From IMG/VR virus record IMGVR_UViG_3300020160_000051, positions 1-34,407 of that record: a stretch of DNA of 34,407 nt. One strand, 5' to 3'. Positions 1-34,407 of this stretch are shown here, piece by piece (the stretch's first letter is position 1; each line of letters begins with the position of its first letter). The translations under genes were made by a program, and so were the position numbers. The notes beneath the pieces were generated by a model. That model was not told the origin of the DNA and made no database searches. It saw only the letters and a list, made by a program, of their open reading frames with translations. The stretch is from a virus.

Positions 1-11
1 CCCCAACTACA

Positions 12-33
12 AGGCCCCTAACCTTGAGGGCCT
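12..33 (+). other. GC-rich hairpin at left edge
   Basis: A six-base-pair inverted repeat (AGGCCC at 12-17, GGGCCT at 28-33) surrounds a ten-base loop just before the plus-strand HNH-like gene. There is no T-run on either strand. It could be part of a terminator for a gene outside the window or a leader structure, and I cannot tell which. Confidence 0.3.
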
Positions 34-49
34 CTACTGAGGAACAACT

Positions 50-301
50 ATGCCACGTGACTACAAAAAAGAATACGCCAACTACCAAGGCAAGCCAGAG
101 CAGATTGCCAACCGTGCGAAGCGCAACGCTGCACGTGCCACGCTTGAGAAAAAGGGTGTGGTGTCAAAGGGTGACGGCAAGGACGTTGACCACAAGACGC
201 CCATCGTCAAAGGCGGCGGTAATGGGACAAGCAACCTGCGTGCAGTGCCTAAATCCCAGAACCGCTCCTTCGCCCGCACGCGTAGTGCAGGCATGAAGTA
301 A
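50..301 (+). CDS. Small HNH-endonuclease-like protein
   Basis: An 83-aa basic protein and the only convincing plus-strand gene in the window. The core is the DVDH motif at residues 45-48, followed by PIVKGG, SNLR (Asn62) and NRSF (Asn71). This matches the metal-binding Asp-His...Asn...Asn/His pattern of small phage HNH proteins. The N-terminal half (DYKKEY...GKPEQI..RAKRNAAR) is a basic helix likely to contact nucleic acid. A GAGGAAC ribosome-binding sequence precedes the ATG. Such proteins can act as free-standing nicking or homing nucleases, and some HNH proteins assist terminase, but the role here is inference. The final His of canonical HNH is Asn, so activity is uncertain. It converges directly on the minus-strand genes with no spacer. 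Confidence 0.75.
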   Translation: MPRDYKKEYANYQGKPEQIANRAKRNAARATLEKKGVVSKGDGKDVDHKTPIVKGGGNGTSNLRAVPKSQNRSFARTRSAGMK

Positions 302-493
302 TTACTTCTTGGCCTTGTGACGGCCGGGCTCGAACTTGGCTTCCATCTTGGCGTATGCCTTCTTGGTGGGGGCCATTTTCTTTTCAGCGGCTTCGTTCTT
401 CTTCGTGTCGGGTTTGCCGAACGGGTTTGACTTGGCCTTGTTTGTTGCGGTGCGTTGACCGCGCATTGGCATAGCTTTCATGTTGTTCACCAT
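302..493 (-). CDS. Small lysine-rich basic protein
   Basis: A 63-aa protein very rich in Lys, Ala, Pro and Asn, without membrane segments or a recognisable domain. It is the last gene of the long minus-strand block. Its start overlaps the end of the 87-aa gene upstream (487-493), suggesting translational coupling, and a second in-frame Met lies at residue 5. Its TAA stop abuts the stop of the convergent HNH-like gene. The charge and position suggest a small nucleic-acid-binding or virion-associated protein, but this is inference. A spurious ORF cannot be excluded, although the overlap and end-of-operon position favour a real gene. Confidence 0.6.
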   Translation of the reverse strand: MVNNMKAMPMRGQRTATNKAKSNPFGKPDTKKNEAAEKKMAPTKKAYAKMEAKFEPGRHKAKK

Positions 494-750
494 TTAACTT
501 TGTCGGCCCAATAGGCGGCTGACATTTTGCCTTTGGCGATGTTGCCCGCATGGCGGGCTTTAAACGCCTCGTTACGTGCAGACCCGTCAGGGCTGCCCTT
601 AACTCCTTGCTGACCAAAGCGGATGGTCTTCACCTGCTCGCCCACTTTGGCCACTACGACGTGGCTCTTTGTGGGGTGGCTAGGTGTCGCCTTCGGCTTG
701 TTGTAGCCAGACACGCCCGTGCGTGCCAGTCGTGTGTCTTTTGTTGCCAT
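487..750 (-). CDS. Small conserved-looking phage protein ending in AYWADKVKW
   Basis: An 87-aa basic protein. The C-terminal half (VKTIRFGQQGVKG..., then FKARHAGNIAKGKMSAAYWA) resembles a small phage protein family I recall from many tailed phages, possibly filed as a domain of unknown function. I cannot verify the family name. The GGAGGAA ribosome-binding sequence lies in the last codons and stop region of the giant virion gene, only two bases separate the two ORFs, and the pair is clearly coupled. There is no signal peptide or membrane segment. A DNA-associated or virion role is plausible from charge and position, and nothing in the sequence proves it. Confidence 0.7.
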   Translation of the reverse strand: MATKDTRLARTGVSGYNKPKATPSHPTKSHVVVAKVGEQVKTIRFGQQGVKGSPDGSARNEAFKARHAGNIAKGKMSAAYWADKVKW

Positions 751-752
751 GG

Positions 753-3700
753 TTATTCCTCCTCACCACGTTTTTTGAGAACCTCTTTTTCCATGCGCAC
801 ACGCAGGTCTTCGAGTGTTGCGTCCAGCTCATCATAGTCTGGGTAGCCTTTGCGGAACTCATCGCGCTGGGCTTTAGCCATTGCCGACTTGAAGTCCTTC
901 TCGATGCGCTTGACCGCCAAGTCCTGCATGGCTTCAGATTCATCGACGTTGTAGTCGTACAGCTTCAGGCCGAACGCGCGGGCAAACACCATGGGGGAAG
1001 GCTCGACACCAGTGATGCCCGTCTTGCCCTCAAAGAAGTCCGTAGCCCTGCCGACCTGCTTGCTGCTGATACCGGGCGGAGACACGATGTCATACGCGGC
1101 TTTTGTCGTGTTCCACAGCTTTTGCCACTCGGTGTCAGTTGGCTGATGAATGGACTTGCCTGTGTAAGTATCAACGCCGAGGATGAGACTTGCAACAGTA
1201 GACACGAGTGGGCCGCTAGGTGTGACCATGCCCGGAATCCACGACTGGCCAGCAAAACCGTTAGGCAAGCCTTTAGTCATTGACGCCGCAGGGAAGTAGT
1301 CGCCGAGTTTGTAGTACACAGGGTTGTCGTCGTCGCCCATGAAAGGGATGCGAATGTGCATGTATGGGCCGACAGCGCCAAAGAACATACGCTCACGGAT
1401 TGAGTCAGGCCCTGACTTGCGGGCTTCCTCGTCGTCTCCACCAGCTGCACTAGCCATGCCAGCTTCTAGCAGGTAGTAGGCCATGAGCACGTTGGCGATC
1501 TTCCAAGGTTGTGTCAGTGCGATGCGGCCGATCATTGGCCCCATGGCGTAGCCCCAAGAGATGAACGGCATGATCGTCTGGCGCATGGTCTTGACGGCCT
1601 TAGAGTCGATGTCGTAGTCGCCAAACGCCTTCAGCGCGAACTTACCCGCAGTGCGGAACATATCTTCGGTAGGTGCCTTGACACCAGCTTTGAGCTGTTC
1701 TTGGCCGACGGCCTTCATAAACGCGGCCAAGCGGAACGCGTTGTCCTCGAACGCGTACATGTGCGATGCAATCTCGTCAGCTTTGCCGACTTTGTTTTGC
1801 AGGTACTCAGCCTTCGACTTCTCGACACCCATCCAGCCAGTAACGCGGACTAGCAAGGAGTCATCATTGCCGTTCAGCAGGTTCTTCTCGTGGGCTTTGT
1901 AGAGGGCTTCTTTAACCTCAGCGCTAGAGAAGTCGCCGAGCATGGCACCGGAGTTGATGAACCGCTCAACCATCAGGCGTTCTTGCTTTGTTAGCAGCTG
2001 GGGCTTAACTTCGTACTTGAACAGCAGCTTGGTGGCGTCGCGCATCGTCTTGAACGAGATGTCGTGCATCATCGCCATGGTGATGTTGGACGCAGCGTTG
2101 GTGAAGTGCGTGCCGGGGTTAAGCGTGGTCTTCGACTTCTTGAACCAACGCATGACGTTGTTGTACGCACGGTTGTCAACGACTGGCTGGCGAGAGTACA
2201 TGTCCACCATGGAGTTCCATACTGGGCCGGGCAAAATCTTGCCAGCTAGCGCACCGTACACGCCCTCATTGGCGGGCAGCTGCACCCATGTGCCAGACAT
2301 GCGGTACAAGTCTTTCGTCTTCTCAGAGCGTGACATTTCTTCTGAAATCTTCAGCACGCGGTCGTCACCCTTTTCATCGAGTTTGGTTCCGAATGTCTTG
2401 TTGATTTCAGCAATGTCATCAAACGCCACCTTGGCGTGTGGGCTACCTTCGCCACCCATCTTGGCCATGGCAGCGATGAAGTTCTTGCTGGCATAGTTGT
2501 TGGCCAGCGCAGCCATGGTGTTACGCAGCGCGTTTGCCAGATCGTCAGCCTTTTCATCGGTAGCGATTTCACGTGCGGTGGTGTTCGTTGTAAATTTGAA
2601 TTTACCGTTCTCAACGTCACCGGACTCAAGGAGCCACTTGCGTGACGTGTCCACTTTGTGGCCCATGGGATGCTGCTCGTTGAGCTCTTTGAACCGTGCA
2701 ACAGACATAAAGCCAGCAGACTCGACGCCTTTGATGCCACTGGTCTTGAACACGCGGTAGAAGTCACCGGAAGCAACTGGGTCGCCGCTGGCGCTTTTAA
2801 CCATCCACTCTGGCTCAATATTAGCCTCGTACTCAGACTTCTTACCCAAGATTTTGTTGATCGCACCAAGGCCGAACTGGTTGCGGGCAATCTCTTCTGA
2901 GCGCGATGGGAACAACAAGTTCTCCGAGAACTTGCGGGTCGTAAAGAAGCGTTGCTCAACAGGGGACAACTGAGTCACGTACAGGTCAAACCAACGCTTC
3001 ATGTTGTCAGCCAAGCCTTTGAGCTTGCCGCCGTCGTCTACGTTGTCGAGAGCTTTCTTGTTGCCATCGAGGTAGTCGAACACAGCAATAACTTCAGGGC
3101 CAGACTTACCAGTGATGTAGTTAGCGATACGCTCTGCGATTTGGTAGCCGACGTTCTTGTCGAACTTGTAGTTGTCCTGAATGTTGGACACGTCGCTGTT
3201 CACGTTATAGCGTGAGTTCAGCAAGCCTGCAACAATCTCTGCACTAGGGTACTTCTTAGCCACGTCGCGGCCCCAACCAGCTAACTTGCTGGCCAGCTTC
3301 TCAGCGTTCTCTTGACTCCAGCCCACAGCTTCAAATAGGCGCTGCGTGCTCAACACGTTAATCAGGTTTTTTTCTTCCCAGACCGTGTAGTCAGCCTCGT
3401 TTTTGCCGAGGGCAGCAGCGATCTTGGCGTTGCTGATTGGTTTGTTTGTCTGCACGGCTGCCTCAAGGATTTGGCTAGTCGTAGCCTCGTACTTGGTGTT
3501 AGCGGCGCTTTCAAGCAAGCGGAAGCTGCCCATAATCACGTCGCTGGCAGCAGTGTTGTTTTTCAGGCCAAGCATGCGGCGCACGGTGGCGAGAATCATG
3601 TTCCACACGTCTTTGGCAGACTGCACGAACGACGCTGGTGCGCCCTTTGATGGCATTGCCTCCAGTGCCTTACGGAACTCAACAAGCGTGTTGCCGTAAG

Positions 3701-6596
3701 AAATCAGTTCGAGCACAGCATCCAGTTCCCGCTTACCTTTGACGAGCCCAGCCAGAACGGCCTGCACTTCAGCAGCTTTAGGGCTCAACTTGCCGGTGTC
3801 AAAGGCAACTACCTGCTTCACGGATGCGAGCAGTTGGCGAACCATAGGGTCGTTGGGCTTGCTGTGGACATACCACTGCAACGCGGCGTGCAACGCTTCG
3901 TGCAAAGCGACTTCAGGCGAAGCCGTTGGCGACATGGTGATGGTGTTTGTCTTGGGGTCGTACTGCGTCTTACCCTCGGCAAAGACTACGCTAGGTGGAT
4001 TGCTGGTGTTCTTGAACACTTCAGACACGCCCTTGGCGATCATGCGCTCAAACGGTGTGCCTTTGCTGCGGATGTAGTTCAGTACGCCCTGAAAACCCTT
4101 TTGCACGGGTGAGTTTGGGCCAAGTGACGCACCGTATTCCGCAGCACGCACTAGAGGCTGCTCAAAGCCTTTCGCCTGCTCTTCCTTCATTGTGCGAACA
4201 TCACCGCCGCGCACGTCAAGTAGGTCTGCATCGTTGCGGAAGATTCCACGCTTGGCAGCCGCCCAGCCTTGTGACAGGCTAAGGTCTAGCTTTTCTAGCG
4301 CTTTCATCTCATCAGCCAAGGCAGTTAGTTGGTCGCCGTCTTCTGTGGCTTCCATCTTAGCGTCGATAGCGGCCTTGCGGGCAGCTAGCTTGTCTTTGAC
4401 TAGGCGGACCATAACCTCGACGTTTTTGGCGTTGTTGCCAGACGCTTCGCCAAGAGTACCTAAAGCAGCCTGTGCTTCTGACCACAGCTGGCGCACTTTT
4501 GCGACATTTACATCAGAACGGGCAGCGGCTTGCGCCTCTTCGCCTTTTTGCGTGAACTTGCGTGTTTCTTTAAGGACTGCACGGGACTCCGATGGCACCA
4601 TATTGCCAGCCGCGTTCAAGTACGCGAGGTACTTAGCACCAAAGTCACGCGCAGCTTGGGCAAGTTTGCCACCGGGGGTGTTGGCGTCCTTATCTAGTTT
4701 GCCGCTCAGGAACGCTCCGCTGGCTTTGGCCAATGTGGGGGCGTCGTACGATGCACGGCCACCTACGCTGATTTTGCCGCCTTTGACAGACGCGTTGAGC
4801 TGTGAGCCAGAGTCACCAGCGAGCGGGCGCAGGCCAAGCTCGTCAATCGCGTTTTGTGCCGCTACTGCGTCAGCTTCTTCACTCTCGGCTAGTTGAGCGG
4901 TGGTGACAGCGGGGGCTGCTGGTTTTTGTCCTTGCGTTTTTGCTTGCTTGGCTTGAGGGGTTTTAGGGCCACGTTTAGGAGCTTTCAAAGAAGCGCCCAC
5001 TACCGCTGGGGTAGTGGGCTGAACGGCGCTTACAGCACCGAGGGGAGGAGCGATAGGTTCAGCAAATGCTGGGCCAGCTGCCAGTGGGCCGCCTTCTTCC
5101 TGAGCGAGCACTTGCTGGCTGTTAAGGATAGGGGTCTGGAACATGCCAGTGCGAATCTCAGACAGTTTGGGACGTGCAGCTGGTTGCTCTTGGCGAGGCA
5201 TCTCACGGCCAAGCGCTGGTGATGTCAGGTCAACAGGGACAGACGGCGCGGTGTAGAACACGCCCGGGGCGCTTTGAATGATTCCAGTGGCAGCAGGTGC
5301 GCGTGTTTCTACTTGCTCCATTTGACCGCCAGCAGGCAGCAGACCGCGTTGGCCGCTGGTGTAGTTTTCAGCCTTAGTAGCTGCACCGCCGATTAGGTCA
5401 ATCTCTTGCAGTTGGTCTTCGCGCGGTTTCACACCGAGAATGGTGTCAATGTGCGATTGCAGGTCAATCGGGTCAGCTTCTGTGATGATGCCCTTGGTCA
5501 AGTCACCGTATTTCTTGGTGGCTTCGTCTTCGAGTTCTTTGTGCTTCGCAAGGCGCATGTCCTCGAAGTCGAGCTGCGCGTCGAACCACTTGTCAACATC
5601 TTGGTCAGCAACGCCTTGGCGCTTGGCTTCGGCCATGACAGCGTCCATAGCTTGCGCACGGACTTCCGTAGGGGTGTTCTCGCCGTACAGAGCTTGCTTG
5701 AGCTGCGCAGCGTTGCGCGAGCGGGACATGTGGCCACCCAACGACAGGGGGCCAAGGATTGCGGACAACCCAGCCCCGCCTAAAGCTGATTGCTTGGCGA
5801 TTGCGAGTGGGTCTTCGGCGTTTGCACCGTAGGCTTGCTCCACTGCGTAGGTACCCAAATCTTGAGCCACCTCAGTGCCAGTCTGGACACCCATGTTGAT
5901 CGCAGTAGCTTTTAGCAGCGGCTTGGCGATGGCCGTATCAGTCATACCAGCAGCAATATCACCAGTAGCACGACCAGCGCCGCCACCGAGCAGGGGTGAT
6001 AAGCCCTTGAGCACACGCCCACCAGCTACTGTGGCAATACCTTCGAGCGGGCCCTGAACTAGACCAACACGACGAGCCGCTGCGAGTGCGTCTTCCTCTG
6101 ACACGCCCTGTGAGCGTAGTTTATCGAGTGTCTCTTGCGCAGACGATGTTCCGAAAAGAGTGGCAGCGCCTACACCAGCAGCAACTTCACCAACACCGGG
6201 GACGAACGCTAAAGGGGCGATAGCAGCCACTGGGGCTAGGCCACGTGCGCCAGTTACTAGGGCTTGGCCAACTAAGCCGCGACCACGCATGTCTGGGTTG
6301 TAGTCTGCTGCACGGGCTTCGGCGTTCTGCGCCATCTCACGGCCGTACTCAGGTGCAAGCCCTGTGTACTCAAGACCTTGGCCAACCATCTTGGGCAAGT
6401 CAGAAACTGCACCGCCGACAACTTGACGACCCATTTCAGCCAGCGTACCACGTGGCTTAACGCCGAAGAAATTAGCCGCTTGTTCAAACGGCATGCCAGT
6501 GTCTTGGCTGTATTTGTTTACCAGCTCATCGTCTGGCAAACTACGAAATTCTTCAGGTGCGGAGGCCCGCAGCTGGGCGATGGTGTAAATAGGCAC
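753..6596 (-). CDS. Giant internal virion / ejection protein with HEXXH motif
   Basis: A 1947-aa protein in the position of the T7 gp16-type ejection protein, last of the three internal-virion genes. The start is GTG with a strong AAGGAG upstream. Residues about 110-150 are Ala/Gly-rich and hydrophobic, as expected for a protein that inserts into membranes. Residues about 400-600 are low-complexity Pro/Ala/Gln/Lys linker. H899-E900-A-L-H903 is a zinc-peptidase-type HEXXH motif followed by possible third ligands E957 or E963. The C-terminal third contains NPGTHFTNAASN and MPFISWGYAMGP segments that I associate with large polyvalent phage virion proteins. I saw no lysozyme or transglycosylase motif, unlike T7 gp16. 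The likely role is virion-carried DNA ejection with an additional peptidase-like domain. Virion function rests on position and size, and catalysis is inference. Confidence 0.8.
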   Translation of the reverse strand: MPIYTIAQLRASAPEEFRSLPDDELVNKYSQDTGMPFEQAANFFGVKPRGTLAEMGRQVVGGAVSDLPKMVGQGLEYTGLAPEYGREMAQNAEARAADYNPDMRGRGLVGQALVTGARGLAPVAAIAPLAFVPGVGEVAAGVGAATLFGTSSAQETLDKLRSQGVSEEDALAAARRVGLVQGPLEGIATVAGGRVLKGLSPLLGGGAGRATGDIAAGMTDTAIAKPLLKATAINMGVQTGTEVAQDLGTYAVEQAYGANAEDPLAIAKQSALGGAGLSAILGPLSLGGHMSRSRNAAQLKQALYGENTPTEVRAQAMDAVMAEAKRQGVADQDVDKWFDAQLDFEDMRLAKHKELEDEATKKYGDLTKGIITEADPIDLQSHIDTILGVKPREDQLQEIDLIGGAATKAENYTSGQRGLLPAGGQMEQVETRAPAATGIIQSAPGVFYTAPSVPVDLTSPALGREMPRQEQPAARPKLSEIRTGMFQTPILNSQQVLAQEEGGPLAAGPAFAEPIAPPLGAVSAVQPTTPAVVGASLKAPKRGPKTPQAKQAKTQGQKPAAPAVTTAQLAESEEADAVAAQNAIDELGLRPLAGDSGSQLNASVKGGKISVGGRASYDAPTLAKASGAFLSGKLDKDANTPGGKLAQAARDFGAKYLAYLNAAGNMVPSESRAVLKETRKFTQKGEEAQAAARSDVNVAKVRQLWSEAQAALGTLGEASGNNAKNVEVMVRLVKDKLAARKAAIDAKMEATEDGDQLTALADEMKALEKLDLSLSQGWAAAKRGIFRNDADLLDVRGGDVRTMKEEQAKGFEQPLVRAAEYGASLGPNSPVQKGFQGVLNYIRSKGTPFERMIAKGVSEVFKNTSNPPSVVFAEGKTQYDPKTNTITMSPTASPEVALHEALHAALQWYVHSKPNDPMVRQLLASVKQVVAFDTGKLSPKAAEVQAVLAGLVKGKRELDAVLELISYGNTLVEFRKALEAMPSKGAPASFVQSAKDVWNMILATVRRMLGLKNNTAASDVIMGSFRLLESAANTKYEATTSQILEAAVQTNKPISNAKIAAALGKNEADYTVWEEKNLINVLSTQRLFEAVGWSQENAEKLASKLAGWGRDVAKKYPSAEIVAGLLNSRYNVNSDVSNIQDNYKFDKNVGYQIAERIANYITGKSGPEVIAVFDYLDGNKKALDNVDDGGKLKGLADNMKRWFDLYVTQLSPVEQRFFTTRKFSENLLFPSRSEEIARNQFGLGAINKILGKKSEYEANIEPEWMVKSASGDPVASGDFYRVFKTSGIKGVESAGFMSVARFKELNEQHPMGHKVDTSRKWLLESGDVENGKFKFTTNTTAREIATDEKADDLANALRNTMAALANNYASKNFIAAMAKMGGEGSPHAKVAFDDIAEINKTFGTKLDEKGDDRVLKISEEMSRSEKTKDLYRMSGTWVQLPANEGVYGALAGKILPGPVWNSMVDMYSRQPVVDNRAYNNVMRWFKKSKTTLNPGTHFTNAASNITMAMMHDISFKTMRDATKLLFKYEVKPQLLTKQERLMVERFINSGAMLGDFSSAEVKEALYKAHEKNLLNGNDDSLLVRVTGWMGVEKSKAEYLQNKVGKADEIASHMYAFEDNAFRLAAFMKAVGQEQLKAGVKAPTEDMFRTAGKFALKAFGDYDIDSKAVKTMRQTIMPFISWGYAMGPMIGRIALTQPWKIANVLMAYYLLEAGMASAAGGDDEEARKSGPDSIRERMFFGAVGPYMHIRIPFMGDDDNPVYYKLGDYFPAASMTKGLPNGFAGQSWIPGMVTPSGPLVSTVASLILGVDTYTGKSIHQPTDTEWQKLWNTTKAAYDIVSPPGISSKQVGRATDFFEGKTGITGVEPSPMVFARAFGLKLYDYNVDESEAMQDLAVKRIEKDFKSAMAKAQRDEFRKGYPDYDELDATLEDLRVRMEKEVLKKRGEEE

Positions 6597-6607
6597 AGTG
6601 GCTCCTT

Positions 6608-6622
6608 ATCGTGCAAAACGAT
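6608..6622 (-). other. Small hairpin at the ribosome-binding site of the giant gene
   Basis: The five-base arms ATCGT and ACGAT flank a five-base loop just upstream of the AAGGAG that serves the GTG start at 6596. Folding would place structure next to the ribosome-binding site and could limit initiation of the giant protein. It is short and could be chance. Confidence 0.25.
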
Positions 6623-6633
6623 TGTACGTCACC

Positions 6634-6649
6634 GCCCGCTACAGCGGGC
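6634..6649 (-). other. Intergenic GC hairpin (6-bp stem, 4-nt loop)
   Basis: A perfect GCCCGC / GCGGGC stem with a TGTA loop (minus-strand reading) fills much of the 58-base gap between the 505-aa and 1947-aa virion genes. There is no U-tract, so it is not a classic terminator. It could be an RNA processing or stabilising element that sets the ratio of the two ejection proteins. Confidence 0.4.
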
Positions 6650-6654
6650 AGGTA

Positions 6655-8172
6655 TTAGCCACCATACTTGCTACGGAAGTCAGCGGCGATCTGTGCGCGA
6701 CGGCGTGCGGCCAGCTCATCAGCCTGCTGGGCAGCGAGTGCCTCTTGCTCTTGGCGAGCAGCACGGTCTTGCAGACCCTTTTCGCGAGCGGCGCGTGCTT
6801 TCTCTTGGTACGAGTTGTAGTCTACGCGAGCGTTGAGTTCTTTCTCGGTAGGCTTGGTCTCGGTAGGCTTGGTCTCGGTAGGCTTGGTCTCGGTAGGCTT
6901 AGAAGGCTTGACCTCAGCAGCTGGTGTGGTCTTGACACCTTCTGGCTTGGCAGTGGGCTTGTTGCCACCACCCCAGCCGGGAGCACCCTCGCCACCACCA
7001 TGCTTAGAAGGGTTTAAGCCACGACCAATCATGAGAGAGTTCATAGCAGCTGTGTCACCCTTGCGTTCGGCGGCTTGCCACGCAGTAGTTTTTGTGAGCT
7101 CAGTGAACTGCTTATTTTCGGCGGCCGTAGCCGCAGTTTCTGGCTTGCTACCCCACGCAGCCGCTTGTGCAGCGTACAAGCCCTTCTTGTATGGCACAAG
7201 GCTAGCTTCACCTTCACTGGCCGCAATAGTAGCTTGTTTAGCGCGGACACCAAGCGCCCACTCGGCGACGTTACCGGGGTCTTCCGCTTGCTTGCGCAAG
7301 TACGCGGTCGCCAGATCAGCGCTTTGGAACGACTCAGTGCGCAACACTTTCGTAGGTTCAGCGTCGCTCACCAGATTCAGAATGACTTGACCGTTTGCAC
7401 CTACTGCTTTGACAAAGTGAGTGCCATCGGCAAAGTTTTTGTCATCTTTGTGCAGGGTCAGCAAGCCATCGAGGTCTTTGCCTTTTACAGCCTTCTTGAC
7501 ATAGGTGTCCAGAACTTCGAGTTCGGCCTTGTCGATGCCAGAGATTTGCGAGGCCACAGTGAACTGTTGGCCACGGTTGAGCTGGTGCTTGGCTGCCAAC
7601 GACTTAACTGCCGTCATGTCGCTTGGGTTTTCAAGGGCGCTGTAGTCCTTCTCGAACGCTTGCATGCGCACGGCGTCTTCGTCTTCACGCATCGCCTTGT
7701 TGAGCTGCAAACCTGTGAGCTGCTGCTGCTGGGCACGAGCTGTTAGTTCTTCAGCTTTGTCGATCTGGCCATACGAGCGATACACGTCAGACAGACCTTG
7801 AGTACGCAAAGGAGCTGCGGCTGTCTGCGCTTCCTTCATAGTGTCAAAGTTCTTGCCGCCGTCGTAGCCACCGCTAGCCACAGAGTAGTCGGGGCCAGAC
7901 AGGCCAACACGACGACTCAGTTCAGCCATGGCTGGGGTGTACTGCTCATGCACCTGTTGGATTTGCTCAGGCGTAGCACCTTCGCCTAGACCTTGCAGCG
8001 CTTGGTCACGTGCGCCGATAACTTGTTGTAAGTTTTCGTTCAGGCCAGAGCCATAGGCACCTTCGGTGACTTTGTACTTCTTAGCTTCCTCAGCCAAGTC
8101 CTGTTGCATCATGCCTTGTCGGATGACGTTGCCGAGGTTGATACCTGCGTTTAAACCTTCTGCCCAGCCCAT
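6655..8172 (-). CDS. Internal virion protein (T7 gp15-like position)
   Basis: A 505-aa, mostly alpha-helical, Ala/Glu/Gln/Lys-rich protein between two other ejection-block genes. A strong AAGGAG lies six bases before the ATG. No enzyme motif is visible. Residues about 360-445 form a Gly/Pro-rich linker that includes tandem PTETK repeats (about 425-444). A highly charged Arg/Ala/Gln/Glu helix follows to the end. The size, the helical composition and the order 262 aa - 505 aa - 1947 aa parallel the T7 gp14-gp15-gp16 ejection proteins, though the middle one is shorter than T7 gp15. The assignment rests on gene order and composition, not on recognisable sequence similarity. Confidence 0.65.
   Translation of the reverse strand: MGWAEGLNAGINLGNVIRQGMMQQDLAEEAKKYKVTEGAYGSGLNENLQQVIGARDQALQGLGEGATPEQIQQVHEQYTPAMAELSRRVGLSGPDYSVASGGYDGGKNFDTMKEAQTAAAPLRTQGLSDVYRSYGQIDKAEELTARAQQQQLTGLQLNKAMREDEDAVRMQAFEKDYSALENPSDMTAVKSLAAKHQLNRGQQFTVASQISGIDKAELEVLDTYVKKAVKGKDLDGLLTLHKDDKNFADGTHFVKAVGANGQVILNLVSDAEPTKVLRTESFQSADLATAYLRKQAEDPGNVAEWALGVRAKQATIAASEGEASLVPYKKGLYAAQAAAWGSKPETAATAAENKQFTELTKTTAWQAAERKGDTAAMNSLMIGRGLNPSKHGGGEGAPGWGGGNKPTAKPEGVKTTPAAEVKPSKPTETKPTETKPTETKPTEKELNARVDYNSYQEKARAAREKGLQDRAARQEQEALAAQQADELAARRRAQIAADFRSKYGG
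6843..6900 (-). repeat. 15-bp tandem repeat encoding PTETK units
   Basis: Almost four consecutive copies of a 15-base unit (plus-strand TCTCGGTAGGCTTGG) lie in frame within the 505-aa virion protein and encode Pro-Thr-Glu-Thr-Lys units. A 15-base period keeps the frame, so copy-number change would alter linker length without breaking the gene. Confidence 0.9.
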
Positions 8173-8174
8173 AA

Positions 8175-9536
8175 TCAGCTCCTTAATTCAAAGTCCAAGT
8201 CCGCCAAATGCGTTTGCAGGGCGGCCTTAATTTCTTCCAAACTCGCACGGTATTCGCCCAGCCGTTCTGGGTGCAGCGCCTTGAAATATGCGCTCTTGCC
8301 GTCTTCCCACCACGCGGTACACCCGAAACACTCGGGGGCGCTGATGCCTTTGTAGAAATCATACAGCGGGTTATATGGTGCGTCTACGGATGCGAGGAAA
8401 TCAAACACGTCTTGGTGCGACCAATCCTTGATCGGCAAACTCACGTGGTATGGCCCAGTATCACCTTCGGCGGGCACCGTGCCCGTATCGCACTTCTTTG
8501 TGCCACGAATCACGAGGTCAACGCCGTCGTAGATCATCTGCTCATGCAATGGGCGCATCAGGTTCTCAGCGCAGCAGTCAAAGCGGTTGGTGAGTCGTGG
8601 GCCGTCGAGGCCGTAGTAGCTGCCGATGTAGTGTGAGTTTGCTGGCACGAGGTCAGAGGGCGAACCATGCTTGGCACGCCACGCTTTCACGTCAGTCGTA
8701 ATCTCGATGAAGTTTGGCACAGTGGAGCGTACACGCTGCACTAGGTCTACGGTCTCAGGGCAGCCGTCACCAGTGTTCAGCCAATACACAGAGATGTATT
8801 TGGCGATGAACGGCTTGAGCAGGTACAGGCAGGCGAGGGAGTCCTTGCCACCAGAGAACTGCAACGCTGTCCTGCGACCCTTGAACGCGTGAGCGCGGGT
8901 GGACTTGCCGAACACCATGACACCATGGGAGAGCTTCTCCAGCAAAGGCATTACGCCCTGCACAGTTTCGCCCGGTGCGAGATGCTCGTCGTCCAGCGTG
9001 GCAACGACATCGAAGCCAATGGTCTCGGCGATGAGCCTAGCGTGCGACTTGCTGTAGCCTGTGTAATGCAGGGTTGACTTCAGCTCGGTAGCAACTGCTG
9101 CGGTGTCAGTGAAGATGTCGTGCAAGCACAACTTGCCGCCGGTCTTGAGCAGGCGGTGAGCCTCTTCGAGAACGTCAACAGCATCGCCATGGCCGAGGGC
9201 GTAAGCGAGCACAACACACGCGTACTCGTCAGGTGCCAAGCCAGTATCACTCATATCCGCAAGCACTTGAACAGTGTTGACAGGGGAGTGGCCGAGCTGC
9301 CAAGCGTGGATGTTGACCAGCGTGAATTGCAGGTCTGGGCGAATACTCAAAGCGATGCGTGCAAACTCACCAGTGCCAGAGCCCAAGTCAACGACCTTGG
9401 CCCCGTAGGGCAGGTCTAGCGCGGTGAGCATAGCTTCCACGTGACCTTGCTCGGTATCAGCTAACCGCCAAAAGTTCAGGAGTTTGACTCCCTCTTTGTT
9501 CAGCGTGGAAGTTGATTCGGTGATTGCATCCGTCAT
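8175..9536 (-). CDS. Fusion: SAM methyltransferase + PAPS-reductase-like PP-loop ATPase
   Basis: A 453-aa two-domain enzyme. Residues about 20-210 form a class I S-adenosylmethionine methyltransferase with motif I VVDLGSGTGE (D50-E57) and a later EEAHRLLKTGGKL segment typical of small-molecule-type methyltransferases. Residues about 222-450 form a PP-loop adenine-nucleotide alpha-hydrolase with SGGKDS (228-233) and PIKDWSHQDVFDFL (368-381), as in the PAPS reductase/DndC superfamily. Cysteines C321, C322, C349, C403 and C406 could bind metal or an Fe-S cluster. The C-terminal ECGLH motif of true assimilatory PAPS reductases is absent, so sulfate reduction is unlikely. Nucleotide or nucleic-acid modification is more plausible by inference. 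The ATG overlaps the preceding virion gene stop (ATGA), and the next gene starts three bases beyond its stop. Confidence 0.85.
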   Translation of the reverse strand: MTDAITESTSTLNKEGVKLLNFWRLADTEQGHVEAMLTALDLPYGAKVVDLGSGTGEFARIALSIRPDLQFTLVNIHAWQLGHSPVNTVQVLADMSDTGLAPDEYACVVLAYALGHGDAVDVLEEAHRLLKTGGKLCLHDIFTDTAAVATELKSTLHYTGYSKSHARLIAETIGFDVVATLDDEHLAPGETVQGVMPLLEKLSHGVMVFGKSTRAHAFKGRRTALQFSGGKDSLACLYLLKPFIAKYISVYWLNTGDGCPETVDLVQRVRSTVPNFIEITTDVKAWRAKHGSPSDLVPANSHYIGSYYGLDGPRLTNRFDCCAENLMRPLHEQMIYDGVDLVIRGTKKCDTGTVPAEGDTGPYHVSLPIKDWSHQDVFDFLASVDAPYNPLYDFYKGISAPECFGCTAWWEDGKSAYFKALHPERLGEYRASLEEIKAALQTHLADLDFELRS

Positions 9537-10321
9537 ACCGCGACAGCGCCTGCGCCGAGGATAGCGCCGTACATCTGGCCTTCGGCGTTCATTGCAGCGT
9601 TGTTCTGGCTGACTTGCGCGTTGAGCATTGTGCCTGTGCCTTGGATGCCCATCTGAGCGCCGCTCATCATGGTGCCTACGCCTTGGCCATACTGCTGCGC
9701 AAACGCGTTGCCCGGTGCCATGGCAGAGTTCAAGCCGGAAGTGCCAGCGCCGGTAGCGCCTTGGTATGCAGCAGTAGAAGCGCCAGCAAGGTTGCGGCCG
9801 AGGCCAGTAACGTCCATGCGGCGAGCCCAGCCCATTTGTTCAGCCTGAGTGCGTGCGCCTGTCATTGCCTGTGCGCGTTGTGCAGACAGGCCGAGAGCGT
9901 TTTGATTCTGCATGGCTAGGCCAGCGCCAGAGTTCATGTTGATACCACGAGCGGCTGCCGCGCGGGACGCCATGGCTTGAGTTTGCCCAAACGCTTGCGC
10001 AGATGCAGCTGCCGCTTCACGGGCAAGCTGTTCACGGTATCCGACAGTGCTAAATTCTTGAGCGTCTCGCGCAAGACCCTGCTCAATAGGGCGAAAGGTG
10101 CCCTTCTGGTAGTTGTAATAATCTTGCGCCTGCTGCATCTGCTGCTGCTGTGCTGATAGCTGCTGCTCATAGACACGCTGTGCAATAGGCTTCATCTCAC
10201 GGTACTGCTGCTGTGCAATATCCATCTGGCGGTTGCCCAGACGTTCAGACACCTCGGCGGCGTACTGGTTAGCAGCGGCCATAGCCGTATAGTCTGGTGC
10301 TGGTGCTGATTTTCCACCCAT
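9533..10321 (-). CDS. Internal virion protein (T7 gp14-like position)
   Basis: A 262-aa protein. Residues 1-100 are helical and Gln-rich (long runs of Gln with Tyr and Met), followed by Ala-rich helices. Residues about 160-262 are Gly/Ala/Met/Gln-rich and weakly hydrophobic. This composition is typical of the small ejection protein that forms the outer-membrane pore in podoviruses. A strong AAGGAG precedes the ATG by six bases. It sits directly after the GNAT-like gene and before the methyltransferase fusion, which it overlaps by four bases. Assignment is by composition and order, since T7 gp14 homologues diverge strongly in sequence. Confidence 0.65.
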   Translation of the reverse strand: MGGKSAPAPDYTAMAAANQYAAEVSERLGNRQMDIAQQQYREMKPIAQRVYEQQLSAQQQQMQQAQDYYNYQKGTFRPIEQGLARDAQEFSTVGYREQLAREAAAASAQAFGQTQAMASRAAAARGINMNSGAGLAMQNQNALGLSAQRAQAMTGARTQAEQMGWARRMDVTGLGRNLAGASTAAYQGATGAGTSGLNSAMAPGNAFAQQYGQGVGTMMSGAQMGIQGTGTMLNAQVSQNNAAMNAEGQMYGAILGAGAVAV

Positions 10322-10324
10322 GAA

Positions 10325-10741
10325 TTACTCCTTGCGCAGCCAGCGACACTTGTCGGGCCACATAACCAAAACGTGCATGTCAGCGCCGGGTGCGCCGTCT
10401 TTCATCACAAACTCTTCCTCGAAACCGAGGTGTTTGTCAAATGCCAGTATTTTAGGCTCATTCGAGGGAACCATGCCAGTTAATCTTTTCAACTTGCAGA
10501 AATCAAATGCGTACTTGCAACCATGCTCGATGAGCAAGGGAGTGGCCCGGCTGAACCTAGATACGGCAATGTGGCACGTAGCGTTCGCCCCGTTGAAGTT
10601 GTTGAACACCACCCCAGCGATGATTTCGCCGTCACGGACGATGCCGAGGGCGTAGAAGCTGCCCCACTCACAGGTTTGGCCGACCTGCTGGGCGACCCAT
10701 GCGCCTATGGCTTCCTTCTGGTCGAAAACGAGTGTGTCCAT
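10325..10741 (-). CDS. GNAT-family acetyltransferase-like protein
   Basis: A 138-aa protein with the outline of a GNAT fold. A strand pair around residues 30-60 (GIVRDGEIIAGVVFNNFNG, then CHIAVSR) is followed by a helix and by LTGMVPSNEPKILAFDKHLGF at 88-107, which corresponds to the C-terminal GNAT motif. The usual acetyl-CoA pyrophosphate loop (Q/RxxGxG/A) is not clear, so catalysis is uncertain. Similar proteins are common among podovirus virion genes, where they may be structural or may modify host or virion proteins. There is no clear ribosome-binding site. The gene starts eight bases after the upstream fibre gene and is probably coupled to it. Confidence 0.75.
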   Translation of the reverse strand: MDTLVFDQKEAIGAWVAQQVGQTCEWGSFYALGIVRDGEIIAGVVFNNFNGANATCHIAVSRFSRATPLLIEHGCKYAFDFCKLKRLTGMVPSNEPKILAFDKHLGFEEEFVMKDGAPGADMHVLVMWPDKCRWLRKE

Positions 10742-10748
10742 GGCGTGA

Positions 10749-12089
10749 TTATGGCTGGTATTTGCTTGTGTCGATTACCATCACAGAGCTATTAGACGCA
10801 ATATTTAGCGTGTTTGGTAGGGGTGTGCCGTTGTATGTCGTAGCACCAAAAACCTGTGCGCCGACTTTGCAAATCTTATATTGTGACGTACCCGGAACTG
10901 GCCGAGCTGCTACCGACACCCCCATCGACGAACCATACCCAGAACCTTGGCTGTAAATCTTAATGTACCCAGACCCAGTAGTTAAGCTAGAGTTCCAGTT
11001 CATTAAACAACGCCCAACGACTGGAGAGTACGTTGCGAAATTTGTGGGCGTCTGCCCAAATAAGTAGTCGCCCGTTATCCAATCGCCAGTTAACGGGTCA
11101 TACGCGTTACTGTTGTTGTACGCTGAAATAATGCCTAGCGCGGATAGCTCTAAAAGCCTGCGGTTAGTCGTAAAAGTAAGCGCACCACTCTCATCATAAG
11201 CGTGCATACCAAACGAAGCGCCTACAGAATCAGAGCTACGAATCTTCCTAAAATAGTACATGTGAAACGTGTTGTCTGGGATATACGATGCTGTGTTGTC
11301 AGCCTTGATCTGCAAGGCCGCCCGAACAAAAATCTTAGACAAGTTTGAGCTTACGTACAGCGTAGCCGCAGTAGAGGGGGCAGACGCACGTGGGGGCGTA
11401 AAGTTTACAGTCCAGCGGTACGCACTAATATAGGTTATAGATTGAACAGTGTATACGTCTCCAAGGCCTTGGTAAGTAATAGCCTCTTGTCCGATTGTGT
11501 TGTACCCAACGACCTGCAAGTTTGCGGTAGGGCCGAACTGAAACTGATCGCCGACACAAAGCTGCGGAATCATGCGGTTGCGTTTGGACATTGTCACAGT
11601 ACCAGCGTTCGCCAGTAGCGGGTTGCTAGCGTTACCCGGGTCGCCGCGCAACACTAAACCACCTATGAACTGGTCTCCCTGCCCGACGCTGCCTATACCC
11701 CATTGCACGCCTACAGTCATAGAAGAAGTCCCGCCTCCAGCATTAGCGACAAACGTACTGCCAACATACCAAGCGTTAACAGCGCCTGATTTAATCGACT
11801 TGTAAATGTGAGTAACGGCAGTTGGGATTGGGCCAGTTGTGAATGGGAGGATAGCGGCAGTTGAAGCTGCGTCGTCAGTATTGTCGATACTGGTGTCGTC
11901 TATGCGGAAGTCAATAAACCCACCAGCGCCAGATTGGCCGTTAAGTGTGCCGAGATAACTACGGGTAGCCCCGACAGTAACTTTCTCTACCCCAGTATGT
12001 TTCGTGGAGCCGCCGAACACAAAACTACCAGTTGAAGCGCTCATAACTGGCTGCCCGTACGCGTCGGAAATATCTAAGCCAAATGTCAT
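10749..12089 (-). CDS. Tail fibre / receptor-binding-type protein
   Basis: A 446-aa protein predicted to be rich in beta strand (many Ser, Thr, Gly, Tyr and Asn) with no enzyme motif or signal peptide. It begins MTFGLDISDAYGQPVMS. The same xFGLxxxxxxG opening occurs in the upstream 142-aa gene and resembles the start of fibre proteins in other phages. It overlaps the upstream gene by ATGA. It lies between the 349-aa fibre gene and the GNAT-like gene, so a tail fibre or tip role is likely. The receptor cannot be predicted. Confidence 0.6.
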   Translation of the reverse strand: MTFGLDISDAYGQPVMSASTGSFVFGGSTKHTGVEKVTVGATRSYLGTLNGQSGAGGFIDFRIDDTSIDNTDDAASTAAILPFTTGPIPTAVTHIYKSIKSGAVNAWYVGSTFVANAGGGTSSMTVGVQWGIGSVGQGDQFIGGLVLRGDPGNASNPLLANAGTVTMSKRNRMIPQLCVGDQFQFGPTANLQVVGYNTIGQEAITYQGLGDVYTVQSITYISAYRWTVNFTPPRASAPSTAATLYVSSNLSKIFVRAALQIKADNTASYIPDNTFHMYYFRKIRSSDSVGASFGMHAYDESGALTFTTNRRLLELSALGIISAYNNSNAYDPLTGDWITGDYLFGQTPTNFATYSPVVGRCLMNWNSSLTTGSGYIKIYSQGSGYGSSMGVSVAARPVPGTSQYKICKVGAQVFGATTYNGTPLPNTLNIASNSSVMVIDTSKYQP

Positions 12090-12514
12090 TTAATCCCCAA
12101 AATTAGCACGTTGTAAGATTGGTACATGGTTATACCAGTGGCAGTAAAATCTCTGTTTATGTTCCACTGGCCGCTGTGGCTCCGCACTCGAAGGGTTGTG
12201 CCTGTCAAAGTTACTGTAGGGCTGCGGTAATTCGGCATAAACACAGTATCGTACCCACCAAACCACCAAAAGAACAGCGGATTACCCATGCAACCGCTAC
12301 AGCCTGTATGGATTACAGCAAACGCAAATTGTGTATACCCAGCGCTCTCGGCAGAAAAGTCAATATCAACATAGTTATACACAGGGTTCTGGTAGTCATC
12401 AGTTATCTCGACAAGTTTTTGCTTTATCAGGACGCCAGCATGAAGCGCCTGCGTATCGGTATACGTAAGCGATTCCCCTTCTTTACCTCCCTGAACAGCT
12501 AGTCCAAAAGTCAT
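12086..12514 (-). CDS. Small tail-fibre-associated protein with MTFGL start
   Basis: A 142-aa beta-rich protein with no recognised catalytic motif. The first residues (MTFGL) match the start of the following 446-aa protein, suggesting either a shared attachment motif or an old duplication. The middle contains an aromatic, Cys-containing segment (HTGCSGCMGNPLFFWWFGG). AGGT lies upstream of the ATG at 12514. Its stop overlaps the next start (ATGA), so the two are probably made in fixed proportion. It is likely a fibre accessory or tip protein. Confidence 0.55.
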   Translation of the reverse strand: MTFGLAVQGGKEGESLTYTDTQALHAGVLIKQKLVEITDDYQNPVYNYVDIDFSAESAGYTQFAFAVIHTGCSGCMGNPLFFWWFGGYDTVFMPNYRSPTVTLTGTTLRVRSHSGQWNINRDFTATGITMYQSYNVLILGIK

Positions 12515-12523
12515 TATGTTTAC

Positions 12524-13573
12524 CTATGCTAAGTTACCGATCTTTACCCGAAGCACGCTGTTGCTATACACGCGAATGTTCTGTGTTGCCCCGTCAATAA
12601 TGATGTAGTTGCCAGAGTTGTTTGGGTCTGTAAACTTGATATTGCCAGCGGTAATATCGCCCATATTAGCTTTGATAGCCGACAAAGAGTTAATTGTCGC
12701 AGTATCCATTTTCGCAAACGAGATGTCCGCTGTTTTGATCTTTGCGTTGGTGATAGAGCCATCAGCGATACGTGCAATGTTTAGCAACCCGCTCTGGATT
12801 ACCGCAGTATCTATGTTCGTCACCTTGGCGTTAATCACCGTAGAAGACAAAACATCGGCCGAAACTGTTCCAGCAGTCAATTTATCCGCGCTGAGGCTTG
12901 CGATCTTCGCGTCGTCAATCGCAGCGTTAGCAATCTTTGCGTTGGTTATGACACCGTCGTAGATAAAGGCAGCCTTCATGTAGGTGCCAGCAGGTACAGT
13001 AACACCGCCGATTACTTGCGGCGCGTCAAGTTGAAAAAACGGTGCTTCGCTAGTCGAACCATACGCATCGGCCAACACATCCATCGTATACGCTAAATCT
13101 GCGCCTGTTGTAGCCGGAGTTCCTAGCGTAGCGTTGTACGGGCCGGTAGTAAATTGAGTATTTACAAAACGAACCCAGTAGTACCGCGTCTTATCGGGGC
13201 CAAGTGAATCTGTGTAAATCGCGCCGGGGGACTGCCCGATCAGAACGGCTGCGCCGATGTCGTCAGTGTCAGCGCCCCACACTTCAGCGTACGCGTGCGT
13301 TGGATACTCAGGCAAATCCCACGTTACTATCACATTCTGAATTGCCGCAGACGCAGCAACATTAGTAGGCGCAGGTGGTGGGCCTAGAGATATTGTCTCA
13401 GTTGTGGGGGACAGCTCACCACGCGAGTCAATGTTAGCGATACCAGCGTCAACCAGCTCTTTCGCCGTGATGAGGCGACCCGCGCCACCACCGTTTACGA
13501 GGTCACGCAAGCGGTCTACGAAGTTGCGTAGGTCTCGCGGGATGCTGGATGTGACGGTAGGTAGATTAGACAT
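12524..13573 (-). CDS. Central tail fibre protein with FN3-like and lambda J-type repeats
   Basis: A 349-aa protein. Residues about 65-160 look like a fibronectin-III-type beta sandwich (PPPAPTNVAASAAIQNVIVTWD, then TRYYWVRFVNT). Residues about 195-310 carry repeated xITNAKIxxAxI and ADKLTAGT units, like the C-terminal region of lambda gpJ-type central fibres. The end (NSGNYIIIDGATQNIRVYSN) resembles a fibre-tip beta domain. It overlaps the nozzle-like gene by eight bases. The likely role is a host-recognition fibre attached to the nozzle. The motif resemblance is visible, while the attachment point is inference from order. Confidence 0.7.
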   Translation of the reverse strand: MSNLPTVTSSIPRDLRNFVDRLRDLVNGGGAGRLITAKELVDAGIANIDSRGELSPTTETISLGPPPAPTNVAASAAIQNVIVTWDLPEYPTHAYAEVWGADTDDIGAAVLIGQSPGAIYTDSLGPDKTRYYWVRFVNTQFTTGPYNATLGTPATTGADLAYTMDVLADAYGSTSEAPFFQLDAPQVIGGVTVPAGTYMKAAFIYDGVITNAKIANAAIDDAKIASLSADKLTAGTVSADVLSSTVINAKVTNIDTAVIQSGLLNIARIADGSITNAKIKTADISFAKMDTATINSLSAIKANMGDITAGNIKFTDPNNSGNYIIIDGATQNIRVYSNSVLRVKIGNLA

Positions 13574-16082
13574 CGCTCAATTCCATCATGTTCTGTGCCA
13601 TGGCGAAACCAAACACCTCGGCGCTGCCTTCAATTTGCACTTCCCAGTCACGACCAGATACCGCTGCAAGGCGGAACGGTGTGCGGTCGGCAGCAACGTG
13701 GGTGTACGCAAGAGTGTTGTCTACATAGAACTTCACGGTCACAGGGTATGCCTCAGCCTCAAGCTGCGCACAAGCCATGCTGAGTGGCTTGGGGAACGTG
13801 AACTTCTTGGAGCGCCACACGTAGGATTTTGCAGCCCCCTCAAACCATGGCTTGACGGCACGGGTTTCTCCAACTACGAACAACTTATCCACTTGAAGGT
13901 CGTTGAAGCCCGCAGTGGCGTAGATGGATGTCGTGATGAGCGCACCAGATGTAAGGTCGTAAACGAAGCTGCCCTGAGTTGTGCCGTTGTCGTAGAAGCC
14001 GATGTACTTCAGGTCATGCTGGTAGGCATGGATGGAGTCAGGCTTAAAGAACGACTGCCACTGGGCGCGAGTGAAATACTGCTCGGTGACAATCTTAGAG
14101 CCGTTTGATGACAACATCACCAGACCGTCTGGGCTGGCGTAGAAAACCGCACCGTTGGTGCTCACAATGCTGCGCTTTGACGCGCAAGACTGTTCGAGGT
14201 CAGACTTGACCACAGTCATGGAATCTGGGTGGCCACCTTGGATGAGGTATGGCGTGCCAGTTGTCAACACAGCGAGAGTTGTGTCCATGCGGCCAAGACC
14301 GACGACGGGGTAGTCCAATGCCTGCTGATATTGCGCAGGCCATGCGTGTGGGTGGTACGGGTCACAGAAATACACATCGCGGCCAGAGAAACCAGCCATC
14401 ACGCCACCGGGCATGTTGATGAGACCGCGCAGGGTTGCGGGAGGCATGCTCCATGTCAAACTTGGAATTTCTTCACCGAGCTCCGTTGCAGACTTGCTGT
14501 CGATGTAAGTAGAGTCAGAAGACGCAATCTCAGCGACAAACAAAAACGTGCCTGTGGTCGAACGGTAAATACGGCGGTGCGTCGTGACATAGCCTGACGG
14601 CACGGCTGAAAAACCAGTCAATGTGACCCGCTGGTTAACAGCGACATCCACGCTGATAGGAGTTTCTGTGCATGGAGCAGACTCAAACTCGAAACCAGAC
14701 TCTTTGCTTACGTTTGTGTATGTGTAAACCCGTGTCTCAGCGCTATCTGACCCTACGCCAGAATTTCGCTCCGTGTAGTCATTCACAGTCGGGTAATCAC
14801 CTGCACGAATCCGTAGAGAGGCAAATGTACCTGCCAACTCTGTCTGGACTATAGCAATGCGAGACGACAGCCCGTAGTACGTTACGGACATGCCGAAGAA
14901 CAACAAAGGAGTAAGCGCGGTTACGTCTGAACTAGCAGCGATGGGTAATTTACGCTCTTGCTCGCCGTTTACTGTAAAGGCGATGTAGTTGTCTGACAGC
15001 AGCGCCATATCCTGTGGAGTTATGACAACCATAGCCTGCATGGAGGTCTCATACCCGTTAACTAGCTGCGTGTTAGCTACAGCGGAACCAGCCATGCGCT
15101 TGTACTCGATGAAGTCCGAAGCGCCACCACCAGCCGACCCCGGTGTCAGGATAACGCAGTTGCCGTACGCTGTGGCGGTCACACCGGAGGAAGTCAGAGC
15201 AGCCGCGCAAGCTGCGGCGTTGGCGAACGAGCCAGACGCTGTGTAGGTCTTCTGCACGCCCGCGCTAGTTCGCACAGTGATTACGTTACCACTGCTGACT
15301 GAGCCTATTTCACTGTCTTCGATGACGACATAAGCTGAGGTATTTGCTTCGCCAGTGTCACTCTTGTCGAGACTGGAGTTATAGGTAAACGTACCGTCGG
15401 TATCTACCCTTGTGCCAGTTTGAGTACGAACTTTAAACGCAACGAGTTCATTAGCACCTGTACGGGTGACGATTATGTTGCCGCCGCTAGCTACCGCGTC
15501 GATGTCTGTCAGGGCTGTGAGCTGCGCCGCAATGGCCGAAGCCGTTAGTGTGGTTACGGTCACATCCTCCCACGTGGTTCCATCAAGGCTTACGCCAACC
15601 TTAAACCCAGACTCCAGAGCTCCTATGTCGGACGAAAGAATAGTGGCAGTGGCCGCAGTGTTAGTGACAGCCGTAGCGAGCGCATTGGTGGGGGCAGGGA
15701 GGCCAAGAGGGCGAGAAACCGATGGGTAGCCAGAGCCGGACAGCGCAAGGGCCGCGTAGGTCGCTTTAGGCTGCACGCCGTCTGTGTAGAACGTCCACTC
15801 AGAAGTGTCACCAGCAATCTGGCTACGAACCACGTCAACGTCGGTAGTCCAGTGGAACCAATATTCTGAATCCGATGGGGCCGACTGACCAAAGCGGTAG
15901 ATGGTCTGTGGTGTACCCACCTTGGTGAGCGTAGCCGCAGTCGAGCCAACGTCAGGAAAAGGGAAGAGGCCCCCCGAGAAAACTGCGCAATCCAGCGCTA
16001 CCTGTGCTTGTGTGTCAGCAAGATAACGTGGCGGAGTCTTTGGCGAGATGCCGCCAAAGTTCGAGATTTTAACGATTGCCAT
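13566..16082 (-). CDS. Tail nozzle-like protein (T7 gp12-type)
   Basis: An 838-aa beta-rich protein beginning MAIVKISNFGGISPKTPPRYLADTQAQVA. This opening is one I associate with the large tail tubular/nozzle proteins of podoviruses, close to the 794-aa length of T7 gp12. The body holds many short beta strands, and a segment around residues 560-640 (GLINMPGGVMAGFSGRDVYF, then AWPAQYQQALDYPVVGLG) is typical of the beta-propeller/platform part. AAAGGAAG lies upstream of the ATG. It follows the endolysin gene rather than an adaptor gene, an unusual location compared with T7. Confidence 0.75.
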   Translation of the reverse strand: MAIVKISNFGGISPKTPPRYLADTQAQVALDCAVFSGGLFPFPDVGSTAATLTKVGTPQTIYRFGQSAPSDSEYWFHWTTDVDVVRSQIAGDTSEWTFYTDGVQPKATYAALALSGSGYPSVSRPLGLPAPTNALATAVTNTAATATILSSDIGALESGFKVGVSLDGTTWEDVTVTTLTASAIAAQLTALTDIDAVASGGNIIVTRTGANELVAFKVRTQTGTRVDTDGTFTYNSSLDKSDTGEANTSAYVVIEDSEIGSVSSGNVITVRTSAGVQKTYTASGSFANAAACAAALTSSGVTATAYGNCVILTPGSAGGGASDFIEYKRMAGSAVANTQLVNGYETSMQAMVVITPQDMALLSDNYIAFTVNGEQERKLPIAASSDVTALTPLLFFGMSVTYYGLSSRIAIVQTELAGTFASLRIRAGDYPTVNDYTERNSGVGSDSAETRVYTYTNVSKESGFEFESAPCTETPISVDVAVNQRVTLTGFSAVPSGYVTTHRRIYRSTTGTFLFVAEIASSDSTYIDSKSATELGEEIPSLTWSMPPATLRGLINMPGGVMAGFSGRDVYFCDPYHPHAWPAQYQQALDYPVVGLGRMDTTLAVLTTGTPYLIQGGHPDSMTVVKSDLEQSCASKRSIVSTNGAVFYASPDGLVMLSSNGSKIVTEQYFTRAQWQSFFKPDSIHAYQHDLKYIGFYDNGTTQGSFVYDLTSGALITTSIYATAGFNDLQVDKLFVVGETRAVKPWFEGAAKSYVWRSKKFTFPKPLSMACAQLEAEAYPVTVKFYVDNTLAYTHVAADRTPFRLAAVSGRDWEVQIEGSAEVFGFAMAQNMMELSDV

Positions 16083-16120
16083 ACGGGCTTCCTTTAAGCT
16101 ACTGGCTTAATTGTAGAGCT

Positions 16121-16735
16121 TCAAGCCAGTGCTGTGCCAGTATCAATCACCGCCATGGCATGTGTTGTGTGCTTAACGCGGTCGTCGAGGCCGATGGTGC
16201 CACCGTTGATCTTCTTGGTCAGGGCAGTCCAGTTGGCAGCCTCAGCCAATTCGTTGCAACCGTGCGTGCTCCAGAACCAGCCAGCAGTCAGCGCAGCGTA
16301 CTTCGGTGTGGACACCAGATCAGGGTTCATCACAAAGTCAACGCCGAGGGCCTTGCTTGCGTGAAAGTAGTTGCTATGCCCAGTTAATTGGATACATCCG
16401 CGTCCACGAAAACGGAATCCATCCCCAGACGCCTCGTCTCGGTTGCCCATACGACCGCCGTAAACCATGTTGGCGATGCGCTTCGGATTTTTCTCGTATG
16501 CGTTGGCAATCTCTTGCGTTGGGAAACGCTTGGGCCACAGCTTCATCAGCGTGGCCGCGCGGTAGTTAAGGTTCTCCTCCAAGATGCGGAAGTTGCCGCA
16601 CTCATGGCCGCACTGGCCAATGAAGGCCGCCTGCTGGCGAGGTGTCAGGATGTTGAAACGGGTGAAGGTTTCGTTGAGCGCATCAACCCACTCAGGGCCG
16701 ATGTGCATTGCTTTGAGTTGTTCAGCGTTGACCAT
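16121..16735 (-). CDS. Endolysin, GH19 chitinase-like muramidase
   Basis: A 204-aa peptidoglycan hydrolase of the GH19 (chitinase-like) fold. GHECGNF at 43-49 contains the probable catalytic acid E45, and EENLNYRA at 53-60 carries the second conserved Glu. GRGCIQLTGHSNY at 111-123 is the conserved substrate-cleft segment. There is no signal peptide or SAR segment, so it should accumulate in the cytoplasm and need a holin for release. A GGGAGG sequence precedes the ATG, and the start overlaps the spanin gene by 14 bases. Size and motifs fit phage GH19 endolysins, and confidence is high. Confidence 0.92.
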   Translation of the reverse strand: MVNAEQLKAMHIGPEWVDALNETFTRFNILTPRQQAAFIGQCGHECGNFRILEENLNYRAATLMKLWPKRFPTQEIANAYEKNPKRIANMVYGGRMGNRDEASGDGFRFRGRGCIQLTGHSNYFHASKALGVDFVMNPDLVSTPKYAALTAGWFWSTHGCNELAEAANWTALTKKINGGTIGLDDRVKHTTHAMAVIDTGTALA

Positions 16736-17186
16736 TGGCGGCCTCCCTCACTTGTTCGTAGGCTGCGATGCAGGCGTTGAGTTGGTTGATGGCGCGGTCG
16801 CCGTCGGCTGCGATTTGAGCAATAAGTTCGAGAGTCGCTCGGTCAGATTCGCTTCCCTCTTGGTTCCCACTTCCGTTGGCAATGGGGGCACCACCAGCGG
16901 CTTGTACGCAACCTGCGGAGGGGAGGCGCACCCGGCCAGCACTGATAAGGCGATTAAGGTCAGACTGCTTTTTAGCGATGGCGTCATTGGCATCTTTCAG
17001 TTCGGTTGATGTGGCGCTGAGTTGTTCATTCAGCTTGTGTTCGGCCTTGCGAATCTCTTCGTTCTTCAGGGCTATCTCCGCCTGCATCTCTTGGTCTCGC
17101 TCCGCAAAACCTGCATGGTGGCCGTAGAAATATGCACTTATGCAGACAGCGAGGGCCCCCAGAATCATCCAAGGGTTCGGCATCAT
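16722..17186 (-). CDS. Rz: Rz-like inner-membrane spanin (i-spanin)
   Basis: A 154-aa protein with one N-terminal transmembrane segment (about residues 5-24) and a periplasmic coiled coil (about 30-85, rich in Glu, Lys, Ala and Asn). The C-terminal region ends with AINQLNACIAAYEQVREAAN, close to the end of classical lambda-type Rz proteins. Spanins link inner and outer membranes and fuse them in the last step of lysis of Gram-negative hosts. AGGAG lies five bases before the ATG, and the start overlaps the holin-candidate stop (ATGA). The gene contains a second ORF, in another frame, for its lipoprotein partner. Confidence 0.85.
   Translation of the reverse strand: MMPNPWMILGALAVCISAYFYGHHAGFAERDQEMQAEIALKNEEIRKAEHKLNEQLSATSTELKDANDAIAKKQSDLNRLISAGRVRLPSAGCVQAAGGAPIANGSGNQEGSESDRATLELIAQIAADGDRAINQLNACIAAYEQVREAANGQR
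16748..16993 (-). CDS. Rz1: Rz1-like outer-membrane lipoprotein spanin nested in Rz
   Basis: An 81-aa protein encoded entirely inside the Rz-like gene in a different reading frame. It has a lipoprotein signal: a basic start, a hydrophobic stretch and the lipobox LAGC with C22 as the lipidated residue. The mature part is Pro/Thr/Ser-rich, a hallmark of Rz1 outer-membrane spanins. Nested Rz1 genes are well known (lambda, T7-like phages). The ribosome-binding site is weak, and two closely spaced in-frame ATGs (16993 and 16987) are possible starts. With Rz it would span the periplasm. Confidence 0.85.
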   Translation of the reverse strand: MPMTPSLKSSLTLIALSVLAGCASPPQVAYKPLVVPPLPTEVGTKREANLTERLSNLLLKSQPTATAPSTNSTPASQPTNK

Positions 17187-17701
17187 GCTGACTCCTGCTT
17201 GGCTGCTGCGCGTTCATGTGCAATCTCCTCTTTGGAGGGGTCGATGAAATCCGCAGGAGTCGTTGGAGGAGGTGGCGCACGCCACTCTTCGTCCAGAGCT
17301 GGATTGGTGAAACCGTTGAAGTTGAAGTCGAACATGCCCGATTTAGCCGCAGGCGCTTGGGCTACGCTAGGCGCTACGGCTTGGGGCTGTGGGGATGGAG
17401 GGGTCGGTGTGGGTTGTGAGGACGCCATCTTCTCAGCGACTGCCTGCACACCTTTGCGGCTCATCACGCCACCGATGCCACCCACGACGAGCAACACGAT
17501 GTCATTGAGCATCTTGGCAAAGGCTTGGTCCATGGGTGCCATGGATTTGAGCGGCTGGGTCACGAAGGCCAAGCTGTAGAGCATGAACATGACGATGCCC
17601 GCCAGAATGAACGTGACAACGACTACGACGAAGCCCCAGATGCGGACTTCAAATTCTTCAGCGGTCAGAAGACGCGGCTGGTGTTGGTGCTTGTTGAACA
17701 A
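17183..17701 (-). CDS. Holin candidate with two transmembrane segments
   Basis: A 172-aa protein starting at TTG with a good GGAG seven bases upstream. The next in-frame ATG falls inside the first membrane segment, so TTG is the sensible start. Strong transmembrane segments lie at about 22-47 (Val-rich) and 65-80, and a long Pro/Gln/Ala-rich soluble tail follows. Two membrane segments directly upstream of spanin and endolysin genes fit a class II-type holin, which would open the inner membrane for the signal-less endolysin. The 90-residue tail is longer than in typical holins. The role is inferred from topology and context. Confidence 0.65.
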   Translation of the reverse strand: MFNKHQHQPRLLTAEEFEVRIWGFVVVVVTFILAGIVMFMLYSLAFVTQPLKSMAPMDQAFAKMLNDIVLLVVGGIGGVMSRKGVQAVAEKMASSQPTPTPPSPQPQAVAPSVAQAPAAKSGMFDFNFNGFTNPALDEEWRAPPPPTTPADFIDPSKEEIAHERAAAKQESA

Positions 17702-17876
17702 TTTGCTTCTCCAAAACAGGGGCTACGAGGTAATCTGGACAATCCTGCGTGAACAGGCAGTCAGGGCGTTGACAGCGCTTTTGGTTCCAGTTTGCCGGGT
17801 CTTGGCAATGATACCTGTAGCGCTCTTCACATCCCATCAGGGTTGCGAGTAGGCTTAGTAACAGTAGCTTTTTCAT
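17658..17876 (-). CDS. Small cysteine-rich lipoprotein
   Basis: A 72-aa protein with a clear lipoprotein signal: MKK, a Leu-rich core and the lipobox LMGC with C16 lipidated. The mature chain has four more cysteines (C24, C35, C40, C46) in a CQDPANW...CQRPDC...DCPDYL arrangement, which could form two disulfides in the periplasm. The tail is Pro/Ala/Ser-rich. AAAGGAG lies just before the ATG. It overlaps the 109-aa membrane protein by 50 bases upstream and the holin candidate by 44 bases downstream. It could be an outer-membrane spanin-type partner of the 109-aa protein or an unrelated lysis or exclusion lipoprotein. Confidence 0.75.
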   Translation of the reverse strand: MKKLLLLSLLATLMGCEERYRYHCQDPANWNQKRCQRPDCLFTQDCPDYLVAPVLEKQIVQQAPTPAASSDR

Positions 17877-18156
17877 TTTGCTCCTTTAGCTGCTCTTTCA
17901 ATTTGTTCAGCTGACGCAGCTCGCGCCGCACATCAGCTTTCATCTTCTCAGTCTCAACCAGCACAAGCAAGGACATCGGCAGCGCCAGAAACAGCACCAA
18001 GCTCAGGATTACAACAGCGACGATAAACCATCGGGTGTCTTCACGAGCCATGCGAGCGATAGCACTATGCCCCACATCCATAGAACCATTACCAGCACCG
18101 CCACTGCCGTTAGCGTTCGGTCGATTCGATGATGTTTGAGAAGCTCTCGTTGCCAT
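17827..18156 (-). CDS. Single-TM coiled-coil membrane protein (second spanin-like)
   Basis: A 109-aa protein with a Ser/Asn/Gly-rich N-terminus, one strong transmembrane segment (about 43-67) and a charged coiled coil (about 70-97, heptad-like Leu spacing with Lys, Glu and Arg). This is the general topology of an i-spanin, and the next gene encodes a lipoprotein. The first 148 bases overlap the end of the 264-aa gene in another frame. The ribosome-binding site is weak, and later Met codons (26, 36) could be the real start. Either would keep the membrane segment and reduce the overlap. The spanin-like role is inference. Confidence 0.65.
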   Translation of the reverse strand: MATRASQTSSNRPNANGSGGAGNGSMDVGHSAIARMAREDTRWFIVAVVILSLVLFLALPMSLLVLVETEKMKADVRRELRQLNKLKEQLKEQNEKATVTKPTRNPDGM

Positions 18157-18803
18157 GCTTTGTCTCTTTCGTTCCTAGCCTTGACTGCACGAGCCACCTC
18201 TTGCGCCTCAACAATTTCATCATACTTCACGAGGAAGTCTTCGTACATCGCACCAAGCCCCAACTCACGCGGCGTGCCATAGATCATGGCCTGCTTTAGC
18301 TGCGCTGCAAGCTGGTTCATTTGCCACTGAATCTCAATGCGGTCAATCGCGCTGTCTGCAACTTTGTCAGTCACCAGTGACTGCTCTTCGAGTTCTTGGC
18401 AGTGGGCCTTCAAAGCCCGCATGGCCTCGAAGTAGACCTTCAGGTTTTCGCAGATTTCGTGGACTGACCGCGCTTGGTACTCTTCGTAGCTGAGTTCGGG
18501 CTCCGCTTGACGCTTTTGTTTTTTACCACTTTTGGTGGTGTCGGCGACACTGGTGTCGTCGAGTTGTTTGGTTGGTTGAACGACAGGGCGTTCGACAGGT
18601 TTTGGAGCCGTTCCGAGTAGACCTTGAATCCATCCCCAGATTCCGGTGACTTCTTTGTAGATGGCTTTGGCGTCGGCGACTCCACCTTCGATTTGCTTTT
18701 TGAACTTGCCAATTTCAGCTTTACCTTCTTTGAGCATTTGGCAACCAGCGCTGATAGCGCTGACCGCACTTTGGGCCATGAGAAGGAGGCTGATGGGGTC
18801 CAC
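18009..18803 (-). CDS. Lysis-region protein with C-terminal membrane anchor
   Basis: A 264-aa protein. Residues 1-65 are a helical Ala/Ile/Lys segment (MDPISLLLMAQSAVSAISAG...). A charged linker (about 66-105) follows, then a long helical region (about 105-225). One transmembrane segment at about 231-254 precedes a short tail. The start is GTG, reached from the TAA of the 68-aa gene (TAATGTG), and no clear ribosome-binding site is seen, so coupling is likely. Proteins with this N-terminus are familiar to me from podovirus lysis or tail regions, but I do not know a function. It might be a tail-anchored lysis regulator or a virion membrane protein. Confidence 0.65.
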   Translation of the reverse strand: MDPISLLLMAQSAVSAISAGCQMLKEGKAEIGKFKKQIEGGVADAKAIYKEVTGIWGWIQGLLGTAPKPVERPVVQPTKQLDDTSVADTTKSGKKQKRQAEPELSYEEYQARSVHEICENLKVYFEAMRALKAHCQELEEQSLVTDKVADSAIDRIEIQWQMNQLAAQLKQAMIYGTPRELGLGAMYEDFLVKYDEIVEAQEVARAVKARNERDKAWQRELLKHHRIDRTLTAVAVLVMVLWMWGIVLSLAWLVKTPDGLSSLL

Positions 18804-18804
18804 A

Positions 18805-19011
18805 TTACAGGCCGATCAATCGCTTGAAGAACTCAGCGGCAGCCCCGGGGCCGAGAAGCACAGCGGCCAGCACCGCGTAGATGAGGTACTGCATCCTGTC
18901 CATGCGCTCTGCGCCCTTGTCGAGACGGTCAGTGATGGTCTCATAGCGCTGTGCGCACACGGCTTCGTGCGTGTCCAAACGCGCCGCTGTTACTGAAATT
19001 GTGTCTGTCAT
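18805..19011 (-). CDS. Small single-TM protein, holin/hemolysin XhlA-like topology
   Basis: A 68-aa protein with a charged amphipathic N-terminal helix (about 1-40) and a single C-terminal membrane segment (about 42-58), ending FFKRLIGL. This is the topology of XhlA-like and small accessory holin proteins. GAGG, nine bases before the ATG, overlaps the stop of the glycine-rich fibre gene. Its own stop is shared with the start of the next gene. As the first gene of the lysis cassette it may be a holin, an antiholin or a membrane adaptor, and the sequence does not decide which. Confidence 0.6.
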   Translation of the reverse strand: MTDTISVTAARLDTHEAVCAQRYETITDRLDKGAERMDRMQYLIYAVLAAVLLGPGAAAEFFKRLIGL

Positions 19012-19019
19012 GAATTACC

Positions 19020-20060
19020 TCAAACTGCATATCGAATAATGACGATGCCTGAACCGCCGTTGCCTGCGCTAAATCCATAGGCTCCGCCGCCGTTATACCC
19101 CGCACCGCCGCCACCGCCGCCAGTATTGGCAGTGCCAGCTACAGCGTTGCTTTGGTAGTTCTGACCGCCACCACCACGCCCGCCACCGCCGGAGCTACCA
19201 GCGCCTGCGTACTGTGTGCTGTATGCGCCGCTATACGAAGCACCGCCACCGCCACCGCCAGCGTAGTAGCCGCTATCTCCAGTAGAAGTTGCAGACGCCC
19301 AAGCGGAATGTGCGTTGGACCCAGCCCCACCCGAACCTGCGGTTGTCCCGGCGTTACCTCCCGCCGCGCCTTTGCCGCCACCGCCACCGCCTGTGTAGAT
19401 ATTGGTGGGGGTGTATTGGTAGCCAGTTCCACCGGCGTTGCCCTGCCCAGAGGTTCCGGCACCACCTGACTGCGAGGTATAAGAGCCACCCCCGCCACTT
19501 CCGCCCGATGCAGCAGCGGTGTCTGAGTGACCGCCTCGACCGCCGCCAACAGCAGAAGCACCAAACGCAGAACTGTTGACCCCGCTGGTGCCAAGCGTGT
19601 GCCCAGCGACAGTACCTCCAGCACCAACGATAACGTCGTAGGAGCCGATAAACGCACTAATCGTGCCGGTAATATACCCACCAGCCCCGCCGCCGCCGCC
19701 GTAACCGCCACCAGCGCCACCACCAGCAATAATTAAATACTCAACAGATTTGCTTCCACCAACCACTTGAAATGTGCCAGACTGTGTGAAAACATGGTAA
19801 CGATACCCGCCAGATTCGACACTGGAGTTGCCACCAATAGCAGCAAACGCGCCGATACCAACCCACTGCGAAGTTGCGGCGTCGTAATACTCAATATACC
19901 CAGTGGTAGTGTTCTTGCGAATCATCGAACCATTAGGCGAGCCGGGGCGCTGCGCAGTCGTGCCGGAAGGCAAACCGAAATACCCAGTAGACGTGTTCGC
20001 CTTGTCGCTCACCGCTGAGGGAACGATGTTCATGCTGGCGAGTTCTCGTGCTTTACTCAT
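19020..20060 (-). CDS. Glycine-rich tail adhesin, paralogue C (short)
   Basis: A 346-aa protein. It starts almost directly with the shared fibre module (TTAQRP at 34-39, then YIEYYDAATSQW at 55-66) and lacks the long N-terminal attachment domain of its two paralogues. A GGYRYHVFTQSGTF segment leads into a glycine-rich domain (about 113-335), which closes with GIVIIRYAV. Runs of glycine broken by Ser, Ala, Asn and Tyr resemble the polyglycine-II-helix adhesins of T4-like gp38 type. It probably binds the host surface, and AAGGAAG precedes the ATG. It may work as a tip protein on another fibre, because an attachment domain is missing. Confidence 0.65.
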   Translation of the reverse strand: MSKARELASMNIVPSAVSDKANTSTGYFGLPSGTTAQRPGSPNGSMIRKNTTTGYIEYYDAATSQWVGIGAFAAIGGNSSVESGGYRYHVFTQSGTFQVVGGSKSVEYLIIAGGGAGGGYGGGGGAGGYITGTISAFIGSYDVIVGAGGTVAGHTLGTSGVNSSAFGASAVGGGRGGHSDTAAASGGSGGGGSYTSQSGGAGTSGQGNAGGTGYQYTPTNIYTGGGGGGKGAAGGNAGTTAGSGGAGSNAHSAWASATSTGDSGYYAGGGGGGASYSGAYSTQYAGAGSSGGGGRGGGGQNYQSNAVAGTANTGGGGGGAGYNGGGAYGFSAGNGGSGIVIIRYAV

Positions 20061-20069
20061 GTTTCTTCC

Positions 20070-21368
20070 TTACGCGGTGAATGTGCCAGATGTGGTGAAT
20101 GTGTGGTATGTGTAGCCGCCAGAGCTCGACACTGTGCCGCCAGTACCGCGTTGCGAACCTGTGTAGCGCACAATTACTACGCCTGAGCCGCCATTACCAC
20201 CGATCGTTGACGCACCATAGCCGTTACCGCCGCCACCGCCGCCACCTGTGTTACCTGTTGCGTTAGCCGGCGCGCCATTAAGGTTTGCTCCTGCACCACC
20301 ACCACCCGCTCCTGCGGCTCCGCCGGTCCCTTGATATGCGCCACCGCCACCGCCACCGCCGTAGTTGTTGCCCGCCCAAGTAATGCCGGTACCGCCAGCG
20401 CCGCCGTTGTTTCCATTACCAACGTTTCCAGCGCCGCCAGCGCCGCCGCCGCCGCCGCCGCCATACGTCGCGCCAGATGCGCCAGCGTAACCTTGCCCGG
20501 ATGTTCCTGCGCCGGCAGTCGAGGAGTACCCAGATGCACCACCACCAGAACCTCCAGAAAGCCCGGGCGATGTAGATGACTCATATGAACCGCCGCCTCC
20601 GCCACCCAAGCACGTAGTCGTCAAGAATGAACTGTTAATACCATTCGACCCGCGTGTCGATTGGCCGGCTCCGCCAGCACCTCCGCCACCAACAACCGCC
20701 GATAACTGCGTTGTGGGGACCACTAAAAACCCGGAGACTTGTACTGCCCCTCCAGCACCGCCGCCGCCGCCCATATACCTACCGCCGCCACCGCCACCGC
20801 CAGCAACAACAAGGTACTCGATTGAGTACGGTACAGCCAACTGGAGCCACGCTCCCCCGTTGTAGTATTCGGGGAACCCGATTTCGGTATTGAATCGAGT
20901 CATGCCCGCACTAGGCGAAGCAGGACGCTGCGCAGTCGTGCCAGACGGTAAATCAAAATATCCAGTGGACGTATTCTCTTGGTCGCTCACAGCCGTTGGG
21001 CTGGGTGCTGTCACTGTCTGCCAAGTGTTGTCGTCGCGCAAGAACTTGCTGCCGTTGGGCGTGCCAGTGGGCTTGAGTGGGAATTTTGCATCAGCTTCGC
21101 TTTTGCGATACGTGTCGATCAAGCTAACAGGCCAGTAGGCCACAGCGCGGAGTTCATCGGCTTCAGCAGCCGCTACGGTAAGCGTGACTGTTGTACCGTT
21201 GGTAGCCACGAAGTCAGTAGACAGCAAGCTAACGCCGTTGAGCTCGACATCAATGTAGCCGGGCACATACCCACCGACGATGGTGAACGCGGTCTGGCCT
21301 GCTGTTGCAACCAGCTCACTGACCGTACGAACGGTTTGTCCAAATGGGGGTACGCCTACGTAACTCAT
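20070..21368 (-). CDS. Glycine-rich tail adhesin, paralogue B
   Basis: A 432-aa protein. Residues 1-85 form a beta-rich N-terminal domain (YIDVELNGVSLLSTDFVATNGTTVTLT) typical of fibre attachment modules. NGSKFLRDDNTWQTV at 105-119 is a common fibre linker, and the shared TTAQRP module is at 144-149. A glycine-rich domain (about 190-400) ends in VVIVRYTGS. A short extra tail (about 414-432) repeats the YHTFTTSGTF segment that precedes the glycine domain in paralogues A and C, so the protein ends at the beginning of another unit. The ATG overlaps the stop of the preceding 92-aa gene (ATGA). A receptor-binding fibre role is likely. Confidence 0.65.
   Translation of the reverse strand: MSYVGVPPFGQTVRTVSELVATAGQTAFTIVGGYVPGYIDVELNGVSLLSTDFVATNGTTVTLTVAAAEADELRAVAYWPVSLIDTYRKSEADAKFPLKPTGTPNGSKFLRDDNTWQTVTAPSPTAVSDQENTSTGYFDLPSGTTAQRPASPSAGMTRFNTEIGFPEYYNGGAWLQLAVPYSIEYLVVAGGGGGGGRYMGGGGGAGGAVQVSGFLVVPTTQLSAVVGGGGAGGAGQSTRGSNGINSSFLTTTCLGGGGGGSYESSTSPGLSGGSGGGASGYSSTAGAGTSGQGYAGASGATYGGGGGGGAGGAGNVGNGNNGGAGGTGITWAGNNYGGGGGGGAYQGTGGAAGAGGGGAGANLNGAPANATGNTGGGGGGGNGYGASTIGGNGGSGVVIVRYTGSQRGTGGTVSSSGGYTYHTFTTSGTFTA
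20440..20462 (-). repeat. GCC/GGC trinucleotide run inside glycine-rich adhesin B
   Basis: An almost perfect GCC run on the plus strand (GGC codons on the coding strand) encodes an uninterrupted glycine tract. Tracts of this kind are prone to slippage, and loss or gain of three bases keeps the frame. Similar shorter runs occur in the two neighbouring glycine-rich genes. Confidence 0.8.
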
Positions 21369-21643
21369 GCTTGGCTTTCAGGTTTTGGATATTTGGTCTT
21401 GACAGCTTGAACTGTAGCAAGCATTTCCGCCGCAGCAGCGCCGCCTTTCCATAAAGCGTCTAACTGATCGCCGATGGGTGGATACTCAACTGCGCGTTGT
21501 GCCTTGTATGCGTTTGGGTCAACCCAGGCACTGACTGCATCCATGTCAATTTCGACTCGGTTGCCGTGTGCGTCGAACGCGCCAGCCGCGTCGTCAACAG
21601 ACACCACGCTTGGGTACAGTGCGTAAATAGCTGCGTGGTTCAT
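21365..21643 (-). CDS. Small tail protein, assembly-chaperone-like motif
   Basis: A 92-aa protein whose C-terminal half reads EYPPIGDQLDALWKGG...M..VQAVKTKYPKP. I recognise this pattern from many phage tail-fibre-adjacent proteins, but no function is firmly established. The first half is mixed and acidic. There is no signal or membrane segment. It overlaps the neighbouring genes by four bases on both sides (ATGA), so it is tightly coupled to the beta-rich protein before it and to glycine-rich adhesin B after it. A tail-fibre assembly or chaperone role is a reasonable guess from position only. Confidence 0.65.
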   Translation of the reverse strand: MNHAAIYALYPSVVSVDDAAGAFDAHGNRVEIDMDAVSAWVDPNAYKAQRAVEYPPIGDQLDALWKGGAAAAEMLATVQAVKTKYPKPESQA

Positions 21644-22149
21644 GCTGCAATCTCCATAACTGTAATGGTGGACGCTCCGCCGATAACTAAGTCTGAAATA
21701 CGTCGGTTGATTCCAACTGCACCTGTGCTTGTTCCAGCAAATATTTGAACCTTGTACGTCGTCGCCGATGCAGTATTCGGCGAATCAAGAAACGTCAATG
21801 GTAAGGTTAAATAGAGGTTACTGCTACCAAGGTACATGCCAGCCGACGAGTTGAAACTGCCACCAGCAGTGCTTACGTTGAGAGGTGTTGAGTTCCTGAC
21901 GATATTCGCGTATGTCGCGGAGTTCACATCAGAGCCGCAAAAAAGCTGAACCACAACTAACATTTTGCTGGTCGAACTTGTTGGGGTGATTGACACAGAC
22001 AGACCAGTCACATCAACTGGGCTCGTACTCGATGTGGAAAACGCATTAACCTTTGTTGCGCTCACAACTTGCAGCACAGCCCCAGCGCCGAAGTTACTTC
22101 GGGCTGCACCTAATGCAAGCGCGTCTGCTGGAACTTTGCTTAACGGCAT
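21640..22149 (-). CDS. Beta-rich fibre-associated protein
   Basis: A 169-aa Ser/Thr/Val-rich protein that starts with MPLSKVPADAL, a fibre-like opening. The remainder looks like a beta-sandwich (VVSATKVNAFSTSS, LSVSITPTSSTSKMLVVVQ), a pattern found in phage proteins with a jelly-roll or fibre-head domain. There is no catalytic motif, signal or membrane segment. Start and stop overlap its neighbours (TAATG upstream, ATGA downstream). It is probably a minor tail fibre head or decoration component. I do not recognise a specific family. Confidence 0.6.
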   Translation of the reverse strand: MPLSKVPADALALGAARSNFGAGAVLQVVSATKVNAFSTSSTSPVDVTGLSVSITPTSSTSKMLVVVQLFCGSDVNSATYANIVRNSTPLNVSTAGGSFNSSAGMYLGSSNLYLTLPLTFLDSPNTASATTYKVQIFAGTSTGAVGINRRISDLVIGGASTITVMEIAA

Positions 22150-22508
22150 TACTGACCGCCTTCCTCGACTTCAACCCATGAAGTTGTTGCCTCGTCCCAT
22201 GTGTAGCGCTTGCCGTCAGTTGGGTAAGCAGTTGGGGCATCCCACAGGCAGGTGTCTTCGTTCAACACCCAGCTCGCGAATGGCTTTGGTGGGATGAACG
22301 CGTCGCGTGTGCGGTCGTAGGTGAAGCCGATGCCTGCGTAATTTTTACGCAGTGGCTCGCCGCCAGTAGCGTGAACACCGCCATGGGTGTTGTAGCTGGT
22401 CTGAATCCACTCGCCGGGGCTCGTGTCTACGAACGTCTCGAAGAACTCAGCCTCCGCGACGATAACTTGGGTGACGATACCGTCTTGAACTTTTGCAAAA
22501 TGTGCCAT
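22149..22508 (-). CDS. Small conserved-type phage tail protein (PPKPFASW)
   Basis: A 119-aa protein with the recurrent phage pattern AHFAKVQDGIVTQVIVAE at the start, a middle RKNYAGIGFTYD segment and PPKPFASWVLNEDTCLWDAP near the end. I know this arrangement from many marine and freshwater phages, where it lies beside fibre genes. Its function is unknown to me. It is rich in Trp and Tyr, soluble and without a signal. AGGAG lies nine bases upstream of the ATG. Its stop overlaps the next ATG by one base. A host-contact or fibre accessory role is inference from location. Confidence 0.7.
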   Translation of the reverse strand: MAHFAKVQDGIVTQVIVAEAEFFETFVDTSPGEWIQTSYNTHGGVHATGGEPLRKNYAGIGFTYDRTRDAFIPPKPFASWVLNEDTCLWDAPTAYPTDGKRYTWDEATTSWVEVEEGGQ

Positions 22509-22520
22509 GTTTAATTTCTC

Positions 22521-23834
22521 CTATACCTTATACCGGATGATGACCACGCCACTGCTACCGTTGCCGCCACGATAGCTGCCAGATTTACCTGTACCACCAC
22601 CGCCGCCACTACCACGGTTTACCGTTGCGTCACCACCGTTACCGCCAGATGCAGAACCACCTGCGCCACCCACACCGGACCCGCCAGTAGCTGCCGAGTT
22701 ACCACCGTTCGTGTTATATACACCGCCGCCGCCGCCACCTGCGTAATAAAGCGACGTTCCAGTGATTGAGTTGGCGATACCAGCACCGCCAGCACCACCG
22801 TTGCTGCTACCGGACGCATTGCTTCCAGCTCCACCAGCACCGCCGCCGCCGCCGCCGGGGTAGTACGGATTGCCACCACCAGACCCGCCAGCATAGCCTT
22901 GGCCCGATGTTCCAGCGCCGCCAGCTCCCGGTGGAGGACTACCACCGCCAGCGCCGCCGCCACCGGAACCACCGGAACCACCAGCACCAGCGTCTTGCCC
23001 GCGACCAGCACCGCCGCCGATAGCAGTTGTAGCTAAACTGATACTTGAGTTAGTACCCGCTGTGGCTAGGCCGTTTACGCTGCCTAAATTACCGGGGCCA
23101 CCAGCGCCGACGACCACAGAATATAACCCTGTAGATGCAGCTACTCCTGTCGTGTAGACATAGCCTCCTGCACCGCCACCACCGCCACCACCGTCGCCGT
23201 CAAATCCACGACCACCCCCAGCGCCGCCAGCGACAACGAGAATGTCCACGTTCTTTGAGCCTTGTTGGACTGTGAAGTTTCCTGATGCAGTAAACGTATG
23301 TACTTTGTAGTCGTACGTTCCATCGTTGTATGTGGTCTCAGTACCACCAGAAGCTGCGAACGCACCTACACCAATCCACTGCGATGTTGCAGCGTCGAAA
23401 TACTCGATGTAGCCTGTAGTTGTGTTCTGGCGAATCATGCCAACCGCAGGCGAAGCAGGGCGCTGCGCAGTCGTACCAGCAGGTAGCGTTGCCGCACCAG
23501 TGCCATTCAAGTTGCTGGCGTCAAGCTGCAATTTACCGACGCTACCAGCAGTTGGCACGATGGATGCCAGCGGTTGGTCACGGTAGATCACGTAGATGTT
23601 GCTTGAGCCTGAGCTCGGTGCTTCGCTGAACGTCAGCGTTGTGTTGTTGATCGAGTACGAGCCGTCGTATGGCGACTGGCGCACGTTGTTCACCAGCACC
23701 TCGATGTCGGATGCCTTGAGTACAGAGCGGGCCAACGTGAACGATGTGGTCGAGCCGTTGCCGCTGAACGGTTCAGCCTGAGCCGTAGCAAACGCTACAG
23801 GTAGTGGAGCAGCAGAAGAGCCGATGTAGGCCAT
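22521..23834 (-). CDS. Glycine-rich tail adhesin, paralogue A
   Basis: A 437-aa protein. Residues 1-88 form an N-terminal beta domain (NGSTTSFTLARSVLKASDIEVLVNNV at 26-51, YVIYRDQPL at 81-89) characteristic of phage fibre attachment domains. The shared module has TTAQRP at 121-126 and YIEYFDAATSQW at 142-153, and a YKVHTFTASGNF segment leads into a glycine-rich domain (about 203-425). It ends VVIIRYKV, as in the other paralogues. The glycine domain suggests stacked polyglycine-II helices with variable loops that could bind a surface receptor. The ribosome-binding site is poor, with the preceding gene ending five bases earlier. Confidence 0.7.
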   Translation of the reverse strand: MAYIGSSAAPLPVAFATAQAEPFSGNGSTTSFTLARSVLKASDIEVLVNNVRQSPYDGSYSINNTTLTFSEAPSSGSSNIYVIYRDQPLASIVPTAGSVGKLQLDASNLNGTGAATLPAGTTAQRPASPAVGMIRQNTTTGYIEYFDAATSQWIGVGAFAASGGTETTYNDGTYDYKVHTFTASGNFTVQQGSKNVDILVVAGGAGGGRGFDGDGGGGGGGAGGYVYTTGVAASTGLYSVVVGAGGPGNLGSVNGLATAGTNSSISLATTAIGGGAGRGQDAGAGGSGGSGGGGAGGGSPPPGAGGAGTSGQGYAGGSGGGNPYYPGGGGGGAGGAGSNASGSSNGGAGGAGIANSITGTSLYYAGGGGGGVYNTNGGNSAATGGSGVGGAGGSASGGNGGDATVNRGSGGGGGTGKSGSYRGGNGSSGVVIIRYKV

Positions 23835-23838
23835 GTCG

Positions 23839-24165
23839 TTACACCAAGTAGCTCAGGGCCACGTCAATAGATGAGGAGTTGCTGGAGTACGCAGTGATGG
23901 AGTCACCCGCCTCAAGCACCAGCTTCTGGTCGCCGCCAACAACGATGAGCGCACCGCCCAATGGTACGACGGCGTCTTTCACCAAGAACGCAGTAGACGT
24001 GTCAGCTTTGAGCAGCTTCACGCTGGCGGTCACGTTGGCCGAGCCCACGTTGGCGAGCGACAGGCCCACCACAGTATGCGTAGCACCCGAAGACACCGTG
24101 TTGCTCACAGTGGTCGGGCTGCCAGATGTGCCAATGCTGGCCGATGCTTTTGATTTGAACGCCAT
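23839..24165 (-). CDS. Small beta-rich structural protein
   Basis: A 108-aa Ser/Val/Ala/Thr-rich protein, predicted all-beta (THTVVGLSLANVGSANVTASV, then GDSITAYSSNSSSIDVALSYL). It looks like an Ig-like or fibre-head decoration protein found next to phage tail fibre genes. It has no catalytic motif, membrane segment or signal. GGGGT lies ahead of the ATG, and the gene follows the 70-aa protein by three bases. A virion role is inferred from composition and position. Confidence 0.6.
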   Translation of the reverse strand: MAFKSKASASIGTSGSPTTVSNTVSSGATHTVVGLSLANVGSANVTASVKLLKADTSTAFLVKDAVVPLGGALIVVGGDQKLVLEAGDSITAYSSNSSSIDVALSYLV

Positions 24166-24168
24166 GTG

Positions 24169-24381
24169 TTACCCCAAAGCGATGGCCATGGCCGTCGCGT
24201 AATCTTGCGCCTCTTGGACGCTATACACGTCCAAGTTGGTTCGTGCGGTCGAAGCACTAGCCAAGTCACCGAGGTTGCTGGATTTCTCCATCTTATCAGT
24301 GTTCAAGGCGCTAAAGTTGTCGTCCACCTCAGTATTCGTGAGGGGCGTGCCCTTTGTGTTGCGAAGCGTGATGGTGGACAT
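24169..24381 (-). CDS. Short fibre-type protein with NTEVDDNFSAL motif
   Basis: A 70-aa protein carrying LTNTEVDDNFSALNTDK at residues 14-30, a motif widely seen near the start of phage tail fibre proteins. A linker (SNLGDLASASTARTNLDV) follows, also typical of fibre stalks. Here the ORF stops after a short helical tail instead of continuing into a long fibre. AGGAG lies six bases before the ATG. It could be a free-standing accessory or the remaining attachment piece of a formerly longer fibre. No frameshifted continuation is evident directly downstream, where the separate 108-aa gene begins. Confidence 0.6.
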   Translation of the reverse strand: MSTITLRNTKGTPLTNTEVDDNFSALNTDKMEKSSNLGDLASASTARTNLDVYSVQEAQDYATAMAIALG

Positions 24382-24393
24382 GCCGCTCTCCTA

Positions 24394-24843
24394 TTAGGAG
24401 ACAGTGATTTGCCAAGTGATGCTCATGGTGTCATCTGCGCCTTTGTTGACAACAGAGAACACTGTGCGGCACAACATGGTGCCAGAGCTAGAAGCGTTGA
24501 AGATGCCTGCTTCCACAACAGCGCCTGTGCCCACTGTAGGAGCAAACGTAGCTGTGTAAGTCACCACTGCGCCACTCACAGCAGCGCTAGCCAAAGAAGC
24601 ACGGCCAAGTTCAGAGCCGAGACCTGTGTTGCCGATGGCAGCCGCAGTGTTGTCAGAGCCGAGGGCCATGTGTGTCATTGCCACTGGTGTGTTGGTAGTC
24701 GTCTTCAGCATGCTCGCTGCGATGAACTCTTTACCAGCGGTCACGACCATGTTTTTGATTTGGCGTGTGTCTTTGACGTTGCCGTCTTTGTCGAACAGAT
24801 TAACTGTTACGTCGCCGCGCATCTCGATGAGGTCTTTAATCAT
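24394..24843 (-). CDS. Phage tail protein (beta-rich, THMALG motif)
   Basis: A 149-aa protein. It starts with a strand-rich segment (GDVTVNLFDKDGNVKDTRQIKN) and then has THMALGSDNTAA...GLGSELGR. This pattern resembles small tail proteins commonly found beside fibre genes of podoviruses and other tailed phages. The second half is beta-rich (GAVVTYTATFAPTVGTGAVVEAGIFN). AAGGAG lies five bases before the ATG. There is no signal or membrane segment. It is likely a structural component of the tail or a fibre base. I know no specific function. Confidence 0.65.
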   Translation of the reverse strand: MIKDLIEMRGDVTVNLFDKDGNVKDTRQIKNMVVTAGKEFIAASMLKTTTNTPVAMTHMALGSDNTAAAIGNTGLGSELGRASLASAAVSGAVVTYTATFAPTVGTGAVVEAGIFNASSSGTMLCRTVFSVVNKGADDTMSITWQITVS

Positions 24844-24852
24844 GCTAACTCC

Positions 24853-25737
24853 TTAGAAGGTTCGTGAATCGCCAACGTAATCTTCGGCGAAGTATGAAAA
24901 ATCGGCGTACCCTTGAGACCGAAGACTCCCAGTATCACCAGTGTCTAGATTATCCGTCAAATGTTTGCTAGGTTGCAAAGAAATTGTGTCATCAGACGCA
25001 GCGGAATCAGCAAACGGGCTCTTGGTGAACGACTTGAACGGCACGTCAGCTACGTCAGCCGTATCAGCTTTGGCCAAGCCAACTGAAAAAGCCAGCGATT
25101 CCTGCGTAGAAACGCTGTGGGCGAGTATTTTGCCGAGGGTGTACGCCAGCGCCTCAGTAGGCTCAACAGAGTCGTCCAGCGGGCGTTCTAGCGTCTTGAC
25201 CAGCTCTTCAGCGATGAACGCCATGTTCATGATTGACTTCGTGAACGCAAACTGCGAGCCGTCGGTGGCATCGAACGAGTCGTTCATGGCCACGCCATCG
25301 CGGATGAGCTTGTTGAGCGACAGCACGTAGGCGTCTTCGGTGGACGTACTATCACCAAATGACTTGATGGTAGCGATGGCCAGACTTTCCGAAATATCAG
25401 CTGTGTCAGCAAACACACGCACAAAGATGATGAGTGCAGTGAACACTTCCTCGAAGGAAACAGAGTCGGTCAGCGCCTTGCCAAACTCAATAGTTTGGTC
25501 ATCAGTAGCCCCCAGCGTGCTGGAAGCCAGCGCCTTGCCGAACGACCACACTGCCTCGTCGAGAACAACAGATGTGTCGCGGATAAGTTTGAAGCGACCA
25601 GTGCTGTCCACGCGAGCGTCAACAATGATCGAGATGTACGACAGCGCAGCCACCGGAATGGCGTAGGAGGTCGCGAGCACAGGGCGGTCATACGCCTCAG
25701 TTGCTACGGCGACAACAACCGATACGCTGATGGCCAT
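24853..25737 (-). CDS. Repeat protein of about 18-residue period in tail region
   Basis: A 294-aa acidic protein. After a beta-like N-terminus (1-60) it is built from about ten degenerate 18-residue units, each with an FADS or LDDS-type Asp-Ser turn, then S..E.LA and a hydrophobic segment ending in K. Clear examples start at LDDSVEPTEALAYTLGK and LAHSVSTQESLAFSVG. The regular spacing suggests an elongated solenoid or fibrous stalk. The end (FSYFAEDYVGDSRTF) is aromatic. Its ATG directly follows the TAA of the Ig-like 109-aa gene. It is likely a tail spike or fibre stalk, and I do not recognise a named family. Confidence 0.65.
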   Translation of the reverse strand: MAISVSVVVAVATEAYDRPVLATSYAIPVAALSYISIIVDARVDSTGRFKLIRDTSVVLDEAVWSFGKALASSTLGATDDQTIEFGKALTDSVSFEEVFTALIIFVRVFADTADISESLAIATIKSFGDSTSTEDAYVLSLNKLIRDGVAMNDSFDATDGSQFAFTKSIMNMAFIAEELVKTLERPLDDSVEPTEALAYTLGKILAHSVSTQESLAFSVGLAKADTADVADVPFKSFTKSPFADSAASDDTISLQPSKHLTDNLDTGDTGSLRSQGYADFSYFAEDYVGDSRTF

Positions 25738-26067
25738 TTAGAAATCCTCGCGGATTTTGAACTTCAGGATGTCGTACAAAGTCTGGAATTGGCCGTCTGA
25801 GAACTCAATCTCAATCTCGCCCTCGAAGTCACCAGCAGTGTCGAGCATCTCTGGGGACAGCGCAGGGTAGAACACGACGACGCCGTTAGGGCCATCAGTA
25901 ACAACACCTGTGAGCGTTGCGTGCAGTGTGGTGCCGCCAACCTCGCGCACCTTCAAACGTGGGGTCGCACCGGATACGCCGATAGGCAATCCTGTCACGT
26001 CGTCGGTGAGCGTGCAGACGATTGCAGGGCGTGTGTCGTTCTGAACGAGTTTGATTTTTTCGGCCAT
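25738..26067 (-). CDS. Ig-like baseplate/tail protein (BppU N-terminal-like)
   Basis: A 109-aa protein with the layout of the small BppU N-terminal-type beta sandwich. An opening strand (IKLVQNDTRPAIVCTLTDD) and central strands (GATPRLKVREVGG, GVVVFYPAL) lead to a C-terminal GDFEGEIEIEFSDGQFQT segment. In other phages such domains attach receptor-binding proteins to the tail. GAAGGA lies six bases before the ATG. It follows the neck-protein genes and leads directly into the 18-residue-repeat gene, consistent with an attachment role. The similarity is by pattern only. Confidence 0.65.
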   Translation of the reverse strand: MAEKIKLVQNDTRPAIVCTLTDDVTGLPIGVSGATPRLKVREVGGTTLHATLTGVVTDGPNGVVVFYPALSPEMLDTAGDFEGEIEIEFSDGQFQTLYDILKFKIREDF

Positions 26068-26069
26068 GA

Positions 26070-26729
26070 TTAGTCCTTCGGTGCCACGCCAGTTGTGCCG
26101 CTGAGTTCAACACCCAACAGGTTCTGGTAGAGCTGGTAGAAGCTAGCAGCCAGTGCAGCGTTCTGGGTGTTCTCTGAATCCTTGCTGTAAGCACGGTAGA
26201 GGATGTAGTTGACCAACGCGTTGACGTATATGTCCGCCACGCTGATGTTGCCACTCACTGCCGAGTACAACGCGCTAGACGATGGCTCTGTGATGTCCGT
26301 TGGGTACGCAGAGTAGATCATCTCGACAGACGCACCAGACGACGCTGCTGGAGGGTACACGTAGAACGTGCGTGGCTCGCGGGGGTCGTAGGTGTAGTGA
26401 CGAATGTCGGTCACGCCTGTCAGGTTGTACCAGTCAGGTGCCTGTGCGTCCAACACGACGCGGCTCACCAGACGGACGGCACGCTTGGTGCCGCCAGTGT
26501 TGCGGATGAGTTCGAGCAGCTTGGCACCAGCGGACGGTAGCGTCTGGCGCGCGCCTGCGGCCAAAGTCATAGTCGCCGTGGTGGATGTTGCGTCTGGGCG
26601 GACGAGCGCAATGTCGCGCTGACCGTCGTTGAGGTATCGCACGAGTTCAGCTGTTGGCCAACGAATCGCGTTGGGGTCGAGCAGCGTGATGACCACGCGG
26701 TGAAGTACGTTTTGGGCGCTAAATGCCAT
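26070..26729 (-). CDS. Phage adaptor / neck protein (DUF6682-like)
   Basis: A 219-aa protein. The N-terminus (LLDPNAIRWPTAELVRYLNDGQRDIALVRP) matches a helical motif I know from phage adaptor proteins, possibly the DUF6682 family, though I cannot confirm this. The middle is beta-rich, and the C-terminal helical region (YVNALVNYILYRAYSKDSENTQN...FYQLYQNLLG) is also typical. GAGGT lies six bases before the ATG. Its place shortly after the capsid, with the 210-aa gene before it, fits a ring protein joining portal and tail. Confidence 0.75.
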   Translation of the reverse strand: MAFSAQNVLHRVVITLLDPNAIRWPTAELVRYLNDGQRDIALVRPDATSTTATMTLAAGARQTLPSAGAKLLELIRNTGGTKRAVRLVSRVVLDAQAPDWYNLTGVTDIRHYTYDPREPRTFYVYPPAASSGASVEMIYSAYPTDITEPSSSALYSAVSGNISVADIYVNALVNYILYRAYSKDSENTQNAALAASFYQLYQNLLGVELSGTTGVAPKD

Positions 26730-26737
26730 GGTCTACC

Positions 26738-27370
26738 TCAAGTGAAAGAGCGTGGGCGCACGCGCATGGAGCCACGGACAAGGCCAAAGTTGCCTTCGAT
26801 GCGCGAGTTGACGGTCTGTTGTGAAGCCGACATCAACAGCTCTTGCGCACGGCCGGGGTTCGTGAACGGCTGGTCAGGAATCTGCATCGCGCGGGCGATT
26901 GCGCCGGACACGATGGGGTCAATCCAGATGTTGTATAGGTCGTCGTCAAGGAGTACGGCGTTTCGCGCGGGTCGCAGCGTTACCGACACAGTGACTGGGT
27001 ACACCTTGTCTGGCGGAGGCGACAGACGAAGCGTGAATGTGTTGTCCGTGCGGTCAGTGTAGAAGCCGCGCGGGATAGCGTTGGCTGTTGGCATGTCGTT
27101 GCGAATTGCCTCGAACAAGCCGGGGCGCAGCTCACGCCCGTCTAGCGTTACACCCATGACGCGGTTGATGTCATGGTTCTTCGTAGGGGGGTCAAGGTCG
27201 TATTCAACCTTGCCCACCACGGTACGGAACGAGTCGAGGTTCTGACGCAGTGTCAGAGAAGCCTCGCAAAACTCAATAGCGGAGTTCAACAACACTTGGT
27301 CAACCAAGGGCTCGGGACACCCGGGCAGGTATGGCAGGATTCGTGGGTAGAACGCGCTAAGGGGTTTCAT
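26738..27370 (-). CDS. Head-tail connector / neck protein candidate
   Basis: A 210-aa protein. It has an N-terminal helical part (PLVDQVLLNSAIEFCEASLTLRQNLD), a beta-rich centre (YPVTVSVTLRPARN) and a C-terminal helical part (IVSGAIARAMQIPDQPFTNP..AQELLM) with a basic tail. This helix-beta-helix layout is common in phage adaptor proteins. It stands between the 89-aa protein and the DUF6682-like protein, where podoviruses encode the tail adaptor (T7 gp11 position). AAGG precedes the ATG. The exact family is not certain. Confidence 0.65.
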   Translation of the reverse strand: MKPLSAFYPRILPYLPGCPEPLVDQVLLNSAIEFCEASLTLRQNLDSFRTVVGKVEYDLDPPTKNHDINRVMGVTLDGRELRPGLFEAIRNDMPTANAIPRGFYTDRTDNTFTLRLSPPPDKVYPVTVSVTLRPARNAVLLDDDLYNIWIDPIVSGAIARAMQIPDQPFTNPGRAQELLMSASQQTVNSRIEGNFGLVRGSMRVRPRSFT

Positions 27371-27379
27371 GGCTTTGCC

Positions 27380-27649
27380 TTATTCAGCAGCAGGAGTTTC
27401 AGCTGCGGGTGTGTCCGCAACTGGTGCAGATTCTACAGCAGGAGCGCTTTTCTTGCGAGTGGTTTTGGCAGCAGCTTCATCCACAGCGAGGTTCGAGTGC
27501 AGGTTGGCCAACTCTTGGCCCTTATCGGTGTATTCCCAGTCTTCGCCTGACAAACGTGCCAGCACAACGATTTCACCGTCGATGGTGGCGCGTGCTTTGT
27601 TCGCCAAAACTTCACCGCCAAGGCGGGCTAACAATTCATGAACGTCCAT
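27380..27649 (-). CDS. Small head-region protein, Pro/Ala-rich tail
   Basis: An 89-aa protein whose first half is an ordered, acidic segment (DVHELLARLGGEVLANKARATIDG, then ARLSGEDWEYTDKGQELA) and whose C-terminus is a disordered Ala/Pro/Thr/Glu tail. An in-frame TTG at 27661 would lengthen it, but that TTG is part of the GGAG ribosome-binding sequence for the ATG at 27649, so I start there. It lies just after the capsid terminator and before the neck genes, so it may be a head completion or minor head protein. No known family is recognised. Confidence 0.65.
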   Translation of the reverse strand: MDVHELLARLGGEVLANKARATIDGEIVVLARLSGEDWEYTDKGQELANLHSNLAVDEAAAKTTRKKSAPAVESAPVADTPAAETPAAE

Positions 27650-27667
27650 GAGTATCTCCAAAAATTA

Positions 27668-27691
27668 AAAAGGGCCCCGAAGGGCCCTTTT
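27668..27691 (-). terminator. Intrinsic terminator after the capsid gene, UUCG loop
   Basis: A perfect ten-base-pair stem (AAAAGGGCCC / GGGCCCTTTT) with a TTCG loop on the minus strand is followed by a T-rich run. It sits 14 bases beyond the capsid stop codon. UUCG tetraloops make very stable hairpins. The stem is flanked by A and T runs on both sides, so it could also act weakly on the plus strand. It probably limits read-through so that capsid mRNA exceeds the downstream tail message. Confidence 0.9.
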
Positions 27692-27704
27692 ACTTTACCA
27701 CCAA

Positions 27705-28712
27705 TTAGCTGGCGGAACCAACTTGGGCAACCACCAGAGCTTCTGGCTTCACCACTTTGCGGCCATACACAGCCAAACCGCGAACGATGTCGCCGAAGTC
27801 TGTTTGGTTACGCAATGGCTCAGTCTTGTTCACGGTCATAGCAAACGAAGTAGCTTGCTTAGTACCAGCGATCATGACGCGGCGAGCCTTGGCGTTAGAC
27901 ACAGAGCCACCAGTAGAGGTAGCAGACAAGCCAGCAACCAAAGCCTTACCAGCTTCGCCGCGTGGCAACAAGTTAGACACGTAGACGCTGAAGCGGTCCA
28001 ACATGCCGATCTTGCCAGTGCGGATAACACTGGATTGGTCGCCTGTGAAGTAGGCTTGGGCAATGCTAGATTGCATCAACAACTGGCGGTCGTATGGGCT
28101 GATGATGAGGAAGCGGCCGTCTTCTGGCACGTTTTGCTCATCCAACACAGTAGACATGCGCAAGATAGCCTTGAGCACGTTCTCTGGAGTTGCTTGGTCG
28201 ATTGGAGCAGTGTCAGTGCCCAAGTTGTAAGCAGCAGAGATGCGACCAGCTGTAGCGCCTTCGTTGGCAGCAGCAGGGCCTTCGGTCACGAAACTGTTGA
28301 AGAACACTTCGTTTTCGATAGCGATCTTCAGTTGCTTGGCAGCGTCTTCGGTGAACATGTTCATCAAAGCGATGTCAGACTGATAGGCCAACACGTCGTT
28401 CACTTGCACGCCGAAGTATTTGCCCTTGTTCACTTGCATATCTTGGAAGATAGGAGTGGGGACTTCGTACGACAGAGATTGACCAACAGTGTAGTCAGAG
28501 ATGCTGATCGAAGGAGCCAAGCGGATGCGAACGGTGTCGCCTTGGTTCTTCAACTCGCCTTCGTAGTCAGTGTTAGTGACTTCAGACAACATTGTGTTTT
28601 GGTAGAACTTAGCCAAGAGCTTGCCCGACCACAAGGTAGGGATAAAAGCACCAGAGTAAGAAGGGGTGGTGTCAAATGCACCAGAGCCAGTCACGGGATA
28701 AACAGCAGCCAT
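27705..28712 (-). CDS. Major capsid protein
   Basis: A 335-aa protein following the scaffold gene, close to the 344-aa length of T7 gp10A, with the general look of an HK97-fold coat protein. Visible features are the N-terminal PSYSGAFIPTLWSGKLLAKFYQ, the E-loop-like acid/basic stretch around SYEVPTPIFQDMQVNKGKYF, helical FTEDAAKQLKIAIENEVF, and the C-terminal IVRGLAVYGRKVVKPEALVV. An AGGAGG ribosome-binding site seven bases before the ATG is among the strongest in the window, as expected for an abundant protein. A dedicated terminator follows. There is no second long capsid frame such as a 10B frameshift product. Confidence 0.9.
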   Translation of the reverse strand: MAAVYPVTGSGAFDTTPSYSGAFIPTLWSGKLLAKFYQNTMLSEVTNTDYEGELKNQGDTVRIRLAPSISISDYTVGQSLSYEVPTPIFQDMQVNKGKYFGVQVNDVLAYQSDIALMNMFTEDAAKQLKIAIENEVFFNSFVTEGPAAANEGATAGRISAAYNLGTDTAPIDQATPENVLKAILRMSTVLDEQNVPEDGRFLIISPYDRQLLMQSSIAQAYFTGDQSSVIRTGKIGMLDRFSVYVSNLLPRGEAGKALVAGLSATSTGGSVSNAKARRVMIAGTKQATSFAMTVNKTEPLRNQTDFGDIVRGLAVYGRKVVKPEALVVAQVGSAS

Positions 28713-28729
28713 TTTGGGCCTCCTAAGAT

Positions 28730-28754
28730 AAAAAACAGGTTGGGTTTAGACCTG
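28730..28754 (-). other. Weak hairpin plus U-run in the capsid leader
   Basis: The minus strand reads CAGGT, nine bases, ACCTG, then TTTTTT, immediately before the capsid ribosome-binding site. The five-base stem is weak for a terminator. It may be a partial terminator, an RNA-processing point or a chance structure between the scaffold and capsid genes. Confidence 0.35.
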
Positions 28755-28765
28755 CCTTCAGAGAA

Positions 28766-29743
28766 TTACGCTTTGACGCGACCTTCTTTGTAGGCTGAGT
28801 CAATTTCAGCTTCAAGTTTGCGTGCCTCGTCGTTTTGACCTTTGGCGCTCAACTCAATCGCGCGGCGGAACATTTTCTGGATGTCCATGTCTGTGTAGAC
28901 CTTGCCTTGTTGCGATACAGGTGCAGCGCTGTTGGCCGAACGAGTCGGCTGGACTTGACGTGCGATTTCTTCAGCTTTGCTTGGTGTGGGCTCTGCGGGA
29001 GTTGCTGGGGCCAATGTGGCTTTGAACAAACTCACGTAGTGTGCGATACCTTCAGCGTCGCCACGGTTGAACGCGCCTTGCGCAACAGTCATTCGGGGGC
29101 CACGTAGCAACGGGTCAACTTCGTTCAGCCACTCAATCCACTTAGGGTCTGCGTTGACTGCTTCAAAGTCCGGCACCAAGCGGTGCAGGCGTTGCTCAAA
29201 CGAGGCTTCAGACACTTGAGTTCCGGTAGCGGTAAGCTGCTCGCGCAACTTGTCGTTCTCGGCCTTCATGGCGTCTAACTCACCACGAAATTCTGCTGCC
29301 ACTTCGCGGGCAACCTTGCGTTGGACTTCGATTAAGTCCGAGCCAAATGCTTCAACGTCAGCATCCGTCACCAACTTTTCTGGTGTAGCTGGCTTGACAG
29401 GTTCGGCTGGCTTGGCTTCAGCGGCTTTGCGGAGCGAGTCCACTTGGCTTTTGAGTTCACGCAAATCTGCGTGCAAGCGCGGCACTTCAGCGTCGTACAT
29501 GCCCTTGAGCGTTTTGTACTTCTGCTGCCATGTCTCTTCGGCTACGACAGGTTCTGTCGGTTCTGGCTTTGATTCAACAGGTTTGGGCTCTGCTGGTTCA
29601 GGAGTTGGTTCAGGTGTGGGCTCTGCGGGTGCTGGCTCAGGGTTCGGCGCAGGGTCTGCGGCTGGCTTCTGGCTATCAGCAATCTGCTGCTCAATCTTTT
29701 CCAGTTCCTTCAACTGGGCTTCTACTTGTTTCGGCAATGCCAT
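28766..29743 (-). CDS. Scaffolding protein
   Basis: A 325-aa acidic protein between portal/81-aa and capsid genes, where podoviruses encode the scaffold that guides procapsid assembly. It has a helical start (VEAQLKELEKIEQQIADSQK), a low-complexity Pro/Glu/Ala segment (about 22-68) and a coiled-coil core (about 70-190). The C-terminus is basic and helical (MFRRAIELSAKGQNDEARKLEAEIDSAYKEG), the usual coat-binding part of scaffolds. AAAGGA lies upstream of the ATG. Length is similar to T7 gp9 (about 307 aa). The assignment is firm from composition and order. Confidence 0.85.
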   Translation of the reverse strand: MALPKQVEAQLKELEKIEQQIADSQKPAADPAPNPEPAPAEPTPEPTPEPAEPKPVESKPEPTEPVVAEETWQQKYKTLKGMYDAEVPRLHADLRELKSQVDSLRKAAEAKPAEPVKPATPEKLVTDADVEAFGSDLIEVQRKVAREVAAEFRGELDAMKAENDKLREQLTATGTQVSEASFEQRLHRLVPDFEAVNADPKWIEWLNEVDPLLRGPRMTVAQGAFNRGDAEGIAHYVSLFKATLAPATPAEPTPSKAEEIARQVQPTRSANSAAPVSQQGKVYTDMDIQKMFRRAIELSAKGQNDEARKLEAEIDSAYKEGRVKA

Positions 29744-29830
29744 TTTGGGTTTCCTTTAAGCTCCAACTCCGTTTCAGCTCCTACTTCGGTCTGCCTACGC
29801 GTAATGGTTTGCTACGGACAATAAATTCGC

Positions 29831-30076
29831 TCAGTTTCCTAAGCGGTCGAGAACCTCTCGCGATTTTTCAACCGCTTCGAGGAAATCTGTTAAGACCTCC
29901 GCCCGGCCTTGGAGTCGGTGGATGCGAACTGGGTCTTCTGCCAGCACGAGCGAGGTTTTCACCTCGTCCAGCTTGGTCTTAAAAAGCTCCAACAGCGCCT
30001 CGTTCTCTGGGAGCTTACAGCGAAACAACGCTTGTATGTGCTTCCGGTCGGGCTTCTGGCCTACGAAAATCTTCAT
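29831..30076 (-). CDS. Small helical protein between portal and scaffold genes
   Basis: An 81-aa protein. After a short strand (MKIFVGQ) it is highly helical (ENEALLELFKTKLDEVKTSL, then RIHRLQGRAEVLTDFLEAVEKS) with alternating charges. Small helical proteins are common at this spot in T7-like gene orders, but I know no confirmed function. The ATG is the first possible start, because an in-frame TAG lies nine bases upstream. No ribosome-binding sequence is visible and a strong promoter ends almost at the ATG, so this gene may be translated from a leaderless message. A TTG at residue 17 is an alternative start. Confidence 0.65.
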   Translation of the reverse strand: MKIFVGQKPDRKHIQALFRCKLPENEALLELFKTKLDEVKTSLVLAEDPVRIHRLQGRAEVLTDFLEAVEKSREVLDRLGN

Positions 30077-30084
30077 GTGCGGAT

Positions 30085-30113
30085 TCTATACCAACTTACC
30101 TGACACGTGTCAA
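30085..30113 (-). promoter_or_regulatory. Sigma70-type promoter upstream of the 81-aa gene
   Basis: TTGACA at 30108-30113 is a perfect -35 hexamer. It is followed by a 17-base spacer and TATAGA at 30085-30090 (minus-strand reading, four of six matches to TATAAT). The predicted transcription start is about 30078, two bases before the ATG. The spacing and the -35 match are the best in the window. It probably drives scaffold and capsid transcription. Confidence 0.75.
30101..30112. promoter_or_regulatory. 12-bp palindrome overlapping the -35 (operator candidate)
   Basis: TGACACGTGTCA is a perfect 12-base palindrome that covers five of the six bases of the -35 hexamer of the promoter before the 81-aa gene. 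A dimeric regulator bound here would block polymerase. No regulator is encoded in the window, so binding is inference. Confidence 0.5.
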
Positions 30114-30126
30114 GAAATTTTTGAAT

Positions 30127-32235
30127 TTACACGCCATTTGGTCGTGGTGACATCATGTTGCCCTCACGGCCGCCGACTTGGCTGCCATCAGGGAGCATGT
30201 TTTTCGGTGCCGCGCCTTGGGTCATACCCAGCTGGCCTTGTGGGCCGGGCTGGCCACCTTGGCCGGGTTGCAGTGAGCCCATGATGCCTTGCAGTTGGCC
30301 TTGCAGCTCTGCGATCATGTTCTGCTGTTGCTGGATGGTGCTTACCTGCTTGCGGCTCGGCACGATGCGGTCCACGTTGCCACTGAGGTTCTTCGCTTGG
30401 TCGCGGAGCAACTCGGCCGCGCCGTCCATGCCCACGATCTGTTGAGCCACTGGGCTGTTGAGCACCGTTGTCAAGAACTCGTTGCGGCGGATGGCTTCAG
30501 CTTCCTTGATGACCAAGCTGGTAGCGCCCGTGGCCACAATGTTCACGTCGCCGATCAAATCTGGGTCGTCGCTGTAGCGCAAGTTGTCTTGGTACAGGCG
30601 CTCGATGGCCGGAGTGATGACGTTGTGGTCGATGTTGCTGATGACCTGCTTGATGCCCTTGCCAGCGTTGCTGATGAGCATGGACAGGCCAGACGACGTG
30701 CGGCCAGCGCCCGGTGTGTTCTCACCAGACATGTAGCGTGGAATCATCGTGTCTTCGTCAGCGCGGGCGCTGAACTTCTCGAACACGGCCATCAACTCGT
30801 TGGCGTTGCTCTGAGGTTGGAAGAACGTGATGGGCGCTGTGTTATCAGCCACTTCAGATTGAGTGAACTGCCAAATCTTCCATGGGTGCATGTCCGTGAT
30901 GTCCTCGCCCTGTGGCAAGCGAGACACGTTCACACCAACCTGTGGGCCAGAGCTGATGCCCATGTTGTTGGCCAAGCTGCGTGCAGATGCGTTAACCATG
31001 GACTGTGCGTCGCGGCACAGGTCAGTCACGCCCTTGCCGTCCACTGAGCCGGGCAGGTTTTCGTAGCTGGTCAAGTAGTATGGCTTGCGACCCAGTGGGT
31101 CGTAGTTCAACACCGCGCGGATGACCACGTTGCCGATCAACCACACCTCGCAGGGGTAGTTCAAGGCTGGGTCTGGAATCTCTTTCTCAGTCAGGCCCCA
31201 CTCGATGAGCATGCTGCCCTTGACCGAGTCCCACATCTGGAGAGCGTCAACCAAGTCGCCGGAGATGATGGCCTCAGTGACGTACTTGCCCTCGGCTTGC
31301 GCCTTAGATGCGTCAGTCCACAACCACTGCTTCATGCCGGATGTGCCAAAGTCATTGAGCACGGTGCGGATGGCGTCGTCGTTGTAGCCGGGCACGCCGA
31401 TCAAGGCTTGCAAGTCGTCGGCCGTCAGGCGGTGGCGCTCGATGATGTAGCCATCACCCAGCTCCCACGACCACGGTGCCCAGTAGAGCATGAACGGGTC
31501 AACGCGCTCCCACTCGTTGCGAATGGTTTCCACAGGCACTAGCTTGCCGCCCTGCCATTGCAGAGTTTTGCGCTTGCGCTTGATGGGGCCCTTCAACACG
31601 GCGTAGGGGAATGTGACGATGTCGTCGAGGAACTCGTTGAACGCTTTGTACCAGCCGCCTTCGGCCAACTGGTCTTCCATCTTGCGTTCCATGCGGCCCA
31701 CGCGCTCGTCGGACTCTTCCTTGAGCATGCGCTGCGCTTCGTCTTTCATGGCCATGGCCATCTGGCGCAACTCATCTTGCGAAGGGGGCATGCCACCCTG
31801 CTCGATGTGCGTCATCAACTGTTGGGCCAATGTCGCCTGCAACTCTTGAAGAATTTCAGGAGGCATTGTCGGCTCTGGCGAACCTTTGATCGCCCATGGC
31901 TTGTCAGCGCCCGAACCCAAAAGGGTATCGCGCAACCAGCTGGTGGCCGCGCGGCACTTGACCGAGGTCAAGTTGATGTAGATGTCAGAGCCACCCTGCT
32001 CAGAGAGCTCTTGTGCTTTGTCGGGGTCATACTCGCCATTGCGCTGGCGCAGACACTGAAGCATGCGCTCTTCGAGAACGCGCTTCGCTGTGCGGGCGTT
32101 GTCCCAACGCTCACGGACGTGTGCCGCCAGACCTTGAATGACGGGCGTGTTCTGCATCTCGTCGCTGCGCTTTTTCGCCTCAGCTTCTAAGTCGGATGCA
32201 CGCTTGACGGGGATTAGGGCGATGCCAGTAGCCAT
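30127..32235 (-). CDS. Portal protein (head-tail connector)
   Basis: A 702-aa portal following the terminase genes. Typical portal elements are visible: an N-terminal helical clip/wing (ERWDNARTAKRVLEERMLQCLRQ) and a central strand-rich region with WAPWSWELGDGYIIERHRLT. The stem motif GVTDLCRDAQSMVNASARSLANN leads to GPQVGV, and the helical crown (ERLYQDNLRY) follows. The C-terminus is a Gln/Gly/Pro-rich disordered tail. The longer frame could open at a TTG at 32247, but that TTG is part of the GAGG ribosome-binding sequence for ATG 32235, so I use the ATG. It is larger than T7 gp8 (536 aa), like many freshwater-phage portals. Confidence 0.9.
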   Translation of the reverse strand: MATGIALIPVKRASDLEAEAKKRSDEMQNTPVIQGLAAHVRERWDNARTAKRVLEERMLQCLRQRNGEYDPDKAQELSEQGGSDIYINLTSVKCRAATSWLRDTLLGSGADKPWAIKGSPEPTMPPEILQELQATLAQQLMTHIEQGGMPPSQDELRQMAMAMKDEAQRMLKEESDERVGRMERKMEDQLAEGGWYKAFNEFLDDIVTFPYAVLKGPIKRKRKTLQWQGGKLVPVETIRNEWERVDPFMLYWAPWSWELGDGYIIERHRLTADDLQALIGVPGYNDDAIRTVLNDFGTSGMKQWLWTDASKAQAEGKYVTEAIISGDLVDALQMWDSVKGSMLIEWGLTEKEIPDPALNYPCEVWLIGNVVIRAVLNYDPLGRKPYYLTSYENLPGSVDGKGVTDLCRDAQSMVNASARSLANNMGISSGPQVGVNVSRLPQGEDITDMHPWKIWQFTQSEVADNTAPITFFQPQSNANELMAVFEKFSARADEDTMIPRYMSGENTPGAGRTSSGLSMLISNAGKGIKQVISNIDHNVITPAIERLYQDNLRYSDDPDLIGDVNIVATGATSLVIKEAEAIRRNEFLTTVLNSPVAQQIVGMDGAAELLRDQAKNLSGNVDRIVPSRKQVSTIQQQQNMIAELQGQLQGIMGSLQPGQGGQPGPQGQLGMTQGAAPKNMLPDGSQVGGREGNMMSPRPNGV

Positions 32236-32261
32236 GTGATACCTCAATATTCGGTTTCCAA

Positions 32262-32289
32262 ATTGTACCCCCCATCATCCTGCGGTCAA
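32262..32289 (-). promoter_or_regulatory. Sigma70-type promoter before the portal gene
   Basis: TTGACC at 32284-32289, a 16-base spacer and TACAAT at 32262-32267 (minus-strand reading) match both consensus hexamers at five of six positions. The predicted start is near 32255, giving a leader of about 20 bases with a GAGG ribosome-binding site. The TGA stop of the large terminase gene (32286-32288) lies inside the -35 hexamer. Confidence 0.7.
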
Positions 32290-33734
32290 GTGTATGCGTA
32301 GCGCACTTTCTTGATTTCGCGCTTAGTGTTCTGCTGGAGTCCAAAACCACGGATGTTCATGTCGATCACTGCCGAGCCGTACTGCAAGGCATCGTGGATG
32401 TGCGAGAACTCGTTCTTGTCCGGCTTGTCTTCCATCTCGCCGTTCTTCTTGACCTTGTACCGATACCCCGAGCGGAACCCTTTGATGAGGTGCCCACAGG
32501 TGGGCGACACCAAGAACATGGCCTTGCCTTCGAGCTGCTGGGAGAGCAGGCGCTCCACGGCCGCGATGCGTTTCTCTGGGTCGTTGGTCGGCGGCTTGAC
32601 ACACTTATAGCCCGCGTCCTTCAACGCGTCCACGAGTGTCATCTCATTGAGCTGCTGTTTCATGAACCCGGCCGGGTCTGGGGCGCACGCGAACGTGAAC
32701 CCTTGGTAGTGGTTGCCGATGAACGGGTTGAGCTTGGTCTGGATGAACGTCTCGATGCCCATGTTCTCCGAGGTAATCTCGTCTAACACCAGTACCCGCC
32801 CGCGCGGGTCACGCTGCATGAACACCGCCGAGGGCGTGCGCCCAAAGTCAATGCCGATGGTGATGGGGTAGTCAACGCTCTGGATGGGCTTCAGTTTTTC
32901 CTCAGCCACGTGGAACTCTTGGGTGAACGTGCGCTGGTACACCGGAGTGCCCGACAGGCTGCGCCCCCACTTGCCGTGGACGTACACGTCAATCCAGTCG
33001 TCGCTCTTACCCTCGCACAAGTCCTCGTAGTAGTTCGATGGCAAGTGCTGCACCCAGTCGGCTTCATCGCTGAGACCGCTGGGCTGGATGGTGACGTGGA
33101 CTTTCTCAGGGTCGGCGTTGGTGAGGTACTGCTCCCAGTGTGCGTCCATGTCAGGCGGGTTGGTCGCGCCCCACACTTTCTTCATCTGGCGGCCGTAGTC
33201 GTCCACGCAGCCCTGCACTGGGTTGCCCTTCTCATCAACGCCCCACTCCGCGCGGTGTGGCACCATCATCCCGTTGGGATAACGACCCAAACGACCAGTC
33301 AGCGCGTCGAACACATCCGAGTTAATCTCGCGCACCTCGTCCACCATGGCAAACGAGAGCTGCAAGGACAGCAGACGACGCACGTCGTTGGCGTCATCCA
33401 AGCCCCTGAACAGCACGTCGCACTCCACGTCATCGAAGCGTAAGGTAAACCTCAGTTCCGTGCGGTGGTACACGCCCGCTTGGCCCTCGGGGAACAGCCC
33501 CAAGAAGTCTTTGATCGTCGAGTCCAGCAACATCTGACGCGTGTTACGCACCACCGCGCAGCGGCTACGGCGGATGCCGTCCGCGCACGGCGCAATTTTG
33601 CGTGCCTCGATGGGAATCTTCATCAATGACGCAGTGGTCTTGGTCGAACCCACTGGCCCAACGATGAAGGACTGGAATTTTTCAGAGAGCAGATACGGCG
33701 TGACCGACTCAACGGGGGTGTAATTGACGCTCAT
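32286..33734 (-). CDS. terL: Terminase large subunit (TerL)
   Basis: A 482-aa DNA-packaging motor with ATPase and nuclease domains. The Walker A is GPVGSTKTT (26-34) and the Walker B is LSFAMVDE (126-133, D132-E133). The RNase H-like nuclease domain has acids D296 (IGIDFGRT), D353 (CAPDPAG) and D448 (HIHDAL). Length is typical for podovirus TerL. The start overlaps the putative small terminase stop (ATGA). It would pump DNA into the procapsid through the portal and cut concatemers. The packaging mode (headful or unique ends) cannot be read from this window. Confidence 0.95.
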   Translation of the reverse strand: MSVNYTPVESVTPYLLSEKFQSFIVGPVGSTKTTASLMKIPIEARKIAPCADGIRRSRCAVVRNTRQMLLDSTIKDFLGLFPEGQAGVYHRTELRFTLRFDDVECDVLFRGLDDANDVRRLLSLQLSFAMVDEVREINSDVFDALTGRLGRYPNGMMVPHRAEWGVDEKGNPVQGCVDDYGRQMKKVWGATNPPDMDAHWEQYLTNADPEKVHVTIQPSGLSDEADWVQHLPSNYYEDLCEGKSDDWIDVYVHGKWGRSLSGTPVYQRTFTQEFHVAEEKLKPIQSVDYPITIGIDFGRTPSAVFMQRDPRGRVLVLDEITSENMGIETFIQTKLNPFIGNHYQGFTFACAPDPAGFMKQQLNEMTLVDALKDAGYKCVKPPTNDPEKRIAAVERLLSQQLEGKAMFLVSPTCGHLIKGFRSGYRYKVKKNGEMEDKPDKNEFSHIHDALQYGSAVIDMNIRGFGLQQNTKREIKKVRYAYT

Positions 33735-34327
33735 GAGTGGTCGTCCCCTGCATATTCGTAATCTTCGGGTTCAGCAAGGGTGATGGGTACGTGGTGCAGT
33801 TTTTCTGCACTTGGGAGCTCAAAATCACCCGTCAAAGCCTCAAAATCGTCGTTTTCGACCATTTTTGGCACGATTTCAGTGGCGTTTGCCTCCAAAACTA
33901 TGGCCTGTTTGGGCGAATTTCCGGTGCTTGGGAGGTTGATTGTGATCGAAAAACCGGGCCCAGTTTGGGCAATTTGGTTGGTTTTTGGCTTCAATTCCGC
34001 CCATTCGACGATGTCTGTGATGGCTTGGCGGCGCACAGCGGCCGGTGTGTCCAAATCTTTGGCCATGTGATACAGCGTCGGCAACAAATCCTCCGCCAAG
34101 ACCCTCGCCTTGGCAGAAAATGAGAACCCAGAATCTTTGAGTTCTTTGACGTACATATCCACGTAGCGTTGAAACTGTGGATTTGCTGCTATTTGGTCGT
34201 ACTCAGTCTGTGTGAGCCCCTCTCCTGCAACAATCTCGTGAGTTGGCCTCATGGCACCCACGGAATTTCTGGCTATGGAGAGCGCGAGTTCACGCAGCAG
34301 CTGGTCGGCATGGATGGAGCTGTGCAT
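33731..34327 (-). CDS. Putative terminase small subunit
   Basis: A 198-aa protein directly upstream of TerL with a four-base overlap (ATGA), so it is placed where small terminases occur. The first 120 residues are helical (EIVAGEGLTQTEYDQIAANPQFQRYVDMYV, then AKARVLAEDLLPTLYHMAKD and VRRQAITDIVEWAEL), consistent with a helical DNA-recognition and oligomerisation region. The C-terminus is acidic and probably flexible. No classical helix-turn-helix pattern is certain, so the call rests mainly on context. No ribosome-binding site precedes the ATG at 34327, and an alternative Met at residue 26 exists. Confidence 0.7.
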   Translation of the reverse strand: MHSSIHADQLLRELALSIARNSVGAMRPTHEIVAGEGLTQTEYDQIAANPQFQRYVDMYVKELKDSGFSFSAKARVLAEDLLPTLYHMAKDLDTPAAVRRQAITDIVEWAELKPKTNQIAQTGPGFSITINLPSTGNSPKQAIVLEANATEIVPKMVENDDFEALTGDFELPSAEKLHHVPITLAEPEDYEYAGDDHS

Positions 34328-34333
34328 GCGCCG

Positions 34334-34362
34334 ACTGTAAACTAAAAAACTTGGGTTGTAAA
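34334..34362 (-). promoter_or_regulatory. Promoter-like sequence before the putative terS
   Basis: On the minus strand TTTACA (34357-34362, five of six matches to TTGACA) is followed by a 17-base spacer and TACAGT (34334-34339, four of six). The predicted transcription start falls on the A of the ATG at 34327, which would make the message leaderless. The -10 match is weak. Confidence 0.45.
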
Positions 34363-34407
34363 CTTAAAGTCGTGGCTGTTTTACTCGTGGGTTGTTGGGT
34401 GGTGGAA

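Follow-up and report, generated by a model that had tools for sequence, protein, structure and literature searches.

What reaction would be carried out by a protein that joins a methyltransferase (MTase) to a PP-loop ATPase in one chain, and that is encoded among the late virion genes of a phage? We addressed this question for a 34.4-kb virus record, whose late genes lie on the minus strand; "the window" denotes the whole analysed stretch of 34,407 nucleotides. The gene is defined by the following features:

8175..9536, minus strand: MTase-PP-loop fusion protein (P0001), a CDS of 453 aa (ORF call, Pfam, PHROGs, AlphaFold2)
8886..9536, minus strand: class I SAM-dependent MTase domain, residues 1-217 (Pfam, structure, family alignment)
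8178..8867, minus strand: PP-loop ATP-pyrophosphatase domain of the PAPS_reduct type, residues 224-453 (Pfam, alignment, structure)
9366..9389, minus strand: SAM motif I DLGSGTGE, residues 50-57, with glycines 52, 54 and 56 invariant in 20 aligned homologues
8838..8855, minus strand: SGGKDS, the PP-loop motif, residues 228-233, shared by all 74 homologues of a set gathered with this motif in the pattern (SGGRDS variants exist outside the set)
8394..8435, minus strand: PIKDWSHQDVFDFL, a conserved PAPS_reduct segment, residues 368-381 (sequence and alignment)

The three motifs share one frame in the ORF of 453 aa, exactly as an earlier note on this DNA had read them. According to Pfam, Methyltransf_23 and Methyltransf_11 match at residues 41-151 (E 2e-7 and 2e-6), and PAPS_reduct starts at residue 224 (E 2e-11). 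AlphaFold2 models the whole chain with a pLDDT of 81 and a pTM of 0.81, and the PP-loop domain alone with a pLDDT of 94.5; Foldseek groups the N-terminal part with SAH-bound class I MTases. Pfam, PHROGs and the structure models all point to these two domains, the N-terminal one being the SAM-methyltransferase proposed in the note rather than another fold. The fusion of an MTase and a PP-loop ATPase is a real, recurrent and misnamed enzyme. The profile PHROG_424, named 'phosphoadenosine phosphosulfate reductase', spans residues 10-440 (E 1e-47), so that this architecture is already contained in it, unremarked; the MTase half alone matches the profile as well (E 3e-18). While the profile covers both halves, its name refers to a PAPS reductase only, fails the motif test described below and omits the MTase.

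Relatives of the PP-loop domain were collected from viral contigs, and the best 80 of 307 confirmed stretches were kept. Most of them encode the domain as a protein of its own of about 240 aa, and the fewer remaining ORFs extend upstream into an MTase; a search with the MTase domain enlarged the set. The IMG/VR contigs encode at least 17 distinct fused proteins from at least two MTase clades, always with the MTase first, so the two-domain order read by the earlier note is found elsewhere and the halves do not always occur as separate genes. One more in-frame case (L076) is evident from its coordinates. Proteins of the same two-domain build are encoded on independent contigs and are 43-56% identical; because so many contigs share the architecture, a chance fusion or an assembly error was ruled out. 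The window MTase falls within a group of nine fused proteins (tree support 95), and a second, distant group of fused MTases comprises L136, L143, L161, L163, L152 and L158. Fused proteins do not group together on the PP-loop tree but are interspersed among unfused ones, with seven changes, and a tree with one fused clade, i.e. a single origin of the fusion, was rejected. The fusion arose at least twice. L084:4590-5711 and L086 instead carry a PF03692 CxxCxxCC domain (E 3e-7) N-terminal to the PP-loop domain in one chain; hence an accessory domain of another kind can also occupy this position.

The closest relative of the window phage, L003 (58 kb), possesses a capsid protein 97% identical to that of the window and a PP-loop protein 88.5% identical to the window PP-loop; the MTase is absent. 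Two features describe the difference:

8862..9530, minus strand: stretch missing from L003 (DNA comparison; flanks 83-85% identical)
9533..9536, minus strand: ATGA stop/start overlap with the upstream virion gene (sequence)

The two DNAs are 83% identical up to the ATGA overlap (9531) and 85% identical again from the codons of LQFSGGKDS (8861), and what lies between, about 670 bp, is a sharply bounded difference. Neither form interrupts the reading frame of the PP-loop. The window phage and L003 constitute a natural experiment, with gene versions that differ mainly by the MTase domain.

Both halves are also linked as separate genes. The MTase gene lies downstream of the PP-loop gene with a 4-nt overlap in L116 (a prophage of Caballeronia sp. 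SEWSISQ10-4), L063, L067, L070 and L115, and upstream of it in L081 (4-nt overlap) and L039 (short gap). A scan with the MTase only, in which the PP-loop was not used as a query, gave 59 loci; it revealed further abutting pairs, and in some records the MTase is far from the PP-loop gene. A PP-loop homologue is present in 27 of 27 MTase-bearing records of at least 27 kb (22 + 5; these counts ignore relatedness), one of these genes, that of G030, being weak and disrupted, and the nine MTase records without a PP-loop are all fragments of less than 25 kb. The baseline consists of 14 records whose capsid protein is at least 87% identical; one contained the PP-loop and none the MTase. As a positive control, the MTase model matches seven known carriers. 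The MTase is absent from 27 of 30 sampled PP-loop records, and a narrower model points the same way. The dependence is therefore one-way, of the MTase on the PP-loop, and fits a second reaction that starts from what the PP-loop enzyme has produced; the latter, usually found without the MTase, can therefore function by itself or together with an enzyme of the host. Judged by this distribution, the MTase is optional and needs the PP-loop enzyme as its partner, and both halves probably carry out one modification reaction.

Alternatively, the halves may have unrelated jobs, cargo having gathered at one late-operon site where neighbours fused by chance. Solitary PP-loop genes are common, L003 differs at the fusion gene only by the MTase stretch, the PP-loop tree mixes fused and unfused forms, with its seven changes and the rejected one-clade topology, and the MTase is distant from the PP-loop gene in some records, all of which this explanation accommodates; yet the PP-loop accompanies the MTase in every record of at least 27 kb, even far apart, against 1 of 14 in the baseline, the fusion arose at least twice, and tight coupling occurs in both gene orders. 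We consider this alternative rather unlikely.

With regard to the MTase half, the seven-stranded fold and the glycine-rich motif I DLGSGTG of class I enzymes are present (Pfam, AlphaFold2, Foldseek). One further residue is of interest:

9312..9314, minus strand: Asn75 at the end of strand beta-2, invariant in the 20 aligned homologues and Asn in all 56 that contain the motif

The homologue alignment shows a family signature of R66, D68, N75 and Q80 (RxDLxFxLxN). In class I MTases, an acidic residue (Asp or Glu) is usual at the end of beta-2. In this family the position is invariably Asn, and because an acidic residue is not strictly required for class I, Asn75 marks a subfamily. TleD, RebM and sarcosine/dimethylglycine MTase share the class I fold and motif I, but not the Asn after beta-2, nor is a natural-product context found here. 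The solved structural relatives are mostly small-molecule MTases and therefore give no support for a nucleic-acid substrate; motif IV of nucleic-acid amino-MTases, (D/N/S)PP(Y/F/W), was not found in the homologues; such letters occur in L115 only, where they precede motif I. Among 50,697 GenBank records of cultured phages, no MTase of this kind was found at E 1e-5 or, in a separate search, at E 0.01, so that this collection offers no isolate for a test. A single-sequence search with the MTase half returned only an unrelated-looking 31% match in the jumbo phage L005, and a nucleotide search of the first 25 kb of the window against cultured phages returned no match.

Two observations concern MTase homologues in other records. 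In L027:4437-5693, the fused MTase-like domain lacks motif I and the stretch after it, and the PP-loop half is intact; since motif I is lost, a non-catalytic role is possible there, and the domain is possibly a dead MTase retained for such a role. In L096-L101, stand-alone MTases of this family are encoded within the head module, flanked by portal-like and scaffold-like genes; a further small MTase and a glycosyltransferase-like gene are close by. The PP-loop match in these records is weak (E 6e-5) or, in short fragments, absent.

The PP-loop half combines the SGGxDS motif and the Rossmann-like PP-loop fold of N-type PP-loop ATP pyrophosphatases (sequence and model). In addition, it contains a predicted metal site:

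8571..8576, minus strand: Cys321-Cys322, first half of the predicted four-cysteine metal site (74 of 74 homologues; aligns with CC of 7lhr)
8319..8330, minus strand: Cys403-x-x-Cys406, second half of this site (74 of 74 homologues; aligns with CxxC of 7lhr)

The earlier note had seen possible cofactor ligands among the cysteines, and the alignment bears this out: C321, C322, C403 and C406 form an invariant CC...CxxC pattern. As this pattern lines up with that of the APS reductase 7lhr, it suggests that the site is a holder of a 4Fe-4S cluster. The nearest folds of the model are PAPS/APS reductases (TM about 0.53), followed by the sulfur transferases TtuA and LarE, including [4Fe-4S] LarE. TtuA and LarE both use ATP activation for sulfur insertion. 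They are fold neighbours among PP-loop enzymes, but at a TM of about 0.45, with another cysteine arrangement and without an MTase. One PP-loop clade (L015, L016, L020, L022, L058, L094, L106) has a conserved ELxEC C-terminus, which is missing from the window protein and most others, and which could represent a lost or alternative catalytic cysteine.

A DndC/SspD-like sulfurtransferase that adds phosphorothioate to phage DNA, the MTase contributing an additional modification, is improbable in our view. The intact SGGxDS and the cysteine site are in its favor, as are weak matches to the profiles of DndC (E 0.008) and SspD (E 0.01), but the DndC model TIGR03183 scores 15.1 bits on the fusion protein against a cut-off of 290.4. 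DndC is described with a three-cysteine 4Fe-4S site and a separate cysteine dyad (PMC10853773), unlike the four invariant cysteines in CC...CxxC spacing here. Of the partner genes of DndC/SspD/BrxP, which likewise have a PP-loop and a cysteine site in a different pattern, a cysteine desulfurase (Aminotran_5) is present in 0 of 20 related records, in which the controls worked, and a DndE search gave no match, with equally silent controls. The suggestion of the earlier note that phage DNA is possibly protected finds no support in these results.

Still less credible is a true PAPS/APS reductase for sulfate assimilation, i.e. an auxiliary metabolic gene with a fused MTase. It has the following in its favor: Pfam reports PAPS_reduct, the closest folds are PAPS/APS reductases, the CC...CxxC ligands of the 4Fe-4S cluster in the APS-reductase subtype are present at the sequence level in 74 of 74 homologues, and the homologous gp65 of phage JC1 is annotated so in print (PMC9144972). 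The catalytic C-terminal ECG(L/I)H, in contrast, occurs in none of the 74 homologues, as the earlier note had anticipated from the missing ECGLH, and the window protein ends in DFELRS without a C-terminal cysteine; an ECGIC terminus in L084/L086 and an EC pair in one clade are not conserved. Where the PAPS reductase 6vpu has SSFGIQA, the PP-loop family aligns with SGGKDS, and the degenerate, SFG-type sulfonucleotide-binding P-loop is thus absent. Every reductase model scores far below its cut-off. The assimilatory CysH enzymes therefore share the fold and the APS-type cysteine spacing with this family, but have the ECGxH tail that is lacking here, whereas the ATP-type SGGKDS is intact here.

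The neighbourhood of the gene consists of the following:

9533..10321, minus strand: upstream virion protein, 262 aa, PHROG_8003 (PHROGs; position of gp64, which is seen in the JC1 virion)
10325..10741, minus strand: GNAT-like acyltransferase, PHROG_4470 (PHROGs; kept in relatives without the PP-loop gene)
6655..8172, minus strand: downstream 505-aa protein in virion-gene position (relatives, gene order)

The coupling to a virion gene that the earlier note described is present as the 4-nt ATGA overlap. Nine relatives of the window phage encode a homologue of the 262-aa virion protein and, directly after it, an apparent counterpart of the virion gene that comes next in the window; the PP-loop gene is missing from between the two. 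Because relatives lack the gene between the same two virion genes, the fusion gene is accessory cargo in a late virion operon. The GNAT gene lies upstream of the 262-aa homologue in most of these nine relatives. Its linkage seemed strong at first sight, and it was considered as a functional partner; since it is retained without the PP-loop gene, it was dropped and regarded as backbone. In L262 and L263, a different protein of 290-330 aa takes the place of the GNAT upstream of the 262-aa homologue and marks a second cargo site. Elsewhere in the window, three glycine-rich tail-fibre-like proteins (19020-20060, 20070-21368, 22521-23834) have the segment TTAQRP.SP..GM.R.NT..G..EYY in common and are apparently tandem paralogues.

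The same site is occupied in Bcep22-type Burkholderia phages: BcepIL02 gp67 and JC1 gp65 are 39-41% identical over the PP-loop domain and lie between virion genes with the GNAT upstream, but they are 240 aa long and without an MTase. Packaging of the enzyme in the virion and its injection to protect incoming DNA, as the earlier note had considered from the position between virion-protein genes and the 4-nt overlap, is highly improbable, because comparison with relatives shows the gene to be inserted between two virion genes, and because mass spectrometry of the JC1 virion detected gp64, gp67 and gp68 but neither gp63 (GNAT) nor gp65 (PP-loop) (PMC9144972), evidence that is indirect for the fused form as JC1 gp65 lacks the MTase.

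We tentatively prefer, at slightly below an even chance, a late-operon cargo enzyme whose PP-loop domain activates and probably thiolates an acceptor, the product of which the MTase then methylates. The C-terminal PP-loop enzyme, with its predicted iron-sulfur cluster, would adenylate the acceptor and would then probably place sulfur on it; the N-terminal SAM-dependent MTase would methylate the product of this step, and fusion or tight gene coupling would hold both steps together. The analysis establishes the two domains, their motifs and invariant cysteines, the repeated fusion and adjacency and the one-way dependence of the MTase; the cluster type, the adenylation/thiolation chemistry, the order of the steps and the acceptor are inferred. 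Given four cysteines, the cluster may have no free iron to carry sulfur, unlike TtuA/LarE-type thiolases. As a phage-encoded sulfur donor was not found, the host would have to supply the sulfur. If this mechanism holds, there is about an even chance that the acceptor is a nucleotide or a nucleic acid, the latter being tRNA or phage DNA, for which other SGGxDS enzymes serve as the model; a small molecule is somewhat unlikely, and a virion protein more unlikely still. Of the two-step modification proposed in the earlier note, the partnership is thus strengthened by conserved linkage and co-occurrence, and phage DNA as the substrate is not.

A new two-step pathway of phages, in which a nucleic acid (or virion protein) would be activated or thiolated late and the product capped by a dependent MTase, remains doubtful as a whole; if true, it would imply a modification, e.g. 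an S-methylated one, so far unseen in phages. Among open-licence papers, we found none on a phage MTase-PP-loop fusion. Genes of this family carry the annotation PAPS reductase and are taken for sulfur-metabolism (cysH) cargo of phages; because the family lacks the catalytic parts of a reductase, these assignments should be re-examined. The recurrent fusion and the one-way dependence of the MTase provide a concrete, testable pathway, whose two halves would best be studied together.
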